In this document: piece after piece, positions 1-64,000 of the stretch
Position numbering within the stretch: position 1 is the first letter of the stretch
Layout of the letters: the number at the start of each line of letters is the position of its first letter
Assembly: GCA_016234485.1 (NCBI GenBank)
Contig: JACRBL010000034.1
Coordinates: 1-64,000 of the forward strand
Direction of reading: 5' to 3'
From: Chloroflexota bacterium
Lineage (GTDB): Bacteria; Chloroflexota; Anaerolineae; Anaerolineales; Villigracilaceae
DNA length: 64,000 nucleotides
Program-made: the position numbers and the translations under genes
Notes under the pieces: generated by a model
The model's input: the letters and a program-made list of their open reading frames with translations, nothing else
What the model was told of the DNA's origin: nothing
Database searches by the model: none

Positions 1-502
<502 letters not shown>

Positions 503-763
503 ACATCCCTTGCGGGATGAAAGGTACGGAAGAATTAACTGGTTATTGACATCACTGCTGTCTTCCTATCACTTTTCAGTTGTTAAAGTTCTGCGCCACT
601 GCTCAACCAAGCCCATACAGACGAAAGCGCCGATGTTGCTTTCCACATCGGCTCGTCAGACTGCAATCCATCAGGCTTGTGTCTCTGACTTGAGACTATT
701 CTCAGTTGTCAACGATCTGTCTGGGGAGACGAGATCTGTTTTTGTTTTCACTGGCGAACGGTG
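503..763 (-). other. rRNA leader region, no gene seen
   Basis: About 260 bases between the promoter and the mature 16S 5' end; the gene-free gap as a whole spans 503-843. It is AT-richer than its surroundings and holds a short hairpin (CATCCC-ttgc-GGGATG) next to the 16S start. It is read as the transcribed leader that is processed away. I see no convincing coding region. Confidence 0.6.
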
Positions 764-791
764 ATTATATGCTTTTCGGTTTTTTTGTCAA
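764..791 (-). promoter_or_regulatory. consensus sigma-70-type promoter of the rRNA gene
   Basis: Read on the minus strand, a perfect -35 TTGACA (786-791) and a perfect -10 TATAAT (764-769) are separated by 16 bases. Transcription would start near 757 and run through the leader into 16S. Consensus hexamers in this position are what a strong rRNA promoter should look like. Confidence 0.85.
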
Positions 792-843
792 GGGAAAACA
801 AGTACTTATCAGACAACTTAACCTTAAAATTTCTCAACTCGAC

Positions 844-2091
844 TCAACCAACGAGGCGGGATTCTACCACACGAATCGCGCTCCCAACTCCATCTTCGCG
901 TCGAACTTTCTGACCGACGAGTCGGACGCGCGCGCACAGCGCGGCATCCTCTATCGCGGCCAGCGCGGACGTGAGGCGGGGCGCCGTCAACGCGCGCACG
1001 CGAACGGGACGCGGCCCCGCGCCGATGGCGCGCACGCGTTCTCCCCAAAACAACTGATCGCCGCCAAACGGAATCACGATATTCGGAATCCCCGCGCGCA
1101 GACCCGCGGCCGTTGTCCCCGCGCCGCCGTGGTGGATGATCGCTTTACAGCGCGGCAGTAACCAATCATGCGGCGCGGATTCGAGGAAGAGAAAATCGCC
1201 GGAGGAAACTCTCCCCCCCCAGCCATCCCAGCCTGTCAAAATGATCGCGCGTTGACCCGCTTGATGAATCGACTCAAGCATTATCTCCGCGATTCGATCC
1301 GCGTCGCGATGGATCATGCTTCCAAACGTCACACAGATCGGCGGAGGGCCTGCTTCGAGGAAACTCGTCAGCTCAGCGGAAGGAGTGAAGGTGTCGGGAG
1401 CATCGAGGAAGAAGTAACCCGTCACATCAACGCGGCCCGCCCACTCACGCGCGGGCGGGAGAGCGGTTGGGGAAACAGCAAACAGCAACGGGGTTGCGCG
1501 ACGCGGCGGCTTTTCGTCGAAGGGCCAGAAAAGGTCGAAGGAGAAAACGTCGGGATGTTGTTTCCGCTTTTGGTTGTAGCCGCTATTCCCTCCATACCAA
1601 AAGACCTGCGTGTCGAGCCAATGACCGAAGTAACTGAGCGCGCCTCTCGGCAGTGACGAAAGCGCAACGGGCGGATATTCACGCGTGGGCGCAAAGATGG
1701 GAAAGGTTTGGATGGAAACATCGGGGATACCGCGCGCCCGTGCCAACGAATGCGCGCCCGTCGTGAACAGAAACGAATGGACGATGAGATCGGCATCTTC
1801 GCAAGCGGCAAACGCGCCGCGAGTGACATCTAATGCAATGGAGTTGACGTAATCGCCAATGGCGCGAATCATTTTTACCGCGTTATGACCCGCGTCGTTG
1901 AAGGCCTTGCTGATCTCTTCAGGATCGCCGGCCAACGGTGCGAAAGGAATGTTATATTGCGCGACGAAATTCGCGAAGCGATGCGGCGCGGCCAGCGTGA
2001 CTTCATGCCCCCTCTTTTGCAACCCAATTGCCAAAGCAAGAAATGGCTGAACATCTCCCCGCGAGCCATAAGTCAAAATCGAAATCTTCAT
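844..2091 (-). CDS. GT1-family glycosyltransferase (UDP-sugar:sterol/macrolide type)
   Basis: 415 residues with a two-domain GT-B layout. The N-terminal GSRGDVQPFLALAIGL motif is typical of sterol glucosyltransferase-like and MGT-type enzymes. The C-terminal nucleotide-sugar site is HHGGAGTTAAGLRAGIP followed by PFGGDQLFWGERV. It probably transfers a sugar from a UDP donor to a lipid or other small acceptor at the membrane; the acceptor cannot be read from sequence. The start is the ATG at 2091, because the codon before it is TTG. It lies 16 bases after recR on the same strand, so it may be the last gene of the dnaX-ybaB-recR transcript. Confidence 0.85.
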   Translation of the reverse strand: MKISILTYGSRGDVQPFLALAIGLQKRGHEVTLAAPHRFANFVAQYNIPFAPLAGDPEEISKAFNDAGHNAVKMIRAIGDYVNSIALDVTRGAFAACEDADLIVHSFLFTTGAHSLARARGIPDVSIQTFPIFAPTREYPPVALSSLPRGALSYFGHWLDTQVFWYGGNSGYNQKRKQHPDVFSFDLFWPFDEKPPRRATPLLFAVSPTALPPAREWAGRVDVTGYFFLDAPDTFTPSAELTSFLEAGPPPICVTFGSMIHRDADRIAEIMLESIHQAGQRAIILTGWDGWGGRVSSGDFLFLESAPHDWLLPRCKAIIHHGGAGTTAAGLRAGIPNIVIPFGGDQLFWGERVRAIGAGPRPVRVRALTAPRLTSALAAIEDAALCARVRLVGQKVRREDGVGSAIRVVESRLVG

Positions 2092-2107
2092 CAACTACCG
2101 AACTAAA

Positions 2108-2713
2108 CTAATCCATTTGCTGACGTCCCTGCAACGCGCGCAGGAGAGTGCTTTGATCGGCGTATTCAAGATCGCCGCCCATCGGAAGCCCGCGCGCGAG
2201 ACGGGTGACATGGACGCCCGATGCGCGCAACTGCTGTTGCAGGTACATCGCGGTCGTGTCCCCTTCCATGCTGGGATTGGTGGCGAGGATGACTTCGCGA
2301 ATCCCGCCGCGCGTCACGCGTTCGATGAGCGGACGAATTTTAATATCGTCGGGACCGATGCCCTCGATGGGATTCATGACTCCGCCCAAAACGTGATAGC
2401 GACCTTGATACGCGCCCGTGCGTTCAAGAGCAAGCACGTCAAGAGCGTCCTCCAAAACGCAAATCAAGGATGCATCTCGCTTGGGATTGGCGCAGACTTC
2501 GCAGAATTCGCGTCCCGCTTCGGTGATGTTGAAGCACTCGGAGCAGTAGGCGATCTTCTCTTTCAACCCCGTCAACGCTTCGGCTAATTCGGACGAAAGC
2601 GATTCGTCGGCGCGCAGAAAATAAAACGCCAACCGCGAAGCAGACTTTGGACCAATGCCTGGCAATCGCTCGAGGGCGTTGACGAGGTTGAGGATGGGTT
2701 CGGGGAGGAGCAT
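2108..2713 (-). CDS. recR: recombination protein RecR
   Basis: 201 residues, normal family length. It has an N-terminal helix-hairpin-helix (LERLPGIGPKSASRLA), a zinc finger from Cys57, Cys60, Cys71 and Cys74, then a Toprim domain starting near LICVLEDALDVLALE. RecR works with RecF and RecO to load RecA at gaps. It lies downstream of ybaB and dnaX, the order found in many bacteria. An 80-base short-word repeat separates it from ybaB. Confidence 0.97.
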   Translation of the reverse strand: MLLPEPILNLVNALERLPGIGPKSASRLAFYFLRADESLSSELAEALTGLKEKIAYCSECFNITEAGREFCEVCANPKRDASLICVLEDALDVLALERTGAYQGRYHVLGGVMNPIEGIGPDDIKIRPLIERVTRGGIREVILATNPSMEGDTTAMYLQQQLRASGVHVTRLARGLPMGGDLEYADQSTLLRALQGRQQMD

Positions 2714-2794
2714 ATTCGATACTCGGAATTCGATACTCGATATTCGAAAAGCGATGTCTGTTTCGCAAGCCGAATATCGAATTATCGAATATCG
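2714..2794 (-). repeat. short-word inverted repeat, GATATTCG type
   Basis: The recR-ybaB gap is filled with near-repeats of an 8-10 base word. GATACTCG/GATATTCG words form the left half and CGAATATC words the right half, so the element can fold into a long imperfect hairpin. The same words occur at 3134-3210, 11586-11672 and inside uvrA (26662-26730). Confidence 0.8.
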
Positions 2795-3127
2795 CTAAAA
2801 CGGAAGCCCGCCCGCCAGCGGACCCATCCTCTCCGCCGCGAGTTCGCGCGATTGATCGAGGGCCATGTTGACGGCAGACAGCACTAAATCCTGCAGCATC
2901 TCGGCGTCCGCGTCTTTGAGCAGGTCTGGACTGATCTCGACGGCTTTGCACTTCTGATCGCCCGTCATCGTGACCTTGATCGCGCCGCCGCCCGCCGAAG
3001 CGGTGACAGTCTCCAAAGCGAGTTGCGTCTGCGCTTCTTCCATCTGTTTCTGCAGTTTCTGGATCTGCGCCATCATGCCTCCCCCCATTCCTCCAACACC
3101 TACTGGACGATTGAATCCTTTAGCCAT
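2795..3127 (-). CDS. ybaB: YbaB/EbfC-family nucleoid-associated protein
   Basis: 110 residues with the family layout: a glycine-rich N-terminus (GVGGMGGGMMAQIQKLQKQM), an alpha-helix, a short beta sheet (GGAIKVTMTGDQKCKAVEIS) and a C-terminal helix with the LKDADAEMLQDLVLSAVN region. It is a DNA-binding dimer of unclear exact role, widely encoded between dnaX and recR as here. The start codon is the ATG at 3127, with the repeat block just upstream. Confidence 0.95.
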   Translation of the reverse strand: MAKGFNRPVGVGGMGGGMMAQIQKLQKQMEEAQTQLALETVTASAGGGAIKVTMTGDQKCKAVEISPDLLKDADAEMLQDLVLSAVNMALDQSRELAAERMGPLAGGLPF

Positions 3128-3133
3128 AATTAC

Positions 3134-3210
3134 CTCGTTATTCGATAGTCGATATTAGAATTACGATAATCGAAACTCAATGATCGAATTTCGATTATCG
3201 AGTATCACTC
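3134..3210 (-). repeat. short-word inverted repeat, TCGATATT/CGAATTTC type
   Basis: The dnaX-ybaB gap holds the same word family as 2714-2794 (ATTCGATAGTCGATATTAG, then CGATTATCGAGTATC). Both word orientations are present, which allows hairpin formation. Confidence 0.75.
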
Positions 3211-3214
3211 ACTC

Positions 3215-4753
3215 TTATTCTTGCACATCCACAATTTCCCCACCCTGATGAATTGCCGTTGCGACCATGCCATCCTGTGGCACGTGCGGCGGGACTTTGC
3301 CTTTGGCGTTCGAGACTTCACAGCGGATGTCGAGCGTCACGCCCAGCGCGTCAGCGATGAGTTGTGCCGTGCGCTTTTTCTCGTCTTCCTTCATCTTGGA
3401 CATGAGCACGTCGCTGGCGAAGCCTAGCACGAGCAGATTGCCTTGCACGTCAATGGACGTGACCGAGTTGAGCAACGCCGCCAGATTGCTGGCGTTCTCT
3501 TTTCTCAGCGTGGACTGGAATTGTTTCCACACCTTGATGACTTCCGACGCGGGGACAGCAGGCGCGTTGGCGCTGGCCGTTTGCGTGGACGGAGGCGCTG
3601 CCGCCGCAACGGGCGCGGACTTGGCGGGCGGTTTCGCGCTTACCCGCGGCGTGACCGCCACTGGAGCCGACTCGGCAGGCGCTTCGAGCGTTTCGGCGAA
3701 GGCGAGTTCCAGCGAAAGGGACGGTTGCCAACTGCCACGCGAATCTGTGGCCGCTTCGTTGAAGATGCGCATCATCCGTAGCACGTCCGCGGGCGTGAAC
3801 GCGTCGGCGTGCTCGGCCATTTTGACTTTGATGTCTTTCGTCGTCTCCACCTGATCCCCATTGCCCATTTGGATGAGCATCAGCCCGCGCAGGTAGTCCA
3901 CGATTTGACGGGCGAGCGCGCGCGGATCAGCGCCGCCGTCGAGGGCTTTGTGAATCGCTTCGAGGCCGCGTCCCGCCTCCCCGTCCAGAATCGAAGCGAC
4001 GAGGGCGAGGACGGTTTGGGAGGTGGCCGTCCCCAGCACGGTTTGGGCGAGGTCGAGCGTAATGCGTTCACCTGTCGAGGAGAGTTGATCGAGCAGGGAG
4101 ATGGCATCGCGCATCCCGCCCGCGGATTGACGGGCGATCAGGGCGAGGGCTTCGTCGTCGGCTTGGATGGTTTCGGCGATGACGATGGTTTTGAGCATAC
4201 CGACGATCTCATCCACAGGGACGCGGCGGAACTCATGCCGCTGACAGCGCGAGAGAACCGTCGCGGGGATTTTGTGAATCTCGGTGGTTGCAAGGACGAA
4301 GATGGCGTGCGGCGGCGGCTCTTCGAGGGTTTTGAGGAGCGCGTTGAACGCGCCGCCCGACATCATGTGGACTTCGTCAATGATGTAGACTTTGAATTTG
4401 CCCTGTGTGGGCGCGAAGTTGATTTTGTCGCGCAGGTCGCGCACGTCGTCCACGCCGTTGTTGGAGGCGGCGTCTATTTCGATCAAGTCCATGAAGCGGT
4501 TCTCGCTGACAGCGCGACAGTAGTCGCACTCGTTGCAGGGACGCTGAGTCCTGTCTTCGTGCAGGCAGTTGACGGCTTTCGCCAGCAGACGCGCGAGCGT
4601 GGTTTTGCCCGTGCCGCGTGGACCCGCGAAGAGATACGCGTGTGCGACGCGGTCCGCGGCGATGGCGTGGCGGAGGGTCTGCAACACGTGTTGCTGGCCG
4701 ACGACTTCGGCCCATCCTTGCGGGCGGTATTTGCGGTAGAGGGCTTGGGACAT
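3215..4753 (-). CDS. dnaX: DNA polymerase III subunit gamma/tau
   Basis: 512 residues. The clamp-loader AAA+ ATPase has Walker A GPRGTGKTT (44-52), a zinc module from Cys63, Cys73, Cys76 and Cys79, Walker B IIDEVHMM (125-132) and an SRC sensor/arginine-finger motif. An Ala/Pro-rich linker (about 355-400) leads to a C-terminal domain that would contact polymerase. It is shorter than E. coli tau (643) but normal for tau of other phyla. I see no clear frameshift slippery site. It heads the dnaX-ybaB-recR group. Confidence 0.97.
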   Translation of the reverse strand: MSQALYRKYRPQGWAEVVGQQHVLQTLRHAIAADRVAHAYLFAGPRGTGKTTLARLLAKAVNCLHEDRTQRPCNECDYCRAVSENRFMDLIEIDAASNNGVDDVRDLRDKINFAPTQGKFKVYIIDEVHMMSGGAFNALLKTLEEPPPHAIFVLATTEIHKIPATVLSRCQRHEFRRVPVDEIVGMLKTIVIAETIQADDEALALIARQSAGGMRDAISLLDQLSSTGERITLDLAQTVLGTATSQTVLALVASILDGEAGRGLEAIHKALDGGADPRALARQIVDYLRGLMLIQMGNGDQVETTKDIKVKMAEHADAFTPADVLRMMRIFNEAATDSRGSWQPSLSLELAFAETLEAPAESAPVAVTPRVSAKPPAKSAPVAAAAPPSTQTASANAPAVPASEVIKVWKQFQSTLRKENASNLAALLNSVTSIDVQGNLLVLGFASDVLMSKMKEDEKKRTAQLIADALGVTLDIRCEVSNAKGKVPPHVPQDGMVATAIHQGGEIVDVQE

Positions 4754-4756
4754 TCA

Positions 4757-4812
4757 GTTTCCAGTGATCAGTGAGCAGTGAGCAGTTTTTACGTAGTAAG
4801 CAACACGTAACA
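4757..4812. repeat. short-word repeat, CAGTGATCAGTGAGCAGTGA type
   Basis: Upstream of dnaX, the gap is made of CAGTGATCAG/CAGTGAGCAG words followed by ACGTAGTAAGC/ACACGTAAC words. The CAGTGATCAG-type words recur near 7795-7835 and 49885-49939. Confidence 0.65.
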
Positions 4813-4817
4813 TGTTT

Positions 4818-5303
4818 TCACGGCACTTTATACGTCACGACCAACTCTCCATTCGCGTCGTACAAACTCGCGGTCTCGCCTGATTTCCAGATGGGGGCGG
4901 AGAGGTTCCAGTAGAGATCTACGACGGTGTTTGTGCCTGCCGCGGTGTGGAGTTGGACCGCGCCGCCGTTGACGAGCGTGATGGACGGGAAGAGAAAGAT
5001 GTTGCCGCTTTCGTCTTTGAGTTGCCAACTCGAAAGGTCAATTTGACCAGCGCCGACATAGCGCAGAATGACAACTTCAGCGCCGAGGTTGTCCGCGCCC
5101 ACGATGCTGACGATCTGAACGTCGTCAGAAGAGGCGGCGCTTAGGTTGGCCGCGCCCGTTTCCGGTCCAGATGGAGGCGCATACGCGGGGACGGAGGAGG
5201 TCGCTTTTAAGTTACGGTCGTACAAGAAGAGAATCGTCCCCGTCACACAGGCCGAGACCAGCGCGTTCAGCAGAAGAAAATAGAGGAGACGTCTGCGATC
5301 CAT
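4818..5303 (-). CDS. membrane-anchored lamin-tail (LTD)-like protein
   Basis: 161 residues. A single N-terminal membrane segment (LLYFLLLNALVSACVTGTIL) follows MDRRR. After a Ser/Pro linker there is a beta-rich domain with the lamin-tail pattern: VQIVSIVGADNLGAEVVIL, then LSSWQLKDESGNIFLFP and a C-terminal GELVVTYKV. Such domains are extracytoplasmic and may bind DNA or polymers. The ATG at 5303 is preferred over an upstream TTG. A hydrolase-like function is not suggested by any catalytic motif. Confidence 0.75.
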   Translation of the reverse strand: MDRRRLLYFLLLNALVSACVTGTILFLYDRNLKATSSVPAYAPPSGPETGAANLSAASSDDVQIVSIVGADNLGAEVVILRYVGAGQIDLSSWQLKDESGNIFLFPSITLVNGGAVQLHTAAGTNTVVDLYWNLSAPIWKSGETASLYDANGELVVTYKVP

Positions 5304-5342
5304 GCTGGGTAAATCATAGCACAATAATCAAATTGCTGGTTT

Positions 5343-5380
5343 AAAAATTGACAGCCGCCATGAGGCGGCTGTCAATTTTT
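5343..5380 (-). terminator. intrinsic terminator after the lipoprotein gene
   Basis: A 17-bp perfect stem (AAAAATTGACAGCCGCC) with an ATGA loop, directly after the stop of the lipoprotein gene at 5382. A and T runs flank both sides, so it can act in both directions. Confidence 0.85.
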
Positions 5381-5381
5381 C

Positions 5382-6140
5382 TTACTTCATTTCGGTGACG
5401 ACAAAATCATCGTATGTGATATCGGCGCCGTTGGCGACTTCATCGCTCCAGACGAAGAGGGCGAAGCGGCCTGTGGTGTATTCCGCGTCAGAGCCAGTGG
5501 CGATCTGCTGGCCGTTGACATAGAGGGTGATAACGCCATTGCCGCAGTCCGCGCCAATGCGGTAGGAGGAGGCGTTCTGCGGGATCAGGTCGGAAAAGCC
5601 CGAGGCAAGTTCCACATCGTCTTCCACGAAGATGGACTTGACGATGCCGTAATCGCCCGCGGGGGTGATGTAGACGTAGTAGAACGAGTCATCCATGAAC
5701 TGCTGGGCGCACATGATGCCGAAGGCCACGTTCGAGTCGGTACTGGCGTTGTTGGCGGTCACTTCGATGTGGACGTTGGTAAATTCCTCATCGGTGGGCT
5801 GGCTCCAGACGAAGAAGTTCTGGGTGAACACTTTGAACTGCAACGCGTCGTTCACGTATTCCACCGAGCTGTCGGTGTCGGTGCCAACGCCCCAGTTGGT
5901 GTCGCGGCCGCGGAAGTCGTCATCGAATAATGAGCGGCCAGAGGGCGGATTAGCAGGCACATCCGTGGGATTGGGCGCTTCTGTAGCGCCTGTACCACCT
6001 GAGCCACCCGTACTTCCGCCTCCACCTGGGACAATGGGGGTGGGCGCGGCTTCGGTGGTTGTGATGCCAGGGACGCCAAGGCCACAAGCCAGCGCGGCGA
6101 TGGCCAGAACGGTCAGCGCCAATTTGATTTGGATCTTCAT
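5382..6140 (-). CDS. secreted lipoprotein with a LamG/DUF1080-like beta-sandwich
   Basis: 252 residues. The lipoprotein signal is MKIQIKLALTVLAIAALACG with the lipobox LAAL-AC. A Gly/Thr/Pro linker leads to a domain starting LFDDDFRGRDTNWG, with later FGIMCAQQFMDDSFYYVYI and YRIGADCGNGVITLYVNGQ. This is the concanavalin-like fold used for glycan binding. The ATG at 6140 has a good GGAG ribosome site; an upstream in-frame start lacks one. A related architecture occurs in the lipoprotein at 46894. The ligand is unknown. Confidence 0.75.
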   Translation of the reverse strand: MKIQIKLALTVLAIAALACGLGVPGITTTEAAPTPIVPGGGGSTGGSGGTGATEAPNPTDVPANPPSGRSLFDDDFRGRDTNWGVGTDTDSSVEYVNDALQFKVFTQNFFVWSQPTDEEFTNVHIEVTANNASTDSNVAFGIMCAQQFMDDSFYYVYITPAGDYGIVKSIFVEDDVELASGFSDLIPQNASSYRIGADCGNGVITLYVNGQQIATGSDAEYTTGRFALFVWSDEVANGADITYDDFVVTEMK

Positions 6141-6251
6141 TTCATCTTCTCCTTTTTGAGTTTCGCCGTTTATATCAGGAGATTTGTTGAAAATGTTGAC
6201 ATTTGTTGACAAAATTTCCAAAATAGGACATCTTTCCCACTCGCCTCAATC

Positions 6252-6286
6252 AAATGGCCGACTCTTTCGCTTGAGTCGGCCATTTT
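6252..6286 (-). terminator. terminator hairpin at the end of the heat-shock operon
   Basis: A 12-bp stem AATGGCCGACTC/GAGTCGGCCATT with an 8-base loop, ten bases after the prmA stop. It probably ends the hrcA-to-prmA transcript. The U-tract is weak. Confidence 0.7.
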
Positions 6287-6296
6287 CGCATTCGAC

Positions 6297-7259
6297 TTAC
6301 TTTCGACAGGCCAGCGCGACCCAGTCTTTCATCTGACGCTTGTCGGTCAAAACCAGACCTTTGGCGGACGCGGCCTCGATGACCTTTTCCGCCTGTTCGG
6401 CCAGGATGCCGCTCAGGATGATCTCGCCGCCCTCGTCAACGAGATCGGCCAACCCGCCGTCAAAAAGACGGATGATGATCGGAGCGAGGATGTTCGCCAC
6501 CACCAGCGGCGCAGACTTGTACACGAATTGTCCCGCCTTCACTTCGGCCACCGACCCCTGCCCGATGATGAACTCCTCCCCCACCTCGTTCTTGTCCGCG
6601 TTCTCGCGTGAGTTGACAACCGACTCCATGTCAATGTCCACGCCGAGGGCGGAGGCCGCGCCGAGTTTAAGCGCCGCGATGGACAGGATGCCCGAGCCGC
6701 AACCGACGTCGATCACAACAGACGATGGACGATGGACGATGGACGGTTCATGGTCAGTCGTCTGCGGTCTATTGTCAAAGAATTTCTCGATGAGTTCAAG
6801 ACACAATTGCGTCGTCGGATGCGTGCCCGTTCCAAACGCCATGCCAGGATCGATCTTGATCGGGATGCGTTTCGGCTCAGGCGAATCCATCCACGCGGGG
6901 ACAATCATCAACCGCTTGCCGATCGGGATGGGTTTGTAACTTTGCTTCCAGGCTTCCATCCAGTTTTGGTCGGCGATCTGCTTATACGTCGGCGCGGGGA
7001 GCGGTTGGATCATGCCGAGATAGAACAACGCCTCTTCCAACTTCTGACGCGTCTCTTCGACCTGATCATTCATCTCCAGATACGCGCGCACGTTGACGGG
7101 TCCCACCGCGACGCCTTCGTTTTCTTCATCCAAAAATTTGACGCCCGTGCTTTCGGTCACAACGCCATTCGGCGCGAAACGCGCCAGCACATCAGCCACC
7201 GCTTCCGCAAGTTCACCGTCTACGAGCAGAGAGATTTCTAGCCAGGTTGTGTTAGTCAT
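6297..7259 (-). CDS. prmA: ribosomal protein L11 methyltransferase PrmA
   Basis: 320 residues. The N-terminal L11-binding domain is followed by a class I SAM methyltransferase with motif I VIDVGCGSGILSIAALKLG and the later VVANILAPIIIRL motif. It trimethylates L11 and often ends the hrcA-grpE-dnaK-dnaJ operon, as here. Oddity: directly before motif I, residues about 161-180 are a stretch (RPQTTDHEPSIVHRPSSV) with no family counterpart. It is encoded by a short-word repeat (6719-6777) inserted in frame. Confidence 0.93.
   Translation of the reverse strand: MTNTTWLEISLLVDGELAEAVADVLARFAPNGVVTESTGVKFLDEENEGVAVGPVNVRAYLEMNDQVEETRQKLEEALFYLGMIQPLPAPTYKQIADQNWMEAWKQSYKPIPIGKRLMIVPAWMDSPEPKRIPIKIDPGMAFGTGTHPTTQLCLELIEKFFDNRPQTTDHEPSIVHRPSSVVIDVGCGSGILSIAALKLGAASALGVDIDMESVVNSRENADKNEVGEEFIIGQGSVAEVKAGQFVYKSAPLVVANILAPIIIRLFDGGLADLVDEGGEIILSGILAEQAEKVIEAASAKGLVLTDKRQMKDWVALACRK
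6719..6777 (-). repeat. short-word repeat inserted in frame in prmA
   Basis: Three copies of a 7-base GGACGAT unit followed by GGTCAGTCGTCTGCGG-type words. The block adds roughly 15-17 residues in the linker before SAM motif I. Its word structure matches intergenic filler elsewhere, not coding sequence. Confidence 0.75.
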
Positions 7260-7261
7260 CT

Positions 7262-7310
7262 GTTTTCATGTCCAGTTTTCAGTGTCAAGTATTCAGCGTC
7301 CAGTTTTTAG
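7262..7310. repeat. short-word repeat TCCAGTTTTCAGTGTC type
   Basis: Words CCAGTTTTCAG, AAGTATTCAG and CCAGTTTTTAG are repeated between prmA and the Nudix gene. The block overlaps the last codons of the Nudix gene, so the Nudix C-terminus (NWTLNT) is partly repeat-encoded. Confidence 0.65.
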
Positions 7311-7746
7311 CGACGCGTTTGATCAATTCCTTCTCCGCAAACAACATCGGCGGGAGATCGTTCACGTCGAAATATTTCACTTCCGAAATCTCATCGCTTT
7401 CCCGAAACACGCCGTCCGCGATTCGGCACAGATAGATCAAACTGACATGGTGATCGTCTTTGGAACTTTCGGCCAGGATTAAACGCTCCACCTGAATTTT
7501 CATGCCCGTCTCTTCAAACATCTCGCGGACAATGGCATCCTCTGGCCGCTCATCGTATTCGAGACTGCCCGCAGGAATCCCCCACTCGAATTTTCGATAG
7601 GTGTGCTTGAACAACAAAATCCGTCCGTTCTCATCGAACATCATCGCCGCCACCGCGACGCGGAATTTCGGTCTCACGATCCGCGCCGCGAGGATGTGCA
7701 TCCAAAGCGGCAACCTGCGCCAAATTCGCAACAAGAATCTCTTCAT
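7285..7746 (-). CDS. Nudix hydrolase
   Basis: 153 residues. The Nudix box is complete: GSLEYDERPEDAIVREMFEE followed by TGM, matching GX5EX7REUXEEXGU. It hydrolyses a nucleoside-diphosphate-linked substrate; which one cannot be told. It sits between dnaJ and prmA on the heat-shock strand and is probably cotranscribed, so it may clean up damaged nucleotides under stress (inference). The ATG at 7746 (MKRFLLRIWRR) is preferred; an alternative start lies 14 codons upstream. Confidence 0.88.
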   Translation of the reverse strand: MKRFLLRIWRRLPLWMHILAARIVRPKFRVAVAAMMFDENGRILLFKHTYRKFEWGIPAGSLEYDERPEDAIVREMFEETGMKIQVERLILAESSKDDHHVSLIYLCRIADGVFRESDEISEVKYFDVNDLPPMLFAEKELIKRVAKNWTLNT

Positions 7747-7837
7747 GGAAGTTCCAGCATTATAAAACAAAGCGAGCGGACTCTTCATCCGCTCGCTGAA
7801 AACCGATCACTGATGACTGACAACTGATAACTGCTCT

Positions 7838-8962
7838 CTACCCCCCAAACGCATCATTCAGCCAATCAATAAACCCCTTCTCCTTCGGCTTGACCTGCGT
7901 GCCGAGCGTCTCGGCCAGTTTCTCCATCAACTCTCGTTGATCCTTCGTGAGTTTGGACGGCACTTCCACGTTAACGATCACCAGCTGGTCGCCGCGTCCG
8001 CTTCGACGCAGGTGCGGAACGCCTTTGCCGCGCATGTGGAAAATTTTTCCGGGCTGAGTCCCCGCGGGGATGTGAAGTTTGTCGTCGCCATCCAAGGTCG
8101 GGACTTTGATGTCCGCACCGAGGGCGGCTTGCGCGATGTTGATATCGAGATTGAGCAAAATGTCGTTCTCGCGGCGCTTGAAATACTTGTGTTGCTGGAC
8201 GTTCAACACAACGAACAGGTTGCCCATCGGCCCGCCAAACGCGCCGGGGCCGCCTTCGCCCGCGAGGCGAATCTGCGTGCCGTGATCCACGCCCGCGGGG
8301 ATATTCACTTTCTTCTTGACCTTCTTGTGTTCCAACCCACCGCCGCGACAAGTCTTGCACGGCGACGAAATAATTTCGCCGCGCCCATTACATTGCGGGC
8401 AAACCGCCGTCTGCACCATCGAGCCGAGGAAGGTTTGGCGCACCTGGCGCACCTCGCCCTGTCCCTGGCAGGTGGCGCATTTGACGGGAGTCGTCCCAGG
8501 TTCCGCGCCCGAGCCGCTACACGTCGAGCAGGTTTCGTCGCGCGAAAATTCGATCTCCTTTTCGACGCCGAAGACGGCTTCCTCGAATGTGAGGCCCACT
8601 TCCATTTGCAAGTCGCGTCCGCGCCGCGGGGTTTTGCGTCCGCCGCGCCGACCGCCCATGCCGAATCCAAATTGGCCGAAGAGTTCCTCAAAGATGTCGC
8701 CGAAGTCCGCGCTGTAATCGCGGGGTGCGCCGCCCATGTTGCCGAGGCCTTCCTTGCCAAAGCGGTCGTAGCGGGCGCGCTTGTCCGCGTCCGAGAGAAC
8801 GCCGTAGGCCTCGTTGATTTCCTTAAATTTTTCCTCGGCGTCAGGCTCTTTGTTCACGTCGGGATGCAACTGGCGCGCGAGTTTACGGAACGCGCCTTTG
8901 ATCTCATCTTCCGACGCGTTCCGATTGATGCCGAGGGTTTCGTAATAATCGCGGTTGCTCAT
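7838..8962 (-). CDS. dnaJ: chaperone protein DnaJ
   Basis: 374 residues, full type I DnaJ. It has a J domain with HPD ([14 protein letters not shown]), a G/F-rich region, four zinc CXXCXGXG motifs ([32 protein letters not shown]) and two C-terminal substrate-binding domains. It delivers unfolded clients to DnaK and stimulates its ATPase. It is the fourth gene of the hrcA operon; a palindromic repeat lies between it and dnaK. Confidence 0.98.
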
Positions 8963-8969
8963 ATTCCTG

Positions 8970-9053
8970 CCTCGTCATTGCGAGCGGAGCGAAGCAATCT
9001 CCACAATCGCGAGGGGATTGCTTCGTCGCAAAGAGCGCTCCTCGCAATGACGG
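8970..9053. repeat. CATTGCGAG palindromic element, copy A
   Basis: About 84 bases bounded by CGTCATTGCGAG and CTCGCAATGACG, with internal GAAGCAATCTC and GGATTGCTTCGTC as a second inverted pair. It lies between dnaK and dnaJ, so it would be transcribed as a stable hairpin within the operon. Related copies: 37823-37975 and 46912-47001. Confidence 0.85.
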
Positions 9054-9057
9054 TAGA

Positions 9058-10932
<1,875 letters not shown>

Positions 10933-10956
10933 GAAGACTCCTGTGGAAATAATTTC

Positions 10957-11040
10957 GTGTTGCTTATTGCGTATTTCGTACTACGTATTGCGTAACCGCT
11001 CAATCATCAAGCATTACGCAATACGCAGTACGAAGTATTT
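10957..11040. repeat. short-word inverted repeat, TTGCGTATT/AATACGCAA type
   Basis: The grpE-dnaK gap holds TATTGCGTATTTCGTAC and ACGTATTGCGTAA words. The opposite words TTACGCAATACGCAGTACG follow after a short loop, so a long hairpin is possible. It touches the last base before grpE. Confidence 0.8.
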
Positions 11041-11583
11041 TTATTGAGCGACTCTGACCAGCGCAGGCCGTATCACCCGCTCCCCAATCACATACCCATT
11101 CCTCACCACCGCGATGACGTGTTCGCTGGGAACGTCGCTGTTCGGTTCGTGCGAGATGGCTTCGTGGAAATTTGGGTCGAAGGGTTCTCCCTCCGCTTCG
11201 ATGCGCTTCACGCCTTCCGACTCCAGCACGGACTGGAACTTGCGCGCGATCAATTCGACGCCGCCCGCCCACGCATCGTCCACGGGACGGTTTTGCAGGG
11301 CGCGTTCCAGATCGTCCAGCACGGGCAACACCTTTTGGAGGATGTCGCCTTTCATGTTGGCGCGCGAGGTTTCCTGATCGCGCATGATGCGATTCTTGTA
11401 GTTGACAAATTCCGCGCGCTCGCGTTGCAGGTCGGAACGATGCTCCGCGGCTTGGGCTTCGGCCTCTTCGAGTCGCTTCATCAGCGCGTTGACATCAACC
11501 TGGGGTTGTTCCGTCGCTTCGATGGGAGCCTCGGTCACTTGCTCTTCTTTGGGTTCGTGTTGTTTGTGTTTTTTGTCGGTCAT
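11041..11583 (-). CDS. grpE: nucleotide exchange factor GrpE
   Basis: 180 residues. It has a charged N-terminus, a long coiled coil (VNALMKRLEEAEAQAAEHRS), the conserved LPVLDDLERAL motif and the C-terminal beta domain with FDPNFHEAISHEPN and GYVIGERVIRPALVRVA. It is the ADP-release factor for DnaK, second gene of the hrcA operon. The stop codon directly abuts the repeat upstream of dnaK. Confidence 0.97.
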   Translation of the reverse strand: MTDKKHKQHEPKEEQVTEAPIEATEQPQVDVNALMKRLEEAEAQAAEHRSDLQRERAEFVNYKNRIMRDQETSRANMKGDILQKVLPVLDDLERALQNRPVDDAWAGGVELIARKFQSVLESEGVKRIEAEGEPFDPNFHEAISHEPNSDVPSEHVIAVVRNGYVIGERVIRPALVRVAQ

Positions 11584-11585
11584 AG

Positions 11586-11672
11586 AAATTCCGATATTCG
11601 GGATTCGTTATTCGATATTCGGAAAACGACTCTCAACTATCGAGTATCGTCTATCGAGTATCGAATATCGTT
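11586..11672. repeat. short-word inverted repeat, GATATTCG/CGAATATC type
   Basis: Fills the hrcA-grpE gap. ATTCCGATATTCGGGATTCG words are on one side and TATCGAGTATCGAATATCG words on the other. Same word family as 2714-2794 and the uvrA insert. Confidence 0.8.
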
Positions 11673-11673
11673 C

Positions 11674-12714
11674 TTATTCTTCTCCAGCAATATTTTCTGT
11701 CACCAGATCGGATAGCAACCCCGCCACAAATCTCACGGTGGGGATGGTGCGCGCGTAAGACATTCTCATCGGGCCGAGGACGCCGAGCATACCCGTTGCC
11801 AATCCAGGCACGCCGTAGCGGGCCAGGACCATCGAGCATTGGCGTAACTCTTCCCAGCCGCCTTCGCCGCCGATGAGCACTTGCAGTCCACCCACGGTGG
11901 AGCCGGTGGAGGCGCTCGCCAGCAGGTCTTGCAAAGCGCTGGGTTCATCGAAGAGTTTCAGCGCGCGGCGGGCCTCATCTGACTCGGCGAATTCGGGTTC
12001 GGCGAGAAGATTGGTTTGGCCGTCGGTGTAGATCTGTCCGCTGACGTGGGCTTCGTTGCGGCGCAGGTCGGCGATGATGAGGGTCAGGATGTCTTGCTCG
12101 AGCGCGTCAGAGCGGGCCGGAAGGGCCGAGACTTCGTCCACGGTGCGACCCGCCAAAACGGGGGAAAGACGCGAGGCGGTCTGGCTGAGGCGTTCCTGCG
12201 TCACCGGTTCGGCTAACGTCAGGATTTGTTGGCTGACTTCGCCGCCCGCCATCACCATCACCATGAGGACTTGTCGGCCTTGCGTCGAGATCAATTCCAC
12301 GTGTTTGAAGCGCGCCCGTTCGGGATGCGGCGCGGTGACGAGCGACACGCCCTGCGATTGATGCGCCAGCACGGAGGCGGCGAGGGTCATCCACTGCTCC
12401 ACTTCGGCGCGGGACTGGTAGAACTGGTGTGAGATGGTTTGCTGGACAGCGTCGGGCAGTTGAGCGTTCGGCATCATCTGGGCGACGAAGACGCGGTAGC
12501 CATCCTCGCTGGGGACACGGCCCGCCGAAGTGTGCGGCTGGCGCAGGTAGCCCATCTCGGTCAGCGCGGCCATCTCGTTGCGGATGGTGGCCGGGCTGAG
12601 GTCGAGGCGATAGCGCTCCACCAGCCGCTTCGAGCCGACGGGTTGGGCGGTCTCGATATAGTCGCGGATAATAAGGAGGAGCAGGGTCTGCTGACGGTCG
12701 GAGAGGTTGGACAT
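11674..12714 (-). CDS. hrcA: heat-inducible transcription repressor HrcA
   Basis: 346 residues. The N-terminal winged helix contains LLLIIRDYIETAQPVGSKRL and LSPATIRNEMAALTEMGYLR. The C-terminal dimerisation domain contains QVLIGGEGGWEELRQCSMVL. It represses by binding CIRCE and depends on chaperone activity for folding. It heads hrcA-grpE-dnaK-dnaJ-nudix-prmA and is itself behind a CIRCE (12724-12750), giving autoregulation. Confidence 0.97.
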   Translation of the reverse strand: MSNLSDRQQTLLLLIIRDYIETAQPVGSKRLVERYRLDLSPATIRNEMAALTEMGYLRQPHTSAGRVPSEDGYRVFVAQMMPNAQLPDAVQQTISHQFYQSRAEVEQWMTLAASVLAHQSQGVSLVTAPHPERARFKHVELISTQGRQVLMVMVMAGGEVSQQILTLAEPVTQERLSQTASRLSPVLAGRTVDEVSALPARSDALEQDILTLIIADLRRNEAHVSGQIYTDGQTNLLAEPEFAESDEARRALKLFDEPSALQDLLASASTGSTVGGLQVLIGGEGGWEELRQCSMVLARYGVPGLATGMLGVLGPMRMSYARTIPTVRFVAGLLSDLVTENIAGEE

Positions 12715-12723
12715 TTTAGTTTG

Positions 12724-12750
12724 TTAGCGCTCGAAGGACGAGAGCGCCAA
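12724..12750 (-). promoter_or_regulatory. CIRCE operator for HrcA
   Basis: TTAGCGCTC, nine bases, GAGCGCCAA. This is the CIRCE form (consensus TTAGCACTC-N9-GAGTGCTAA) with the exact 9-base spacer and two to three changes. It lies just upstream of the hrcA start and just downstream of the promoter at 12764-12792, where a bound repressor would block initiation. Confidence 0.9.
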
Positions 12751-12763
12751 TCGAGCGGGGGCA

Positions 12764-12792
12764 ATGATAACAGTGGGGTAAATGCTCGTCAA
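12764..12792 (-). promoter_or_regulatory. promoter of the hrcA operon
   Basis: On the minus strand: -35 TTGACG (12787-12792), 17-base spacer, -10 TATCAT (12764-12769). The predicted start (about 12757) is 7 bases before CIRCE. Confidence 0.8.
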
Positions 12793-12811
12793 TAAGAGGA
12801 GCGTAAGATTT

Positions 12812-12851
12812 AAAAAACTGACAGACGCCTGCGAGGCGTCTGTCAGTTTTG
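12812..12851 (-). terminator. intrinsic terminator after the kinase gene
   Basis: Stem AAAACTGACAGACGCC/GGCGTCTGTCAGTTTT with a 4-5 base loop, bounded by A and T runs. It separates the kinase gene from the hrcA promoter. Confidence 0.85.
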
Positions 12852-12869
12852 TGGACGGAAAGTTGATTA

Positions 12870-15038
12870 TTACTGGCCGGGTCGCCAGGTGGGGTCGAAG
12901 TCTGTGCCGGGGGCGAGGGTGATGCGGGTGAGGGTGGCGCCATCTATCTGCATAATGAAAATGTCGCGGTTGTCTTTTTCAGAAATACTTTCAAACACCA
13001 GCCAGAGGCCATCGGGCGAGAATTCCACGTTTTCGATGGGCGTGGGGCCAATATTGAGTCGGGAGCCATCGTCAATTTCGCGGCTCTCCATATTGAACTC
13101 CATCAGCCAGTAATCGGAAGGGCCAATGGCGCGCTGGATGAACAGGATTCGTTTTCCGTCGCGCGCCCAGGTGGGTTGGATATCGAAGAAGCCGCCGCCG
13201 CTGTAAACTACCTGCACCTGTCCCTTGCCTGTATCAGTCATGGACCAGATTTCATACACGTTGAATTTCTGCACAACGTAAACGATCTGGTTGTTGAAGG
13301 GCGACCAGGCGGGCTGGCGAGACTCCATGAAATTGCCTGTGGATTCCACCAACAGCGTGACGGTTTGGGTCTCGAACTCATACGCGTAGATGGACGGGCG
13401 TCCCGCGCGCCACGAAGCGAAGGCTATGCGTTTGCCATCGGGCGACCAGGCCGGGTCAAAGTCTCCGCTGGGTTCTTCAAAGAGAGGTTCGAGGCCCGAT
13501 CCATCGGCGTTGATGATGTAAAGCGTGGACGTTTCAAACTTGGCCGCGCGGCTTTCGCAAGGGGCCGTGAAGATCAGGCGCATCCCATCCGGGGACCAGG
13601 CGGGCTGGCAGGCCCCATTGGGCATGTTCGTCAGGACGGTTTGTTCGCTACCATTGTCGTTGGACAGGTAGATTTGCGGAATGCCCGTGCGATCGGAGAC
13701 GAAGGCAAATTGTCCGAAGCCGCCTCCCACTTTGGTGGCCGCGGGCATGGGCGAATTTTCAGGGAGAGCCGTGGCCGTCTGCGTCGGCGTGGAGGTTGGC
13801 GCTTTGGTGGGCGTTTTTGTGGGCGCGGCCGATGACTGGGTCGCGGGTTCGTCCGTTGCCTCAGGCGTGGCGGTCGGCGCATCGGTGGGAGAGGGCGCGA
13901 TGTCCGTCAACTGGGTGACGGGGATCGGGCGGAAGAGGCCCATCCACTCGTTCATCTGTTCGCGCGCGCCGGGCATGTAGTTCCAGGTGAGATAACCGGC
14001 GAGAATGAGCAGGGAGAGTAAAAGTAGGCGAAGCAGGCATCCGCCGCCATTATTCTTGCGTCGTTTCTTCGGAGGAGTAAAGGGTTTATCGTCGCCGTTA
14101 TTTTCCGGGGGATAAGGAGGGCCGCCGTTACCGCCAGCAGGCTTCGATTTGGGTTTCTCCGCGGCGGGCGGGGTCTCCGATTCGGGCGGCGGTGGCGCGA
14201 CGATGTAATTGCCGGTCAATTGCTGGGTCTTGGATTTGGAAGACAGCAACGCACGCTGAAATTCATCGGCCATTTGGTAACGCTCGGCCGGGTCAATGGA
14301 CATGGCCTTTTCGATCACCGCGGCCAAACGCTTGGAGACTTTGGAATTGCGTTTGCGCAACGGCGTCAACTGGGCGTTGTCCATGGCGCGAGCCAGCCCG
14401 TCTTCGGGGATGATTCCGCTCAACGAGGCGTAGAGCGTGGCGCCCAGCGAGTAGATGTCGGTGCGGGGATCAGTGCGGGCCGTGCCGTATTGTTCCGGAG
14501 GCGAGTAACCGGGCGTCATGGCGCGCGCGCCGGTGGTGGTGGCCTGCGAGCCTTGCACAACTTTCGCGAGTCCAAAGTCCACCAGGAAGATGTGGCCGTC
14601 GGGCGTGATCTTCACGTTGCCGGGTTTTAGGTCGCGGTGCAGGATGGGAGGCTTGCGCGTGTGCAGGTAGCCGAGCGCGTCGCACATGGCCGCGCCAATG
14701 GAAACCGCTTCATCTTCGTTGATGTTGCCCACGCGTTCCATGCGCTGGCGCAGATCTTCGCCTTCGATGTAATCCATCACCAGGTACTGTCCCTGATCGC
14801 CGACCACAAAATGATCGGAGACGCGCGGCAGGTTGGGATGCCGCAGGTTGGCGAGGATCACGGCCTCGAGTCGGAATTGACGCGAGTATTCGTCGGTGGT
14901 GAAGAGATTCTCTTTAAGCGCAACGTCCACGCCGAGGTTTTCATCCACGGCGCGATAAACAGATCCCATGCCGCCCTGGCCGAGGATCTCTACGATTCGA
15001 TAGCGTTTGTGTAACAGTGTGCCGCGTTCAAGTGTCAT
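12870..15038 (-). CDS. membrane Ser/Thr protein kinase with TolB-like beta-propeller sensor
   Basis: 722 residues. The PknB-type kinase domain (about 12-270) has the glycine loop GQGGMGSVY (20-28), Lys42, catalytic HRDLKPGN (134-141) and DFG (154-156). A Pro-rich linker leads to one membrane segment (about 334-354), a Thr/Pro linker, then extracytoplasmic PD40/TolB-type repeats (AWSPDGMRL, AWSPDGKRIAF, TWARDGKRILF, FSPDGLWLVF). The propeller probably senses an outside signal and the kinase phosphorylates cytoplasmic targets. A -10 TATAAT (complement at 15063-15068) lies 24 bases before the ATG. It stands alone between two terminator or spacer regions. Confidence 0.92.
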   Translation of the reverse strand: MTLERGTLLHKRYRIVEILGQGGMGSVYRAVDENLGVDVALKENLFTTDEYSRQFRLEAVILANLRHPNLPRVSDHFVVGDQGQYLVMDYIEGEDLRQRMERVGNINEDEAVSIGAAMCDALGYLHTRKPPILHRDLKPGNVKITPDGHIFLVDFGLAKVVQGSQATTTGARAMTPGYSPPEQYGTARTDPRTDIYSLGATLYASLSGIIPEDGLARAMDNAQLTPLRKRNSKVSKRLAAVIEKAMSIDPAERYQMADEFQRALLSSKSKTQQLTGNYIVAPPPPESETPPAAEKPKSKPAGGNGGPPYPPENNGDDKPFTPPKKRRKNNGGGCLLRLLLLSLLILAGYLTWNYMPGAREQMNEWMGLFRPIPVTQLTDIAPSPTDAPTATPEATDEPATQSSAAPTKTPTKAPTSTPTQTATALPENSPMPAATKVGGGFGQFAFVSDRTGIPQIYLSNDNGSEQTVLTNMPNGACQPAWSPDGMRLIFTAPCESRAAKFETSTLYIINADGSGLEPLFEEPSGDFDPAWSPDGKRIAFASWRAGRPSIYAYEFETQTVTLLVESTGNFMESRQPAWSPFNNQIVYVVQKFNVYEIWSMTDTGKGQVQVVYSGGGFFDIQPTWARDGKRILFIQRAIGPSDYWLMEFNMESREIDDGSRLNIGPTPIENVEFSPDGLWLVFESISEKDNRDIFIMQIDGATLTRITLAPGTDFDPTWRPGQ

Positions 15039-15101
15039 GTGAAATGTGCCCTAGGTGTGGCGATTATATCAGAGCAGACCAGCGCCCATTGGGGCAGTTA
15101 A

Positions 15102-16058
15102 TTACAGTTTCGTTTTGGAAAAAACCCACGGCGCGCCCGCAGACACCCACACGCCCACCAACGCGTAGCGGATATAACGGAAGACCAGCGCGACCAGGTC
15201 CTCGCCATCGGGGAAAACGGCTTTCAAGCCAACATAGAAAACGGCGACGCCGATCAGGCCGACGAAGTAACGCAAGGCCCGCTTCCACGCGGGACCTGTG
15301 ACCTGATACCCGCCTCGAGGCGCGAGCCAGGCCACCCCGGCCAGCAAGCCAAACAACGTGCCCATGGCAGTGACGATGCCTTCCATTGAAAGCGGATTCG
15401 GCTCCTCGCCGCCGTTGCGCGTGGCGTTGGCGATCCATTCCGCGGGGACAACAAAATCGCGCGAGAGGAAAACGATCAACGCCGCGAGCGCGATCATCGC
15501 CAGCGAAAAGACGAAGGCCAGCGTAATTTGATTCGCGAGAGACAATTTCTTCAGGCGCGCCGCGATGGGATCCCAGTATTTAAGGAAGGCCCAAAGCGTG
15601 ACGCCGCCCAAAAACCAGCCGAGCAAAACATCATGCAAAAAGTGGACGCCGAGGTACAGACGCGAAAGCCCGATCAGGAAAATGACGATCGAAGCCGCGA
15701 CCCAGCCCCAGGTCCGCTTGAGAGCGTCAGCAGCGACGCCCCACACGCCCGCCGCGATCTGCGCGTGTCCCGAGGGGACGCCGAAACTCGTCTCCGAGGC
15801 CATGCCGACTACCTGATCGCTCACCCAGTAGGGACGTGGTCCGTGCATGGACATTTTAAAGAGCGTGTTGAAGCCGTTGCTCAACAAAAGCATCACGCCG
15901 ATCCGCAAGCCGAGCGCGGAGTCAACGCACCAATAGACCAGCGGCAGGGCGATGAGGAAAAAATCTTCCGAGCCGAGGAACGAGAAAAATTTCATCGGGC
16001 CAGCCAGCCAGCCGCCCAACGCTTGCAACGCAAGGTTGACAGAGATCAATGCATCCAT
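15102..16058 (-). CDS. PAP2-family membrane phosphatase
   Basis: 318 residues with several membrane segments. The three PAP2 motifs are present: KMSMHGPRP, PSGHA and SRLYLGVHFLHDVLLG. Family members dephosphorylate lipid phosphates such as undecaprenyl or phosphatidyl phosphates on the outer face. The C-terminal half holds further membrane helices beyond the usual PAP2 core. The ATG at 16058 has an AAAAGGAGCG ribosome site. It is divergent from the transglutaminase gene at 16113. Confidence 0.9.
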   Translation of the reverse strand: MDALISVNLALQALGGWLAGPMKFFSFLGSEDFFLIALPLVYWCVDSALGLRIGVMLLLSNGFNTLFKMSMHGPRPYWVSDQVVGMASETSFGVPSGHAQIAAGVWGVAADALKRTWGWVAASIVIFLIGLSRLYLGVHFLHDVLLGWFLGGVTLWAFLKYWDPIAARLKKLSLANQITLAFVFSLAMIALAALIVFLSRDFVVPAEWIANATRNGGEEPNPLSMEGIVTAMGTLFGLLAGVAWLAPRGGYQVTGPAWKRALRYFVGLIGVAVFYVGLKAVFPDGEDLVALVFRYIRYALVGVWVSAGAPWVFSKTKL

Positions 16059-16112
16059 GAAACGCTCCTTTTGGAATTGACGTGAAAGGTTCTTCCATTG
16101 TACACTCAGCAA

Positions 16113-18452
16113 ATGGAAAAGTCACCCTCGCGCTGGTGGGACCCGCTCTCCGCCGCCTTGTTCGTTTTCGCCACGCTCCTTTCCGCCTGGAGACTCTCCT
16201 CCACCGATTGGACAGAGAATCTCAGTTACGTTACCAGCCTGGCAGTGACGGGCGCGATCGTCGGTCTGACGCTGGGCGCGAGCAAATTTGAAAAACGCGG
16301 CGTGCGCTGGCTGGCTTTGGCATACACGCTCGTCTTCATCCCGCGGCAATTATTGGGATATTACGAAGACGAAATTTATTTGGGGGAAAGGCTCGCCAGC
16401 GTGGGTGGTCGTTTGCTTTTTTCCATCAGCGAGTTTACGGTCAACCGCCCCGTCAAAGACCCGATGTTCTTCATCTTTCTCATCGGCGCCTTGTATTGGC
16501 TGATCGCGCTCAGTTCGGGGTATCAACTATCGCGGCGCAACAATTCGCTGGCTGTCATCCTACCCTTCGGGTTGGCGATGCTGGTCATTCAACATTTCGA
16601 CCCAGGGGGACGCGCCTGGCTGATCTCGCTTTATCTCATCGTCGCGTTGACGTTGCTCGCGCGCGGCAAATACCTGCGCGACCGCATCAGTTGGGACGAA
16701 CGCGGCGTCCACGTCGCGCCGGAAACGGGTCCAGACCTGACCGTGGGCGCGCTCATCGGCGCGGCCGTCCTCATCCTGCTGGCATGGAATCTGCCGCTCG
16801 ATCTCAGCCGCGTCCCCGCGCTCGAGGAAAAATGGCGCGAATTCTCGCGTCCGTGGCGCGGCGCTCGCGACCGCATCGGCCGCGCCTTCGACGCGCTCGA
16901 AGGCGAAAACGCGGGCGTCCCCGCCGAATATTTCAACAGTTCCCTCTCGCTCGGCAACTCTGCCGCGCAAGGAAGCGACCTGGTGATGATCGCCAGCGTT
17001 CCGCCCGAAGCGTTGGAACTGCCGCGCATCTATTGGCGGGCGCGCGTCTACGATCAATATGCCAACGGCGCGTGGAGCGAAACGCAATTCACCAAAAACA
17101 GATTCACGCCCGAAGTGGACGAATTCCCCATCCCCGATCGCGACCAACGCCTCGCGTACGAATTCACCCTGCGCTCTTACACGCAAGGGCAGGCCATTCT
17201 CTCCCTCCCCGCGCAACCGCTCTGGGTCAGCCGCCCCGTGGACGTGACCCTCGTCAACATCGCCGAAGGAGAAACCGACATCCTCGCCATCGAGACCTTC
17301 CCCTTCCTCGAACCGGGCGAGGCCTACCGCGTCCGCTCGGCCATGATTAATCCATCCATAGAAGAATTGATGGCCGCCGGCGAAGAGTATCCCGAATGGG
17401 CGACGGCGCGCTACCTGCAACTGCCTGAAAATTTTTCCGACCGCATCCAGGGCTTCGCCTCGCAAGTGACCTTCGGCCTCGAAACGCCCTACGAAAAAGC
17501 GCAAGCCATCACCACCGTGTTGCGCGCGCAAATCGAATACCAGCCCAGCATCACGCCCGCGCCTGAAGGAACCGACCCACTCGAATGGTTCCTCTTTGAA
17601 ATTCAACAGGGCTATTGCAACTACTACGCCACCGCCGAAGTCCTCATGCTGCGCTCGGTCGGAGTCCCCGCGCGCATGGTCGTGGGATACGCGCAGGGCG
17701 ACATTGTGGAAGGCGCGCAACGCCCGGGCGAACTCGAAGGCGGCGTGCAGGAATACAGCGTCACCCGCAAACACACCCACGCCTGGCCCGAAGTCTACTT
17801 CCCAGGAATCGGATGGGTGGAATTTGAGCCGACTGTCAACCAGGACCCCATCGCCCGACCCGAAACGCATCAAACCGACGATGAGCCGGCCGCGCCCCCT
17901 TCGGCCGTTCCCACGCCCGGGCCGAATCTCCCCAACATCCCGCTCGAGGAACGTCCCGATCAGCGAGCCTCCGGCGCAACCCAAACGCAGTGGCTGACAT
18001 GGCTCATGTGGATGGGCATCCTCGCGCTCGCCGCGGCTGGCTTCCACTTCCTTAATCAACGCTTCGCGCTGACCACCCGCGCCGCCCAATACGTCCTCGC
18101 CGTCTCCGATAAACGCGGCGAAGGCCGAACCACGTGGATTCGCAGCGCGGCCCTGTACGCGCTGGCGAGTCCGTTCGAACGCGCCTTCCATCCCGTCAAC
18201 CAAACCCTGCGGAGGTTGGGACACGTCCCTGCCGCGCACCTCACGCCGTCCGAGCGCGCCGACTCCCTTTCCGCGTTATTGCCCCAAGCCGCGGCAGAAA
18301 TCGAAACCCTGCTCAAAGAATATGAAAGCGCCCAATACTCCTCCCGCGGCGGCGATCTCAACCAGGCGCGGCGCGCCAGCCGACGCGTGTCCTGGCTCGG
18401 ATGGCGGGCCGCCATTTCGGCAAAATGGGAACAATTCCGCGAGCGCTGGTGA
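16113..18452 (+). CDS. transglutaminase-like membrane protein (TgpA type)
   Basis: 779 residues. About six N-terminal membrane helices precede an extracytoplasmic part with the transglutaminase-like cysteine protease core: Cys in QQGYCNYYATAEVL (about 501), His in HTHAWPEVYFPG (about 556) and an acidic residue in WVEFEPT. Then come a Pro-rich linker, one more helix (WLTWLMWMGILALAAAGF) and a cytoplasmic tail. The layout matches DUF3488/TgpA proteins, whose substrates are poorly known. A TACACT -10-like element ends 6 bases before the ATG, so the mRNA may be leaderless. Confidence 0.88.
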   Translation: MEKSPSRWWDPLSAALFVFATLLSAWRLSSTDWTENLSYVTSLAVTGAIVGLTLGASKFEKRGVRWLALAYTLVFIPRQLLGYYEDEIYLGERLASVGGRLLFSISEFTVNRPVKDPMFFIFLIGALYWLIALSSGYQLSRRNNSLAVILPFGLAMLVIQHFDPGGRAWLISLYLIVALTLLARGKYLRDRISWDERGVHVAPETGPDLTVGALIGAAVLILLAWNLPLDLSRVPALEEKWREFSRPWRGARDRIGRAFDALEGENAGVPAEYFNSSLSLGNSAAQGSDLVMIASVPPEALELPRIYWRARVYDQYANGAWSETQFTKNRFTPEVDEFPIPDRDQRLAYEFTLRSYTQGQAILSLPAQPLWVSRPVDVTLVNIAEGETDILAIETFPFLEPGEAYRVRSAMINPSIEELMAAGEEYPEWATARYLQLPENFSDRIQGFASQVTFGLETPYEKAQAITTVLRAQIEYQPSITPAPEGTDPLEWFLFEIQQGYCNYYATAEVLMLRSVGVPARMVVGYAQGDIVEGAQRPGELEGGVQEYSVTRKHTHAWPEVYFPGIGWVEFEPTVNQDPIARPETHQTDDEPAAPPSAVPTPGPNLPNIPLEERPDQRASGATQTQWLTWLMWMGILALAAAGFHFLNQRFALTTRAAQYVLAVSDKRGEGRTTWIRSAALYALASPFERAFHPVNQTLRRLGHVPAAHLTPSERADSLSALLPQAAAEIETLLKEYESAQYSSRGGDLNQARRASRRVSWLGWRAAISAKWEQFRERW

Positions 18453-18507
18453 TAAAATACTCCGAAATTAGAAATTGGGATTTCTTCTGGAATTTTAGGA
18501 ATTATTT

Positions 18508-20226
18508 ATGGAATTCGACAAAACCCGCCCTGCCGCCCTCGCCGAACAAATGACCGCCCTGCGCGTGTCCATCCAAAAAACGCGCCTGGCGCTCCAAGCC
18601 ACGCGCTACGAATTCCCAACCGGCGCGATTGAGGGACTCTCGCAAACCGAATCCGCGCTCGATCGCATCACCAAAGCCATCGGCGAAACCGAGACGCAAT
18701 TCCGTCACATGCTCGCGCTGACCGACATCGGTAAGGTGGTTAATTCCACGCTTGAAATTGACGAAGTGCTGCGCATCGTGATGGACAACATCGTGGGCCT
18801 CTCGCGCGCCGAGCGCGGCTTCCTCATGCTCAAAGATGAAAATGGCAACCTGGTTCCAAATGTGGCGCGCAACTGGGAAAAAGAATCGATCAACTCCACC
18901 GAGGCCGCCGTCAGCCGCACCGTCATCCAAAAAGTGGTCGAGACGGGCGAGGCCATCCTCACCACCAACGCGCAGGAAGATCCGCGCCTGAGCGGGCAGG
19001 AAAGCATCATCGCCTTCAACCTGCGCTCCATTTTGTGCGTCCCGCTCAAAGTCAAGAACGACCTGATCGGCGTCATCTACGCCGACAATCGCATCCGTTC
19101 GGGCATCTTCACCGAAACCGAGCGCGATCTTCTTTCCGCATTTGCGAATCAGGCCGCGGTCGCCATTGACAACGCGCGGCTGTTCTCCTCGCTCAAGAAA
19201 ACGCTGGCCGAAGTGACCGCGCTCAAGAACCTAATGGAAAACGTGTTCGCCTCCATCACCAGCGGCGTGATCACCACCGACGTGCAGGAACAGGTGACGC
19301 TCGCCAACCGCGCCGCCGAAAGCATCCTGGGCCGCGCCGCCGCCGACCTGCTCGGTCATAACCTGGACGAGGCGCTGGCCGCGGTTTCCGAGGGAATCCG
19401 CCCGCACATCGCCTCCGTCCGCCAGACCGACAGCGCGGTGATGGACCTGGAGTTTAGCCCCACCCTGCCCACGCGCGGCCACGTGGACTGGCGCTTCAAC
19501 CTGTCGCCGCTCAAGGATGAATCCAAGAAAACGCAGGGCATCGCCATCGTGCTGGATGACCTGACCGAGCGCAAACACCTCGAAGCGCAACGCAAATTGT
19601 TCGAGCGCATGGTCTCTCCGGCGGTCATCAATCAACTCGACCCGAACAAATTGCAACTGGGCGGCAAGCGCGCCGAAATCACCACCATCTTCGCGGATAT
19701 TCGCGGCTTCACCACTTTTAGCGAAAAACAATCCCCCGAAAAACTGGTGGCGATCCTTAATCGTTACCTGGCCGCGATGGCCGAGGCCGTGCTGGCGCAA
19801 GAGGGGACGATTGACAAATTCATGGGCGACGCCATCATGGCCTGGTTCAACGCTCCCATCCCCCAACCCGATCACACCCTGCGGGCAGTGAGGGCCGCGC
19901 TGGCGATCCGCGCCTCGGTGGAAAACCTCTACACCGAACTTCCGCCCGAAGCGCATCTCGCGTTCGGCGCGGGCATCCACACGGGCGAGGCCGTCCTCGG
20001 TCTGATCGGAACCGAGAAGCGGCTGGAATATACCGCCATCAGCGACAGCGTCAACACCGCCAAGCGCATCCAGGAAAATTCGGCCCGCAACCAGATCCTG
20101 CTCAGCCGCGACGCGTACGAGCGCGTGAAGGACCAAGTGAATGTCAACCCGGTCGTCCCCATGAGCGTGAAGGGAAAAACGCAACCGCTGGAAGTGTATG
20201 AGTTGGTTGGGTTGAAGCGACGATAA
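18508..20226 (+). CDS. GAF-PAS class III adenylate/guanylate cyclase
   Basis: 572 residues, no membrane segment. An N-terminal helical region is followed by GAF (about 65-205, LALTDIGKVVNSTLEIDEVL) and PAS (about 235-340). The class III cyclase domain has FADIRGFTTFSE (metal Asp near 396), TIDKFMGDAIMAWF (Lys plus second Asp) and LEYTAISDSVNTAKRI. Lys with Thr at the base-recognition positions favours ATP as substrate (inference). It ends with MSVKGKTQPLEVYELVGLKR, typical of the family. A terminator follows. Confidence 0.92.
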   Translation: MEFDKTRPAALAEQMTALRVSIQKTRLALQATRYEFPTGAIEGLSQTESALDRITKAIGETETQFRHMLALTDIGKVVNSTLEIDEVLRIVMDNIVGLSRAERGFLMLKDENGNLVPNVARNWEKESINSTEAAVSRTVIQKVVETGEAILTTNAQEDPRLSGQESIIAFNLRSILCVPLKVKNDLIGVIYADNRIRSGIFTETERDLLSAFANQAAVAIDNARLFSSLKKTLAEVTALKNLMENVFASITSGVITTDVQEQVTLANRAAESILGRAAADLLGHNLDEALAAVSEGIRPHIASVRQTDSAVMDLEFSPTLPTRGHVDWRFNLSPLKDESKKTQGIAIVLDDLTERKHLEAQRKLFERMVSPAVINQLDPNKLQLGGKRAEITTIFADIRGFTTFSEKQSPEKLVAILNRYLAAMAEAVLAQEGTIDKFMGDAIMAWFNAPIPQPDHTLRAVRAALAIRASVENLYTELPPEAHLAFGAGIHTGEAVLGLIGTEKRLEYTAISDSVNTAKRIQENSARNQILLSRDAYERVKDQVNVNPVVPMSVKGKTQPLEVYELVGLKRR

Positions 20227-20259
20227 CGGATTGGCAAATTTATGCCTCGCCGATTTCAC

Positions 20260-20300
20260 AAAGGCGATCCCCGATTCTTCAAAATCGAGGGATCGCCTTT
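20260..20300 (+). terminator. terminator-like hairpin after the cyclase gene
   Basis: A 12-bp stem AAAGGCGATCCC/GGGATCGCCTTT, with an inner CGATT/AATCG extension. The U-tract is short. The rest of the gap to 20514 is AT-rich, holds no gene I can support, and presumably carries the promoter of the next gene. Confidence 0.65.
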
Positions 20301-20514
20301 GATGTTACAAAACATTGGCAAAAGGTGGGTGGGAAGGAAGGGTGCATTTTGGCAATTGCAAAAATGCAAATCTTCTGCCATCTATCAAAAGTGAAAAGCA
20401 CAAAGAATAGAAAAACCAGTATATTGCCAATCAATCAACCAATTTTCAAGCTAAAAAGCCAATAGGCGCTTATAAATGGAACCTTTCACCAACAGAAATT
20501 AGAGGAATAAAGAT

Positions 20515-21708
20515 ATGAAAACCTCATTCAAAACATCCCTGATGACCATCCTGATCCTGGCGGCGCTGATCGTTAGCGGCGTGGGCGCCACGCCCGCATA
20601 TGCGGCCGCATCCTTTACCGCCAATCCAACTTCGTGGGACGCGGGCACGGTGAACGTTGGAAGTTATGTGGATTCTGTAATCTTTAATATTACCAATACT
20701 GGCGACACGCTGGACGGTTCCAAACTGCAGAAAATTCCCAGCGACCAAACCAATTATAGAGTCGTCTACTCACAGTGCCCATGGTCATGGACCAATGGCA
20801 CTTCCTGTCAAGTTCAAGTCCGCTTCCAGCCCACCACGAGCGGGGTAAAGCCTGCAACCCTTTCCGTGTACATCCCAGGCGCATACTCGCTTGACATTCC
20901 TCTCACCGGCGCAGGGGCGGGGCCAGCAGTAAGCATCAATCTCACCTCCTGGAATTTTGGCGATCAGGCTGTTGGTAGCGCCAGCGCGGCCAAGAGTTTC
21001 ACCATCACCAATAGCGGAAATCAATCGCTTTCGATTGGGACGCTGGCTGTCAGCGGCGAATTCGCCCTGAGCGGAAATACCTGCAACGGCGCGACTGTCG
21101 CGGCGGCAGGAACCTGCACATTTGGCGTGAAATTCTCGCCCACCTCAACGGGCACCAAGAGCGGCTCGGTTTCCATTCCCAGCAACGCGTCAACCTCTCC
21201 CAATAGCGTTTCGTTGGCTGGAAACGGCGTAACGCAAGTTCAGGAACGCGTGAAAAATGGCGGCGTAAATACCTACTCAGGCACATCGAAGGTCCCCGCC
21301 AACTGGGTGAAGAACATCAACTTCTCCTCAAGCGACGGCAAGGACACGTCCACCAAGAAGGAAGGCTTCGCCTCGGTGAAGATCGTCGGCGCTCCCGGCA
21401 AATCCAAGACCCTGAAACAGACGCTCAACCTCAGCGGCGTTAGCGGAGACCAATTTACGTTCACATTTTGGGCGAGGGGCTCGGCCATCCCTACCGCGGG
21501 AGTCTGCAAAGGACAGGTCATGTTATACGACGGCTCCGTCCTGAAGTTAACCAAGACAGTAGGATGCAAAACAGGCTCCTACGCCACCTTCCAAAAGAAG
21601 ACGCTCTCATTCAGCGCCACTTCCAATTACACAAAAGTTGTGATCATGTTCACCTACAACAAAGCCAGTGGAACGATCTGGTTCGATTTGGTCAGTTTGG
21701 TTAAATAA
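20515..21708 (+). CDS. secreted protein with ASH/choice-of-anchor-D Ig-like domains
   Basis: 397 residues. The signal peptide is MKTSFKTSLMTILILAALIVSGVGA with cleavage near AYAA. Two ASPM-SPD2-Hydin-like Ig domains follow: PTSWDAGTVNVGSYVDSVIFNITNTGD, in part, and SWNFGDQAVGSASAAKSFTITNSG. The C-terminal part (about 245-397, NGGVNTYSGTSKVPANWVK) looks like a carbohydrate-binding jelly-roll. It is probably a surface or matrix protein. It lies upstream of a second secreted protein and has its own terminator. Confidence 0.8.
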   Translation: MKTSFKTSLMTILILAALIVSGVGATPAYAAASFTANPTSWDAGTVNVGSYVDSVIFNITNTGDTLDGSKLQKIPSDQTNYRVVYSQCPWSWTNGTSCQVQVRFQPTTSGVKPATLSVYIPGAYSLDIPLTGAGAGPAVSINLTSWNFGDQAVGSASAAKSFTITNSGNQSLSIGTLAVSGEFALSGNTCNGATVAAAGTCTFGVKFSPTSTGTKSGSVSIPSNASTSPNSVSLAGNGVTQVQERVKNGGVNTYSGTSKVPANWVKNINFSSSDGKDTSTKKEGFASVKIVGAPGKSKTLKQTLNLSGVSGDQFTFTFWARGSAIPTAGVCKGQVMLYDGSVLKLTKTVGCKTGSYATFQKKTLSFSATSNYTKVVIMFTYNKASGTIWFDLVSLVK

Positions 21709-21736
21709 CACCCGTCATCCAACCCTGCGACGATCT

Positions 21737-21773
21737 AAAAAATCAACCCGCCTAAAAGGCGGGTTGATTTTTT
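21737..21773 (+). terminator. intrinsic terminator
   Basis: AAAAAATCAACCCGCC, TAAAA loop, GGCGGGTTGATTTTTT. A strong stem with a U-tract, ends the 20515 gene. Confidence 0.92.
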
Positions 21774-21817
21774 AGAGGAAACGGCAATTTGTGAGGGCCG
21801 AGAAGGGGGTTTTGGTT

Positions 21818-21823
21818 TATAAT
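21818..21823 (+). promoter_or_regulatory. candidate -10 element
   Basis: TATAAT 125 bases upstream of the next gene. No good -35 is visible, so this is only a candidate. Confidence 0.35.
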
Positions 21824-21947
21824 TTACAAAATCCTGGCGCAAATCGTTAGCCCAGCATCCTTTTCATTACTTCCGAGAACCCTTTTAACCGGTTTCAGCC
21901 AACAAAGTTTTATAAATATTCGTTCCATCAACCAAGGAGAATGCAAA

Positions 21948-23948
21948 ATGCAGAAACTAAAGAGTGCGATGGTTTTAGCGGTCGTTGCCGCGCTTGTTAT
22001 GACCACCGGCGTTTTTGCCATATTCTTTGCCAATGGCAATTTCGAATCGGGCGACTGGACGCCCGGTTGGGATGGTCCTGGCCAAAGAGAGTTTAAACTG
22101 TTTACGGGAGGATACGATGTTACCGGCTTCCCAACTCTAGCCAACGGCGGCTCCGATCTCAGCTCAATTGTCGGCGGCCCTGCCGTGGCGGCGTTGAGTC
22201 TTTCCGACCCGAAAACGGGCGGCGTCTTGAAATATCCAGCCGTCGGCCATTACAGCGCCAAAATCAATAACGAAGACTCGAACACAAACGGCGGCTTCCC
22301 CCAAAACGCAAACACGTTGTACCAGTCGGTCGTCATTGACGCAGGCGATATAGACGCCACCGACAACATGGTGCATCTCCGCATGTTGTATGCCGCTGTC
22401 GTTTCGTTCCCAAGGGAAGACCTGGGCGCCGTCGCTCACACCTTTGACGAACTGCCCATGTTCTTCCTGGAAGTGAAGAATGAGACCGACAACACGATCA
22501 TCTTCCACAGGCAATCTTATGCGGGCGAGCCGGGCGTCCCCTGGCAGGATGGCCCGATGGCGAACTCCAACTCCCAGTGGAAGTTCCTGGATTGGTCTTA
22601 TGTGGACGTGATCGTGGGCGATGCGACCATGGTCGGCAAGACCATCTCCGTCAAAATTGTCGGAACGGGTTGCTCCCTGGGCGGCCACCCCGGTTACATC
22701 TATATTGACGAACTGGGTTCATCCAACGTCGGCGTTCCTGCCGTCGTAGCCACTGGGCCTGCCACCAGAACTCCCGGCCAGGCGATCACCTATACCTACA
22801 ACTATTTCAACGGCTCAAGCGACTCCATCAACCCGACCATCGCCGTCAACCCGCCGACGGGCGTCACGTTCAATTCGGCCGATGCTGCTTGTACATCGAA
22901 TGGAAACGGCGGTTACAACTGCTCCTTTATCAACGTGCCTGGGAATAGCGGCGGAAGTTTCCAGATCCAGGGAACGGTCACAGCGTTGGGCGGCTCGACC
23001 ATATACCATGGCGACTACAACATCTCCGCGACAGGTTACCCGACCTTGACGGGCCCCGTCGTTGAGACGGATGTGCTGGCCGCTGGCACGCCTCCCGTGG
23101 CAGTGAACGACCGATACGGAACAAGGATGAGTGTGACCATCAATGGCGCGAGCGTGTTGACAAACGACACCGATGCAGAAAATGATCCTTTGACCGCCAT
23201 GCTGGTCACGGCCCCATCGCATGCTTCCGCGTTCACCCTGAATGCCGACGGCACATTCACCTACGAGCCCGAGAATGGCTTCAAGGGAGTGGACTACTTC
23301 TACTATCGAGCCAATGACGGCACGTCCAACTCCAACACGGCGCGGGTTCGGATTCGCGTGCGCCCGTACGTGCTGACCCTTCGATCCACCAACACGCAGG
23401 ACGGTTGGGTTTTGGAAAGCGCCCCGGATAGCGAGGAGGGCGGTTCCTTTATGACCATCTCTGACAATACCGGGTTGCGTATGGGCGATGAAGCGCAAAA
23501 CGAACAGTATCGCTCAATCATTTCGTTCAGCACCGCCAAACTTCCCAACGACGCGGTAATCGTGGGCGCGTACATCCGAATGCGATTCCAAAGCACGGTT
23601 GGCGCGCTGGATCCGTTCAACATCTTCGGCGACCTGATCGCGGACATGAAGTCGGGGTACTTTGGTCGCAGCGCGAATCTTGAGGATGTGGATTTCCAGG
23701 CCACGGCCTCGCGAAACAGCATTGGCGCATTCGCACCCTACGGCGCAGATGGCTGGTACATCCTGAACCTGCCCCAAGATTCCTTCTCTCTGTTCAACCT
23801 GACGAGCGATCGAACGCAGTTCCGTTTGCGCTTCACCGTTCAGGACAATGGCAATTCCCTCGCAAACTACGCGATGTTCTACGGCGGCAGAAGCGCCTTG
23901 ACGAACAATCCCAAAATCACCTTCTGGTATTATGTCCCGCACCCCTAG
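21948..23948 (+). CDS. secreted multidomain protein with Ig-like domain and C-terminal DNRLRE-like module
   Basis: 666 residues. A signal peptide (MQKLKSAMVLAVVAALVMTT) is followed by a jelly-roll-like N-terminal part, a DUF11-like stretch (TRTPGQAITYTYNYFN) and a tandem Ig domain of the Big_9 type (NDRYGTRMSVTINGASVLTN, then NADGTFTYEPENGFKGVDYF). The last 180 residues (from about 480) form a module shared with the proteins at 57301 and 58919. Its features are QYRSIISFSTAKLPNDAVI, TQFRLRFTVQDNG and the end WYYVPHP. It is probably a cell-surface glycan-binding or matrix protein. The ribosome site is AAGGAGA. Confidence 0.8.
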   Translation: MQKLKSAMVLAVVAALVMTTGVFAIFFANGNFESGDWTPGWDGPGQREFKLFTGGYDVTGFPTLANGGSDLSSIVGGPAVAALSLSDPKTGGVLKYPAVGHYSAKINNEDSNTNGGFPQNANTLYQSVVIDAGDIDATDNMVHLRMLYAAVVSFPREDLGAVAHTFDELPMFFLEVKNETDNTIIFHRQSYAGEPGVPWQDGPMANSNSQWKFLDWSYVDVIVGDATMVGKTISVKIVGTGCSLGGHPGYIYIDELGSSNVGVPAVVATGPATRTPGQAITYTYNYFNGSSDSINPTIAVNPPTGVTFNSADAACTSNGNGGYNCSFINVPGNSGGSFQIQGTVTALGGSTIYHGDYNISATGYPTLTGPVVETDVLAAGTPPVAVNDRYGTRMSVTINGASVLTNDTDAENDPLTAMLVTAPSHASAFTLNADGTFTYEPENGFKGVDYFYYRANDGTSNSNTARVRIRVRPYVLTLRSTNTQDGWVLESAPDSEEGGSFMTISDNTGLRMGDEAQNEQYRSIISFSTAKLPNDAVIVGAYIRMRFQSTVGALDPFNIFGDLIADMKSGYFGRSANLEDVDFQATASRNSIGAFAPYGADGWYILNLPQDSFSLFNLTSDRTQFRLRFTVQDNGNSLANYAMFYGGRSALTNNPKITFWYYVPHP

Positions 23949-23978
23949 GTCGTAATACGAAACTGCCCGCTTAAATGA

Positions 23979-24012
23979 TAAGCCCCGAAGACTTGAAAAT
24001 CTTCGGGGCTTG
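23979..24012. terminator. bidirectional terminator
   Basis: AAGCCCCGAAGA, 8-base loop, TCTTCGGGGCTT. It lies between convergent genes and may serve both. Confidence 0.85.
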
Positions 24013-24049
24013 TTCTTTGATTGGCTTCAATCAACGAGAGGAAGCGCCA

Positions 24050-24325
24050 TTACTGAAATTGCCTGCGCCCAAAGATATGGAAGAGGGCGCGCGCCACAGT
24101 GAGGACGATCAACATCCCAGACATGACCCCGCCAACCGCGACAAAAAAGAATCGCCAGGAGGCAATGCGCTCGGCGATGAGACGCGACTCGGGCATGCGG
24201 ACGCGTTCGCGCAGGCGTTGGGAAAAGCCCCTCGGAGGCGCAACGCGCTTCAAGGTCCCGGCCAGATGCGTTTCGAGGTCGGTCAGGGTTTCTGTGGGAG
24301 GGAGAGTCGTTTTGCGGCGCGGCAT
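24050..24325 (-). CDS. small single-pass membrane protein
   Basis: 91 residues. A basic cytoplasmic N-terminus (LKRVAPPRGFSQRLRERVR) is followed by one membrane segment (FFFVAVGGVMSGMLIVLTVA) and a short tail. No catalytic motif is seen. It starts 9 bases after degV in a run sigma factor-degV-this gene. A small membrane protein cotranscribed with a sigma factor may be its anti-sigma (inference), but no zinc HXXXCXXC motif is present. Confidence 0.7.
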   Translation of the reverse strand: MPRRKTTLPPTETLTDLETHLAGTLKRVAPPRGFSQRLRERVRMPESRLIAERIASWRFFFVAVGGVMSGMLIVLTVARALFHIFGRRQFQ

Positions 24326-24334
24326 TCGTTGAGT

Positions 24335-25177
24335 CTACTCTGCGGGGTAAAGGACCAGGCCAACCGTGCCAGGGCCGAAGTTGATGGCAAGCGATACGGA
24401 GAGGTCGGTCATTTGTTCGTCTTTAACGTTGAAGGTTTTGCGAGCTTCTTCGAGCAGGGCTTTGCCCGATTCGATATCGCGGGCGTGGACAATGCCGAGC
24501 GAGACGGGTTTATCGCCAAAGGTTTCCTTGCCCAGTTCGATGACGCGCGAGAGGGCGGCCTTGCGCGTGCGGACTTTTTCGATCATGTGGACGAGGCCAT
24601 CCTGCAAACGCGCGATCGGCTTGACGTTCAGGACGGAGGCGAGGGCCGCGGAGAGCGTGCCAACGCGCCCGGAGCGTTTCGCAAATTCAAGCGTATCGAG
24701 CGTGAGGATGACGTGCGCCTGCGAACGCTTGGATTCGAGGGCCTTTACAATTTCATCCGCGCTTTTGCCGGCGCGTTCCATTTTGCGGGCGGCGCGACAA
24801 AGGAAGGCGATGCCCATGGAGCCGCCCTGCGAATCGAAGGGGATGACATTGTATTCGCCTTTGAGTTCTTCGGCGGCGGCCACGCAGGAGGCATAGGTTC
24901 CCGAGAGCTTGCTGGTAACGTGGATAGAGAGGATGGTTTCGCCCTTCTCAAAGTTGTTGCGATAATACTCGGTGAACTGATGTGGGGAGGGCTGGGAGGT
25001 TTTGGGATGGTTTTTGTTGCTCGCGATTTCCTTGTAGAAGGCGTCGAAATCCATATCAACATATTGGATAAAGGTCTTTTCGCCAAAGTGGATGTTGATG
25101 GGGATGATCTTGATATCGAATTCTTTTTCCCAGCCTGCGGGAATGTCGGCCGCTCCGTCGGTTACGATTCTCAACAT
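24335..25177 (-). CDS. DegV-family fatty-acid-binding protein
   Basis: 280 residues. It starts MLRIVTDGAADIPAGWEKEF, with the family's SxDL-like TDGAADIP, ILSIHVTSKLSGTYASCVAA around the bound lipid, and DSQGGSMGIAFLC. DegV/FakB proteins bind fatty acids for phosphorylation by FakA; no FakA is in the window. It begins 1 base after the sigma-factor stop, with its GGAG site inside the sigma gene, so translation is probably coupled. Confidence 0.92.
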   Translation of the reverse strand: MLRIVTDGAADIPAGWEKEFDIKIIPINIHFGEKTFIQYVDMDFDAFYKEIASNKNHPKTSQPSPHQFTEYYRNNFEKGETILSIHVTSKLSGTYASCVAAAEELKGEYNVIPFDSQGGSMGIAFLCRAARKMERAGKSADEIVKALESKRSQAHVILTLDTLEFAKRSGRVGTLSAALASVLNVKPIARLQDGLVHMIEKVRTRKAALSRVIELGKETFGDKPVSLGIVHARDIESGKALLEEARKTFNVKDEQMTDLSVSLAINFGPGTVGLVLYPAE

Positions 25178-25178
25178 G

Positions 25179-25748
25179 TCAATCTCCTCTGAATTGGATT
25201 TGGTCGCCGATCTCGTCGCGCAGGGCGAGCAGGGTGCGGTGATAAAGGCTCTTGACCGCGCCTTCGCTTCGTCCCATGATCTGACCGATCTCGGCGTTGG
25301 ATAGATTCTCCACGAACTTTAGGATTAACAGATTCTGACGTTCGGGAGGCAGGCGGCGGATGAGACGCAGGAGGGCATCCTGCTCCTCGGTGCGGACGAG
25401 GCTGAACTCAGGGTGATCGCCGCGTGACGGGAGGATGGGGGCCTCGTCGAGGGGGATCTCCTGCTTGCGGCTTCGATCTCGATGCCAGTTGGCAACGAGG
25501 TTGTGCGCGATACGATAAAGCCAGGCCGAGAAGGGGACGCCGCGATCTATGTAATTTTGGATGTGGTTCATCGCCCGCTGGAAGACCCGCGCCGTCAGGT
25601 CTTCTGCGTCGTGCACGTTCCCCGTGCGGTAGTAGATATAGTTGAAGATACGTTCCGCGTAGCGCTCGTAGAGTTCGCCAAAGGCGTCTTTATCGCCTTG
25701 TGAGGCGCGAGAGAGAACGATGTCTTCTTTAAATTCTGGATCCGGCAA
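25179..25748 (-). CDS. ECF-type RNA polymerase sigma factor
   Basis: 189 residues. Region 2 contains FGELYERYAERIFNYIYYRT and DAEDLTARVFQRAM; region 4 contains LPPERQNLLILKFVENLSN and IGQIMGRSEGAVKSLYHRTL. It redirects RNA polymerase to an unknown regulon. The start is TTG at 25748 with AGGA about 13 bases before it. A GC-rich hairpin sits directly before the ribosome site. It is the first gene of a three-gene unit with degV and a small membrane protein, and is divergent from uvrA. Confidence 0.9.
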   Translation of the reverse strand: MPDPEFKEDIVLSRASQGDKDAFGELYERYAERIFNYIYYRTGNVHDAEDLTARVFQRAMNHIQNYIDRGVPFSAWLYRIAHNLVANWHRDRSRKQEIPLDEAPILPSRGDHPEFSLVRTEEQDALLRLIRRLPPERQNLLILKFVENLSNAEIGQIMGRSEGAVKSLYHRTLLALRDEIGDQIQFRGD

Positions 25749-25754
25749 TTCGTT

Positions 25755-25801
25755 TAAATCCTACCGGCGGGGCTTGAAAAAGATAACCCCGCCGGATTTG
25801 A
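25755..25801. promoter_or_regulatory. GC-rich hairpin in the sigma-factor leader
   Basis: AAATCC-A-CCGGCGGGG pairs with CCCCGCCGGATTT across a 13-base loop. On the minus strand it ends just before the AGGA ribosome site of the sigma factor. It has no U-tract in that direction. It may be a leader structure or simply a terminator-like palindrome. Confidence 0.55.
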
Positions 25802-25867
25802 GAAGTTGCTTTGAGTATAAGGGAGGAAAGGGGAAAGATGAAGGAGGAAACCATTCATTTAAAAATC

Positions 25868-25895
25868 TTGGAAACTAAAACATTTGTGCTATAAT
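25868..25895 (+). promoter_or_regulatory. uvrA promoter
   Basis: -35 TTGGAA (25868-25873), 16 bases, -10 TATAAT (25890-25895), 35 bases before the uvrA ATG. Confidence 0.7.
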
Positions 25896-25930
25896 CCCGA
25901 CTCGCTTTCCAATTCCCCAAAAGGTATACC

Positions 25931-28840
25931 ATGTCATCCAATGTCATCCGCGTCGTGGGCGCGCGCGTCCACAACTTGAAAAATATCACCGTCGAGATTC
26001 CGCGCGACAAGTTCGTAGTCATCACCGGACTCTCTGGCTCGGGCAAGTCTTCGCTGGCGTTCGACACCATCTTCGCCGAGGGACAGCGCCGTTACGTTGA
26101 GTCGCTCTCCGCGTACGCGCGTCAATTCATCGGGCAGATGGACAAGCCCGATGTGGACTACATCGAAGGCCTCTCCCCCGCCGTCAGCATTGATCAAAAG
26201 TCCACCAGCCACAACCCCCGCTCCACCGTCGGCACTGTGACCGAGATTTACGATTTCATGCGTCTGCTGTTCGCGCGCGTCGGCATCCCGCACTGTCCGA
26301 TCTGCGGACGGGAAGTGGTCAAGCAATCCGCGCAGGAAATTGTGGACGCGATCGAATCGCTCCCCGATGGGACGCGCATCCTGCTCCTCGCCCCGGTCGT
26401 GCGCGGCCGCAAGGGGACGTACCAGGCCGTGTTCGAGGAGATTCGCAAAGCGGGCTTCGTCCGCGCCCGCGTGGATGGGACGGTTCATTCCCTCGACGAG
26501 GAAATCGAACTCGACCGCTATAAAATCCACACCATCGAATCAGTAGTGGATCGTCTCGTCATCGCGCATCCCGAAGATAAGGAAGAGAAGAAAGCCAATC
26601 GCACGCGTCTGACGGATTCGGTGGAAACGGCGTTGAAGTTTGGGGATGGGTATGTGACGGTCTCGATACTCGATACTCGAAATTCGAAGTCCGAATCATC
26701 GAATATCGAATCCCGAATATCGAATTCCGATTTGCATTTCTCCGAACATCTCGCCTGCCCCGAACACAACATCTCGATTCCCGAAATCGAGCCGCGCACC
26801 TTTTCATTTAACACACCGCATGGCGCGTGTCCAGAATGTCAGGGACTCGGCACAAAACTCGAAATTGACCCCGACCGCATCATCCCCGACCGCGACCGTT
26901 CACTGACCGACGGCGCGATCATCAGCATGGAATGGGGCGGCCCGAAAGAAGAGGGCGGCTACTACTGGCAGAGTCTCGTCAACACCGCCAAGGCCTTCAA
27001 AATTGATCTCGATAAACCCGTCAAAAATTTAACCGAAGAGCAATTGCGAATCGTTCTTTACGGCACGGGCGACAAGCAAGTACAAATGGTGTATCACAAC
27101 TCGAACGGCAACGAGTTCAAATTTTCGCGCGCCTTCGAGGGCGTCATCACCAACCTCGAGCGCCGCTACCGCGACACCAACTCGGAATACATCCGCGCCA
27201 AGATCAGCGAGTACATGTCGAACAAGCCCTGCCCCGCGTGCGGCGGCAAACGCCTGCGCGCCGAAGCCATCGCTGTCACTGTGGACGAGGCCAACATCAT
27301 TGACGTGACAGGCTGGCCTGTGATTCGGACTCAAGAGTGGGCGACAAAACTTAGCAAGAAATTGAACGCGCGCCAGAAGGCCATCTCGGAGCGCATCTTA
27401 AAAGAAATCGTCGAGCGACTCAACTTCCTCGTCAACGTGGGACTCGACTACCTGACGCTGAATCGCTCCGCCGCGACGCTTTCGGGGGGTGAGGCCCAAC
27501 GCATCCGCCTCGCCACCCAGGTCGGGTCGCGGCTCGTGGGCGTTCTCTATGTTTTAGATGAACCATCCATTGGACTGCACCCGCGCGACAACAACCGTCT
27601 GCTCGAAACATTGAAAGGATTGCGCGACCTCGGCAACACCGTGCTGGTCGTCGAACACGATGACGAGACCATCCGCACCGCCGACTGGATCGTGGACCTC
27701 GGTCCCGCCGCGGGCGAGCATGGCGGACGCGTCATTGCGGAGGGGACGCCGAAGCAGATCCTCGCGCATCCCAAGTCGCTGACGGGCGCGTATTTGTCAG
27801 GTCGCAAGCAGGTCGCCGTCCCGAAAGAGAGACGCGCAGGAAACGGCAAGTCGCTCAAGATCGTTGGCGCGAAAGCCAACAACCTGAAAAATATTGACGT
27901 GTCGATTCCGCTCGGCAAGTTGGTTTGCATCACGGGCGTGAGCGGCTCGGGCAAGTCCACGCTGATGAGCGACGTCATGTATGAAGCGCTCGCGGAAAAA
28001 CTGATGGGCGCCCGGACTCAGCCTGGCGAGCATGAACGCATCGAGGGCATCGAGCATCTCGACAAGATCATCAACATTGACCAGTCGCCGATCGGACGCA
28101 CGCCGCGCTCGAACCCCGCCACGTACACGGGATTGTGGGACGAGATCCGCAAGTTGTTCGCAGAACTGCCCGAAAGCAAAGTGCGCGGCTACAAGCCTGG
28201 CCGCTTCTCGTTCAACGTCCACGGCGGACGGTGCGAAGCCTGCCAGGGACAGGGCGAATTGCGAATCGAAATGCAGTTCCTACCCGACGTCTACGTGCCA
28301 TGCGATGTGTGTCATGGTTCGCGTTTCAACCGCGAGACGTTGCAAGTCCACTTCAAGGAAAACTCAATTGCCGATGTGTTGGCGATGACCGTTGACCACG
28401 CCCTCGGCACATTCGCGGCTTTCCCACAAATGGTGAACAAACTGGGGTTGTTGCAGGAAGTGGGACTCGGCTACGTGCGCGTCGGCCAGCCCGCGACCAC
28501 GCTTTCGGGCGGCGAAGCGCAACGCGTCAAACTCGCGAAAGAACTCTCGCGCCGTGCGACGGGGCGAACGCTGTACGTTTTGGACGAACCTTCGGTTGGC
28601 CTGCACGCGGCCGACGTTCACAAACTGATCGAAGTCCTGCAACGTCTCGTGGACACGGGCAACTCGGTCCTCATCATCGAACACAACCTCGACATCATCA
28701 AAGTCGCGGACTGGGTCATTGATCTAGGTCCCGAAGGCGGAGACAGGGGCGGCGAGTTGGTGGGCGAGGGAACGCCTGAACAATTAATGAAAGTTAAGGG
28801 TTCTTACACGGCAAAGTTCTTGAAAGAACATATGAGGTAA
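25931..28840 (+). CDS. uvrA: excinuclease ABC subunit A
   Basis: 969 residues. There are two ABC ATPase modules, with Walker A sites [15 protein letters not shown] and [15 protein letters not shown]. Both signatures, [14 protein letters not shown] and [14 protein letters not shown], are intact. Zinc motifs include CPICGR, CPACGG and CEACQGQG with CDVC. It scans DNA for bulky damage with UvrB. Oddity: residues about 244-267 ([20 protein letters not shown]) have no family counterpart and come from a short-word repeat (26662-26730) inserted in frame. It has its own promoter and terminator. Confidence 0.97.
26662..26730 (+). repeat. short-word repeat inserted in frame in uvrA
   Basis: CTCGATACTCGATACTCG words are followed by CGAATATCGAATCCCG words. 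It is identical in style to the intergenic blocks at 2714, 3134 and 11586. It adds about 20 residues between the GDGYVTVS strand and [12 protein letters not shown]. Confidence 0.85.
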
Positions 28841-28848
28841 AATAAAGA

Positions 28849-28880
28849 AGGCAGTCACTCAAAAGAGTGACTGTTTTCTT
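28849..28880 (+). terminator. uvrA terminator
   Basis: GGCAGTCACTC, AAAA loop, GAGTGACTG, then TTTTCTTATT. Confidence 0.9.
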
Positions 28881-28902
28881 ATTCCCCCCTACCTAAAAAA
28901 TC

Positions 28903-30201
28903 ATGCATAACCACGAACCCAAAAAATACAAATGTCCATTCTGTCAGATCATCGAAGGCGCGCACGATTCGATGGAAGACACCGACGTCATCTATCAGGA
29001 CGCGGATGTAACCGCTTTCCTCAGCAAGAGCCGCTGGGAAAAGAATCCCTTCGATGTTCTGATCGTCCCCAACCGTCACATCGAGAACCTGTACGATCTG
29101 CCGGACGAGCTCGCGCCCGCGCTTCAGAAGGCGACGCGCGAGGTGGCGATCGCTCTCAAGGACCTCACCCGCTGTAAGGGAATCTCGACGCGTCAACACA
29201 ACGAACCCGCGGGGGATCAGGACGTCTGGCATTATCACATCCACGTCACGCCGCGCTATGAAGACGATCGTTTCTACGAGAATCTCAAAGTCCCCTTCCC
29301 TGAATCGGAACGGATGGCGGTTGCGGAACGTTTGAGGGAGTGTTTCAACCCTCAACCTGCGCCACAAATGGAGACGCATCCGCCCGCTCCGCTCGCGATG
29401 GAAGCGCCCCTGCCGCAGGGAGAGAACCTGCCCGAAGATCATGAGGAAATTGACATGAACAGACTTGGAAGTTCGTACACATATCGCCCGCTCAATACGC
29501 GGCGCAAGAAAGCGCCCATTGGGCCGCGCATCTTTGGGTTGTTAGCCATTCTGGTGATCGGCCTCGCGCTTTACTTGATCATCTCTTCGCTGATCGGACC
29601 GGGCAAACCCGTCAGCAATATGTTCGCCACCGATACGGCCACGCCCACCGTCACGTTCACGCCCACCTCCACTGCCACCGCCACGGCCACATCCACCGAG
29701 ACAATGACGCCCACCATCACCAACACGCCCACGCCGAGTGCGCCGTTCCAATACACCATTGTGGAAGGCGACAATCTCGTAACCATCGCGCAGAAATTCA
29801 ACCTGGCCGAGGACGGCATCCCGCTCATCCTGCAACTGAACCCGACGATTGCGCTGAACCTGGGCGTAATCTTCCCCGGGCAGACGATCTTCATTCCCAA
29901 CCCCGATATGCACCTGCCGACTGCCACGTCCATTCCCGCGGACGTGCCGCGCGGCACGCTTCTCACCTATCTCGTTCTGCCGGGCGATACGCTGGCTGGC
30001 ATCGCGGCCAAGTTCAACAGCACCGTGGAAGCCATCATGGAAGCCAACGACATCACCGACGCCAACGCCTTGAGCGCTTACGTGGAACTGCAGATTCCCG
30101 TCAACATGGTGACAGCCACCGCCACGCGTCCGCCCACGTCCACGGCGCCGGCGGGCACGCCCAGCGCGACATCCACGCCGACAGCGACCAATACGCCATA
30201 A
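28903..30201 (+). CDS. HIT-domain protein fused to a membrane segment and two LysM domains
   Basis: 432 residues. Residues 1-150 are a histidine-triad nucleotide-binding domain (CPFCQIIEGAH, then HYHIHVTPR near 110). A linker (HPPAPLAMEAPLPQGEN) leads to one membrane helix (about 208-229, IFGLLAILVIGLALYLIIS), a Thr-rich linker and two LysM domains (about 282-333 YTIVEGDNLVTIAQKFNL; about 354-401 YLVLPGDTLAGIAAKFNS). This puts HIT inside and peptidoglycan binding outside. An in-frame ATG at 29455 with GAGGAAATTGAC before it could start the membrane-LysM part alone, so this may be two genes merged. No sequencing-error sign can be judged here. Confidence 0.85.
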   Translation: MHNHEPKKYKCPFCQIIEGAHDSMEDTDVIYQDADVTAFLSKSRWEKNPFDVLIVPNRHIENLYDLPDELAPALQKATREVAIALKDLTRCKGISTRQHNEPAGDQDVWHYHIHVTPRYEDDRFYENLKVPFPESERMAVAERLRECFNPQPAPQMETHPPAPLAMEAPLPQGENLPEDHEEIDMNRLGSSYTYRPLNTRRKKAPIGPRIFGLLAILVIGLALYLIISSLIGPGKPVSNMFATDTATPTVTFTPTSTATATATSTETMTPTITNTPTPSAPFQYTIVEGDNLVTIAQKFNLAEDGIPLILQLNPTIALNLGVIFPGQTIFIPNPDMHLPTATSIPADVPRGTLLTYLVLPGDTLAGIAAKFNSTVEAIMEANDITDANALSAYVELQIPVNMVTATATRPPTSTAPAGTPSATSTPTATNTP

Positions 30202-30229
30202 CCCTGCCGCAACTTCAATCCGTAGCGTC

Positions 30230-30260
30230 GTTCCATCCGCAGTTTAACTGCGGATGGAAC
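30230..30260. repeat. 31-base near-perfect palindrome
   Basis: GTTCCATCCGCAGTT and its exact complement with a 1-base centre. It lies after the HIT-LysM gene with no U-tract, so it is either a weak terminator or a palindromic repeat. The rest of the gap to rpsT holds no gene I can support. Confidence 0.7.
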
Positions 30261-30409
30261 ATGCGGCAAACGCTGGACAAATCCGCGCTTCTCACGTAAA
30301 ATCCCGCTTCGCATTGTAAAAACCGACCCGCGTAATCGGCATTCCCAAATGCCAAACCTGCACAAAGAAAGCGCAGGCTACGCATGTAATAAAATCTGGA
30401 GAAATTCTC

Positions 30410-30706
30410 GTGGCAAATATCAAGTCCCAAATCAAACGCAACAAGCAGAGCGAAAAGAAACGCCTGCGCAATCGCACCTTCCGCGGCGCGGCCCGCACCG
30501 CGGTGAAAGCCGCCAAAGCCGACCTCGTCGGCGCGGAATCCGCGGTCTCGATGAAGGAAGCCATCAGCGCGCTGGATAAGGCCGCCGAAATGGGCGTGAT
30601 CCACGCCAAGAACGCGGCGCGTCGCAAGTCTCGCCTGATGAAGGCCGCCAACAAAGCCGCCAAGGCGCCCGCCGTCGAAGCGACTGCCAAACCCAAAAAG
30701 AAATAA
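30410..30706 (+). CDS. rpsT: 30S ribosomal protein S20
   Basis: 98 residues, very basic, starting MANIKSQIKRNKQSEKKRLR with RGAARTAVKAAK and IHAKNAARRKSRLMKAANKA. It binds 16S rRNA early in 30S assembly. The start is GTG at 30410 with GGAG ten bases upstream. An Ala/Lys-rich tail follows the usual end. It is monocistronic with its own terminator. Confidence 0.97.
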   Translation: MANIKSQIKRNKQSEKKRLRNRTFRGAARTAVKAAKADLVGAESAVSMKEAISALDKAAEMGVIHAKNAARRKSRLMKAANKAAKAPAVEATAKPKKK

Positions 30707-30724
30707 CGCACACACGCAACCAAT

Positions 30725-30754
30725 GAGCGGGAGTCGCAAGACTCCCGCTTTTGT
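30725..30754 (+). terminator. rpsT terminator
   Basis: AGCGGGAGTC, GCAA loop, GACTCCCGCT, then TTTGTT. Confidence 0.9.
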
Positions 30755-30756
30755 TA

Positions 30757-30850
30757 CCCCACCCCCAGCCCCCTTCCTGCCCCCCCAAATGCGCCTGAAG
30801 TTCGGCGCATTTGGGGGAGGGTGTCCCGAAGGGACGGGTGGGGGTTGAGA
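30757..30850. repeat. C/G-tract hairpin repeat
   Basis: CCCCACCCCCAGCCCCC and CCCCCCCAAATGCGCC on one side; GGCGCATTTGGGGGAGG and GGGTGGGGGTTG on the other, with a small inner hairpin (GTCCCGAAGGGAC). The same kind of element is inserted in cbiQ (56260-56314). Confidence 0.8.
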
Positions 30851-30856
30851 TATAAT
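30851..30856 (+). promoter_or_regulatory. -10 element of argS, leaderless spacing
   Basis: TATAAT ends 7 bases before the argS ATG, so transcription would begin at or next to the start codon. The -35 position falls in the C/G-tract repeat (GGTGGGGG), not a consensus. Confidence 0.55.
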
Positions 30857-30863
30857 TTCAACC

Positions 30864-32636
30864 ATGAACGAACAACTCCAGCAAATCATCGAACAAAAAA
30901 TAAAAGCGTATTGCGAAGCCAACGCGATTCCGCTGGCGGCGCTCAAGTGGATGCCCATCCCGTTTAGCGGCGAGTGGGGCATGTCCACGTCGTTTTTTCA
31001 GACCGCGGCGGACGAGATCCGCGCGGGGGGCGCGAAGAAACCTGTCCCTGCGCGGGCGCAGGAGATTGCAGACGCGCTCAAAGGTCAGATGGGAGGCGTG
31101 GAGGGAGTCAGCCGCGTGGACGCGGTGAAGGGCTATCTTAACGTCTACTTTGAGACGGCCGCATACGCGCGTCGAGTGGCGTCTGACGCCATCGCTTCGC
31201 GCGCGGACTTTGGGCGGGGCGCGCCAAAGGGACAGCGTCTCATGGTGGAATTTTCCCAGCCCAACACACACAAGGCCTTCCACGTGGGGCATCTGCGTTC
31301 CGCGATCCTCGGCGACTCGCTCGCGCGTATTTTGGATTTCGCGGGCTACGACGTGGTGCGCGCCAACTACCCTGGCGACATGGGACTGCACGTGATCCGC
31401 TGGCTGTGGGCGTACATGAAATATCACAACGGCGAAGAACCTGAAGCGGACATCACCAACTGGATGGGCATGGTCTACTCGGACGCGACGAAGCGGCTGG
31501 AGGAGAATCCCGAGCTCGAAGCCGAGGTGCGCGCGCTCTACGCCCGCTGGGACAGGCGCGACCCCGACGTGGTGGCTCTGTGGGAAAAGACGCGCCAGTG
31601 GTCGCTGGTCGGCTTTGACCAGATGTACGACCTGCTGGATATCAAATTTCACAAATATTATTTCAACAGCGAAGAAGAACAACCTGGCAAAGAGATCGTG
31701 GCCGAATTGGTGAAGCGCGGCATCGCAATTGACGAGCGGCCTGAGGGTCCCGTCATCGTGAAGTTGGACGACCTGCTCGGCAACAAAAACGAGAAGTTCC
31801 GCGTGCTGGTGGTCTTGCGCTCAGACGGCACCGCGCTCTACGCCACTGAAGACTTGTCGCTGGTTCTGCACAAGTTCCGCGATTACCCCGACATGGTGAA
31901 ATCCATTTATGTGGTGGACGTGCGCCAATCGTTGCATTTTACGCAGGTGTTCAAAACGCTTGAACTGGCGGGCTACGAGGACGCCAAGAAGTGCGCGCAC
32001 GTGGCCTACGAGTTGGTGACCCTGCCTGGCAACGTAGTTATGTCTTCGCGCGAGGGGACGGTGGTGCTTTTGGAGAACCTGATTCGCGAGGCCATCGAAC
32101 GCGCGAAAGAGGAAGCGAAGAAAAAGAATCCCAACCTGGGCGAAGAGCAGTTGAACGCGGTCGCAAAAGCGGTTGGATTGGGCGCGCTGAAATATCCATT
32201 GCTGGCGCGCGAGAACGCCAAGATCGTCACCTTCGACTGGCAGTCCGCGCTGGATTTCAACGGGCAGGCCGCGCCGTATATTCAGTACGCGCATGTGCGG
32301 TGCAATTCGATTCTGCGGAAAGCAGGCGTTGAAACGTTGAACGTTAAACGTTCAACGTTTGATTACGCTCTTGACCCCTCCGAGATCGAGTTGATCGAGG
32401 CGATTTCACGGTTCCCTGCGGAGGTGCAGAGGGCCGCGGAGGAGTACAAGCCGCTGGTGATCGCGAGCCACGGATATGAGGTCGCCAGGACGTTCGCGTC
32501 GTTCTACGACAAATGCCCCGTCATTCAGGCGGAGGAAAACGTCCGCGCGGCGCGGCTGGAATTGGTGATGGCCGCGAAGCAAACGATGGCGAATGCGTTA
32601 TCCCTGTTGGGCATTCAGGCGCCCGAGGTCATGTAA
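30864..32636 (+). CDS. argS: arginyl-tRNA synthetase
   Basis: 590 residues, class I. It has the N-terminal Add1 domain (SRVDAVKGYLNVYF), the HIGH-type signature HKAFHVGHLRSAILGD, the KMSK-region equivalent NVVMSSREGTVVLLENLI and a C-terminal DALR anticodon-binding domain (APYIQYAHVRCNSILRKAG). It charges tRNA-Arg. Oddity: residues about 488-500 (VETLNVKRSTFDY) are encoded by an AACGTT-word palindrome that interrupts the DALR domain after its first helix. Confidence 0.96.
   Translation: MNEQLQQIIEQKIKAYCEANAIPLAALKWMPIPFSGEWGMSTSFFQTAADEIRAGGAKKPVPARAQEIADALKGQMGGVEGVSRVDAVKGYLNVYFETAAYARRVASDAIASRADFGRGAPKGQRLMVEFSQPNTHKAFHVGHLRSAILGDSLARILDFAGYDVVRANYPGDMGLHVIRWLWAYMKYHNGEEPEADITNWMGMVYSDATKRLEENPELEAEVRALYARWDRRDPDVVALWEKTRQWSLVGFDQMYDLLDIKFHKYYFNSEEEQPGKEIVAELVKRGIAIDERPEGPVIVKLDDLLGNKNEKFRVLVVLRSDGTALYATEDLSLVLHKFRDYPDMVKSIYVVDVRQSLHFTQVFKTLELAGYEDAKKCAHVAYELVTLPGNVVMSSREGTVVLLENLIREAIERAKEEAKKKNPNLGEEQLNAVAKAVGLGALKYPLLARENAKIVTFDWQSALDFNGQAAPYIQYAHVRCNSILRKAGVETLNVKRSTFDYALDPSEIELIEAISRFPAEVQRAAEEYKPLVIASHGYEVARTFASFYDKCPVIQAEENVRAARLELVMAAKQTMANALSLLGIQAPEVM
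32327..32364 (+). repeat. AACGTT-word palindrome inserted in frame in argS
   Basis: GAAACGTTGAACGTTAAACG followed by TTCAACGTTTGA forms an almost perfect palindrome of AACGTT words. It adds 10-12 residues to ArgS. Confidence 0.75.
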
Positions 32637-32639
32637 AAG

Positions 32640-32684
32640 AAAGACAGGCTGAAAGTCACTTTGCTTTTAGCCTGTTTTTATTTA
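32640..32684 (+). terminator. argS terminator
   Basis: ACAGGCTGAAAG, 8-base loop, CTTTTAGCCTGT, then TTTTATTT. Confidence 0.85.
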
Positions 32685-32783
32685 AAATCAAGCCGCGTTG
32701 GGTAAAAACGAAGATGCTCAAAACCCAAGCCGAGACTCTTCGGACACTGTCCCCAGCGCACGTTTGAAAATAGGAGCAAACCT

Positions 32784-34103
32784 ATGGCAATCAAAACTCT
32801 CATCATGGGCGCGGCAGGACGCGACTTCCACAACTTCAACACGTTCTTTCGCGGCAACAAGGACTATGAAGTGGTGGCCTTTACCGCTACGCAGATTCCT
32901 GACATCGAAGGCCGCGTCTACCCGACCGAGTTGGCGGGCGCGCAGTACCCAAAAGGCATCCCCATCCACGCGGAGGAGGAACTTCTCGACCTGATCAAGA
33001 AGCATGGCGTGGAGCAGGTGGTCTTCGCCTACTCGGATGTGCCGCACGAATACGTGATGCACAAGGCCAGCATGGTCAACGCCGCGGGCGCGGACTTCCG
33101 CATCATGGGGACGAAGTATGTGCAAATCAAATCCACCAAGCCCGTCGTTTCGATCAGCGCGGTTCGGACGGGGTCCGGTAAAAGTCAGACCACGCGGCGG
33201 GTGTCGCTCATCCTGCAAGAGATGGGCTACAAGGTCGCGGCCATCCGTCACCCCATGCCGTATGGAAATCTCGTCGCGCAGGAAGTGCAGCGTTACGCAA
33301 ATTACGATGATCTCGATGAGTACGAATGCACCATCGAGGAGCGCGAGGAATACGAACCGCACATTGACAACGGCGTCATCATCTACGCGGGCGTGGATTA
33401 CGAGAAGATCGTGCGCCAGGCCGAGACCGAAGCCGACATCATTTTGTGGGACGGCGGCAACAACGACTTCCCGTTCTACGTGCCTGACCTGCAAATTGTG
33501 GTGGCCGACCCGCATCGCCCCGGACACGAGTCCACCTACTACCCCGGCGAGACCAACGTCCGCATGGCGGATGTGTTCGTGCTGAACAAGGTGGACACCG
33601 CCGACGCGGAAGCTATCATCAAGGTGCGCGAATCGTTGCGCAGGCTGAACCCGACCGCGGTCCAGATCGAAGCGGCCTCTCCGCTCTTCGTGGACGATCC
33701 CGCCGCGATTCAGGGCAAGCGTGTGCTTGTCATCGAAGACGGCCCGACGCTCACGCACGGCGAGATGGCCTACGGCGCGGGCTACGTGGCGGCGCGGCGC
33801 TTCGGCGCGAAGGAGATCGTGGACCCGCGTCCGTTCGCGGTGAAATCCATCGCGGCGACGTATGTCAAGTATCCCAAGACGGGACCGATCCTGCCCGCGA
33901 TGGGTTACGGCGCGGCGCAGACGAAAGACCTGGAAGAGACCATCAACAAGTCCGACGTGGACATGGTCGTGATCGGCACGCCGATTGACCTGAGCCGCAT
34001 CATCAAGATCAACAAGCCCAGCCAGCGCGTGCGCTACGAGTTGCAGGAGATCGGCGTCCCCACACTGACGGATGTGTTGATGAAGAAGTTTGGAAAAAAA
34101 TAG
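32784..34103 (+). CDS. predicted GTPase, cyclic 2,3-diphosphoglycerate synthetase-like (COG2403 type)
   Basis: 439 residues. The N-terminal Rossmann-like part (LIMGAAGRDFHNFNTFFRGN) is followed by a P-loop-like RTGSGKSQTTRRVS (about 127-140), WDGGNNDFPFYVPDLQIVV, and VFVLNKVDTADAE, which resembles an NKxD guanine-recognition motif. The family is related to archaeal cDPG synthetase, but its bacterial role is not established, so I give no pathway. The ribosome site is TAGGAG. It is monocistronic between two terminators. Confidence 0.85.
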   Translation: MAIKTLIMGAAGRDFHNFNTFFRGNKDYEVVAFTATQIPDIEGRVYPTELAGAQYPKGIPIHAEEELLDLIKKHGVEQVVFAYSDVPHEYVMHKASMVNAAGADFRIMGTKYVQIKSTKPVVSISAVRTGSGKSQTTRRVSLILQEMGYKVAAIRHPMPYGNLVAQEVQRYANYDDLDEYECTIEEREEYEPHIDNGVIIYAGVDYEKIVRQAETEADIILWDGGNNDFPFYVPDLQIVVADPHRPGHESTYYPGETNVRMADVFVLNKVDTADAEAIIKVRESLRRLNPTAVQIEAASPLFVDDPAAIQGKRVLVIEDGPTLTHGEMAYGAGYVAARRFGAKEIVDPRPFAVKSIAATYVKYPKTGPILPAMGYGAAQTKDLEETINKSDVDMVVIGTPIDLSRIIKINKPSQRVRYELQEIGVPTLTDVLMKKFGKK

Positions 34104-34123
34104 TCGAGTGGTCGGATAGTCAG

Positions 34124-34156
34124 TCGGCTTGCCGCGAGGCAGGCCGATTTTTTTGT
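34124..34156 (+). terminator. intrinsic terminator
   Basis: TCGGCTTGCC, GCGA loop, GGCAGGCCGA, then a run of seven T. The following 190 bases up to 34345 hold the leader of the next gene; nothing else is recognised there. Confidence 0.92.
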
Positions 34157-34345
34157 TAATTGCGAAACATTTCTTAATGACAGGTATCATGTATACTTGC
34201 GTCAATCTTAAATCTTGGGGAAATGCTCAGGCATGTTTCTCTGGATTTTTTTGTAAATGCGCCGTATTTTCAGGCTCATGGATAGAACCTTTACGGCATG
34301 GCGACAATCCCATTGCGCGCCTTTTACGGATGAACAAAAGGTAAA

Positions 34346-35911
34346 ATGTTCATGACGACTTGGATCAAACATTGGTTTCTTTCGCCGAGCTACCCTAATG
34401 ATGAAGAAAAGACATTGCGCGCTCGGCTGATTGACGTTTTTCTGGTGATCGTCATAATTTATATGCCTGTCTTGATCCTGGCGGAAATCATCTCGGGCAA
34501 GACCCCGCCAGGCGTCATCATCTTGAACTTCTTCGGAATCCTATCCTCCTTTCTGATGCGTCGCTTGTTAAAACGCGGATACGTCCGAGGCGTTGGAAGC
34601 GGATTGATATTTACAGGATTTTTTTGGATTACATGGGCAAATATCCAATTGGGGACGATCCGCACTCCTTCAGCGTCCAGTTACATTTTGGTGGTGACCT
34701 TGGCGGGAGCCCTTTTTGGCTGGCGTGGAACATTGTATTCCACCCTGACGAGCTCGGCCGCCATCTTGGGGTTGATTTTGGCGGAACATGTGGGTTTGCT
34801 CCCCACTCCCGATTACACAGTAACGATCGCCCAATGGGTTTCCTTAACGAGTTTGTTTGGCATCACAGGAGGGTCAACTTTTTTTGCAATGCAAAGATTG
34901 CAATCTTCTTTCGACCGCGCCAAAAAAGAAATTACGGAACGGGAACGGGCAGAAAAGGCGTTGCAGGAAAGCGAAGCGAACTTAAAGGAAATCTTCGAGA
35001 CTTCGCCCGACAACATCTTTGTATTCGACGTGTGTGCGAATGGCCGGTTCAGGATCAAGAAAATCAATGCCGCGCTGGAGAAAATATTCAACACCGACAG
35101 AAGCAATATCGAAAGAAAATATCTGGACGAGGTGTTGGATCAAAAATCCGTCGAATTAATCGCGCAAAATTTTCAGAAGTGCATCAACACAAAATCGCCA
35201 TTAAATTATGAGGAACATGCTGAAATGCCAGGCAGGGTCTATTCGACAAGCCTGATTCCGATCCTGGATGAAACCGGGATGGCGCTACGTGTAATCGGAA
35301 TTTCACGGGATATAACCGAAAGGAAACGGGCAGAAGAAACCCTGCAAAGCGTCAATCAGCAGTTATCCCTGAAACTTCAGGAGATCGAACAACTGCACAA
35401 CGAACTGCGCGAGCAATCCATCCGCGACCCATTGACGGGGTTGTTCAATCGCCGCGTGATGCAGGAGATGTTCCAACGCGAGTTTTCGCGCGCCCGCCGC
35501 GAACATAATCCGCTCAGCGTGATCATGCTCGATATGGATGATCTCAAGACCATCAACGACACTTACGGACATCAAATAGGAGACATTGCGATCCAAAGGT
35601 TGACAAATCTAGTACAGTCCATGATCCGCAAGGCGGATGTGGCCTGCCGCTACGCCGGGGATGAGTTTGTGATCCTGCTCAACAACACGGATTCCCTCGA
35701 GGCGCTGAAACGCGTCCAGGAATGGCGCGACGCGCTCCTCGGTCAGGCGGTGGACGCGGGCGAGAGGGGGCTGATCACCGTCCAATTCACGGCGGGAATC
35801 GCCAGTTTTCCCATCCACGGGCAGACGATGGAGGAAATTGTCAATTATGCCGATGTGGCCTTGTATCGAGCCAAGTCGCAGGGCAGGAACCGTACGATCG
35901 CTTTCGCCTGA
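34346..35911 (+). CDS. membrane diguanylate cyclase with PAS domain
   Basis: 521 residues. About five to six N-terminal membrane helices (to about 190) form a 7TM-like sensor. A short coiled coil (about 190-210) leads to PAS (about 215-330, ETSPDNIFVFDVCANGRFRI). A second coil (LQEIEQLHNELREQS) joins a GGDEF domain with DPLTGLFNRRVM, MLDMDDLKTINDTYGH and active site YAGDEF. It makes cyclic di-GMP; Ala in place of the first Gly of GGDEF is a tolerated variant. There is no EAL domain. The inhibitory RxxD site is not evident. Confidence 0.92.
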   Translation: MFMTTWIKHWFLSPSYPNDEEKTLRARLIDVFLVIVIIYMPVLILAEIISGKTPPGVIILNFFGILSSFLMRRLLKRGYVRGVGSGLIFTGFFWITWANIQLGTIRTPSASSYILVVTLAGALFGWRGTLYSTLTSSAAILGLILAEHVGLLPTPDYTVTIAQWVSLTSLFGITGGSTFFAMQRLQSSFDRAKKEITERERAEKALQESEANLKEIFETSPDNIFVFDVCANGRFRIKKINAALEKIFNTDRSNIERKYLDEVLDQKSVELIAQNFQKCINTKSPLNYEEHAEMPGRVYSTSLIPILDETGMALRVIGISRDITERKRAEETLQSVNQQLSLKLQEIEQLHNELREQSIRDPLTGLFNRRVMQEMFQREFSRARREHNPLSVIMLDMDDLKTINDTYGHQIGDIAIQRLTNLVQSMIRKADVACRYAGDEFVILLNNTDSLEALKRVQEWRDALLGQAVDAGERGLITVQFTAGIASFPIHGQTMEEIVNYADVALYRAKSQGRNRTIAFA

Positions 35912-35945
35912 ACGAAACGACCGCTTCAAGTTTTCAAAAAAGAAG

Positions 35946-35975
35946 TTCGCAAAAACGTCGGCCTAGTCTTATAAT
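35946..35975 (+). promoter_or_regulatory. candidate promoter of the disrupted gene
   Basis: TTCGCA, 18 bases, TATAAT (35970-35975), 39 bases before the ATG at 36014. Confidence 0.45.
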
Positions 35976-36013
35976 GCAGGAAACCGCGCAATCTACGCAC
36001 CAAGGAAGACACC

Positions 36014-36135
36014 ATGAAATCAAAATGGGAAACCCATCGCGGAACCCGCTACTTCCACTTCAAGCTTTCGGACTTCGGCACAAACGACCAGAGCCTCATC
36101 GCGGAATGCGACCAGGCAGATGTCGTTGTGATGTC
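36014..36135 (+). pseudogene. N-terminal remnant of a small gene cut by an IS remnant
   Basis: About 40 residues are native (MKSKWETHRGTRYFHFKLSD, then ECDQADVVV). After that the reading frame runs into the antisense of a transposase C-terminus and stops at 36196. The start has a promoter and an AAGGAAG ribosome site, so the intact gene was probably expressed. The N-terminus resembles small STAS/SpoIIAA-like Chloroflexota proteins, but I am not sure of the family. Confidence 0.65.
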
Positions 36136-36655
36136 CCAGCAGTTTTCACGGCGCGACATGGAAGGTGTGAGGTTATACTCGGTCGCAAGGATATGATATG
36201 CCTGTGAAGTGTGTTGCGTTCCCTGGTCACTATGGAGGATCAGTCCATCAGTGACCTTTTCCTTTTGTTCGGCCTGTTTCAGCGTTTGAGTCACCAAGGC
36301 AATCGAATTGGACTGTGTGAAGACATGGGCGACAATGAAGCCATCGTATTCGCGTCCATCCGCAACCGCTCCAATTCTGCCTGTTCGCTTTTGGCTTGTT
36401 TGTGTGGACGCCCCTGAGCCTTGCCAAATCCCACGGCTCCTTCACGCCGGTATTGTTTCAGCCAAACTTTTACACGATGTGGGTCTCGTATACTCAGGAT
36501 TCCTGTTATTTCAGCCCTTGTTTTCCCTTCCTCATAGAAGAGTCGCATGGCCTCCAGCTTCAGTTCCACTGGGTACTTCTTCATACCTTTTTTGCCTGAC
36601 ATAAAAGCCCTCCTGTGCTTAGTTTCTCACAGGAGGGCTTTCTTTTCGTGTCCAG
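36135..36655 (-). mobile_element. decayed IS3-family insertion sequence
   Basis: On the minus strand, an orfA start (36602, MSGKKGMKKYPVELKLEAM, then HRVKVWLKQYRREG) is followed by an internal deletion near 36358 that joins it out of frame to the end of orfB (YDGFIVAHV, LILHSDQGTQHTS, MSRRENCWD). The catalytic DDE region is lost, so it is inactive. A hairpin (AAAGCCCTCCTGTG/CACAGGAGGGCTTT, about 36605-36642) lies before orfA. The outer end is near TGGACACGAAA at 36655. It inserted into the gene at 36014. Confidence 0.8.
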
Positions 36656-36670
36656 TTTCCGGGGTTCAGT

Positions 36671-37768
36671 TCAAAACGCCTTCTCCACAAACTCCGCCAG
36701 CGCGGACATGCCCCGCTCCACAAAATCCGTTTCCACAAATTCATTCAGCGTATGCGCGCCGTCGCCCCTCGTCACGCCCATCACCGCCGCGGGGATGCCG
36801 CGACTGAGCGGCACATTCGCGTCGGTGGAGCCGCCCACCAGACTCACATCCATCCCTTGTGCGCGCGTACACTCCACCGCCAATTTGACGAACGGATGAT
36901 TGGACGAAATCTCCCCCGCCGGACGCGCCCCGATCACCTTCGCTTCCACACGGACCTCGGGGCGGTTCGCGGCTTCGGTGAGCGCGTCCACGCTTTTGAC
37001 AAGTTCCGCCAGCGACGCGGGCGATTCCGAGCGCATGTCCAACTCAATCGAAGCGTCCCCCGCGATGGTGTTGACCGACGTCCCGCCGACGATCTTCCCC
37101 ACATTCAATGTGGTGCGCGGCGACTTGGGCAACACCAAGGCCGCGATCTTTGAAGTCAGCGCCGCCAGCTCGTGGATGGCCGAAGGTTGGCCGTAATCGG
37201 ACCAGGCATGTCCGCCCGCGACTTTGGCCGAAATTTTGTAACGATGCACGCCCACCCCGCGATGATAAACGTGTCCCAACGCCGCGCCTTCGAGAACGAG
37301 ATAGCCCGTCACGTTCGCGCCGAAGCGATCCACCACCGCCTTCATCCCGCGCAGGTCGCCGAGGCCTTCCTCGCAGGTGTTGGCCGCCAACCATATATCG
37401 CCGCGCGGACTCGCGCCGCTTTCACGCAGATTCCACGCCAACCCAAGCAGGGCCGCCACGCCCATCGAGTTATCGCCGATGCCCGGGCCGTAGATTCGTT
37501 TTGCTTCGCGCTTGACGAGCAAATCCGTTTCGCGCGGAAAGACCGTGTCGAGGTGCGCGCTCACCACCAGCGGAGACGCGTCCCCGCCCGGCCACCGCCC
37601 GTAGACGTTGCCCATCGCGTCCATCTCCACGTCCGATAAACCGGCCTGCGCGAATTGGGCGCGCACAAACTCCGCCCGCTCTCCCTCCTCAAACGTCGGC
37701 GCGGGGATTTGCTGAATTTCAACCGCTAATTCAATCACGCGGTTTACAAGTTCGGATTCAAAATTCAT
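36671..37768 (-). CDS. M20-family metallopeptidase (PepT-like)
   Basis: 365 residues. Zinc ligands fit the M20 pattern: VVSAHLDTVFP (His, catalytic Asp), GIGDNSMGVAALL (Asp), TCEEGLGDL (catalytic and ligand Glu) and DGAHTLNEFV (last His). The dimerisation domain has GGHAWSDYGQPSAIHELA. It cleaves small peptides or deacylates an amino-acid conjugate in the cytoplasm; the substrate is open. No partner gene is evident; it lies between the IS remnant and a composite palindrome. Confidence 0.9.
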   Translation of the reverse strand: MNFESELVNRVIELAVEIQQIPAPTFEEGERAEFVRAQFAQAGLSDVEMDAMGNVYGRWPGGDASPLVVSAHLDTVFPRETDLLVKREAKRIYGPGIGDNSMGVAALLGLAWNLRESGASPRGDIWLAANTCEEGLGDLRGMKAVVDRFGANVTGYLVLEGAALGHVYHRGVGVHRYKISAKVAGGHAWSDYGQPSAIHELAALTSKIAALVLPKSPRTTLNVGKIVGGTSVNTIAGDASIELDMRSESPASLAELVKSVDALTEAANRPEVRVEAKVIGARPAGEISSNHPFVKLAVECTRAQGMDVSLVGGSTDANVPLSRGIPAAVMGVTRGDGAHTLNEFVETDFVERGMSALAEFVEKAF

Positions 37769-37822
37769 CCTTCATCCTTTTTCTTTTGTTTTTAGATTCG
37801 CTACCTATAAATAGGAATTTCC

Positions 37823-37975
37823 GTCACTACAATGATGGCGCTCTTCCCGACGACCCTGGCGCCGCCCGCCAGGGCAAGTGAGCAGTCTCCGAGACGTGAG
37901 AGGAGATTGCTCACCTGCACTGCACCAAACGCAGTGCGGTGCAAGTGTCGGGAAGACCACCCTCGTAATGACGCA
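37823..37975. repeat. composite palindromic element, CATTGCGAG family copy B
   Basis: Imperfect terminal inverted repeats of about 28 bases (CGTCACTACAATGATGGC and, at the other end, the complement of CGTCATTACGAGGGTGG) enclose three inner hairpins: TGGCG/CGCCA, GTGAGCAGTCTCC/GGAGATTGCTCAC and GCACTGC/GCAGTGC. The right end resembles the ends of copies A and C. It fills most of the gap between the PfkB and M20 genes. Confidence 0.75.
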
Positions 37976-37986
37976 CTGGAGGAATT

Positions 37987-38988
37987 TTAAATACTTCTCA
38001 CCATCTCGCGCAATGCGCTCAAGCGCGCTTCGGCCAATCCGCGCATCGCGCCCAATGGATGGAAGGGGCCTGAGCCTTCGATGGCGAGCGAGGCTGAGAC
38101 GTTGCCATATAACACCCCTTCGAGCGGATCGTAATCTTTGCGATAGCCCGCCAGGAAACCGCCGCAGAACGCGTCGCCCGCGCCGGTGGGGTCCGTGAGA
38201 TGCGCGGGGTAGGCGGGAATTTCCCAGCGGCGTTTGTTCCCCGAGTCGTAGAGTAACTGTCCACGCTCGCCGCATTTGACGACCACGTATTCGCATCCCC
38301 ACTCGCCTAGGGCCGCGGCCATGTCCCACACGTCATGCGTCTGACCCCAGAAGAGCGCGGTGATCTCCTCCAGCGAGGGCAGGAAAGCCGTCAGCCCGCG
38401 GACGAGGGCGCGCGTCTCGCGCTGAAAGGCTGGGGTCATCGCGCCCGCTACGGGGTCCAGGGTGATGACGCGCATCGCGCCGCGCAGGCTGTCGGAAAAT
38501 TGGAGTTGCGTCGAAATGTCCATCGGGCAAAGGTGGAGAGTCCCCGCGTCGAGGTAATCGGAGGGAATGTCGGCCAGCGAAGGGAGGGTGAGATCGGGTT
38601 GCGATTGGGCGGTTTTGGTGTTGGAACGCGGCTGGTAGCCGAGCAGGGCTTTTGGAAAGGTGATGCCGCGCTGGCTGAATTGCGCCACGGGGTTCACGCG
38701 CGTCGCTTCGAGCGATTCGGAATAGGCGAGGAAGAAACGCTGGTCGAGCGCGGCCGGTTGGACGCGGATGCCAATCGTGTCCCAGCCGCGCGCCGCCAGG
38801 TCTTTGAGCCATTGACGCGGGTAGTTCTCGCCCGCGCGGCTCACCAGCCCGATGCGGTCATCCCAAACGCCGAGTCCGCCTGCGGCATAAAGCAAATTCC
38901 CGCCGGGCGAATCGAGCAGGGGTTGGCCGAAGGGCGGGAGCAGGTAATCGCGCGTTAGTTGTCCAATGAGGAGGAAGGAGGGTTCCAT
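37987..38988 (-). CDS. PfkB-family carbohydrate/nucleoside kinase
   Basis: 333 residues. The C-terminal anion-hole and catalytic signature is DPTGAGDAFCGGFLAGY. N-terminal GG motifs (SPGGNLLYAAGGLGVWDDRI) fit substrate binding. It uses ATP to phosphorylate a sugar or nucleoside; the sequence does not say which. The ORF starts at ATG 38988 with GGAG upstream in AGGAGGAAGGAGGG-like sequence on the other strand, so the ribosome site is unclear. It is followed by the composite palindrome. Confidence 0.85.
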   Translation of the reverse strand: MEPSFLLIGQLTRDYLLPPFGQPLLDSPGGNLLYAAGGLGVWDDRIGLVSRAGENYPRQWLKDLAARGWDTIGIRVQPAALDQRFFLAYSESLEATRVNPVAQFSQRGITFPKALLGYQPRSNTKTAQSQPDLTLPSLADIPSDYLDAGTLHLCPMDISTQLQFSDSLRGAMRVITLDPVAGAMTPAFQRETRALVRGLTAFLPSLEEITALFWGQTHDVWDMAAALGEWGCEYVVVKCGERGQLLYDSGNKRRWEIPAYPAHLTDPTGAGDAFCGGFLAGYRKDYDPLEGVLYGNVSASLAIEGSGPFHPLGAMRGLAEARLSALREMVRSI

Positions 38989-39018
38989 GAAAGCCAGATG
39001 GGATTGCGTCGCACTGTT

Positions 39019-39058
39019 TCGTCAGCAGTTCGATTTGCTTGGCAAATCGTGCTGACGG
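39019..39058. repeat. imperfect hairpin
   Basis: CGTCAGCA...CGATTTGC, TTG loop, GCAAATCG...TGCTGACG. It lies between the kinase and histidine-kinase genes. No U-tract follows. Confidence 0.65.
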
Positions 39059-39114
39059 CTCGCAGTTCAACTGCTCGCAAACTGTAAAATTGGGATGATT
39101 TTTTTCACAATTCG

Positions 39115-40368
39115 TCAGGTCAAAAATACCTTTTCAGCGGCGCTGGCTTGCGAAGCGTTTAGCGGCACAAGGAACGAAAAACGACTGCCCTTGCCTTCGA
39201 CGCTCTCGGCCCAAATGCGGCCGCCGTGCATTTCGATCATGGCCTTCGCCACCGAAAGCCCCAGCCCCATGCCGCCATGCTTGCGCGTGAGATGCGTCTC
39301 CACCTGGTAGAAGCGCTCGAAGATGCGCTCGAGGTCTTTTTGCGGGATGCCAACCCCATCGTCCGCGACAGAGACGCGCACGTAACCCGGCACGGCCTCG
39401 GCCCGCACGAAGATGTGTCCGCCCGAATCGGTGAACATGATGGCGTTCCGCACGAGATGACTCAGGGCCACTTCGATCTTGCCCGCTTCGCCCTCGACCA
39501 TCAGGCTGGCCGCGGGGACTTCAGCGCGCAGGGCCACGCCCTTGCGACGCGCATCCTCGTGGAATGATTCGACCACGTCTTGCACGATGCGTTTCATCGA
39601 AACCTGTTTCTGACGCACGCGGGCCGCGCCGCTCTGATAGTTATCCACACTGGCGAGATTTTCGACGATCTCTTTCAGGCGCGTGGCATTGCGGATGATG
39701 AGTTCCAATTGTTCGTGATATTCCTTGCCCGCCAGTTCACGTAAAAATGTGGCGTGCCCCAGAATCAGCCCCAGCGGAGTCCGCAGTTCGTGGGAGGTGA
39801 TGGCGATAAAGTCCGATTTGAGGCGTTCGAAACTGGCCGCCTCGTTGGAGGCGCGCTCCACCTTTTCTTCCAAATCGTGGTTGTGGATCGCGAAGGCGGC
39901 CACCGCGGCGAGGGTCTCTAGGATAATGACATCTTCCTCGGTATAATTGACATCGCCCTTTTTGTTGACCGTTTCGATCACGCCGATCGGCCCGCCGTTA
40001 AAGATGAGCGGCGCGGCCAGAATGGAGTGGGTGTGCGAACCCGTCAGGCGGTCCACTTCCTTGTAATGACGGAGGTCGTGGGCGGTATCCTGCACCACCA
40101 GCGGACGGGCATGACGGAACGTCCAGCCCGCGGCGGAACCTTCCAATGGAACCTGCACGCCGCGCAGAAAGTCTGACTGATCATCCAACGAAGCCGCGAT
40201 GAACGAAAGCATATCGGTGTTGGAATCGTAGCGCAAAATCGAGGTCGACTCGCTGGCGAGCAGCTCGCAGGTTTCATCCACGATGGTTTGCAGGAGCGAA
40301 TCGAACTTCAACGATTCGCCCAGCATCTGGATCACGGTTAGCAGGCGTTTGGTGCGGTCTAGTTCCAT
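39115..40368 (-). CDS. soluble GAF-domain sensor histidine kinase
   Basis: 417 residues, no membrane segment. GAF covers about 15-160 (FDSLLQTIVDETCELLASES). HisKA has the phospho-acceptor His in FIAITSHELRTPLGLILGHA. HATPase_c has N (LVRNAIMFTDSGGH), G1 (VADDGVGIPQKDL), F (FERFYQVE) and G2 (GGMGLGLSVAKAMIEMHGG) boxes. No response regulator is adjacent. A -10 TATAAT on the minus strand lies about 13 bases before the ATG, so the leader is very short. Confidence 0.93.
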   Translation of the reverse strand: MELDRTKRLLTVIQMLGESLKFDSLLQTIVDETCELLASESTSILRYDSNTDMLSFIAASLDDQSDFLRGVQVPLEGSAAGWTFRHARPLVVQDTAHDLRHYKEVDRLTGSHTHSILAAPLIFNGGPIGVIETVNKKGDVNYTEEDVIILETLAAVAAFAIHNHDLEEKVERASNEAASFERLKSDFIAITSHELRTPLGLILGHATFLRELAGKEYHEQLELIIRNATRLKEIVENLASVDNYQSGAARVRQKQVSMKRIVQDVVESFHEDARRKGVALRAEVPAASLMVEGEAGKIEVALSHLVRNAIMFTDSGGHIFVRAEAVPGYVRVSVADDGVGIPQKDLERIFERFYQVETHLTRKHGGMGLGLSVAKAMIEMHGGRIWAESVEGKGSRFSFLVPLNASQASAAEKVFLT

Positions 40369-40422
40369 GGCGGCGTGCCAGATTATACTTTAGGGCTGAA
40401 AAGTTGTTGACAAGTCAAGGGC

Positions 40423-40603
40423 ATCCGAAAGTTTCACTTTTCGGATCGTGTAAGAATATCCCGAAGAAACGCTTCGGGATTCCAAATCAAGGCTCTCCTG
40501 TTTCTGACGGAACGAAGCATGGAATTGCAAGTTCCTTGCCGCGAATTACACGAATTTTGCGAATGGCTTTCGAAAATTCGTATAATTCGCGAAATTCGCG
40601 GCA
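40423..40603. repeat. three successive hairpins in the gap before ino1
   Basis: (1) ATCCGAAAGT/ACTTTTCGGAT at about 40425-40448; (2) CCCGAAG/CTTCGGG at about 40461-40482; (3) a 68-base imperfect palindrome from TGCCGCGAATTACACGAA to its complement at 40603, built of GCGAATT words. None has a U-tract. No gene is seen in the 295-base gap. Confidence 0.65.
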
Positions 40604-40663
40604 GGGGTTCCGATTTTCCCGCTAAAAACATTCGAGCCCCAATTAATAGACAAGGAGAACGAA

Positions 40664-41749
40664 ATGCCCAGCAAAAAAGTACGCGTTGCCATCATCGGAG
40701 TCGGCAATTGCGCCTCGTCCCTCGTGCAGGGAGTGGAGTTTTACAAGAACGCCAAGGAAAGCGACACCATCCCAGGCATCATGCACACGCGCCTGGGCGG
40801 ATACCACATCCGCGACATCGAATTCACCATCGGTATTGACATCAACGCCACCAAGGTTGGCAAGGACATCTCGGAGGCTATCTTCGCCGAGCCGAACAAC
40901 ACCTTCAAGTTCATTGACGTCCCCAAGTTGAATGTGCCAGTGGTGCGCGGCATGACTCACGATGGCCTCGGCAAGTACCTCTCGCAGGTCATCACCAAAG
41001 CGCCTGGCCCCACTGCCGACATCGTGAAATTGCTCAAAGACACCAAGACCGACGTGGTGATCAACTTCCTGCCCGTCGGCTCCGAGATGGCGACCAAATG
41101 GTACGTGGAACAGGTCATCGAGGCGGGCTGTGGATTCGTGAACGGTATCCCTGTTTTCATCGCCTCATCGGAATATTGGGGCAAACGCTTCCGCGACGCG
41201 AAACTGCCCATCCTCGGCGACGACATCAAATCGCAGGTTGGCGCGACCATTTTGCACCGCGTCCTCACCACGCTATTCGTGGATCGCGGCGTAAAGATCG
41301 ACCGCACTTACCAACTCAACTTCGGCGGCAACACCGACTTCCTTAATATGCTCGAACGCGAGCGCCTAGAGAGCAAGAAAATTTCCAAGACCAATGCGGT
41401 CACATCCATGATCCCCTATCAACTGGACGCGGGCGATGTTCACGTCGGCCCGTCGGATCACGTCCCCTGGCTGACCGACCGCAAGTGGTGTTACATCCGC
41501 ATGGAGGGAACCACCTTCGGCAACGTGCCGCTCAACCTCGAAGCCAAACTCGAAGTGTGGGACAGCCCCAACTCGGCGGGCGTGATGATCGACGCCCTGC
41601 GCTGTGCCAAGATCGCCATGGATCGCGGTTTGAGCGGACCGATCGTGGGACCCTCATCCTACTTCTTCAAGACTCCTCCCAAGCAATTCCGCGACGATGT
41701 CTGCCGCGAGAAGGTGGAGGCGTTTGTGAAGGGTGAGAGTAATGAATAA
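40664..41749 (+). CDS. ino1: myo-inositol-1-phosphate synthase
   Basis: 361 residues, the short bacterial form. It has an N-terminal NAD-binding Rossmann fold ([20 protein letters not shown]), [18 protein letters not shown], then the family's [20 protein letters not shown] and [13 protein letters not shown]. It converts glucose-6-phosphate to inositol-1-phosphate, feeding phosphatidylinositol-type lipids or inositol solutes. The ribosome site is AAGGAGAACGAA. It is followed by a word repeat and a deacetylase lipoprotein on the same strand. Confidence 0.95.
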
Positions 41750-41807
41750 AACGTAAAACGTAATTGCTTTTGCAGTTTACGATTTACGTTTTACGATTTA
41801 CGAATTC
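41750..41807. repeat. short-word inverted repeat, AACGTAAAACG type
   Basis: AAAACGTAAAACGTAA and TTACGATTTACGTTTTACG. Words of both orientations flank a short loop between ino1 and the deacetylase gene. A similar block lies at 55672-55703. Confidence 0.75.
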
Positions 41808-41810
41808 CAA

Positions 41811-42986
41811 ATGACTCGCATCTTCCTCTCCCTCACCCTGCTCGCGGTTATCCTGACGGCTTGCGCCACCGACGCGCCTCCCGCGCCGACCATTGACGCG
41901 AATGCGGCGATGACGCAGGCCTTCGCAACGGTCAACGCCGCGCTGACCGCGACCGCCCAAATGTCCGCGCCGAGCGAAACGCCCGTCCCGTCCGCGACGC
42001 CGACGCGCAGCGGTCCGCCGCCCGCACTTCCGCCCCTGTATCGGTCGGGCGCGTTGAATCCGCTCGATGTGCCGCACGCGTACATTTCCGATTCGTGCCA
42101 ATATCTCAAAGCCAAATGGGACCCGAGTAACAGCGCGCCCGGCACGATCGTGATGGCGATCATGTTTCACAGCATCGAGGGGGGCGTGCAGAGTTCGTCC
42201 AACCCGATGCATGTTGGCTCGGGCGATTTCAAGCGCTTGATGAAGAACCTGCACGACTTCGGCTTTCAGGCCATCACCGCCAACCAACTGGCGGACTTTT
42301 TGGACACCAACGCGAAGATCCCCGCGCGCTCGGTGATTCTGATTCAAGATGACCGTCACTCCGCGGAAAATTACAACGATTGGTTTCGCCCCTATTGGCA
42401 GGAACTCGGCTGGCCTGTGGTGAACGCGTGGATCAGTTTCGACGACAGCATCCGCACGCGCATCCTTCAAGAAAATATCGCGCTGGGACAGGAAGGCCTC
42501 GTAGATTTCCAATCGCACGGGACGATCCACAACATCAATATGACGGACGCATCGAGCGACGAGTACATCCGCAGTGAGTTTCAGGGATCGGTGACCGACC
42601 TGGAGCAAAACTTCGGCAAGAAGCCGGTCGCCATCATCTGGCCGGGCGGCGGATTCGGAATCCGCCCTGTGCAGATCGCGCGAGAATTCGGCTACCGCAT
42701 CGGATTCACCACCCACCCGCGCGGCCCGATCATGTTCAACTGGATTCCGCTGGCCGATGCCGACGACCCTGGCCGCCCGGCCTACGTCTCGGAGGGATAC
42801 GTCAACGATCCGCGCATGGTACTGCCGCGCTACTGGCCTTCGCAGGTGCTGGCAAACCTGGATACGATCCGCATCATCAGCCAGGAAGCCGCCGCCTACG
42901 CCGAACAGAGCAGGGCCGTGGAAATGGAATACTATGATATCGTTTGCGCGCCGACACTTGGGCCAATTCCTGCCGCCGTTCCTTAA
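41811..42986 (+). CDS. polysaccharide-deacetylase-like lipoprotein
   Basis: 391 residues. The lipoprotein signal is MTRIFLSLTLLAVILTAC. A Thr/Pro linker leads to a NodB-like barrel with PARSVILIQDDRHSAENY where family members have TFDD, VDFQSHGTIHNINM as the zinc His motif, and VAIIWPGGGFG as the RxPYG-like motif. Asp-Asp is present but the motif order deviates, so activity on cell-wall or external glycans is likely yet unproven. It is anchored outside the membrane. Confidence 0.85.
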   Translation: MTRIFLSLTLLAVILTACATDAPPAPTIDANAAMTQAFATVNAALTATAQMSAPSETPVPSATPTRSGPPPALPPLYRSGALNPLDVPHAYISDSCQYLKAKWDPSNSAPGTIVMAIMFHSIEGGVQSSSNPMHVGSGDFKRLMKNLHDFGFQAITANQLADFLDTNAKIPARSVILIQDDRHSAENYNDWFRPYWQELGWPVVNAWISFDDSIRTRILQENIALGQEGLVDFQSHGTIHNINMTDASSDEYIRSEFQGSVTDLEQNFGKKPVAIIWPGGGFGIRPVQIAREFGYRIGFTTHPRGPIMFNWIPLADADDPGRPAYVSEGYVNDPRMVLPRYWPSQVLANLDTIRIISQEAAAYAEQSRAVEMEYYDIVCAPTLGPIPAAVP

Positions 42987-43023
42987 TCGGCTGGCTCATT
43001 CCATCTTCAGGATTTACTACAAC

Positions 43024-43362
43024 ATGGGCGACTGTATCTTCTGCAAAATCGTGGACGGCTCCGCGCCCGCGGACATCGTCCACCGCGACGAACGAGTGAC
43101 GGCCTTCCGTGACCTGCATCCCGCCGCGCCAACGCACATTCTCATCGTTCCGAATCGCCACATCCACTCAGTCAACGCGCTCGAAACAGCGGACGCCGAA
43201 ATCGTGGGACACATGCTTGTGATCGCCAAAGAGCTCGCGGCCAAAGAGAATCTCAGCGATGGATTCCGCCTCGTCACGAACACCGGGCCGCAAGCAGGAC
43301 AGACCGTCTTTCACATGCACTTGCACCTGCTGGGGGGACGTCAACTGCGGGCGATGGGATGA
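43024..43362 (+). CDS. HIT-family nucleotide-binding protein (HinT-like)
   Basis: 112 residues, full HinT length. MGDCIFCKIVDGSAPADIVH, then the triad HMHLHLLGG and the final RQLRAMG. It hydrolyses purine nucleotide phosphoramidates. The ATG at 43024 is chosen because the protein begins with the family N-terminus there; the longer open frame overlaps the deacetylase gene. A strong terminator follows. Confidence 0.95.
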   Translation: MGDCIFCKIVDGSAPADIVHRDERVTAFRDLHPAAPTHILIVPNRHIHSVNALETADAEIVGHMLVIAKELAAKENLSDGFRLVTNTGPQAGQTVFHMHLHLLGGRQLRAMG

Positions 43363-43365
43363 CAT

Positions 43366-43411
43366 AAAAAAACCTGGTTTCCGCCGAAGGCGAGAAACCA
43401 GGTTTTTTTTC
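43366..43411. terminator. bidirectional terminator
   Basis: AAAAAACCTGGTTTC and GAAACCAGGTTTTTT arms with an inner CGCC/GGCG hairpin. It serves the HIT gene (plus) and the LysM gene (minus). Confidence 0.92.
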
Positions 43412-43412
43412 T

Positions 43413-44252
43413 TTATCTTCCCTTGAACTTACTGGAAGGCTTTCTCATTTGCAGGGCATACCAGCCCATGCCCACCCCCGCCAACAACAGAATCCCACCG
43501 AGAACGCCCATCACGGGGAATTTGCCCGTCGCTTGCGGCTCGGGCGTCTCTGGCTCGGCTTGAATGGTCTTGGACTGCGCGCCGAAGGCCATCATAACCG
43601 TTTCGCCCGCCTTCACGTCCAACCGATAGGTGATCTCGGAGGTGGGATTGAAACCCTCCGGAACCGCGATGCTCACGTTGTATGTTCCCTCTGGCACATC
43701 ATCAAAACAGGTGCGGATGGGTTCCGCGTCGGCGTCTAATTGGTTGACGGTGCTTTTCGTGTCGGTGTACGCGCCGTTGATATCCGTCACGCTCACCTGT
43801 CCACCCTCGATGCCAAACTCGGTTTCGGCGCGCGTGGCGTTGCCGTCCAAGTCATCGTAAAGCAGGATGCAGACCGCGGTGGTCCCCGAAAAGGGCGTGG
43901 GCGTGGGCGGCGCGATGGTGGGTGTGGGCGAGGGTCCCGGCGTGGGCGTGTATGAAGCGGGGCCGCCGATTCCCAGCAGGAGTTCCATCCCCGGCACAAG
44001 GTTCGAGCAGTCCGTTTCCAGTTGCGGATTTTGCTGATAGAGTTGCTCGAGGCCGATCCCGTTCAACGCGGCAATGCTGATGCAGTTATCGCCTTCCTTG
44101 ACGATGTAAATGATGCGCCCGTCGGGTTGAGGCGTGGGCGTGGCATACTGAATCAACTGCGGATCGAGCGAAGCCTGCGCGGGAAGCGTCAGTGCGAAAA
44201 AGGCTACAAGAGCGGCAACCAGGCTGAGCGTTAGAAAGAAGCGTCGGTTCAT
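43413..44252 (-). CDS. secreted LysM protein with C-terminal membrane anchor
   Basis: 279 residues. A signal peptide (MNRRFFLTLSLVAALVAFFA) precedes one LysM (about 50-95, YIVKEGDNCISIAALNGIG), a Pro/Thr linker, an SdrD-B-like beta-sandwich (VCILLYDDLDGNATRAETEF) and a C-terminal helix (VLGGILLLAGVGMGWYALQM) with basic tail. It binds peptidoglycan and remains membrane-tethered. The ATG at 44252 gives a proper signal peptide; the longer frame overlaps the purA promoter region and is rejected. Confidence 0.88.
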   Translation of the reverse strand: MNRRFFLTLSLVAALVAFFALTLPAQASLDPQLIQYATPTPQPDGRIIYIVKEGDNCISIAALNGIGLEQLYQQNPQLETDCSNLVPGMELLLGIGGPASYTPTPGPSPTPTIAPPTPTPFSGTTAVCILLYDDLDGNATRAETEFGIEGGQVSVTDINGAYTDTKSTVNQLDADAEPIRTCFDDVPEGTYNVSIAVPEGFNPTSEITYRLDVKAGETVMMAFGAQSKTIQAEPETPEPQATGKFPVMGVLGGILLLAGVGMGWYALQMRKPSSKFKGR

Positions 44253-44274
44253 TTTCGGGATTATACCAGCGCGG

Positions 44275-44326
44275 CGGAGTCCGAAGTCTCCGACTTCGGG
44301 CAAAGTCAGAGACTTTGGAGTCCGTA
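44275..44326. repeat. double hairpin upstream of purA
   Basis: GGAGTCCGAAGTCTCCGACT is followed by AGTCAGAGACTTTGGAGTCC. Short inner stems CCGAAGTC/GACTTCGG and GTC...GAC and a long outer pairing are possible. It lies between the divergent LysM and purA genes. Confidence 0.55.
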
Positions 44327-44342
44327 CAATCCGCTCCCCTGA

Positions 44343-44348
44343 TATAAT
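44343..44348 (+). promoter_or_regulatory. purA -10 element
   Basis: TATAAT 22 bases before the purA ATG; AGGAGG ribosome site at 44361-44366. No clear -35. Confidence 0.5.
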
Positions 44349-44370
44349 TCCGTCCACCGCAGGAGGTCGC

Positions 44371-45660
44371 ATGTCACTGAATATTGTAATTGGCGCCCAA
44401 TGGGGCGATGAGGGCAAGGGGCGCATCGTGGATTTTCTGGCCGCGGGGGCCGATTTCGTGGCTCGTTACAACGGGGGCGATAACGCAGGCCATACTGTCA
44501 CCGTCGGCAGTAAGATTTTCAAACTCCATCTCGTGCCATCAGGCATCGTACATCCGCACACCACCGCTGTAATGGGCAACGGCATGGTCATCAACCCGCG
44601 CACACTGCTCGAAGAAATGACCGCCCTGCGCGGCGCGGGCGTGTCCATCGCGCCGCAACGCATGCACATTTCACCCGCCGCGCATCTCATCACCCCCGCG
44701 CACCGAGCGCTCGATAACGCCAACGAAGCCGCGCGCGGCAAAGGCAAGATCGGCACGACGGGACGCGGCATCGGCCCCGCCTACATGGACAAAGCCTCGC
44801 GTCACGGCCTGCGCATGGCGGACTTGCTCGCCCCCGACTTTGCCGACCGCCTGCGCGCCCACCTGCTCGAAGCCAATCGGACCTTGGGCATGCTCGGCGC
44901 GCCCCTGCTGGAAGTGGACGCGGAAGCCGAATCCTACCTCAACCACACCTCGCGTCTCGCGCTCTACATCCGCGACGTGGCGATGGAACTCTCGCTGGCC
45001 CTCAAGCAGGGACAGACCCTCCTCGCCGAAGGCGCGCAAGGGACTCTGCTCGATATTGACCACGGAACCTATCCCTTCGTGACGAGTTCCACCACCGTCG
45101 CCTCCGCCGCGTTGACGGGATTGGGCCTCGGCATGGACGCGGCCCGCGACGCCCGCGTCCTCGGCGTGACGAAAGCCTTCCAGACGCGCGTCGGCTCTGG
45201 CCCCTTCCCCACCGAGATCAAGGGCAAGGCATCCGAGCGCCTGCGCGGCACGGGAGCGAATCCCTGGGACGAATTTGGCACCACCACCGGCCGCCCACGC
45301 CGCGTCGGCTGGCTGGACGGAGTCCTTCTGCGCTACGCCGTGCGCGTTAACGGCTTGAACGAACTCATCATCACCAAACTCGACATCCTCTCTGGCATGG
45401 ACAAGATCAAACTCTGCACAGGCTACACCGTCAACAACGCCACTGTCCACGACCTGCCCGGCGGCGCAGACGGCCTCGCGGCCTGCACGCCCATCTACGA
45501 AGAATTGGATGGCTGGACCGAAGACGTCACCCAAGTCCGCAAGTGGAAACATCTCCCCAAGAACGCGCAGAAATATCTGGAAAAGATTTCAGCCATCGCC
45601 GAGACGCCGATCAAGTTGGTATCGCTTGGGCCAGAACGCGAACAGATTTTGGAGTTGTAG
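44371..45660 (+). CDS. purA: adenylosuccinate synthetase
   Basis: 429 residues. The GTP site is GAQWGDEGKGRIVDFLAAGA; then GGDNAGHTV, GTTGRGIGPAYMDKASR, DIDHGTYPFVTSS and C-terminal TKLDILSGMDKI. It catalyses IMP + Asp + GTP to adenylosuccinate in AMP synthesis. The ribosome site AGGAGG is well placed. It stands alone with its own terminator. Confidence 0.97.
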   Translation: MSLNIVIGAQWGDEGKGRIVDFLAAGADFVARYNGGDNAGHTVTVGSKIFKLHLVPSGIVHPHTTAVMGNGMVINPRTLLEEMTALRGAGVSIAPQRMHISPAAHLITPAHRALDNANEAARGKGKIGTTGRGIGPAYMDKASRHGLRMADLLAPDFADRLRAHLLEANRTLGMLGAPLLEVDAEAESYLNHTSRLALYIRDVAMELSLALKQGQTLLAEGAQGTLLDIDHGTYPFVTSSTTVASAALTGLGLGMDAARDARVLGVTKAFQTRVGSGPFPTEIKGKASERLRGTGANPWDEFGTTTGRPRRVGWLDGVLLRYAVRVNGLNELIITKLDILSGMDKIKLCTGYTVNNATVHDLPGGADGLAACTPIYEELDGWTEDVTQVRKWKHLPKNAQKYLEKISAIAETPIKLVSLGPEREQILEL

Positions 45661-45710
45661 GTTGGGGATTGGTAATTTGGGACGAGGATTAACACGGAGA
45701 GAAATTAACA

Positions 45711-45745
45711 AAGAGACCGCCTTCACAGGCGGCCTCTTCTTTTTC
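45711..45745. terminator. terminator between convergent genes
   Basis: AAAGAGACCGCC, TTCACA loop, GGCGGCCTCTT, then CTTTTT. On either side short words (GGTTGGGGATTGG; TTCTCTACTCTCTGTTCTCT) are repeated. Confidence 0.8.
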
Positions 45746-45778
45746 CACTGTTCTCTACTCTCTGTTCTCTACTCTCCC

Positions 45779-46792
45779 CTACTTCCCATACCTCTTCCGA
45801 ATCTCAGGCAAAAAGTATTCCTCAAAAAACTTATCCACATCATAATCAGGCTTCCAGGCCCAATCCTTGCGGGCGCGGGAATCGTCCACGTCTTCGGGCC
45901 ACGAGTCGACGATGCCCTGGCGACGCGGGTTCGGCTCGAAGGTGATGGTCGCGCCGGGGAAGGCCTGCGCGGCGCGGTCGCGGAACTCGCCCGCGGTCAA
46001 CGCGAAGGCCGCGATGTTGTAGACCTGGCTGGTCAGTTTCTCGCGCGGCACGTCCGTCAGCATCAGCAGGGATTTGATCGCGTCGGGCATCGCCATGAAC
46101 GAGATCTTCGTATCCTCGCGCACGAAGCACGAATAGGCCTGTCCCTGCGCCGCATGATGAAGCATCTCGGGGCCGTAGTCGCTCGTCCCGCCGCTGGGAA
46201 GCGTAAAAGCGGAGATCAGGCCCGGGAAGCGGATCGCCCGAAAGTCCAGCATGACCGGGGGGTTGGGGTCGAGGTGGCGCTGTCCGTTGAAGCGTCCGTA
46301 ATACATCCCCAATTTTTCGCAATAGAGTTTGTTGCAACCATACATCGTGTGCGGATTATCGTAATCCTCCTCTTTCACGCGTCCCGCCTTTTGCTTTTCC
46401 ACGCGGTCGGTCATGCCATATGCGGCGATGGAACTGGGAAACAAAAACTTGACCGACTTTTTATACTTTTCCGATTTATAAGCCGCCAGCATCAGCAATT
46501 GCATCGTTCCCTCCACGTTGATGCGGTGCGCCTCCTCGGTGGCCACCTCCGCCTTCGACGAGAGCGACGCGGCCAGGTGATAGATGATGTCGAAATCGTA
46601 ATCGTAGAATTGCTTGATGCGATTGACGAGGTCGCCCTGCACATGCTCGGCAGACATCGAACGGATCGAATCGGGAAGCGGAGCCAAATCCGCAGTGACG
46701 ACGCGGTAACCGCCGCGCGTCGCCATCCCTTGCACGAGCGCCTGCCCGATCTCGCCGCACGCGCCCGTCACCAACACAGACTTTTCTGTCAT
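45779..46792 (-). CDS. NAD-dependent SDR epimerase/dehydrogenase, threonine-dehydrogenase-like
   Basis: 337 residues. Extended SDR: VLVTGACGEIGQALV (NAD), FLFPSSIAAYG (Ser) and YGCNKLYCE (Tyr-x3-Lys). The C-terminal DDSRARKDWAWKPDYDVDKF resembles SDR-type L-threonine 3-dehydrogenases, but UDP-sugar epimerases are close, so the substrate is uncertain. The ATG at 46792 with CAGGAGAATCTA is preferred over the upstream TTG. It is divergent from the lipoprotein gene. Confidence 0.88.
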   Translation of the reverse strand: MTEKSVLVTGACGEIGQALVQGMATRGGYRVVTADLAPLPDSIRSMSAEHVQGDLVNRIKQFYDYDFDIIYHLAASLSSKAEVATEEAHRINVEGTMQLLMLAAYKSEKYKKSVKFLFPSSIAAYGMTDRVEKQKAGRVKEEDYDNPHTMYGCNKLYCEKLGMYYGRFNGQRHLDPNPPVMLDFRAIRFPGLISAFTLPSGGTSDYGPEMLHHAAQGQAYSCFVREDTKISFMAMPDAIKSLLMLTDVPREKLTSQVYNIAAFALTAGEFRDRAAQAFPGATITFEPNPRRQGIVDSWPEDVDDSRARKDWAWKPDYDVDKFFEEYFLPEIRKRYGK

Positions 46793-46893
46793 TAGATTCT
46801 CCTGAGTGGGTGTAACGCAAGATACGATCTTGCGCCACTTATTGTACAATACCTCTTGTGAATCAGCGCCTTTTTTCCATCCTGAAAATCCAG

Positions 46894-47742
46894 ATGAAAC
46901 TCACTTCTCTCCCCGTCATTGCGAGCGTTCTTTGCGAAGCAATCTCCTCCACGGCGCGGGGATTGCTTCGTCGGGGAAACCACCCTCCTCGCAACGACGT
47001 AGCGTTGGTTTTACTTTTGACTCTCCTCCTCGCCTCCTGCTCCGCGCTCGAACGCCCGACTCTCGGCACCGCTACGCCTCTCCCGCCGACGCCCACCCCG
47101 CGTCTTTCCCCGACCCCGATCTGGTTCCCGCCAACGGACACTCCCACCCCCTCCGCGTTGACCGTCCCGACCGCCACGCCCGATTACGCGCCCGGGCTGG
47201 GACGCATCCTCTACACCGACGACTTCACCGACCCGACGCTCTGGTCGGACCTCGGCACGGACTACATCCGCGACGGCCGCCTCACCCTGGCCGCCTCGGA
47301 CGGAACCTACCTCACCACCCTGCACGATAACCTGATCCTCGGCGACTTCTATGCCGAAGTGACCGCCCAACTCTCCCTCTGCCGCGGCGCGGACGAGTAT
47401 GGCTTGCTGGTGCGCGCCATCCCTGCTTCCTATTATCGTTTCACCGTTAACTGCAACGGCGAACTGAAAGCGGACCGCATCACCAACAGCCAGCGCGTCC
47501 CGCTCAAGATGCCCTTCCCCACCCTCGACGCGCCGCGCGGCAGTCCCGCGGAGGTGACGCTCGCCGTCTGGGCAGTGGGACGCGAACTGCGCTTCTTCCT
47601 CAACGGCCACTACCAATTCAGCGTGGACGATCCCGTCTTCCCGTCTGGCTCGTTCGGCTTCTTCGTCCGCGCTGCCGAGAACACGCCGATCACGGTGTCA
47701 TTCAAGGATTTGGTCATTCGGGCGGTGACGGCGAATCAGTGA
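46894..47742 (+). CDS. lipoprotein with LamG/DUF1080-like domain and a repeat-interrupted signal peptide
   Basis: 282 residues from the ATG at 46894; an in-frame GTG at 46858 is possible. The signal peptide is split. MKLTSLP is followed by about 30 residues (ASVLCEAISSTARGLLRRGN) from a CATTGCGAG repeat, then the hydrophobic core ALVLLLTLLLASC with lipobox LLAS-C. A Pro/Thr linker leads to a beta-sandwich (YTDDFTDPTLWSDLGTDYI, EYGLLVRAIPASYYRF, LRFFLNGHYQF). The fold suggests glycan binding, similar to the 5382 lipoprotein. Whether it is still exported is open. Confidence 0.75.
   Translation: MKLTSLPVIASVLCEAISSTARGLLRRGNHPPRNDVALVLLLTLLLASCSALERPTLGTATPLPPTPTPRLSPTPIWFPPTDTPTPSALTVPTATPDYAPGLGRILYTDDFTDPTLWSDLGTDYIRDGRLTLAASDGTYLTTLHDNLILGDFYAEVTAQLSLCRGADEYGLLVRAIPASYYRFTVNCNGELKADRITNSQRVPLKMPFPTLDAPRGSPAEVTLAVWAVGRELRFFLNGHYQFSVDDPVFPSGSFGFFVRAAENTPITVSFKDLVIRAVTANQ
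46912..47001. repeat. CATTGCGAG palindromic element, copy C, inside a signal peptide
   Basis: CGTCATTGCGAGCG at the left, CCTCGCAACGACG at the right, and inner GAAGCAATCTCC/GGGGATTGCTTCG. It is 90 bases, a multiple of three, so the lipoprotein frame is kept. Confidence 0.85.
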
Positions 47743-47810
47743 CACAGGTACACAAGTAGACAGGTAGATGGCGGTTGAGAAAGGGGCAAGCGCGGCCTTT
47801 GAGGGAATGG

Positions 47811-48188
47811 AAGGAAGCATAGAGTGACGGGAAGGAACCCTAGAACGGCTGGAAGGAACCTTAGAGTGACAGGAAGGAACTGTAGAACGGCTGGAAGGAA
47901 CCTTGGGGCGGCAGGAAGGAACCGTAGAACGGCTCGAAGGAACCATAGAGCGACGGGAAGGAACCGCAGAACGGCTCGAAGGAACCACAGAGTGACGGGA
48001 AGGAACCGTAGAACGGCTCGAAGGAACGGTAGAGTGACAGGAAGGAACCTTTGGGTGGCTTCAAGGAACCGTTGGGCGATGTCAAGGAACCTTTGAGCAA
48101 CGTCAAGGAACGGTTGAGTGACACCAAGGAACCGTTGGGCGGCTTCAAGGAACCGTTGAGCAACGTCAAGGAACCGTCGGGCAACGTC
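47811..48188. repeat. tandem array of 18 units of 21 bp
   Basis: Units begin with AAGGAA at 47811, 47832, 47853 and so on every 21 bases to 48168, with no slip, and a decayed 19th at 48189. In the first half two unit types alternate (ending AGAACGGCTGG or AGAGTGACGGG), giving a 42-bp higher period. The second half uses TCAAGGAACC variants. It fills the 535-base gap between the lipoprotein and methyltransferase genes. Because 21 is a multiple of three, long spurious frames with 7-residue repeats exist on both strands; I do not call them genes. Confidence 0.95.
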
Positions 48189-48250
48189 AAGGCGCCACTT
48201 GAAACGTGAAACGTGAAACCTGAAACCTGAAACTTAATACCTGCCACCTG
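48189..48250. repeat. short-word repeat, GTGAAAC type
   Basis: GAAACGTGAAACGTGAAACC and CTGAAACCTGAAAC words, 7-base period, directly after the 21-bp array. Confidence 0.7.
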
Positions 48251-48264
48251 ACACCCTCCCCCGT

Positions 48265-48270
48265 TATAAT
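48265..48270 (+). promoter_or_regulatory. -10 element of the methyltransferase gene, leaderless spacing
   Basis: TATAAT ends 6 bases before the ATG at 48277, with no room for a ribosome site. This suggests a leaderless mRNA. Confidence 0.55.
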
Positions 48271-48276
48271 CGGAAA

Positions 48277-49095
48277 ATGCCCCCCAACAAACTCAACAAA
48301 CTCAACGACCTCGACTCGAAAACCTGGCTGAAATTTCAAAAATCGTGGTTCATCCACAACCCGCCGCCGCGCAAAAAGGGGACACTTGTCCATCCCGCCA
48401 AATATCCCGAGACGATGGCGCAGGAATTCATCGAGTTCTTCACCAAGCGTGGACAGACCGTGCTCGACCCCATGGCAGGGACAGGTTCCACCCTCATCGC
48501 CGCCCTGCGCGCGGGACGCAATTCCTACGGCATCGAGTTGAATCCAAAGTATGCGGAGATCGCGAAGCAGATTATCTCGGATGAACGGGGTTCGCTCGGG
48601 TCTTCAATCGAAAATCTAAAATCTGAAATCGTAAATGCCGATGCTTCGCAAGCCCCCGACCTTGGACTTCCGACCTTCGACTATGTTTTGACTTCTCCCC
48701 CCTACTGGGATATGTTACGGGCGAAGGGCGCCGACACCCAAAAGAAACGCCGCTCCTCCGCCGACCTCGACGTCTTCTACTCGGACGATCCCAACGACCT
48801 CGGTAACGTGGACGATTACGAAGCCTTCCTCGCGAAGTTGGTGGAGATTTACGTACGGCTGAAACCGATCCTGCGCGAGAAAGCCTATCTGACCATCATT
48901 GTCAAGAACGTGAAAAAGGGTGGAAAGATCTATCCACTGGCCTGGGACATCGCCCGCGAGCTCGGCAAGACCTACACCCTGAAAGACGAAAAAATCTGGA
49001 TGCAGGACAACCAGTCCCTCGCGCCGTATGGATTGGGGTCAGCATGGGTGAGCAATACCTTCCATCATTATTGTTTGCAGTTTAGGAATGAGTGA
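48277..49095 (+). CDS. DNA methyltransferase (N6-adenine or N4-cytosine)
   Basis: 272 residues. Order of motifs: X-like (GTLVHPAKYPETMAQEFIEF, 35-55), I (DPMAGTGSTLIAALRAG, 64-80, with acidic partner GIELNPKYAEIA) and IV (DYVLTSPPYWDML, 135-147). SPPY allows either target base. The target-recognition part is small. Residues about 109-120 (SSIENLKSEIVN) come from an inserted word repeat between motif I and IV. It may modify an unknown site; a nuclease-like gene lies 0.8 kb downstream (49940). Confidence 0.88.
   Translation: MPPNKLNKLNDLDSKTWLKFQKSWFIHNPPPRKKGTLVHPAKYPETMAQEFIEFFTKRGQTVLDPMAGTGSTLIAALRAGRNSYGIELNPKYAEIAKQIISDERGSLGSSIENLKSEIVNADASQAPDLGLPTFDYVLTSPPYWDMLRAKGADTQKKRRSSADLDVFYSDDPNDLGNVDDYEAFLAKLVEIYVRLKPILREKAYLTIIVKNVKKGGKIYPLAWDIARELGKTYTLKDEKIWMQDNQSLAPYGLGSAWVSNTFHHYCLQFRNE
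48602..48638 (+). repeat. short-word repeat inserted in frame in the methyltransferase gene
   Basis: TCAATCGAAAATCTAAAATC, then TGAAATCGTAAAT: AAATC words, 8-9 base period, between motifs I and IV. Confidence 0.65.
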
Positions 49096-49107
49096 AGGGG
49101 ATAGATT

Positions 49108-49533
49108 ATGATCACGCTTCAAGAATTAAAATCCCACGTGGAAGAACTTGCTAAAAAGATTGACGCGCCTGCAAAATTTTTCCCAACGTTTGGAATGTCA
49201 AGGAATGATGGAACCCCAAACATTGAAATAAACGACAACGCATTTTATTACGAGGCATACGATAGAGACGCTGTTTGTATACGCCGTAGAACCACCAGAT
49301 TGCCGAAATTGTTGTATTGGATTTTTGAAAATATTACCCATCAAATGGGGTTTGCCTACGAATCAGCGCACCGCGATCCAAGCGTTCCTTTACGGAAACT
49401 GGCTTTCCAACATCAGTTAGAATTACTTGAGATATTGCAGCAGCAATGGAGAGAACTTCGCGAAAGAGAAATTGCCGAAATACTTGATAGGCATCCATAT
49501 CAATACGATTTGGTCCAATCGAAAACAGAGTGA
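49108..49533 (+). CDS. Imm63-like immunity protein
   Basis: 141 residues. The whole chain fits the Imm63 pattern: ITLQELKSHVEELAKKIDAP, FPTFGMSRNDGTPNIEI, RRTTRLPKLLYWIFENITHQ, FQHQLELLEIL and REIAEILDRHP. Imm63 proteins are predicted to neutralise toxins of polymorphic toxin systems. No toxin gene is beside it, so it may be an orphan that protects against neighbours. The gene is clearly AT-richer than those around it, a sign of transfer. The start is 12 bases after the methyltransferase stop. Confidence 0.7.
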   Translation: MITLQELKSHVEELAKKIDAPAKFFPTFGMSRNDGTPNIEINDNAFYYEAYDRDAVCIRRRTTRLPKLLYWIFENITHQMGFAYESAHRDPSVPLRKLAFQHQLELLEILQQQWRELREREIAEILDRHPYQYDLVQSKTE

Positions 49534-49548
49534 ATTTGGGAGAATGCA

Positions 49549-49884
49549 ATGGCAAAACGCGACGACAAACATTCCTTGGCCAAAGACTACCTCGCCCGCA
49601 TAAAATGGGACGGGGAACATCCATACATGGGCGATGGCAGCAAGCCTCCTATACCCAACTGGAAATACAAACCTGTGTACAAAAAAGCAGGCAAGCCACG
49701 GTCAATGTCCAGACCCATCTCCATCCTTATTTCAATTATTGGCCTGGTCGTTTCGGTTTTCTTAATGCTCAAGATATCAGAGGATCGCCCTGGCGTGGGA
49801 GTTATTGCGGTCATCATCCTGTATTCCATCGTGGCAATTTTTTACTTCATGCTCCAAAACCCAAAACACCCTTCGGACGATTGA
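49549..49884 (+). CDS. small two-helix membrane protein
   Basis: 111 residues. A basic soluble N-terminus (to about 52) is followed by two membrane helices (ISILISIIGLVVSVFLMLK, then VGVIAVIILYSIVAIFYFML) and a short polar tail. I do not recognise the family. It starts 15 bases after the Imm63-like gene and shares its lower GC, so the two probably arrived together. The ribosome site GGGAGAATGCA is fair. Confidence 0.7.
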   Translation: MAKRDDKHSLAKDYLARIKWDGEHPYMGDGSKPPIPNWKYKPVYKKAGKPRSMSRPISILISIIGLVVSVFLMLKISEDRPGVGVIAVIILYSIVAIFYFMLQNPKHPSDD

Positions 49885-49939
49885 TCACCAATTACCAATC
49901 TCCAATTACTGATCACTGCTCACTGAAAACTGATCACTG
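49885..49939. repeat. short-word repeat, ACCAATTACCAAT / CTGATCACTG type
   Basis: ACCAATTACCAATCTCCAAT then CTGATCACTGCTCACTG words. It abuts the start codon of the next gene. Confidence 0.7.
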
Positions 49940-50929
49940 ATGAATTCATCCTCCATCCTCCGCCTCCCCTTCCCTCGCGACCTCATCGAAGGCGGCATCG
50001 CGTACGCCGTGCGCTCGCTTCCGCACACCTACAACCGCATGGGCGGCTCGCCGTATGACCGTCTCCGCCGCATCGTGGCAGGCGTGGCCGTGGAGCTGGC
50101 CTTCCGCCGTCACCTCACGCAGACCGACATCCCCTTCGACGTGAAAGGCGCCACGCCCTTCACCGATCCCGACCGCTACGACGTCTCGCTCGGCGGCCAT
50201 CGCTGTGACGTGAAATCCTTCCTGCTGACTCACCGCGACCAGATCCAGCGCGTCCGCCATGACCCCAGTCTGCTGCTCGACGCCCCCGCCCTCGTCCCCT
50301 CCGATCAACACGCCGCGGACGGACATCACGACGACGATATCTACCTCTTCGCCTTCGCCACAGGACTCAACGCCGCCTCCCCGCGTGACCTGGAGCGGGC
50401 GCGCCAGGCGGGACAGCCCATCCACCTGATCCACGCGCTCCCCAAACCCTGGGCCAACCCGCAGACCTGGTCTCCGCTCGGACGGCTCGCGCTCAAATCC
50501 GAATCGGACGAGGAGATGACGGTGGAGATCGGCGGGCAGAGCGAAAGCCGCGAATACGTCAGCGAGAGAATCGTCCTGCCGCCGCGCACGAGGGTGGAGG
50601 CCGCGTCGGCGTTCTTTTCGGTCGCGTCGCTGCACGTGGAGAGTCCGCCCAATGGACGGATCGCGCTCCACAGTCCCGCGCGCCGCGAAACGGTCGTCAT
50701 CCAGCCCATTGATTGGGGCAACATCTGGGTCTACGGCATGGACATCTTCCTGACGGGTTGGATGTCGCGCGAAGAGTTTCGCCGCCGCGCCTATTCCATT
50801 TTGCCTGGGGCGCGCGTCTTTCAATATGACGAGACGCGCGTCAAGAACCTCGCGGTGAATGTGCGCGATCTTCGTCCGCTGGGGGCTTTGTTGGAAAAAG
50901 TGAAGGCGTGGAAAGCGACAAATCCATGA
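49940..50929 (+). CDS. uncharacterised protein with a PD-(D/E)XK-like motif
   Basis: 329 residues, soluble. Glu52 (AVELAFRRHL), Asp81 (DRYDVSLGG) and Asp90-x-Lys92 (RCDVKSFLL) are spaced as in PD-(D/E)XK nucleases, with the lysine motif at the end of a beta strand. The remaining 230 residues (to LLEKVKAWKATNP) match nothing I know. With a DNA methyltransferase 0.8 kb upstream, a restriction role is possible but unproven. The ATG is at the edge of a word repeat with no clear ribosome site. Confidence 0.65.
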   Translation: MNSSSILRLPFPRDLIEGGIAYAVRSLPHTYNRMGGSPYDRLRRIVAGVAVELAFRRHLTQTDIPFDVKGATPFTDPDRYDVSLGGHRCDVKSFLLTHRDQIQRVRHDPSLLLDAPALVPSDQHAADGHHDDDIYLFAFATGLNAASPRDLERARQAGQPIHLIHALPKPWANPQTWSPLGRLALKSESDEEMTVEIGGQSESREYVSERIVLPPRTRVEAASAFFSVASLHVESPPNGRIALHSPARRETVVIQPIDWGNIWVYGMDIFLTGWMSREEFRRRAYSILPGARVFQYDETRVKNLAVNVRDLRPLGALLEKVKAWKATNP

Positions 50930-50935
50930 AACCGC

Positions 50936-50993
50936 GAGTGCGTCGCACCAATTTCATTGGATTTGACCCGGTATGAAAAGTGCGACGCACCCT
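50936..50993. repeat. spaced inverted repeat AGTGCGTCGCAC
   Basis: AGTGCGTCGCAC pairs with GTGCGACGCACCCT across 30 bases. It lies after the 49940 gene; no U-tract. Confidence 0.65.
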
Positions 50994-51009
50994 CAAACTT
51001 TGACAGGAA

Positions 51010-51033
51010 TCAAAAAGCCCGTGAATGGGCTTT
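51010..51033 (-). terminator. terminator of tRNA-Lys
   Basis: On the minus strand: AAAGCCC, 6-base loop, GGGCTTTTTG, 7 bases after the tRNA 3' end. Confidence 0.8.
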
Positions 51034-51039
51034 AATGTG

Positions 51040-51111
51040 TGACCCCGGGGGGATTCGAACCCTCAACCAATTGCTTAAGAGGCAACTGCTCTGCCATTGA
51101 GCTACGGGGCC
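51040..51111 (-). tRNA. tRNA-Lys (anticodon CTT)
   Basis: 72 bases. Acceptor GGCCCCG/CGGGGTC, D-arm GCTC/GAGC, anticodon stem GTTGC/GCAAT with loop CTCTTAA (anticodon CTT), T-loop TTCGAAT. The CCA end is not encoded. The T-stem GAGGG/CCCCC has one A-C mismatch. It reads AAG lysine codons. Confidence 0.9.
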
Positions 51112-51226
51112 AAAAACGTGCGAGCGGTATTATACCTTAAAGGGAAAATGCGTCAATAAAAACTTTCAACTTTGGAAAAAGTCCACCCCTTACAAGAACG
51201 CAAGCCAACGGGAAACGGGAATCCGA

Positions 51227-51232
51227 TATACT
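51227..51232 (+). promoter_or_regulatory. candidate -10 of the NACHT gene
   Basis: TATACT 25 bases before the ATG, with GAGG as ribosome site. The -35 is poor. Confidence 0.4.
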
Positions 51233-51257
51233 TATTACACGAAATAGCGAGGAACCG

Positions 51258-54032
51258 ATGGCCCGAAGAAAAGAAGACCCCGCCGAACTTTATGCCAAAA
51301 TCGCCAGCCTCGAAAACCTGGTTCCCGAACTGGGCGAGGACGTGGTGTACCAAAAAATCGCCGAACTGCGCGCCCGCATTCAGACCATCACGGCCAGCAA
51401 TCTAAGCGCGGCCAGCGCAAAAGGGCGCGGACGGGCCGTGGGCCGCGACCAACGCCTCGAGAGCGGCGACTCGAGCGTGGCCGTCCAGGGGGATGTGAAC
51501 GACAGTTCCATCATCCACGCCCAGACGGTGGTGCTGGCCGACCGCTTCTGGCGCGGACTGAAAGCGGCCCTGCCCACCCCAGACTTAAAGCAGGCAACGT
51601 CGGCCTACCTCGCCTACCTCGTTGACCGTCACAACTACCTCAGTCTCAAAGGAATGGGCGTCTCGGACCGCGTGCCACTGCGGCTGGCCCTGCTCGACGT
51701 GTACGTGCCGCTCAAGGCGCGGCTCGAACTGCCCGAGGGCGAAACCTGGCAACGCGAACTCAGCCTGGCGGGCCGCGAACCTACCAACGAAGATCTAACT
51801 CCCCTGCGCCTCAGCGACCCCCTGTCTGTATTGGATATCCTCGCCTCACACTCTGGCGTGATCGTTCTGGGCGACCCTGGCGCGGGCAAAACCACCTTTT
51901 TGAAATATATCGCGCTCTGCCTGGCGCGCGGCGATGGCGAAAAACTCGGCTTGGGCGAACGATTGCCCATCCTCATGCCGCTGGCCGCTTACGCCAACGC
52001 TTTGCAGGTGGAAGACATCCGCCTCGACGACTTCATCGCCGAATATTTTTCCGATATCGGCTCCGACACGTCCATCGGCCCCATGCTTGAAGAGGCCCTG
52101 CGCGCGGGCCGCGCCCTCATTCTGCTCGACGGGCTCGACGAGGTGCGCGACCTCAATTTACGCAACACCGTGGTCGAGCGCGTGGTGGATTTTTACGCCT
52201 TCCATCGCCGACCGGGCAACAAGTTTGTCATCACCAGCCGCATCGTGGGTTATCGCGCCGTGCGTCCCTCCGCGGACGACCTGGTGGAGTGCACGCTCGT
52301 GGACTTCGACGACGCCGAGATCGAAGACTTCGTCCAACGCTGGACGATCGCCATCGAAAAACAGGCGCAGGGCAACACCGCCGTGGCGCGCGGCGACGCC
52401 GAACAGGACCGGCGCGAACTCCTGGACGCGGTCTACCAAAACAGCGGGGTGCGGAGGCTGGCATCCACGCCTCTGCTCTTGACCATTCTCGCGTTGATGA
52501 AGCGACAGGGCGTGAGCCTGCCCGAGCGCCGCGTTCAACTTTACGACCAATATGTGACGACCCTCCTCTCGACCTGGAACCGCGCCCGCTCCCTGAGCGG
52601 ACGTTCCCCCAGCCGCGACCTCGACGAACTACAGACCGTGAGCGTCCTCGCGCCGCTAGCCTTGTGGATGCACGAGGTCAGCCCGGGCGTGGGCCTGGTG
52701 AAGCGCGAAGACCTGGGCCGCAAACTGGAGGAACTCTTCAAAGAGCAGGGACACCCCTCCCCGTCCAATGCGGCGCGCCAGTTTTTGCAGGATGTGCGCG
52801 AGCACGCGGCCATCCTGCTCGAGCGCGGACCGGGCGAATATGGCTTCATCCATCTCACGTTTGAAGAATATCTCTCGGCGGTGGCGATCGCGCTCAAAGG
52901 ACAGGGCAACCCCGAAACCATCGCGGACATCCTGCTCAAGCACGTGGGCGAGCAGGCCTGGCGCGAAGTGACCCTGCTCACCATCGGCTTCCTCGGCGTG
53001 CGGCAACAACTCTCGAAAGTGGCAGGCGAGGTGGTGGAACGGCTGGCGAACGCGCGTGGCGGCGCGCCGGGCGAGTCCATCGTCCTGGCGGGCGACGCGG
53101 TGCTGGATACCTGGCCCGCGGGTGTGCCGCTCCAAAGCAAGGACCGCGTCGTGCAGGCGTTGGCGCCCTCCATGCAGAATCCCGACGTCCATCCAGATTT
53201 GAGGCGTCGCGCTGGACTGCTCCTCGGCCGACTCAGCTGGCGTCCGCCTGATATTGATCGGTTTATGGAAGTGGCGGCGGGAAGTTTTCTCTACGGTACG
53301 AAAAAAGAAAAATCGGAAACGCCCGAACGATTCTGGATCGGCAAGTATCCCATCACCAACGCGCAGTACGCGCGCTTCGTGCAGGCCGGCGGCTACCAGA
53401 CGCGCGCCCTGTGGAGCGAAAATGGCTGGGCCTGGCGCACGGGCAAATATGACGAGCGCACGCTCGAGACCGTGGACCGCGACTGGCTGGATCATCGTCC
53501 TCCACCGCGACGCAACGCGCCGTATTTCTGGCACAGCATCGAATTGGGGAATCCCATCTTCCCTGTGGTCGGACTCACCTGGTACGAGGCCGAGGCTTAT
53601 TGCAACTGGCTCGCGAAAAATATGGTGGCCGTACCAGAGGGCTACACCGTGCGCCTGCCGACCGGCCAGGAATGGGAACATGCCGCGCGCGGCGCGAAGG
53701 GACGCGAATATCCCTGGGGCGACGAGTTCGATAAAACCGCCGCCAACACCTGGGACAGCGATCCGGCGGATTCGGGTCTGGGCGGCACGACGGCGGTCTG
53801 CACCTTCCCGCAGGGAGTCAGTCCGCTGGGCGTGTGGGACATGAGCGGCAATGTTTGGGAATGGACGAACTCGTGGTACGATGAAGACAAGCGTTACCGC
53901 GTGGTGCGCGGCGGTTCGTGGATCGGCTATCAATGGTTCGCGCGTTCCACGTTTTGCAACTGGTCCATCCCGTTGATGTTCAACGACGATCTCGGTTTCC
54001 GCGTAGTGATTGCCCCGCAGGAAAAAGCGTAA
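51258..54032 (+). CDS. NACHT-type STAND NTPase with C-terminal FGE-like domain
   Basis: 924 residues. A helical N-terminus (about 1-50) and a Gly/Asn-rich beta-forming motif (GDSSVAVQGDVNDSSII, 70-86) precede the NACHT NTPase: Walker A GDPGAGKTT (205-213), Walker B LILLDGLDEV (287-296), sensor FVITSRIVGY. A helical repeat region follows (about 450-660), containing GFIHLTFEEYLSAVAIA, then an FGE/SUMF1-like domain (about 664-920: YGTKKEKSETPERFWIGKYP, RLPTGQEWEHAARGAKGREY, VWDMSGNVWEW, RVVRGGSW, GFRVV). NACHT proteins act as oligomerising switches in immunity and cell death; the FGE-like part is probably a ligand sensor. A partner with a similar N-terminal motif lies 77 bases downstream. Confidence 0.9.
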   Translation: MARRKEDPAELYAKIASLENLVPELGEDVVYQKIAELRARIQTITASNLSAASAKGRGRAVGRDQRLESGDSSVAVQGDVNDSSIIHAQTVVLADRFWRGLKAALPTPDLKQATSAYLAYLVDRHNYLSLKGMGVSDRVPLRLALLDVYVPLKARLELPEGETWQRELSLAGREPTNEDLTPLRLSDPLSVLDILASHSGVIVLGDPGAGKTTFLKYIALCLARGDGEKLGLGERLPILMPLAAYANALQVEDIRLDDFIAEYFSDIGSDTSIGPMLEEALRAGRALILLDGLDEVRDLNLRNTVVERVVDFYAFHRRPGNKFVITSRIVGYRAVRPSADDLVECTLVDFDDAEIEDFVQRWTIAIEKQAQGNTAVARGDAEQDRRELLDAVYQNSGVRRLASTPLLLTILALMKRQGVSLPERRVQLYDQYVTTLLSTWNRARSLSGRSPSRDLDELQTVSVLAPLALWMHEVSPGVGLVKREDLGRKLEELFKEQGHPSPSNAARQFLQDVREHAAILLERGPGEYGFIHLTFEEYLSAVAIALKGQGNPETIADILLKHVGEQAWREVTLLTIGFLGVRQQLSKVAGEVVERLANARGGAPGESIVLAGDAVLDTWPAGVPLQSKDRVVQALAPSMQNPDVHPDLRRRAGLLLGRLSWRPPDIDRFMEVAAGSFLYGTKKEKSETPERFWIGKYPITNAQYARFVQAGGYQTRALWSENGWAWRTGKYDERTLETVDRDWLDHRPPPRRNAPYFWHSIELGNPIFPVVGLTWYEAEAYCNWLAKNMVAVPEGYTVRLPTGQEWEHAARGAKGREYPWGDEFDKTAANTWDSDPADSGLGGTTAVCTFPQGVSPLGVWDMSGNVWEWTNSWYDEDKRYRVVRGGSWIGYQWFARSTFCNWSIPLMFNDDLGFRVVIAPQEKA
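53898..54014 (+). other. DGR variable-region-like C-terminus
   Basis: The last 38 codons encode RVVRGGSW, then about 22 residues rich in aromatic and small residues (IGYQWFARSTFCNWSIPLMF), then NDDLGFRVV. In diversity-generating retroelement targets the varied residues lie exactly between RGGSW and GFRV. Codons such as ATC, GGC, TAT, TTC, TCC and AAC are the kind produced from AAC/AAT template codons by adenine mutagenesis. No template repeat or reverse transcriptase is in the window. Confidence 0.55.
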
Positions 54033-54040
54033 CGCACACT

Positions 54041-54054
54041 TGCCCGGGCGGGCA
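54041..54054. promoter_or_regulatory. GC hairpin 9 bases after the NACHT stop
   Basis: TGCCC, GGGC loop, GGGCA (or a 6-bp stem with a 2-base loop). DGR targets often carry a GC hairpin just after the variable region; this could be one, or a simple spacer structure. Confidence 0.4.
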
Positions 54055-54109
54055 GCGCCAGGGAAATTTATTTTGCGTGACACGCTACAGAATCAAAGGA
54101 GAAAAAAAT

Positions 54110-54526
54110 ATGGCGAAGAAAAATAAATCCGATCAAGACTCTGTTGGCCGCGACCGAATCGTTTCAGGCGGCGCGGGGAGCGTGGTCATCGGCGGGAACG
54201 CCACCAACAACACGATCATCGCGGGCGACAACAACCGCGTCAACGCCTCGTCCAAATTCAAGGAAATCTACCAGCAGGTGGACGAACGCCGCGATCTCAC
54301 CGGCAACGATAAGACCGATTTGAAATCTGAATTACAGGCTTTCGAGTCCGACGATAAGAAAGGCCCCGAAGCCAATGAGGGCTTCCTTGCCCAGCGTCTG
54401 CGTAATGTTAAGCGCATCGCGCCCGACATCCTCGAAGTGGCCACGGCCACCATCTTGAATCCTGTGGCAGGATTTGGGGTGATTGCCAAGAAGGTCGCAG
54501 AAAAGATGAAGGCAGAGGCGAAATAG
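54110..54526 (+). CDS. small partner of the NACHT protein, Gly/Asn motif plus helical C-terminus
   Basis: 138 residues. The N-terminus has VGRDRIVSGGAGSVVIGGN and NTIIAGDNNRV (about 12-42), resembling VGRDQRLESGDSSVAVQGDV in the NACHT protein upstream. The C-terminal half is helical: FKEIYQQVDERRDLTGNDK, FLAQRLRNVKRIAPDILEVA and an amphipathic ILNPVAGFGVIAKKVAEKM. This tail could insert in a membrane or bind a partner. I know this type of small protein from beside NACHT/TIR genes but no named function. The ATG at 54110 has AAAGGAG 8 bases upstream; the longer frame is rejected. Confidence 0.8.
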   Translation: MAKKNKSDQDSVGRDRIVSGGAGSVVIGGNATNNTIIAGDNNRVNASSKFKEIYQQVDERRDLTGNDKTDLKSELQAFESDDKKGPEANEGFLAQRLRNVKRIAPDILEVATATILNPVAGFGVIAKKVAEKMKAEAK

Positions 54527-54541
54527 AGCGCCTCTTGCCAT

Positions 54542-54624
54542 GTAGTAGCGGCTTTGCGAAGCGTCCTGTAAGCGTCAGCCGCTGAAACGTGCCCCGCAGG
54601 GCGCTTCGCGGAGTCTTACTACGT
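54542..54624. repeat. imperfect palindromic element GTAGTAGCGGC
   Basis: GTAGTAGCGGCTTTGCGAAG pairs with CTTCGCGGAGTCTTACTAC across inner hairpins (AGCGTCAGCCGCT; GCCCCGCAGGGC). It looks like another palindromic repeat family; no second copy is seen in the window. Confidence 0.65.
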
Positions 54625-54647
54625 GGTTATTGTATGGGTTTCTCCCT

Positions 54648-54688
54648 CGCGTCAGGTAAGATGAACCTGACGCGAGGTTTCTTTTTAA
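54648..54688 (+). terminator. strong intrinsic terminator
   Basis: CCTCGCGTCAGGT, AAGATGA loop, ACCTGACGCGAGG, then TTTCTTTTT. It separates the conflict unit from the metal transporter. Confidence 0.93.
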
Positions 54689-54741
54689 CGTATACTGACA
54701 CTGTAAAAAGCGTTGACACAAAATTTTAACGAGAATCATCC

Positions 54742-55674
54742 ATGCACCCTTCCCCCCTTCTTCTTCACATTCCCGATGGATTTCTAAGCATCATCGTCGC
54801 GGTCGTTTGTTGGGTTATCACCGCCAGCCTGCTGGCAATCGCCATCCGCAAAACGAATGAATCCCTGGGCGAAAAACAAATTCCCTTAATGGGCATCATG
54901 GCCGCCTTCATCTTCGCCGCGCAGATGATTAACTTCCCCGTCGCGGGCGGGACGTCCGGTCACTTGCTCGGCGGCGCGCTGGCGGCGATTCTGCTCGGAC
55001 CGTGGGCCGCCATGCTCGTGATGACGGCCGTCATCGCCGTGCAGGGCCTGCTCTTCCAGGACGGCGGACTCGTGGCGATGGGCGCCAACATCCTCAACAT
55101 GGGACTCATCACCGCCGCCATTGGCTACGGATTCCACCGCGCCGTTCTCACGCAGTCGCGCCGCGTCAAGTTGACCGTGGCGGGCCTCGCGGCCTGGACT
55201 TCGGTGATGGCGGGCGCGCTCGCCACCACGCTCCAACTCTGGTTGAGCGGCACAGCCAAACTCGGCATCATCCTGCCCGCCATGCTCACCGTCCACGCGT
55301 TGATTGGGTTGGGCGAAGCGTTCATCACCGTCGCGGCGCTCGGCTTCATCATGCAGACGCGTCCCGACCTGCTGGGCGAATCGTCCGCATCGGCGCTCGG
55401 CGGCAAGGGCTGGATTCTGGCGGGCATCGCCCTCACGATGATCGTCATCCTGCTCGCGCCGTTCGCCTCCACCAACCCCGACGGGCTGGAGCGCGTGGCT
55501 ACCGACCTGGGCTTCCTGCAAAGCGGACAGTCCGCGCCCTTTGAAATTATCCCCGATTACACCGTGCCGATCCTGGGCGGGACGCCGCTCTCCACCGTCG
55601 TAGCGGGAGTCATCGGCGTGATCGTGGTGGGGCTGGTCATCGGCGCAACGGCAATTGGGTTGAGGAAGAAATAA
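54742..55674 (+). CDS. cbiM: cobalt/nickel ECF transporter S component CbiM with PDGLE domain
   Basis: 310 residues with about seven to eight membrane helices. Substrate-binding motifs are HIPDGFLS near the N-terminus and GGTSGHLLGGALAAILLGPW. The C-terminal quarter (STNPDGLERVATDLGF plus a final helix) is the CbiN/PDGLE-like part fused on. It takes up Co2+ or Ni2+ with CbiQ and CbiO downstream. Oddity: family members start MHIPDG, but here 7-8 residues (MHPSPLLL) precede HIPDG. The metal is not decided by sequence. No cobalamin riboswitch is seen upstream. Confidence 0.93.
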   Translation: MHPSPLLLHIPDGFLSIIVAVVCWVITASLLAIAIRKTNESLGEKQIPLMGIMAAFIFAAQMINFPVAGGTSGHLLGGALAAILLGPWAAMLVMTAVIAVQGLLFQDGGLVAMGANILNMGLITAAIGYGFHRAVLTQSRRVKLTVAGLAAWTSVMAGALATTLQLWLSGTAKLGIILPAMLTVHALIGLGEAFITVAALGFIMQTRPDLLGESSASALGGKGWILAGIALTMIVILLAPFASTNPDGLERVATDLGFLQSGQSAPFEIIPDYTVPILGGTPLSTVVAGVIGVIVVGLVIGATAIGLRKK

Positions 55675-55703
55675 AACGCAAAACGTAAAACGTGAAGCGT
55701 AAT
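55672..55703. repeat. short-word repeat, AAAACGCAAAACGTAAAACG type
   Basis: AAAACG words with a 9-10 base period between cbiM and cbiQ, of the same style as 41750-41807. Confidence 0.65.
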
Positions 55704-55707
55704 CATT

Positions 55708-56526
55708 ATGCATGCAAATCTCTTTGATCGTTATCACCACACTGAAGGGCCTCTCCATAGACTCGAAGCGCGCGTCAAAGTTGTTTTGACGGTTGCGTTC
55801 ATCGTCTCGAACGCGTTGTTACCCGATGGCGCGTGGACGGCTTTTGGGCTGGGATGGCTTCTCGTTCTGGCGGCCAATGCGCTTTCGCTGCTTGGGTTGG
55901 GCTTCACGCTCAAACGCTCGCTCATCGCGCTTCCGTTTGCGCTGGCCGCGATCTCATCCATTTTTTCCACGCCGGGGAATCCACTTTCCTCGTTTCCATT
56001 TCTCGGCATGGAACTCATCGTCACCGACGCGGGTCTGCTTCGGTTTGCCAGCATCCTCGTCCGCTCGTGGCTTTCGGTGCAGGCCGCCATTTTGCTCGTG
56101 GCCGTGACGACCTTTCCCGATCTCATCCACGCGCTCGAACATTTGCGCGCGCCGAAGATCATCACCACCGTCATCGCGTTTTTGTATCGCTATCTTTTCG
56201 TGCTGAGCGACGAGGTCATCCGTCTGCTGAGGGCCAGGCAAGCGCGTAGCGCGACCTTGCCCCCCTCCGTCTCCCCCCATTTTCCGCGGAAATGGGGGGA
56301 GAGAAAGAGGGGGGTGGTGTGGCGCGCCAAAGTCGCGGGGAACATGGTCGGTCAACTCTTTTTGCGAAGTTACGAACGAAGCGACCGCATCTACAATGCC
56401 ATGCTGGCGCGCGGCTATCAGGGACAGATCCGCACCCTGCATCCGCACACGCTCACGCGCCGCGATTGGACGATCGGCGCGCTGACGGTTTTGCTCATCC
56501 TATCTCTGCAATTGATCGGACGTTAA
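55708..56526 (+). CDS. cbiQ: ECF transporter transmembrane component CbiQ
   Basis: 272 residues with about five membrane helices. It starts with HTEGPLHRLEARVKVVLTVA (DPRxK-like region) and carries the coupling motif YNAMLARGYQG; the first EcfT coupling helix contains the arginines around RLLRARQAR. Oddity: residues about 185-202 (LPPSVSPHFPRKWGERKRGV) come from a C/G-tract hairpin repeat inserted in the cytoplasmic loop between coupling helices. cbiO begins immediately after the stop, so the two are translationally coupled. Confidence 0.9.
   Translation: MHANLFDRYHHTEGPLHRLEARVKVVLTVAFIVSNALLPDGAWTAFGLGWLLVLAANALSLLGLGFTLKRSLIALPFALAAISSIFSTPGNPLSSFPFLGMELIVTDAGLLRFASILVRSWLSVQAAILLVAVTTFPDLIHALEHLRAPKIITTVIAFLYRYLFVLSDEVIRLLRARQARSATLPPSVSPHFPRKWGERKRGVVWRAKVAGNMVGQLFLRSYERSDRIYNAMLARGYQGQIRTLHPHTLTRRDWTIGALTVLLILSLQLIGR
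56260..56314 (+). repeat. C/G-tract hairpin repeat inserted in frame in cbiQ
   Basis: CCCCCCTC and CCCCCCATTTTCC pair with GGAAATGGGGGG and GAGGGGGG. It is the same kind of element as 30757-30850. Confidence 0.8.
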
Positions 56527-57285
56527 ATGCCCATCACGCACCCCTCTTTACCAGTCACTATGCCCGAAACCTGCGACGGCGATATTTTGCGCGTGCGCGA
56601 TTTGAAATTTAATTATCCCGACGGACACGCGGCATTGCACGGCGTTTCGTTCCAACTCTGCGAAGGCGACAAGGCCGCGCTGGTGGGGCCGAACGGCGCG
56701 GGCAAATCCACGCTGATGTTGCACCTGAACGGAATTTTGGAGGGCCGCGGCGAGATCGAAGTGATGGGCCTGCGCCTCACGCGCGACAATCTGCCGACCA
56801 TCCGCTCGATGGTGGGCCTCGTCTTCCAAAATCCCGACGATCAACTCTTCTCGCCAACGGTGTTCGAGGACGTGGCCTTCGGCCCGCTTCACATGGGCCT
56901 GCCCGAGGACGAAGTCCGCGTCCGCGTGACCGAGGCCTTGGCCGCCGTCCGAATGAGCGCGTACGCCGACAGGTTGTCGCATCACCTGAGCGTCGGCGAA
57001 AAGAAGCGCATCTCGATTGCGACGGTTCTCTCGATGCGCCCGTCCCTGCTGGTGTTGGACGAACCGTCCGCAGGTCTCGACCCGCGCGCGCGGCGGACGT
57101 TGATTCATTTATTGCGCGACCTGCCGATCACGATGCTCGTCTCCACGCACGATATGGCGCTGGTGAAAGAATTGTTCCCGCGCACGATCATCATGGACGA
57201 GGGTCGCATCGTCGCGGATGGGTTGACGATGGAGATTTTGGACGATGAGAAGTTGCTGGAGGCGCATGGACTCGAGAGAGGGTAG
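56527..57285 (+). CDS. cbiO: ECF transporter ATPase CbiO
   Basis: 252 residues. Walker A VGPNGAGKSTLMLHL, Q-loop VGLVFQNPDDQLFSPTVFED, signature LSVGEKKRISIATV, Walker B LLVLDEPSAGLDP and H-loop LVSTHDMALV are all present. It powers CbiM-CbiQ. LSVGE instead of LSGGQ is a common CbiO variant. The ATG directly follows the cbiQ stop. Confidence 0.96.
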   Translation: MPITHPSLPVTMPETCDGDILRVRDLKFNYPDGHAALHGVSFQLCEGDKAALVGPNGAGKSTLMLHLNGILEGRGEIEVMGLRLTRDNLPTIRSMVGLVFQNPDDQLFSPTVFEDVAFGPLHMGLPEDEVRVRVTEALAAVRMSAYADRLSHHLSVGEKKRISIATVLSMRPSLLVLDEPSAGLDPRARRTLIHLLRDLPITMLVSTHDMALVKELFPRTIIMDEGRIVADGLTMEILDDEKLLEAHGLERG

Positions 57286-57300
57286 CATAGGAAACCACAC

Positions 57301-58749
57301 ATGAAAAACGTCCGCAACTCTTTAACTTTCATACTCGCGTTTGTTCTGCTTTTGGCGGCGGGCGGAATGCCCACAAGCGCTTCGCCGCTGGCGAAAGTGC
57401 CGATCGTGTTTGCCGTGATCGGCGATTATGGAAAAGGCAGTCCGGAGGAAGCGGACGTGGCCACGCTGGTGAAAAGTTGGAACCCGCAATTTATCGTCAC
57501 GCTCGGCGATAACAACTACTCCGTCGGTTCGGCTCTCGAGATCGACGCGCACATCGGCCAGTATTATCACGAATTCATTTATCCCTATCAGGGCGGCTAC
57601 GGCGCGGGAGCGGACGTCAATCGCTTTTTTCCTGCGCTAGGCAACCATGATTGGATGACCGACAACGCCCAACCCTATCTCGATTACTTCACCCTGCCCG
57701 GCAACGAACGATATTATGCATTCACGCGCGGCTCTGCGAGTTTCTTCATGCTGGATAGCGATTCGCACGAGCCAGACGGCAACGACGCCGCGTCCAAACA
57801 AGCCGCGTGGTTAAGGGATGGGCTGGCCGCGTCCAATTCGGCCTTCAACCTGGTTATCGCGCATCACGCGCCTTATTCTTCGGGACAGCACGGATCGGCC
57901 CTCTACATGCAGTGGCCGTTCAAGGACTGGGGCGCTGACGCGGTCCTCTCTGGTCACGATCACACGTACGAAAGACTCAATATCAACGGCTTGACGTATT
58001 TTGTAAACGGCTTGGGAGGCGCATCGCTCTATTCCTTCAACAACATCCTGCCCGAAAGCCAGGCTCGCTACAACGCGGACTACGGGGCGATGCGCGTTGA
58101 GATTACGGCCACGCGCCTGCTGTTCGAGTTTTACAATCGCGGCGGTCAATTGCGGGATTCTTTCACGCTGGACAAAACCCAGACCTTCGAGGCCGCGTCC
58201 GAATCCTTCAACGATGGCTGGACGCGCGAGGTGGCCGAGCCGCTCAACGTCGGGGGCGCGGCGAATTCGTCGGCAACGGTCATCCGCCTCGGCGACGACG
58301 CGTATGACCGTCAGTATCGCGCCATCCTATCCTTTGACACATCCTCCTTGCCAGATAATGCCGTCATCACCAAGGTGACGCTCAGAATCAAAAAGCAGGG
58401 ACAGGCTGGGGCGGATCCCTTCGCCACTTTGGGCGCGCTGCGCGTGGACATTCGCAAGCCATACTTCGGCGGAAGCGCGGGGCTGGCCGCGGGAGATTTT
58501 CAGGCCGCTTCGGGCAAGAGCGGAATCGGCGCCATCCCCAACGCGCCGGTCGGCGATTGGTATAGCAAAACCTGGACGACCGACACCTTCTTCTCCCACA
58601 TCAACCGGCTTGGCGCCACCCAGTTCCGCCTGCGATTCACAACCGACGATAACGACAATGGCAGCGCTGATTACTTGAAATTTTTCAGCGGCAACGCGAG
58701 TGTTGCCAGCACGAGGCCCACGCTCATCATTGAATACTATGTGCCATAA
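57301..58749 (+). CDS. secreted metallophosphoesterase with C-terminal DNRLRE-like module
   Basis: 482 residues. A signal peptide (MKNVRNSLTFILAFVLLLAA) precedes a purple-acid-phosphatase-like calcineurin domain (about 30-285: FAVIGDYGKGSPEE, VTLGDNNYSVGS, ALGNHDWMTD, VIAHHAPYSSG, LSGHDHTYERL), with all metal ligands present. The last 180 residues match the modules of 21948 and 58919 (QYRAILSFDTSSLPDNAVIT, end EYYVP). It probably releases phosphate from external substrates while held to a glycan or matrix. It starts 15 bases after cbiO. Confidence 0.92.
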   Translation: MKNVRNSLTFILAFVLLLAAGGMPTSASPLAKVPIVFAVIGDYGKGSPEEADVATLVKSWNPQFIVTLGDNNYSVGSALEIDAHIGQYYHEFIYPYQGGYGAGADVNRFFPALGNHDWMTDNAQPYLDYFTLPGNERYYAFTRGSASFFMLDSDSHEPDGNDAASKQAAWLRDGLAASNSAFNLVIAHHAPYSSGQHGSALYMQWPFKDWGADAVLSGHDHTYERLNINGLTYFVNGLGGASLYSFNNILPESQARYNADYGAMRVEITATRLLFEFYNRGGQLRDSFTLDKTQTFEAASESFNDGWTREVAEPLNVGGAANSSATVIRLGDDAYDRQYRAILSFDTSSLPDNAVITKVTLRIKKQGQAGADPFATLGALRVDIRKPYFGGSAGLAAGDFQAASGKSGIGAIPNAPVGDWYSKTWTTDTFFSHINRLGATQFRLRFTTDDNDNGSADYLKFFSGNASVASTRPTLIIEYYVP

Positions 58750-58766
58750 CGCAAAGTTTGCCCCTC

Positions 58767-58799
58767 TTCCATCCACGGGAGAGGGGCTTTTTTATTTCC
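58767..58799 (+). terminator. intrinsic terminator
   Basis: GCCCCTCT, loop, AGAGGGGC, then TTTTTTATTT. Confidence 0.9.
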
Positions 58800-58853
58800 C
58801 CGATTTGCAAAACTGACAGGAAAAAACAGGACGTTTGTCTGTAAAGGCGAGTA

Positions 58854-58859
58854 TATAAT
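58854..58859 (+). promoter_or_regulatory. candidate -10 of the large surface-protein gene
   Basis: TATAAT 59 bases before the ATG at 58919. No convincing -35. Confidence 0.4.
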
Positions 58860-58918
58860 AGCTTTATTGATCCATGACAAAGCCTTCTTTGTCTTTTCGT
58901 TCCTTGAGGAGAAATAAA

Positions 58919-61900
58919 ATGAACGCAAAATTTTCCCATAAACTCGGTTTCCTTTTTTTGATCTTCGCGATGCTGGTCACTTCGCTGAACCTGAATGTGA
59001 CCCCCGCCCGGGCGGCCGGTGAGCCGGTGTTGACCGCGCCCGCCGAAGGTCTGGTGACGACCGTGGCGAATTATCCGCCGCTCGGCATCCCGGAGTTTCG
59101 CTGGAACGCCGTGGCGGGCGCGACCATGTATCGTCTCCAGGTCAGTACGAACGTGGGCTTCACCGACATCATCGTCAATGAGACCACCCCCAACCTGACC
59201 TACACACCCATTGACGCCGGCGATTTTGCCGACACGGAATTTTTCTGGCGCGTGCGCGTGGAAGGGCCGGCCATCGGCAATTACAGCCTGGCGCGCAGTT
59301 TCACCAAGTCTTGGGCCAGCGGCAATGCGCCCAATCTCATTGCGCCGGCCAACGCGGCCACCGTGGATTTTTACGACGCGCCCGCTTTCTCGTGGAGCCC
59401 GGTGACCGGCGCGGCCAAGTATCAAATCCAAATCTACACCAACCCGGGCGGATGGGCCACGCTGGCCTACTCGGAAGTGACGCTCGCCACCACGCACCAG
59501 CCGAAGAGCAAATTGCTGAACGGCTCTTACTATTGGCGCGTGGTGCCGCTCGATCCGTTTAACCGCAACGGCACGCCCAGCGCGGAACGCTCGTTTACGA
59601 CGGGCTATAACTTTGTGCCAACCCTATTGGAACCGCTCAACAACGCCACGCCGACCTTCACGCCCACCTTCCGTTGGACGGCGGTGCGCGGCGCGCAATA
59701 TTACAACCTGCAATACACCACCGACCAGACCTTTAGTTCGGGCATTATCGCGGTAGATACCCGCAACACCTCGCACACACCCATTAACACCCTGTCCAAC
59801 GATGTGAACTATTACTGGCGCGTGCAGGCCGTTTCGGGTTCATCTCAATCGGCTTGGAGCGCCCCATGGACATTCCAAAAGAAATGGATAATTACACCGA
59901 TCCTGCTCACGCCGACTAATAGTTACCAACACGTTCGCTTCCCATTCTTTAGTTGGACGCCCGTGCCTGGCGCAAGCAGGTATTTTGTCGAGCTTGCCCA
60001 CGACATTGGCTTTAGTCCTCCGCTCCTTGACAGCGGCTACACCGACAACACGTTTTACAGCCCGGAGAAATATGATGGCTCAACCAGTCAGTTTTTCTGG
60101 CGGGTGACTCCGTATGATGGCAGCGACAGAAAAGGCCAGGTAAGCCAAACATCCTCCTATTATGGGTCTGCGAGTTCCCTCGCTCCTCATCAGGCCTACC
60201 CGTTATTTTATTACCCGCCCGATACCTACCCTGCTCCAAACAATACAGTCGCCACCAACCCGCACGAAGACCGCACCGTTCCATACCCGATCTTCGTCTG
60301 GCATCGCGTCCTGATTCCCAGTGGCGACCCAAATGAAGGCGATGATTACCCCGAAGCCTATCGGCTGGAAGTCGCGACCGATTCCATCTTTGAAAACACG
60401 GTTTGGACGGTGGATACCGAAAACACCTCCGCCGCGCCGTCCTTAAATCCAGTTCATTCCTTCACTGCGCCTCACCCGCTTCTTGACACCGATTACTACT
60501 GGCGGGTCTGCCCGCTGATAGGCGGAAATTGCATCACAAGCGGAGGCAACCCGGTTTGGAGCCAGGTCTGGCGGGCACGCTTCGATCCATCGCTGGGGCT
60601 GGCGGCCACCAACGCGGGCAATCCCCCAATATTACTCCGCCCAACCAATGGGTTTGAGTTGGTCGAATCCACACCCCTGCTCGAATGGAAGCCTGTCACC
60701 GGCGCGACCAGTTACGATGTGGAAATCAGCCGCGACGAGGCTTTCACGTCCCTCGCGGATTCCGCCACAGTCTCCAACCCCGCCTACGCGCCCGTGAACG
60801 CGCTGGCGCGCCGCAGGTTGAGCAATGTAAACTTCGGCGTTTACTTCTGGCGCGTGCGCGTCTCTCCCGCGGGAGCCTGGAGCGCTACGAACCGCTTCCA
60901 GATCGCGGCACAAAGCCAGTGGCAATTTACGCGTACGCTCGGCGCTGCGGCCAATCAATTGCAGATCGGGTCTGACCCATCGGGCGAACTCGGCGATAAC
61001 GATTACGACATTACCGCCCTCTATGCCGCGCAAGATATCAATCACTGGTATTTTGGTTTCGACGTTCCGATCGCCCCCACCAAGAACGTGGGCTACTATC
61101 TCTATCTTGATGTGAACCATGCAAACGGATCAGGCGCCACCAGCGACCCGCGCGGTTATAGCATCACAACCATTCCTGCATTTCAACCCGAATACGCCAT
61201 CTACATCAAACAGGAAGCAGGAAATTTCCTGGTTAACAAAGTTTACGTCTACACATGGGGCGCAGGCAGTTGGAACAGCCCAGCCTTGTTCGACCAGGTC
61301 GGCGGCCAACTCTTGTTTGATAATGTCAACGGATATGTGGAATTAAAATTCCCCAACACTCTGATTGGTCACCAGGATACCACTGGTAGTTACGCCGTTT
61401 CTTTGCTCAGCGTTCCCTATTGCGCCTCCGCGCCCTGCACGGGCCAGCCGCAGGATTCCGTGCCAGCCGATCCGAATGCACCGAACGGAACCGAGATCAG
61501 CCGCTTCTCCAACGTGAGCGAACGCATAAACCTGGTGATGCCCCCCACCACCGCGGGCGGCGCCGACCCATCCAAAATCCCCAGCGTCCTGCCCTTCCTG
61601 TGGGATTGGCCGATCCGCGCGCCTTACAGCGGCTCGTACTCGAAGGCCTACACCGACGCGACCTTCACCACCCAGGTCGCGACCTACACGTTGACAACCA
61701 ACACTCCCTATTGGGCGCGCACCTACCATGCTTGGGGGGAAGATCTGGTCGGTGATAACACCTACTACTGGCGCGTCCAGCCGCGTTATAGAATCGGCAA
61801 TGATATGTACGTCGGCGCGTGGAGCCAGGGCTGGAGTTTCAAGCGCGAAGGGTTCAAAGTGCAAAACCTGCAAACCTCCGTCACCTTCTCCACGCCCACC

Positions 61901-63589
61901 TTCTCGTGGGATCGTGTGGAAGGCGCCGAGGCCTATCAACTTCAGGTCAGCACGAACGTAAATTTCAACACAACCGAGATTGACGTCCCCACCCGCGAGA
62001 CTTCCTACACCGACGACGTGATGCTCCCGCAGGGGACGTATTACTGGCGCGTGCGCGTCCACCGCAACAACAGCGTGACCAACGCCTGGAGCGCCACCAA
62101 GACCTTCACGCTCACCCTGCCGAAACCCAGCGGCCTGGCCCCCGCCAACGGCACCGCCGTGAGCCGCGCGCCCACCCTCTCGTGGAATCCGCTGATCGTA
62201 TCCAACGGCGGCAACCCCGTCCTGGCGGCCTGGAAATACCGCGTGCAGGTCAGCAAAGACGCGGCCTTCTCGAACATCTTCGACACCGTAGACACCGAGC
62301 AGAGATCGTGGACTCCCATCAAAGGCTACGACGATGGCACGTACTACTGGCGCGTCGCCATGTTAGACGGGTCGAGCAAACTCAGCAATTACAGCGCGAC
62401 CCAGACCTTCGTGAAGCAATACCCCATCGCCACGCTCATCAGCCCGGTCAACGGCTCTCACCAGAAAGGCACACCCACCTTCATTTGGAGTCCCGTCAAC
62501 GGCGCGGCGCGCTACAAACTGGAAGTCTCGCTCGTCAGCAACTTCACCACGCTGGAAGATTCAGTCACCACCAACAACACGCGTTACACGCCCACCGAAA
62601 CCTATCCCGATGGCCTGACGTATTACTGGCGCGTGGCAATGTACGACGTGAACGGCAAACTCGGCCCGTACAACGGGGCCACGGTCATCATTGACCCGTT
62701 GGGGCCGACCGTGCTATCGAGCAAGCGCGTCCACCCCAACCCCACCGCCCGCGTCAGCGTGCAGTTCACCGTCACCTTCTCGGAAAACGTGACGGGCGTG
62801 GGCAAGGCCGATTTCCTGCTGACGAAGACTGGGGCCATCACCGGTCACTCCATCACCACGGTCAGCGGCTCGGGCAAGACGTACACCGTCACGGTGGACA
62901 CCGGGACCGGCGACGGGACTCTGCGCCTCGACGTGAAAAACGACGGCACGATCATAAACGCGACAGGCGTCCCGCTCGAAGCGGCCTTCGCCAGCGGCGA
63001 GACCTACACGGTGACGAAGACCTTCACCGCCAAATCCGTCGCCGCGCAGGATGGCTACATCCTGGAAACAGGCCAGAACACCACCGCCGGCGGCACGAAG
63101 AACGCCACCGCCACCACGGTCCGCCTCGGCGATGACGCGGCCAAGAAGCAATATCGCTCCATCCTCTCGTTCAACACCGCGCCCCTGCCCGATACCGCCG
63201 TCATCACCAAGATCACGCTCAAACTCAAGAAGCAAAGCGTGACGGGCGGCGGCAACCCCATCACCACCTTCCAGGGTTTCGTGGTAGACATCAAGAAGGG
63301 CTTCTTCGGCTCGGCCTCCTCGCTGGCCTCCAACGACTTCCAGGCCAGCGCGCCCAAGACGGTCGGCCCGTTCACGCCCGCCCTCGTCGACAGTTGGTAT
63401 AGCATTGACCTGACCCCAGCCAAGGCCTACGTCAACAAGGCCACCACCGCCAACGGCCTGACGCAAATCCGCCTGCGCTTCAAACTCGGCGACAACGGCA
63501 ACGGCCTCGCCAACTACCTCAGCCTCTTCAGCGGCAACGCCGGCGCGGCCAGCGCTCCGCAGTTGATTGTTGTGTACTATGTTCCATAG
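58919..63589 (+). CDS. large secreted repeat protein with FN3-like domains and C-terminal DNRLRE-like module
   Basis: 1556 residues. A signal peptide (MNAKFSHKLGFLFLIFAMLV, cleavage near ARAA) is followed by about ten fibronectin-III-like repeats. Each has a SWSPVTGAAKYQIQI-type strand and a YYWRV strand. A DOMON/glucodextranase-like beta domain sits in the middle (about 670-830, DYDITALYAAQDINHWYFGF). Near the end come a bacterial Ig-like domain (VLSSKRVHPNPTARVSVQFT) and the shared 180-residue module (QYRSILSFNTAPLPDTAVIT, end VYYVP). It probably is a long surface or matrix fibre. The ATG at 58919 has TGAGGAGAAATAAA; an upstream start is rejected. Confidence 0.88.
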   Translation: MNAKFSHKLGFLFLIFAMLVTSLNLNVTPARAAGEPVLTAPAEGLVTTVANYPPLGIPEFRWNAVAGATMYRLQVSTNVGFTDIIVNETTPNLTYTPIDAGDFADTEFFWRVRVEGPAIGNYSLARSFTKSWASGNAPNLIAPANAATVDFYDAPAFSWSPVTGAAKYQIQIYTNPGGWATLAYSEVTLATTHQPKSKLLNGSYYWRVVPLDPFNRNGTPSAERSFTTGYNFVPTLLEPLNNATPTFTPTFRWTAVRGAQYYNLQYTTDQTFSSGIIAVDTRNTSHTPINTLSNDVNYYWRVQAVSGSSQSAWSAPWTFQKKWIITPILLTPTNSYQHVRFPFFSWTPVPGASRYFVELAHDIGFSPPLLDSGYTDNTFYSPEKYDGSTSQFFWRVTPYDGSDRKGQVSQTSSYYGSASSLAPHQAYPLFYYPPDTYPAPNNTVATNPHEDRTVPYPIFVWHRVLIPSGDPNEGDDYPEAYRLEVATDSIFENTVWTVDTENTSAAPSLNPVHSFTAPHPLLDTDYYWRVCPLIGGNCITSGGNPVWSQVWRARFDPSLGLAATNAGNPPILLRPTNGFELVESTPLLEWKPVTGATSYDVEISRDEAFTSLADSATVSNPAYAPVNALARRRLSNVNFGVYFWRVRVSPAGAWSATNRFQIAAQSQWQFTRTLGAAANQLQIGSDPSGELGDNDYDITALYAAQDINHWYFGFDVPIAPTKNVGYYLYLDVNHANGSGATSDPRGYSITTIPAFQPEYAIYIKQEAGNFLVNKVYVYTWGAGSWNSPALFDQVGGQLLFDNVNGYVELKFPNTLIGHQDTTGSYAVSLLSVPYCASAPCTGQPQDSVPADPNAPNGTEISRFSNVSERINLVMPPTTAGGADPSKIPSVLPFLWDWPIRAPYSGSYSKAYTDATFTTQVATYTLTTNTPYWARTYHAWGEDLVGDNTYYWRVQPRYRIGNDMYVGAWSQGWSFKREGFKVQNLQTSVTFSTPTFSWDRVEGAEAYQLQVSTNVNFNTTEIDVPTRETSYTDDVMLPQGTYYWRVRVHRNNSVTNAWSATKTFTLTLPKPSGLAPANGTAVSRAPTLSWNPLIVSNGGNPVLAAWKYRVQVSKDAAFSNIFDTVDTEQRSWTPIKGYDDGTYYWRVAMLDGSSKLSNYSATQTFVKQYPIATLISPVNGSHQKGTPTFIWSPVNGAARYKLEVSLVSNFTTLEDSVTTNNTRYTPTETYPDGLTYYWRVAMYDVNGKLGPYNGATVIIDPLGPTVLSSKRVHPNPTARVSVQFTVTFSENVTGVGKADFLLTKTGAITGHSITTVSGSGKTYTVTVDTGTGDGTLRLDVKNDGTIINATGVPLEAAFASGETYTVTKTFTAKSVAAQDGYILETGQNTTAGGTKNATATTVRLGDDAAKKQYRSILSFNTAPLPDTAVITKITLKLKKQSVTGGGNPITTFQGFVVDIKKGFFGSASSLASNDFQASAPKTVGPFTPALVDSWYSIDLTPAKAYVNKATTANGLTQIRLRFKLGDNGNGLANYLSLFSGNAGAASAPQLIVVYYVP

Positions 63590-63664
63590 GAACATGTCCT
63601 GAAGGATTACGTGCCATAGAAATATCTTGGCAGACTTCGTGCTGCAAGGTCATGTCTCTAAAAT

Positions 63665-63697
63665 GAACGGGACAGGCGCATCGCCTGTCCCGTTTTG
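63665..63697. terminator. terminator between convergent genes
   Basis: AACGGGACAGGCG, CAT, CGCCTGTCCCGTT, then TTGTG. Confidence 0.85.
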
Positions 63698-63723
63698 TGA
63701 TCTCATTTAGTTATCTGCGTTCA

Positions 63724-64000
63724 TTAGGCGGCCAGCGCCACCGCCTGTTCCCAAGAGATTGCCTGCCCTCCCGACCAGGCATCCTCGAAAGCCACATCCC
63801 CCAGGTTGGCGCGCAAATTGGCGGCGAGTTCATCATGTTCCGTCTTTGTGGAGGCGGGAATGGGAATGCCGAGTTCCCAATACAGTTTCTGGCTGGCGCT
63901 TTCCAATTGCGCGGCCAGCGCGGGCCGATTCAAATAATGCAGGGAAACGGCAATCGAACCGAGGGAAAACGCAATTCCTTTTAAATCCTTGAGCTGGCAA
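63724..64000 (-). CDS. C-terminus of a large ATPase/TPR regulator (cut by window edge)
   Basis: 91 residues are visible and the frame is open to the edge. IAFSLGSIAVSLHYLNRPAL, then LESASQKLYWELGIPIP, and the end FEDAWSGGQAISWEQAVALA are the last repeats and tail of AfsR/LuxR-type ATPases and cyclase-linked ATPases with TPR domains (family tail AWAEGRAMTLEQAVAYAL). The N-terminal domains lie outside, so output type is unknown. Confidence 0.75.
   Translation of the reverse strand, partial: CQLKDLKGIAFSLGSIAVSLHYLNRPALAAQLESASQKLYWELGIPIPASTKTEHDELAANLRANLGDVAFEDAWSGGQAISWEQAVALAA

Follow-up and report, generated by a model that had tools for sequence, protein, structure and literature searches.

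The hydrolases of the HinT and FHIT type belong to the HIT proteins (PF01230), with which the protein considered here shares the HIT fold region and the HxHxH motif. MccH-type HIT hydrolases are encoded by stand-alone genes scattered over bacteria and hydrolyse phosphoramidates, and stand-alone HIT hydrolases can protect against microcin C (PMC7157772); they are possible stand-alone counterparts of the HIT domain described below. In Mycoplasma hominis, HinT is co-expressed with the surface membrane complex P80/P60 and binds it (PMC1173108). There, as in our case, a HIT protein is tied to a membrane protein of the cell surface; however, HinT and P80/P60 are separate polypeptides of one operon, whereas here a single fused reading frame is found. 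Neither of the two cases demonstrates that the fusion considered here is functional. A further system to be compared is the single-helix LysM membrane protein of the uvrA-lysM-rpsT-argS locus in this family, whose orthologues L006, L007, and L008 are 67-70% identical to the LysM part of our protein and have the same placement relative to uvrA and rpsT; the latter differs from them by its HIT extension and by being without the usual upstream promoter-like motif.

The window (the whole 64,000-nucleotide stretch of Chloroflexota DNA that was analysed) contains a continuous reading frame on the forward strand at positions 28903-30201, from ATG to TAA, which, according to the ORF list and a check of the translation, encodes 432 amino acids in the order HIT domain, linker, one membrane helix, Thr/Pro-rich stretch, and two LysM domains. 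The HIT domain (residues 1-152, 28903-29358) is recognized by PF01230 at residues 26-120 (E 2.4e-12; 47.8 bits against a curated cut-off of 21.5); in an alignment of four sequences its MxNH start is conserved among the relatives, and the intact histidine triad HYHIH (residues 110-114, 29230-29244) has H110, H112, and H114 invariant. Its best sequence match in the PDB is the HIT protein 1y23 (E 6.2e-17). PF01476 finds two LysM stretches (E 2.3e-17; 63.1 bits against a cut-off of 20.9), the best of which, at residues 356-395, is the second LysM domain (29968-30087), while the first one is placed approximately at 29746-29895 from Pfam and from the modelled strands and helices of residues 282-331. 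The AlphaFold model shows a helix at residues 209-231 (29527-29595), a membrane helix by its composition, preceded by RRKK, so that an N-in orientation is expected; across most of linker residues 155-203 the pLDDT is below 50. Thus, the original prediction of a HIT domain, a membrane helix and two LysM domains in one reading frame holds. Judging by the families, the HIT half is a putative nucleotide hydrolase or transferase and the LysM half is predicted to bind peptidoglycan; neither half scores above the cut-off of any NCBIfam model, those of the named HIT subfamilies included. Since the HIT domain at the N-terminus would be cytosolic and the LysM domains would lie outside, the topology of the fusion appears feasible.

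The rarity of this combination, also foreseen from the DNA, was confirmed. Among the matches listed for 61 relatives and for 400 genomes of the order, where a match over the full length would head the list, residues 1-432 were matched only by the window's own genome (G000), and the same genome was the only one of 396 from the class at a cut-off of E 1e-48, a threshold that weak fusions in other members of the class might escape; the order and class sets are even samples of larger groups, and they share genomes with one another and with the set of 61. A widespread fusion with a conserved linker was looked for in the same 61, 400, and 396 genomes and did not occur, and a widespread or ancient fusion is rejected, as the full-length match is confined to the window's genome among the genomes searched. 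In the literature searched, no paper combining the HIT domain, LysM and fusion was found.

In the related genomes, the LysM protein is encoded by a gene of its own between uvrA and rpsT-argS, and the start codon of the orthologous genes corresponds to the internal ATG at 29455, which delimits an ancestral LysM gene encoding 248 amino acids (29455-30201, forward strand). The internal start with a fair ribosome site, suspected from the beginning, is therefore real as a feature of the locus: GAGGA (29443-29447), located 7 nt upstream, is a retained Shine-Dalgarno-like site whose equivalent in the sister genomes is AAGGA/AGGAAA. The window LysM is thus a syntenic orthologue with a conserved start. 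UvrA stands beside LysM in 23 of the 28 related loci (L006-L034, with the HIT-only L030 left out), and none of the 28 has a HIT match within the fetched stretches. Besides the window's own genome, seven genomes of the genus were compared, and six of them have the gene; in the remaining one (G006, 88% complete) no LysM gene was found among the matches listed. Comparison with the sister genome G001 by our own Nei-Gojobori script gives dN 0.24 and dS 0.84, that is, purifying selection. On the window branch, LysM shows a mild excess of change with two of three outgroups (Tajima chi-square 0.75, 4.26, and 5.16), which is compatible with relaxed and with new constraint alike. At this locus G003 has a LysM protein with a C-terminal CAP domain instead (L010:1051-2241, minus strand), and in several other relatives open frames near 400 amino acids occur at the LysM gene.

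As to the HIT half, its relatives are nearly always free-standing genes of about 150 codons. Of the best 80 of 248 relatives, in a scan of named genomes, 76 end within 25 amino acids of the end of the HIT domain; one extends 31 residues past it, two are HIT-GNAT proteins (L106, L154), one is a HIT-methyltransferase (L102), and none is joined to LysM. With LysM alone in the relatives and HIT nearly always on its own, the original idea of two once separate genes is borne out, and the comparison of the locus proposed with it showed LysM standing separately at this place and HIT separately elsewhere. The HIT-GNAT and HIT-methyltransferase proteins fall in the same HIT clade and, like our protein, have an N-terminal HIT and a second domain; unlike LysM, their partners are, by family, cytosolic enzymes. 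The pairing of HIT with GNAT recalls the two types of enzyme by which microcin C is detoxified. The HIT-GNAT proteins come from one Chloroflexi and one Bacillota genome, and the HIT-methyltransferase from a Defluviitaleaceae genome.

A search of 152 genomes of the family, the window's own included, found HIT relatives with E about 1e-43 or lower at seven loci outside the window's genome; within the genus, only G001 has one besides the window's genome, on another contig than its LysM locus. In the HIT tree (85 rows kept from 92 loci plus the window, short and duplicate rows being dropped), the HIT sequence of the window forms a group (100/99) with those of a Myxococcales bin and of two genomes that belong to the order but to other families, apart from the HIT of G001. 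This placement with distant genomes, away from the sister's HIT, suggests that the gene was horizontally gained; its exact position is unsure because some branches around it are long. The same grouping would also be expected if gross misassembly or contamination had put a foreign HIT gene here. However, window positions 25179-46849 (about 21 kb) and the G001 contig are collinear but for the HIT gene, and a piece of 0.5 kb within synteny is not what a chimeric join would produce; moreover, the third-position GC of the HIT part (0.69, against 0.74-0.82 in the flanking genes) is slightly lower but not strikingly foreign. With synteny on both sides, we consider a gross artifact very improbable.

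The linker has two parts. The 48 bases preceding 29455 align to the leaders of the LysM genes in the sister genomes, as none of 1000 shuffles did as well for L006 or for L009; the alignment is weaker for L007 (5/1000, p 0.005), and for L011 there is no homology (126/1000, p 0.126). The alignment thus indicates that about the last 14 linker residues before Met184 are the ancestral LysM leader turned coding (29411-29454, now read as about LPQGENLPEDHEEID). The preceding junction part (residues 153 to about 169, 29359-29410) occupies the place of TTCAGGTAGAAT in the related LysM genes; these about 17 residues resemble nothing else in the window beyond the level of shuffled sequences.

The linker had at first been read as translated hairpin-repeat DNA, whose insertion would have removed the stop codon between the two genes. 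There are intergenic hairpins nearby, e.g., at 30782-30817, that made this thinkable, but the linker is unlike the nearby hairpin element, it has no other significant copy in its own genome (best E 0.078 over 30 bases), no inverted repeat is listed within it, and its folding is not unusual (z-score -0.79). Hence, the hairpin-repeat origin of the linker is rejected, and repeat insertion as the mechanism of the fusion, with leader homology found instead of a repeat, is hardly credible. As for the removed stop codon, the part of the idea that survives is the loss of a barrier between the genes: this barrier includes the leader and promoter segment of LysM, and not the HIT stop codon alone.

An open frame through the 32 linker codons has a chance of about 0.44 for that composition, multiplied by 1/3 for the frame, which is not low; the openness alone is thus no evidence of selection. 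In the other two frames stops are located at 29442-29444 and 29456-29458, just where LysM has its ribosome site and its ATG. This is a common operon layout, and it raises the question whether two overlapping or coupled cistrons had their frames joined by an indel of the assembly, the more so as the fusion is known from one draft genome of 68 contigs and the junction from its assembly alone. In that case, however, the HIT protein would still need a tail of about 28-32 residues, absent from its relatives; besides, the alignment of the leader with that of the sister contains no more than small gaps, and the flanking synteny is intact. We hold such a base-level error to be unlikely, though worth bearing in mind.

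The upstream regions of the related LysM genes contain, 20-165 bases ahead of the gene, the 12-base TTCAGGTAGAAT, exact in 20 of the 28 loci and with at most two mismatches in 25, while in trials with 370 bases of shuffled sequence a site within two mismatches turned up in 0.7%. This conserved motif is probably a promoter. In the window it was not found within two mismatches between uvrA and 29454, where the best site has four. In some members of the genus the leader CCTGCCCGA, which follows the motif, is conserved as well. In the nearest sister, G001, the LysM frame can be followed upstream from the ATG through 19 open codons before it meets a stop, which is the TAG of TAGAAT in the motif, so that the loss of the promoter and the opening of the frame can be one event; in the other sisters this frame closes at other places. 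When the DNA of residues 153-169 was placed by hand, ungapped and post hoc, on the sister promoter, 14 of 28 bases were identical (p 0.0036), which would mean slow decay of the promoter and not its replacement; no signal appeared when gaps were allowed (p 0.6-1.0).

Taken together, these data are probably best explained as follows. A free-standing HIT gene, probably of horizontal origin, would have come between uvrA and the conserved gene of the LysM membrane protein, taken the position of the LysM promoter and joined by chance, in frame, what remained of the 5' leader, so that the old leader would now encode the latter half of the linker, which is disordered. With the promoter motif gone, transcription of LysM must enter from the HIT side, and it could start upstream of the HIT part or within it. 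Two products are to be expected in this case. One is the 432-residue fusion, whose HIT enzyme would stay in the cytosol, held by the membrane helix to the outside, wall-binding LysM part; the other is the free LysM protein, initiated at ATG 29455 from the retained ribosome site. The preservation of both the GAGGA and this ATG makes the fusion and the free protein both plausible. The expression of the former is uncertain, as a sigma-70 scan for a HIT promoter gave nothing above chance and no clear ribosome site for the HIT start was seen in the sequence inspected upstream of it. Between uvrA and the HIT start there is a stem-loop (28852-28873, inverted repeat I4) followed by TTTTCTTATT, a probable uvrA terminator on the forward strand; the scan lists its stem on the minus strand only, and the T-run is on the plus strand.

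The fusion most likely has no role beyond the sum of its parts, the HIT domain being a tolerated N-terminal passenger, and a recent, tolerated event is the likeliest status of the gene. It could be argued that the fusion was selected, a HIT hydrolase being usefully tethered at the membrane and the wall: both halves look intact, other fusions exist within the same HIT clade, and in M. hominis HinT is bound to a surface membrane complex and co-expressed with it (PMC1173108). However, among the genomes searched the fusion occurs in one only, its linker is modelled with low confidence and appears disordered, and the mild excess of change in LysM suits relaxed constraint equally well. We give selection a low probability, and a slightly lower one to the more specific picture of HIT-LysM as a transmembrane protein in use, with a nucleotide phosphoramidase on the cytosolic side of the membrane beneath a wall-bound anchor, e.g., destroying incoming peptide-nucleotide compounds at their entry, and with free LysM made from the retained start within the same mRNA.

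The fusion is a one-off in the genomes searched, not a new kind of system, and a functional link between HIT and the wall should not be inferred from one draft genome. Its value is that of a readable case of the birth of a fusion gene, in which an incoming gene at a promoter site would have turned a 5' leader into linker sequence, and the former ribosome site was kept, due to which the original LysM product could still be made.

Several features of the neighborhood deserve mention. Right after the fusion gene lies a perfect 15-base inverted repeat (30230-30260), a candidate terminator without a clear T-run. Downstream of rpsT there is a C/G-rich intergenic hairpin element (30761-30845) with a perfect 14-base stem, unrelated to the linker by alignment. 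Finally, ArgS (30864-32636) is only 54% identical to that of G001, while the identity is 93% for UvrA and 74-91% for many of the neighbors, which may reflect displacement of the argS gene in either the window genome or G001.

What the first reader, a model, noticed from the sequence alone, without database searches (positions are those of the whole stretch)
51258..54526. Two-gene NACHT-FGE conflict unit with a similar beta-forming motif in both proteins
A 924-residue NACHT NTPase with an FGE-like C-terminus is followed after 77 bases by a 138-residue protein. Both contain, near the N-terminus, a Gly/Asn/Asp-rich motif with alternating hydrophobics (GDSSVAVQGDVNDSSII; SVVIGGNATNNTIIAGD). It is preceded in both by VGRD. 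In bacterial NLR-like systems, short amyloid-forming motifs shared between the NTPase and a neighbouring effector transmit the signal by templating. The layout here fits that logic, with the FGE-like domain as sensor and the small protein as effector. The domain names and the amyloid-signalling principle are established; the assignment to this pair is inference.
Basis: partly seen in the sequence, partly recalled or inferred. Interest (0 to 1): 0.85.

Follow-up and report, generated by a model that had tools for sequence, protein, structure and literature searches.

The report
Paired NLR-like genes sharing a motif
Two neighbouring genes of a Chloroflexota bacterium encode an immune-receptor-like ATPase and a small helical partner that carry the same short strand-forming peptide, and this matched peptide recurs in related gene pairs with different partners, which suggests it is the plug that connects sensor to effector.

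Summary
Window 51258-54032 encodes NACHT+FGE; 54110-54526 encodes a 138-aa protein whose C-terminal 87 residues are Pfam TCAD2 (E 1.2e-10). Both carry a ~22-residue Gly/Asn/Asp motif. The window pair alone is only suggestive (8 of 1000 shuffles reach its score). In 35 core-family pairs, however, the two motifs align without gaps (mean score 48 versus -12 for shuffled letters; hhalign E 8e-9). In 41 pairs VGRD is in both or in neither. The pairing is conserved: 36 of 41 TCAD2 loci have NACHT-FGE upstream, and 35 of 37 close NACHT homologues have TCAD2 downstream. Across unrelated TCAD2 systems the motif sequence changes but still matches the neighbouring gene (seven rank first among ~65 controls). 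In one relative a caspase with a C-terminal motif replaces TCAD2; in others TIR is added. Best reading: a two-gene STAND signalling unit joined by a homotypic, probably amyloid-like beta motif, a new variant of known kinds. Not shown: fibrils, toxicity, phage defence, or that TCAD2 is the executioner. Stable synteny with cbiMQO and a conserved FGE domain argue against a fast arms-race role.

The parts
51258..54032 (+). gene of the 924-aa NACHT-FGE protein (STAND NTPase)
   Evidence: Pfam PF05729 at 201-363 (E 1.9e-12), PF03781 at 669-917 (E 6.2e-52); ~70% identical homologues across the order
51279..51404 (+). N-terminal helical (coil-like) segment, residues 8-49, variable in sequence
   Evidence: AlphaFold2 helices 8-19, 22-25, 27-49; mean column entropy 1.94 bits for residues 1-60, the highest of the protein
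51438..51449 (+). VGRD, residues 61-64
   Evidence: sequence; in 41 pairs present in both partners (8) or neither (33), never in one only
51456..51521 (+). shared beta motif, sensor side (LESGDSSVAVQGDVNDSSIIHA, residues 67-88)
   Evidence: aligns ungapped with the small protein's motif in 35 pairs; hhalign E 7.9e-9; unstructured in the monomer model, pLDDT 26-39
51858..52346 (+). NACHT NTPase domain with intact Walker A (GDPGAGKTT) and Walker B (LILLDGLDE)
53262..54008 (+). FGE-like (C-type-lectin-fold class) domain, candidate ligand sensor, no cysteines at the expected catalytic sites
   Evidence: Pfam PF03781; best PDB match 1y4j, SUMF2; region GGSWIGYQWFA read by eye
54093..54100 (+). Shine-Dalgarno-like AAAGGAGA before the second gene
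   Evidence: read directly from the sequence
54110..54526 (+). gene of the 138-aa motif + TCAD2 protein
54143..54154 (+). VGRD, residues 12-15
   Evidence: sequence, co-occurrence
54161..54226 (+). shared beta motif, partner side (VSGGAGSVVIGGNATNNTIIAG, residues 18-39)
   Evidence: low confidence in the monomer model
54254..54514 (+). TCAD2 five-helix domain, residues 49-135
   Evidence: Pfam PF19971 E 1.2e-10; helices 51-59, 65-83, 90-103, 105-116, 124-137 at pLDDT 75-84

Best explanation
A two-gene STAND signalling unit. The NACHT-FGE protein is the receptor: its FGE-like domain binds an unknown ligand, ATP-driven NACHT oligomerisation brings several N-terminal beta motifs together, and the cluster recruits and templates the identical-type motif of the neighbouring motif-TCAD2 protein into a shared cross-beta or beta-solenoid stack. 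The concentrated TCAD2 domains (or further effectors that they bind) then act. Shown by sequence: the domains, the gene pairing, the homology of the two motifs, pair-specific matching across divergent systems, and exchange of the partner for TIR-motif-TCAD2 and caspase-motif proteins. Inferred: oligomerisation, templating, the amyloid nature of the stack, and that the outcome is growth arrest or death.
For: Pairing both ways: of 41 TCAD2 loci with enough upstream DNA, 36 have NACHT-FGE directly upstream; of 37 NACHT homologues at 63% identity or more in 400 genomes of the order, 35 have TCAD2 just downstream and the other two lie at contig breaks. Motif homology beyond composition. VGRD in both partners or neither, 8/33/0 (not corrected for relatedness). 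Pair specificity over different systems: among 47 TCAD2 proteins under 60% identical, 13 match their own neighbour at p<0.05 and seven better than all ~65 non-cognate neighbours, Fisher combined 1.6e-6, with nSTAND1, TPR-transmembrane and NACHT partners. Effector exchange: TIR-motif-TCAD2 beside NACHT-FGE in L083 and beside other matched partners in L179, L181, L202; caspase with a C-terminal motif beside a 61% identical NACHT protein in L235, SW 68 versus shuffle maximum 41. The motif is an island of conservation (entropy 0.92) next to a variable coil (1.94) and unstructured in both monomer models.
Against: No fibril, binding or toxicity data. Within the close core family cognate motifs match no better than non-cognate ones (p 0.11). 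About half of the diverse TCAD2 proteins have an adjacent gene without a matching motif. The motif matches no Pfam amyloid family. The locus keeps its place next to cbiMQO in 19 of 35 core loci and the FGE domain is conserved, unusual for an arms-race sensor.
Confidence: 0.6

Rival explanations
1. The motif is a static docking element, not an amyloid: both copies fold as rungs of one small beta-solenoid that keeps TCAD2 as a permanent subunit of the NACHT complex (regulator, scaffold or inhibitor).
For: Some TCAD2 proteins carry two or more tandem motif units (GGGAYVGGNVNTGGGDFVGRDK plus the core unit), as in a solenoid. TCAD2 also sits at the C-terminus of CHAT and Roc-COR proteins, as an accessory domain would. 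The small protein has no enzymatic domain.
Against: The motif is short, predicted unstructured in each monomer, and recurs with unrelated effectors at either end of the protein, as transferable amyloid-type motifs do.
Confidence: 0.25
2. The unit is not a defence system but a resident stress or metal-homeostasis signalling module tied to the cbiMQO cobalt/nickel transporter beside it.
For: Same-strand cbiMQO lies directly downstream in the window (54742-57285) and in 19 of 35 core loci; NACHT and FGE are about 70% identical over the order with no hypervariable patch.
Against: 16 of 35 core loci lack cbiMQO nearby, about 90% of genomes of the order lack the pair (43 of 400 have the NACHT), and close relatives use caspase, TIR or DGR neighbours typical of conflict systems.
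Confidence: 0.1
3. The motif similarity is convergence of low-complexity Gly/Asn/Asp-rich linkers.
For: For the window pair alone 8 of 1000 shuffles reach its score.
Against: Position-specific match in 35 pairs, about 29 standard deviations above letter shuffles; matched VGRD state in 41 of 41 pairs; pair-specific sequences in divergent systems.
Confidence: 0.04

Closest known systems
BASS motifs and NLR-Bell pairs (Dyrka et al. 2020; reviewed in PMC7889193)
   Same: Adjacent genes; short Gly/Asn-rich strand-forming motif at the N-terminus of a STAND receptor and in the partner; different motif families used by different pairs; partners also TIR and CHAT.
   Different: Partner helical domain is TCAD2, with the motif N-terminal to it instead of C-terminal to Bell. 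The BASS profiles were not available here, so sequence identity with a BASS family is not excluded. No amyloid data.
STAND NTPase-FGS conflict systems with effector-associated domains (Kaur et al. 2021, PMC8195603; Dore et al. 2024, PMC10907252)
   Same: NACHT fused to a C-terminal FGS/FGE domain, an N-terminal homotypic element shared with a neighbouring effector, and DGRs beside more distant relatives.
   Different: The shared element is a ~22-residue beta motif and not a folded alpha-helical EAD; no DGR is seen beside the core family and its FGE domain is conserved; TCAD2 is not named in the text of either paper.
TCAD2 (Pfam PF19971, ternary complex associated domain 2)
   Same: The small protein's C-terminal domain scores above Pfam's cut-off (41.9 versus 27 bits).
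   Different: Best Pfam matches in the phylum are long proteins (~460-515 aa open frames); the stand-alone motif-TCAD2 protein as STAND partner was not found described in the library searched.
Fungal NWD2/HET-S type signalosomes (PMC7889193, PMC4344463)
   Same: Two adjacent genes, a NACHT receptor with an N-terminal motif and a small helical partner with the same motif.
   Different: No detectable homology of motif or helical domain.

Membership tests
NLR-associated bacterial amyloid signalling pair (BASS type) | adjacent genes for a STAND receptor and a partner sharing a short motif | tested here: met
NLR-associated bacterial amyloid signalling pair (BASS type) | partner is a Bell domain with the motif at its C-terminus | tested here: not met
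   partner domain is TCAD2 and the motif is N-terminal to it; a C-terminal motif is seen only in the caspase variant L235
NLR-associated bacterial amyloid signalling pair (BASS type) | motif matches a BASS1-10 profile | not testable with these tools
   BASS profiles not held; no Pfam family matched the motif peptides
NLR-associated bacterial amyloid signalling pair (BASS type) | motif forms seeded amyloid fibrils | not testable with these tools
   needs peptides
STAND-FGS conflict system | NACHT/STAND NTPase fused to C-terminal FGS domain | tested here: met
STAND-FGS conflict system | N-terminal EAD or effector shared with or recruiting a neighbour | tested here: inconclusive
   no Pfam hit in residues 1-190; a beta motif takes the EAD's place
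STAND-FGS conflict system | association with a diversity-generating retroelement (frequent, not obligatory) | tested here: inconclusive
   none seen among the genes examined beside the core loci; RT and bAvd beside relatives at 61% and ~42% identity; the own genome was not searched for RT
TCAD2 (PF19971) | match above the curated cut-off | tested here: met
   41.9 bits versus 27
vWA-MoxR ternary conflict system | MoxR, vWA and third component in one operon | tested here: inconclusive
   the ORFs flanking the pair include none annotated as such here; no search for MoxR or vWA elsewhere in the genome was run
Formylglycine-generating enzyme | catalytic cysteine pair | tested here: not met
   after GGS the expected positions are Gly890 and Ala895, aligned by eye on the GGS motif; Cys900 is not conserved; best PDB match is SUMF2

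The most novel reading that the evidence does not exclude
The motif is a large, unrecognised family of pair-specific bacterial amyloid signalling sequences. It links STAND receptors of several classes (NACHT, nSTAND1, TPR-transmembrane) to interchangeable effectors (TCAD2, TIR, caspase, CHAT) mainly in Chloroflexota, and TCAD2 is itself a new cell-arresting executioner domain.
Probability: 0.25. Interest if true: 0.85.

Novelty: new variant of a known kind. Interest (0 to 1): 0.64.

Why it matters
It offers a natural series of receptor-partner pairs in which the connector peptide varies but stays matched, with exchangeable effectors. That makes it possible to test how specificity is written in short beta motifs, and whether cross-beta templating is a general bacterial way to couple STAND receptors to effectors beyond the described BASS/Bell set. 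It also assigns a context to the unexplained domain TCAD2.

Tried and rejected
Low-complexity convergence: rejected with position-specific shuffles. Known amyloid Pfam families (RHIM, NACHT_sigma, Ses_B, HET-S are all in Pfam): no hit even at E 10. PADLOC, NCBIfam and PHROGs: no system assigned; only weak hits, such as PDC-M14B at E 0.004 for the small protein and a partial EruA match for the NACHT protein. Viral contigs: no relative of the small protein. Fold of TCAD2: no clear PDB relative; helical-bundle matches at Z about 7 or below are not meaningful. Solved structures: none for TCAD2 or the motif. The NACHT-FGE model has mean pLDDT 59 and was not searched. Within-core pair specificity: not significant.

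Full report
What is there. The two genes are as described. The first encodes a NACHT protein with a C-terminal FGE-like domain. Its Walker motifs are intact. The second encodes 138 residues: a Lys-rich start, VGRD, the Gly/Asn/Asp motif, and an all-helical domain that Pfam recognises as TCAD2 (E 1.2e-10). The model of the small protein has five helices at pLDDT 75-84 and an unstructured motif. In the NACHT model the motif lies in an unstructured stretch between an N-terminal helical segment and the NTPase.

Is the motif real? For the window pair alone the evidence is modest: SW score 52, reached by 8 of 1000 shuffles. TCAD2 relatives from the same order and from a named genome collection change that. 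Across 35 core-family pairs the consensus is I-x-A-G-D-x-S-I-A-V-G-G-x-V-x-D-S-x-I-I-x-G on the NACHT side and L-S-A-G-D-G-S-I-V-I-G-G-N-V-x-G-S-N-I-V-x-G on the TCAD2 side; these align without gaps far above letter-shuffled controls, and hhalign gives E 7.9e-9. VGRD is in both partners in 8 pairs, in neither in 33, and never in only one; the genus relative L079 has a degenerate version (AGRG) on the NACHT side and lacks VGRD on the other. This count is not corrected for shared ancestry.

Is the pairing conserved? Of 47 TCAD2 loci, 41 had enough upstream DNA and 36 of these have NACHT-FGE directly upstream; one more has an FGE fragment. Conversely, of 37 NACHT homologues at 63% identity or more in 400 genomes of the order, 35 have TCAD2 just downstream and two lie at contig breaks (cross-reading by coordinates). 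A pair with matching motif also occurs in a Candidatus Krumholzibacteriota assembly (L086), which may reflect transfer or misbinning.

Does the motif carry pairing information? For 47 TCAD2 proteins under 60% identical to each other I compared the stretch before TCAD2 with the immediate same-strand neighbour, and with the neighbours of all other loci as controls. Seven match their own neighbour better than every control (L032, L033, L056, L083, L123, L179, L202); 13 reach p<0.05; combined p 1.6e-6. The motif sequences differ greatly between these systems (for example GDITASGGNVNIAGGDIHQ with GNITASGGNVNLAVGDIYQ in L123; NAIGNITASGNARVSV with NAIGIINADGQAVIKI in L056). The partners are of different classes: NACHT-FGE, nSTAND1, a TPR-transmembrane protein, an AAA-TPR protein. 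Many TCAD2 proteins without a match have neighbours with unrelated domains (ABC transporter, FIST, DUF4143 and others). Inside the closely related core family cognate pairs are not more alike than non-cognate ones (p 0.11), so specificity is claimed only between systems.

What does the partner slot hold? Usually motif-TCAD2 alone. In L083 it is TIR-motif-TCAD2 next to NACHT-FGE; TIR-motif-TCAD2 also occurs in L179, L181 and L202. The TPR-transmembrane protein found beside the window genome's second TCAD2 gene (L032) has a relative in L181 whose partner carries an added TIR domain. CHAT-motif-TCAD2 occurs in L046 and L111. In L235, a 61% identical NACHT-FGE located next to cbiQ/cbiO (seen in its ORFs) has no TCAD2; its neighbour is a caspase whose last 45 residues hold a motif that matches the NACHT N-terminus (SW 68; shuffle maximum 41; best of 41 other NACHT-FGEs 60). 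This is the layout of described bacterial and fungal amyloid signalosomes (PMC7889193). I infer that the motif is the connector and that motif-TCAD2 occupies the effector position. Whether TCAD2 kills or recruits is not settled.

Sensor. The FGE domain lacks cysteines at the positions expected for catalysis (by eye) and its best PDB match is SUMF2. In the core family it is conserved (mean entropy 0.67 bits against 0.52 for NACHT and 1.94 for the N-terminal segment). More distant relatives (61% and about 42% identity) stand beside a reverse transcriptase, with the accessory protein bAvd confirmed in L240, as in the DGR systems of PMC8195603 and PMC10907252. The core family therefore looks like a branch with a fixed sensor.

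Genomic setting. The pair lies directly upstream of cbiMQO in the window and in 19 of 35 core loci with enough sequence. This is a stable position and speaks for vertical inheritance. It is compatible with a resident immune module but leaves open a link to metal stress.

Verdict. Shown: conserved pair, homologous motif, pair-specific matching across systems, exchangeable effectors. Inferred: oligomerisation-triggered templating. Not shown: amyloid, toxicity, defence. Novelty: a new variant of NLR/amyloid-motif pairs and STAND-FGS systems. I found no description of this motif with TCAD2 in the library searched, which does not hold all journals, including the original BASS paper as far as I used it.

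Noticed in passing
window 54742-57285; L078-L124: cbiM, cbiQ, cbiO (cobalt/nickel transporter) follow the pair on the same strand in 19 of 35 core loci; in L104 and L178 a lipoprotein-like gene, and in L104 also a gene whose start looks Fur-like, lies in between (read by eye).
   Followed up: partly
G000:C35 (L032:10065-12044): The window's genome has a second TCAD2 gene, followed by a TPR-transmembrane protein with a matching motif of another sequence type.
   Followed up: partly
G000:C18 (L229:1816-4308) and G000:C31 (L230:4405-5223): Two further proteins of the genome carry a similar N-terminal motif: an 830-aa AAA/TPR protein (E 3e-4) and a 272-aa protein with a likely transmembrane stretch (E 0.14); possible cross-talk partners.
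   Followed up: no
L234, L236, L238, L240: More distant NACHT-FGE genes stand beside a DGR-type reverse transcriptase; bAvd confirmed in L240.
   Followed up: partly
L104:4968-5378: A motif-TCAD2 gene without NACHT-FGE, next to FIST and GAF/histidine-kinase proteins and upstream of cbiMQO-like genes.
   Followed up: partly
L096:3891-4655: Only a 254-aa FGE fragment precedes TCAD2 here, perhaps a decayed NACHT-FGE gene.
   Followed up: no
window 51039-51111 (-): tRNA-Lys(ctt) lies antisense just upstream of the pair; it is present at the same place in the close relatives L078 and L080 only.
   Followed up: partly
window 48277-49533: A DNA methylase (N6_N4_Mtase) is followed by a protein with an Imm63 immunity-protein domain.
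   Followed up: no
window 47824-48247: Highly repetitive short ORFs on both strands (GRN repeats) just before the methylase gene.
   Followed up: no

What the first reader, a model, noticed from the sequence alone, without database searches (positions are those of the whole stretch)
53898..54054. The FGE-like domain ends like a diversity-generating retroelement target
RVVRGGSW, about 22 unusual residues, then DDLGFRVV is the layout of DGR variable regions in C-type-lectin/FGE-fold proteins. The variable positions here hold Ile, Gly, Tyr, Trp, Phe, Ser, Thr, Cys, Asn, Leu and Met rather than the Asn-rich template type. A small GC hairpin follows 9 bases after the stop. A diversified sensor on an NLR-like switch would be an adaptable recognition system. 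No reverse transcriptase, Avd gene or template repeat is visible in the window, so a remote DGR would have to act in trans, or the region is a frozen relic.
Basis: partly seen in the sequence, partly recalled or inferred. Interest (0 to 1): 0.75.

Follow-up and report, generated by a model that had tools for sequence, protein, structure and literature searches.

The report
Frozen sensor face of bacterial NLR-like protein
The gene looks like the target of a bacterial hypermutation machine, and its closest cousins really are such targets, but in this lineage the machine is absent and the normally hypervariable face is one of the best-conserved parts of the protein, as if an adaptable immune-type sensor had been fixed on one ligand.

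Summary
The motif is real: residues 881-917 (53898-54008) of a 924-aa NACHT-FGE protein (51258-54032). It is the ordinary C-terminus of the FGE-sulfatase fold and is not a diversified region here. Across 37 orthologs (66-83% identical, Anaerolineales) it is among the best-conserved stretches (entropy 0.25 against 0.71 for the rest of the FGE domain; 13 of 21 residues invariant). The genome holds no DGR reverse transcriptase and no template: a search allowing any TR consistent with this VR finds only the gene itself, while the same search finds the TR in a positive-control genome. The hairpin is unremarkable. In the same family, NACHT-FGE homologs up to 58% identical are genuine DGR targets (TR/VR mismatches mostly at TR adenines), and their VR is exactly this stretch. 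The positions that are mutable Asn codons in those templates are the most conserved here (P = 0.001). All 37 ortholog loci carry a TCAD2 gene directly downstream and none has an RT. Best reading: a two-gene STAND sensor/adaptor system with fixed specificity, probably derived from DGR-diversified ancestors. DGR activity here is refuted; the 'frozen' alternative is partly supported, though the region is selected, not decaying.

The parts
51258..54032 (+). NACHT-FGE protein, 924 aa (STAND/NLR-like sensor)
   Evidence: ORF; Pfam; about 48 of 152 family genomes have an ortholog at 66% identity or more
51435..51515 (+). N-terminal VGRD..SGDSSVAVQGD..SII motif (residues 60-86), similar to the N-terminus of the downstream TCAD2 protein; possible homotypic contact (inferred)
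   Evidence: 37% identity over 27 aa, E 6e-5 for that single comparison; the TCAD2 N-terminus also matches NACHT-FGE proteins of related loci
51858..52346 (+). NACHT NTPase domain (residues 201-363) with Walker A GDPGAGKT and Walker B LLDGLDE
   Evidence: Walker residues invariant or nearly so in 15 sequences
53262..54008 (+). FGE-sulfatase / C-type-lectin-fold domain (residues 669-917)
   Evidence: E 6e-52
53907..54002 (+). RGGSW..GFR stretch (residues 884-915), homologous position by position to the VR of DGR targets in relatives; fixed here
54110..54526 (+). TCAD2-domain protein, 138 aa, second gene of the unit; present next to the sensor in all 37 ortholog loci
   Evidence: PF19971 E 1e-10
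54742..57285 (+). Co/Ni ECF-type transporter genes (cbiM/cbiQ/cbiO-like), conserved downstream neighbourhood; probably not part of the system
   Evidence: in 21-22 of 37 ortholog loci; names from sequence resemblance, not run against Pfam

Best explanation
The stretch is the ligand-facing end of a non-catalytic FGE (C-type-lectin fold) sensor domain on a NACHT-type STAND switch, which works with the TCAD2 protein encoded next door. It is not a DGR variable region in this organism: its residues are fixed by purifying selection, so the sensor most likely recognises one constant ligand, such as a conserved phage or host component. Ligand binding would license NACHT-driven oligomerisation, and the TCAD2 protein would be recruited through the related Gly/Asp-rich N-terminal segments of the two proteins. 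The lineage most likely descends from DGR-diversified sensors, lost the RT and template, and kept one useful variant. Shown: conservation, absence of RT and TR, DGR status of the cousins, gene pairing. Inferred: sensing, ligand type, oligomerisation, recruitment, and the direction of the change from diversified to fixed.
For: Conservation of residues 889-909: entropy 0.25 against 0.71 for the rest of the FGE domain and 0.53 for NACHT. In 190 conserved pairs the VR-equivalent is 89% identical against 73% for the preceding FGE part, and higher in 190 of 190; DGR-family pairs of equal body identity (82-84%) keep only 29-46%. 421 synonymous against 82 nonsynonymous codon differences in the 32 codons. 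The 11 positions that are Asn in the sister TR are the most conserved (7 invariant, permutation P = 0.0012). Template search negative with working positive control. DGR RT absent. Cousin DGR loci L155, L156, L157 and others with TR adenine signature. Tree: the conserved group is one clade inside a family of mostly DGR targets, one change between fixed and DGR rows. TCAD2 gene adjacent in 37 of 37 loci, and also beside the DGR-type homolog in L156, where the RT is reduced to a short remnant.
Against: No ligand, activity or phenotype is shown. Direction is not certain: the tree is rooted by midpoint, one relative without a detectable DGR (L202) lies near the conserved clade, support for the clade is moderate (SH-aLRT 89-93), and DGR capture of a non-DGR gene by cousins is possible. 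SF.NW..P in the stretch also occurs in EgtB, so some of these residues may simply be old FGE scaffold. The effector is unknown, no PADLOC model matches well, and the two AlphaFold models were of low confidence. The Gly/Asp-rich motif match is short.
Confidence: 0.6

Rival explanations
1. Never diversified: the conserved lineage keeps the original fixed FGE sensor, and its cousins were captured by DGRs independently. The system works as in the best explanation, but the history runs the other way.
For: SF.NW..P is shared with EgtB, a non-DGR FGE-fold enzyme. The tail GFRVVIAP is shared with L202, which has no RT or TR within the fetched 16 kb, while DGR targets carry the tail that is copied with the template. 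'a'-type targets sit with two different partner target types, which would fit repeated capture.
Against: Nearly all other branches around the clade hold DGR targets, so one or two losses are cheaper than several captures. L156 shows a locus in which the RT is already decayed, so loss does happen.
Confidence: 0.35
2. An active DGR target diversified in trans by a remote RT and template.
For: Layout identical to true VRs of cousins; trans action is reported for some DGR targets (PMC10907252).
Against: No RT of DGR type and no compatible template in the 94%-complete genome; conservation across species; relatives with complete-looking DGRs keep it fixed.
Confidence: 0.02
3. A housekeeping signalling role unrelated to defence (for example a sensor of an envelope or cofactor state), since the gene is conserved and often sits by the cobalt-transporter genes. 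Compatible with either history.
For: High conservation, shared chromosomal neighbourhood in about 21-22 of 37 loci; the adjoining genes in many relatives are a Fur-like regulator and a transporter; no PADLOC match.
Against: STAND-FGE is the architecture of predicted conflict systems (PMC8195603, PMC10907252); cousins are hypermutated, which suits recognition of changing antagonists; the gene is missing in about two thirds of the family's genomes.
Confidence: 0.3

Closest known systems
DGR-diversified STAND NTPase-FGE antigen sensors (Dore et al. 2024, PMC10907252, DGR 3 and DGR 6; Kaur et al. 2021, PMC8195603)
   Same: NACHT/STAND plus C-terminal FGE domain; position of the RGGSW..GFR stretch; relatives in the same family are such targets
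   Different: no RT, no TR, no variation; the presumed variable face is conserved in 37 orthologs
DGR 1 target of Thiohalocapsa PB-PSB1 (PMC10907252)
   Same: a target in which diversification is not observed
   Different: its VR still matches a TR in the same genome at all non-adenine sites; here no template exists and fixation spans about 48 genomes
Bacterial NACHT / Avs antiviral STAND proteins (as reviewed in PMC10907252)
   Same: STAND switch with C-terminal sensor
   Different: the sensor is an FGE/CLec domain, no fused nuclease effector recognised, TCAD2 partner in a separate gene; function untested
FGE-fold proteins such as SUMF2 (1y4j)
   Same: best solved-structure match by sequence
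   Different: fused to NACHT, intracellular bacterial context

Membership tests
Diversity-generating retroelement (target gene) | DGR-type reverse transcriptase in the genome | tested here: not met
   Only two RTs: group II intron maturase with HNH (C18) and UG/DRT-type (C48); genome 94.4% complete
Diversity-generating retroelement (target gene) | Template repeat differing from VR at template adenines | tested here: not met
   Pattern of every TR compatible with 53907-53999, up to 3 mismatches, matches only itself; control finds the TR in G069; best other BLAST hit 20 bases
Diversity-generating retroelement (target gene) | Hypervariable VR | tested here: not met
   VR-equivalent is among the most conserved stretches between species; within-population variation not testable here
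Diversity-generating retroelement (target gene) | Accessory Avd | tested here: not met
   Only hit above the bAvd cut-off is an S23-type four-helix protein (TIGR02436 111 bits against 39.8 for the Avd equivalog with cut-off 80), no RT beside it
Diversity-generating retroelement (target gene) | Hairpin after the VR (not present in all DGRs) | tested here: not met
   z 0.02 as RNA, -1.07 as DNA; stretch after the stop not conserved
FGE-sulfatase fold (PF03781) | Match above the Pfam gathering score | tested here: met
   177 bits against 23.3
Catalytic formylglycine-generating enzyme | Two active-site cysteines between GGS[WY] and GFR | tested here: not met
   Only one Cys (C900) in that stretch and it is not invariant; position of the enzyme's cysteines is from general knowledge
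STAND NTPase, NACHT clade | NACHT match with intact Walker A and B | tested here: met
   47.8 bits against 26.7; Walker residues conserved
TCAD2 (PF19971) partner | Pfam match and conserved gene pairing | tested here: met
   41.9 bits against 27; 37 of 37 loci
Known anti-phage defence system (PADLOC) | Strong match to a PADLOC model | tested here: not met
   Best matches are generic ATPase stretches, E 0.004
Anti-phage defence | Protection against phage | not testable with these tools
   needs a bench experiment

The most novel reading that the evidence does not exclude
A hypermutable NLR-like immune sensor was converted into a fixed, vertically inherited innate receptor: the DGR was lost, one variant of the antigen-binding face became fixed and has been held by purifying selection across dozens of species, together with its TCAD2 partner, while sister lineages keep hypermutating the same residues.
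Probability: 0.45. Interest if true: 0.7.

Novelty: new variant of a known kind. Interest (0 to 1): 0.5.

Why it matters
DGR-diversified STAND-FGE proteins are proposed antigen sensors with unknown ligands. A sister lineage in which the same binding face is fixed gives a practical way in: one constant sensor, one constant partner, many orthologs, so the ligand should be a conserved molecule that can be looked for. It also makes the passage between adaptive-type and innate-type recognition in bacteria testable by comparing fixed and hypermutating sisters.

Tried and rejected
Trans-acting DGR: rejected by RT, template and conservation tests. Avd-like hit on C57: rejected as an ordinary S23-type four-helix protein. 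RTs on C18 and C48: rejected as DGR RTs by family matches. Hairpin as DGR signal: no better than shuffles and not conserved. Active formylglycine-generating enzyme: only one, non-invariant Cys in the place of two. Codon argument that the fixed residues derive from AAY template codons: 10 of 11 codons at the TR-Asn positions end in C or T and most residues are reachable from Asn codons, but FGE-fold scaffold residues could give this too, so I do not rely on it. AlphaFold2 of the FGE domain and of the whole protein: mean pLDDT 38 and 57, not used, so no fold search was made. TCAD2 literature: no relevant paper in the library.

Full report
What is there. The window belongs to a 4.46-Mb, 94%-complete genome; the closest named relatives are Anaerolineales MAGs of the Chloroflexota. 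The ORF 51258-54032 encodes 924 aa with a NACHT NTPase (residues 201-363) and a C-terminal FGE-sulfatase domain (669-917). The next gene, 54110-54526, encodes a TCAD2-domain protein.

Is the motif evidence of a DGR? Not alone. RGGS[WYF] followed by about 25 residues and GFR is the normal end of the FGE fold: two other FGE proteins of the same genome have it, and solved non-DGR proteins align over it.

Machinery. Two RTs exist in the genome: a group II intron maturase with an HNH domain on C18 and a UG/DRT-type RT on C48. Bordetella phage Brt, used as a query, finds only the C18 enzyme, at E 6e-7. A bAvd hit on C57 scores far better as a TIGR02436/PF05635 four-helix protein, and its neighbours are ordinary genes. 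A DNA search with the VR region finds no second copy. A stricter test uses the rule that a template may differ from its VR only where the template has A: writing C as A/C, G as A/G and T as A/T gives a 93-base pattern; with up to three mismatches it matches only the gene itself. The same construction from the VR of a true DGR target in relative G069 finds its template.

Variation. 37 distinct orthologs (66-83% identical) were aligned. The 21 'variable' residues have mean entropy 0.25 bits, with 13 of 21 invariant; the preceding FGE part has 0.71, NACHT 0.53. Over 190 ortholog pairs the VR-equivalent is 89% identical against 73% for the preceding FGE part, higher in every pair. At codon level there are 421 synonymous and 82 nonsynonymous differences from the window in 32 codons. 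This is purifying selection, the opposite of DGR action.

The cousins are DGR targets. A search of 152 genomes of the same family with Brt gives 47 genomes with matches at 1e-12 or better. Fetching the NACHT-FGE homologs beside these RTs shows classical loci. In L155 (G069) a homolog 56-58% identical to the window protein has a TR 7094-7214 and a VR 10210-10330 with 22 of 24 mismatches at TR adenines; L156 (58%) has 14 of 16; L157 (41%) 18 of 18; many others likewise. The VR is exactly the RGGSW..GFR stretch, and the sister TR (RGGSWNNNSRNARCANRNRNIPDNFNNNIGFR) aligns to the window (RGGSWIGYQWFARSTFCNWSIPLMFNDDLGFR) without gaps. DGR-family pairs with 82-84% body identity keep only 29-46% in the VR, a positive control for the conservation test. 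The 11 positions that are Asn in that template are the best conserved in the window's lineage (mean entropy 0.15, 7 invariant; 0.12% of random draws of 11 FGE residues are as conserved).

Relatives with both. At least seven genomes (G026, G029, G030, G031, G047, G114, G143) carry the conserved ortholog and a DGR with TR/VR adenine signature elsewhere; the ortholog's stretch is still the conserved one. Machinery in the same cell therefore does not diversify it.

Gene pairing and place. All 37 conserved-clade loci have the TCAD2 gene immediately downstream on the same strand; 21-22 also share the cbiM/Q/O-like genes further on; none has an RT. The sensor (67-83%) is better conserved than its partner (39-71% in the aligned conserved-clade set). 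The DGR-type homolog in L156 also has the TCAD2 gene, and only a short RT remnant between its two targets. The N-termini of the two window proteins share a short VGRD..SG..SV..G....II segment, and the TCAD2 N-terminus also matches NACHT-FGE proteins of related loci, which suggests, without proof, a homotypic contact of the effector-associated-domain kind described by Kaur et al. (PMC8195603).

Direction of change. Trees built without the VR columns put the conserved group as one clade (SH-aLRT 89-93) inside a family of mostly DGR targets, with L155/L156 and the DGR homolog L203 among the nearest sisters. One change separates fixed from DGR rows. Loss is the cheaper reading, but L202 (59%, no DGR found within 16 kb, tail GFRVVIAP as in the conserved clade) and the partial resemblance to EgtB keep 'never diversified, cousins captured by DGRs' open. 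I put loss at about 0.6 against 0.35.

Mechanism. Most likely a STAND switch: the non-catalytic FGE face binds a constant ligand, NACHT assembles, TCAD2 relays. Only the anatomy, conservation and pairing are shown; ligand, output and defence role are inferred from the class (PMC10907252, PMC8195603). A housekeeping role is a serious rival because of the stable chromosomal place and the lack of any PADLOC match.

Comparison. DGR-diversified NACHT/nSTAND-FGE sensors are known (PMC10907252; PMC8195603). In PB-PSB1 a non-varying target (DGR 1) still matches a template. I found no paper in the library describing a deeply conserved, DGR-free sister lineage with a fixed face; absence from this library is weak evidence of novelty.

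Noticed in passing
L155, L157, L158, L159, L160, L162, L163, L165-L170, L172, L175-L177, L186, L187, L205: The family is rich in DGR loci with NACHT-FGE targets, often two targets flanking RT and TR; 47 of 152 genomes have a Brt-like RT.
   Followed up: partly
L156 2762-9712 and 6422-6553: DGR locus with TR and two targets but only a short RT remnant, and a TGA just after GFR in one VR (a non-adenine change): a decaying or trans-served DGR.
   Followed up: partly
L002 1309-2937 (G000:C48): UG21/UG9-like defence reverse transcriptase (DRT class) in the window's genome.
   Followed up: no
L001 1228-3060 (G000:C18): Group II intron maturase with HNH endonuclease.
   Followed up: no
L202 6762-9572: 59% homolog in another family of the order without detectable DGR and without TCAD2; its C-terminal stretch differs strongly from the conserved clade.
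   Followed up: partly
L100 4107-6764: Ortholog broken into several frames in MAG CFX11, probably sequencing errors in that assembly.
   Followed up: no
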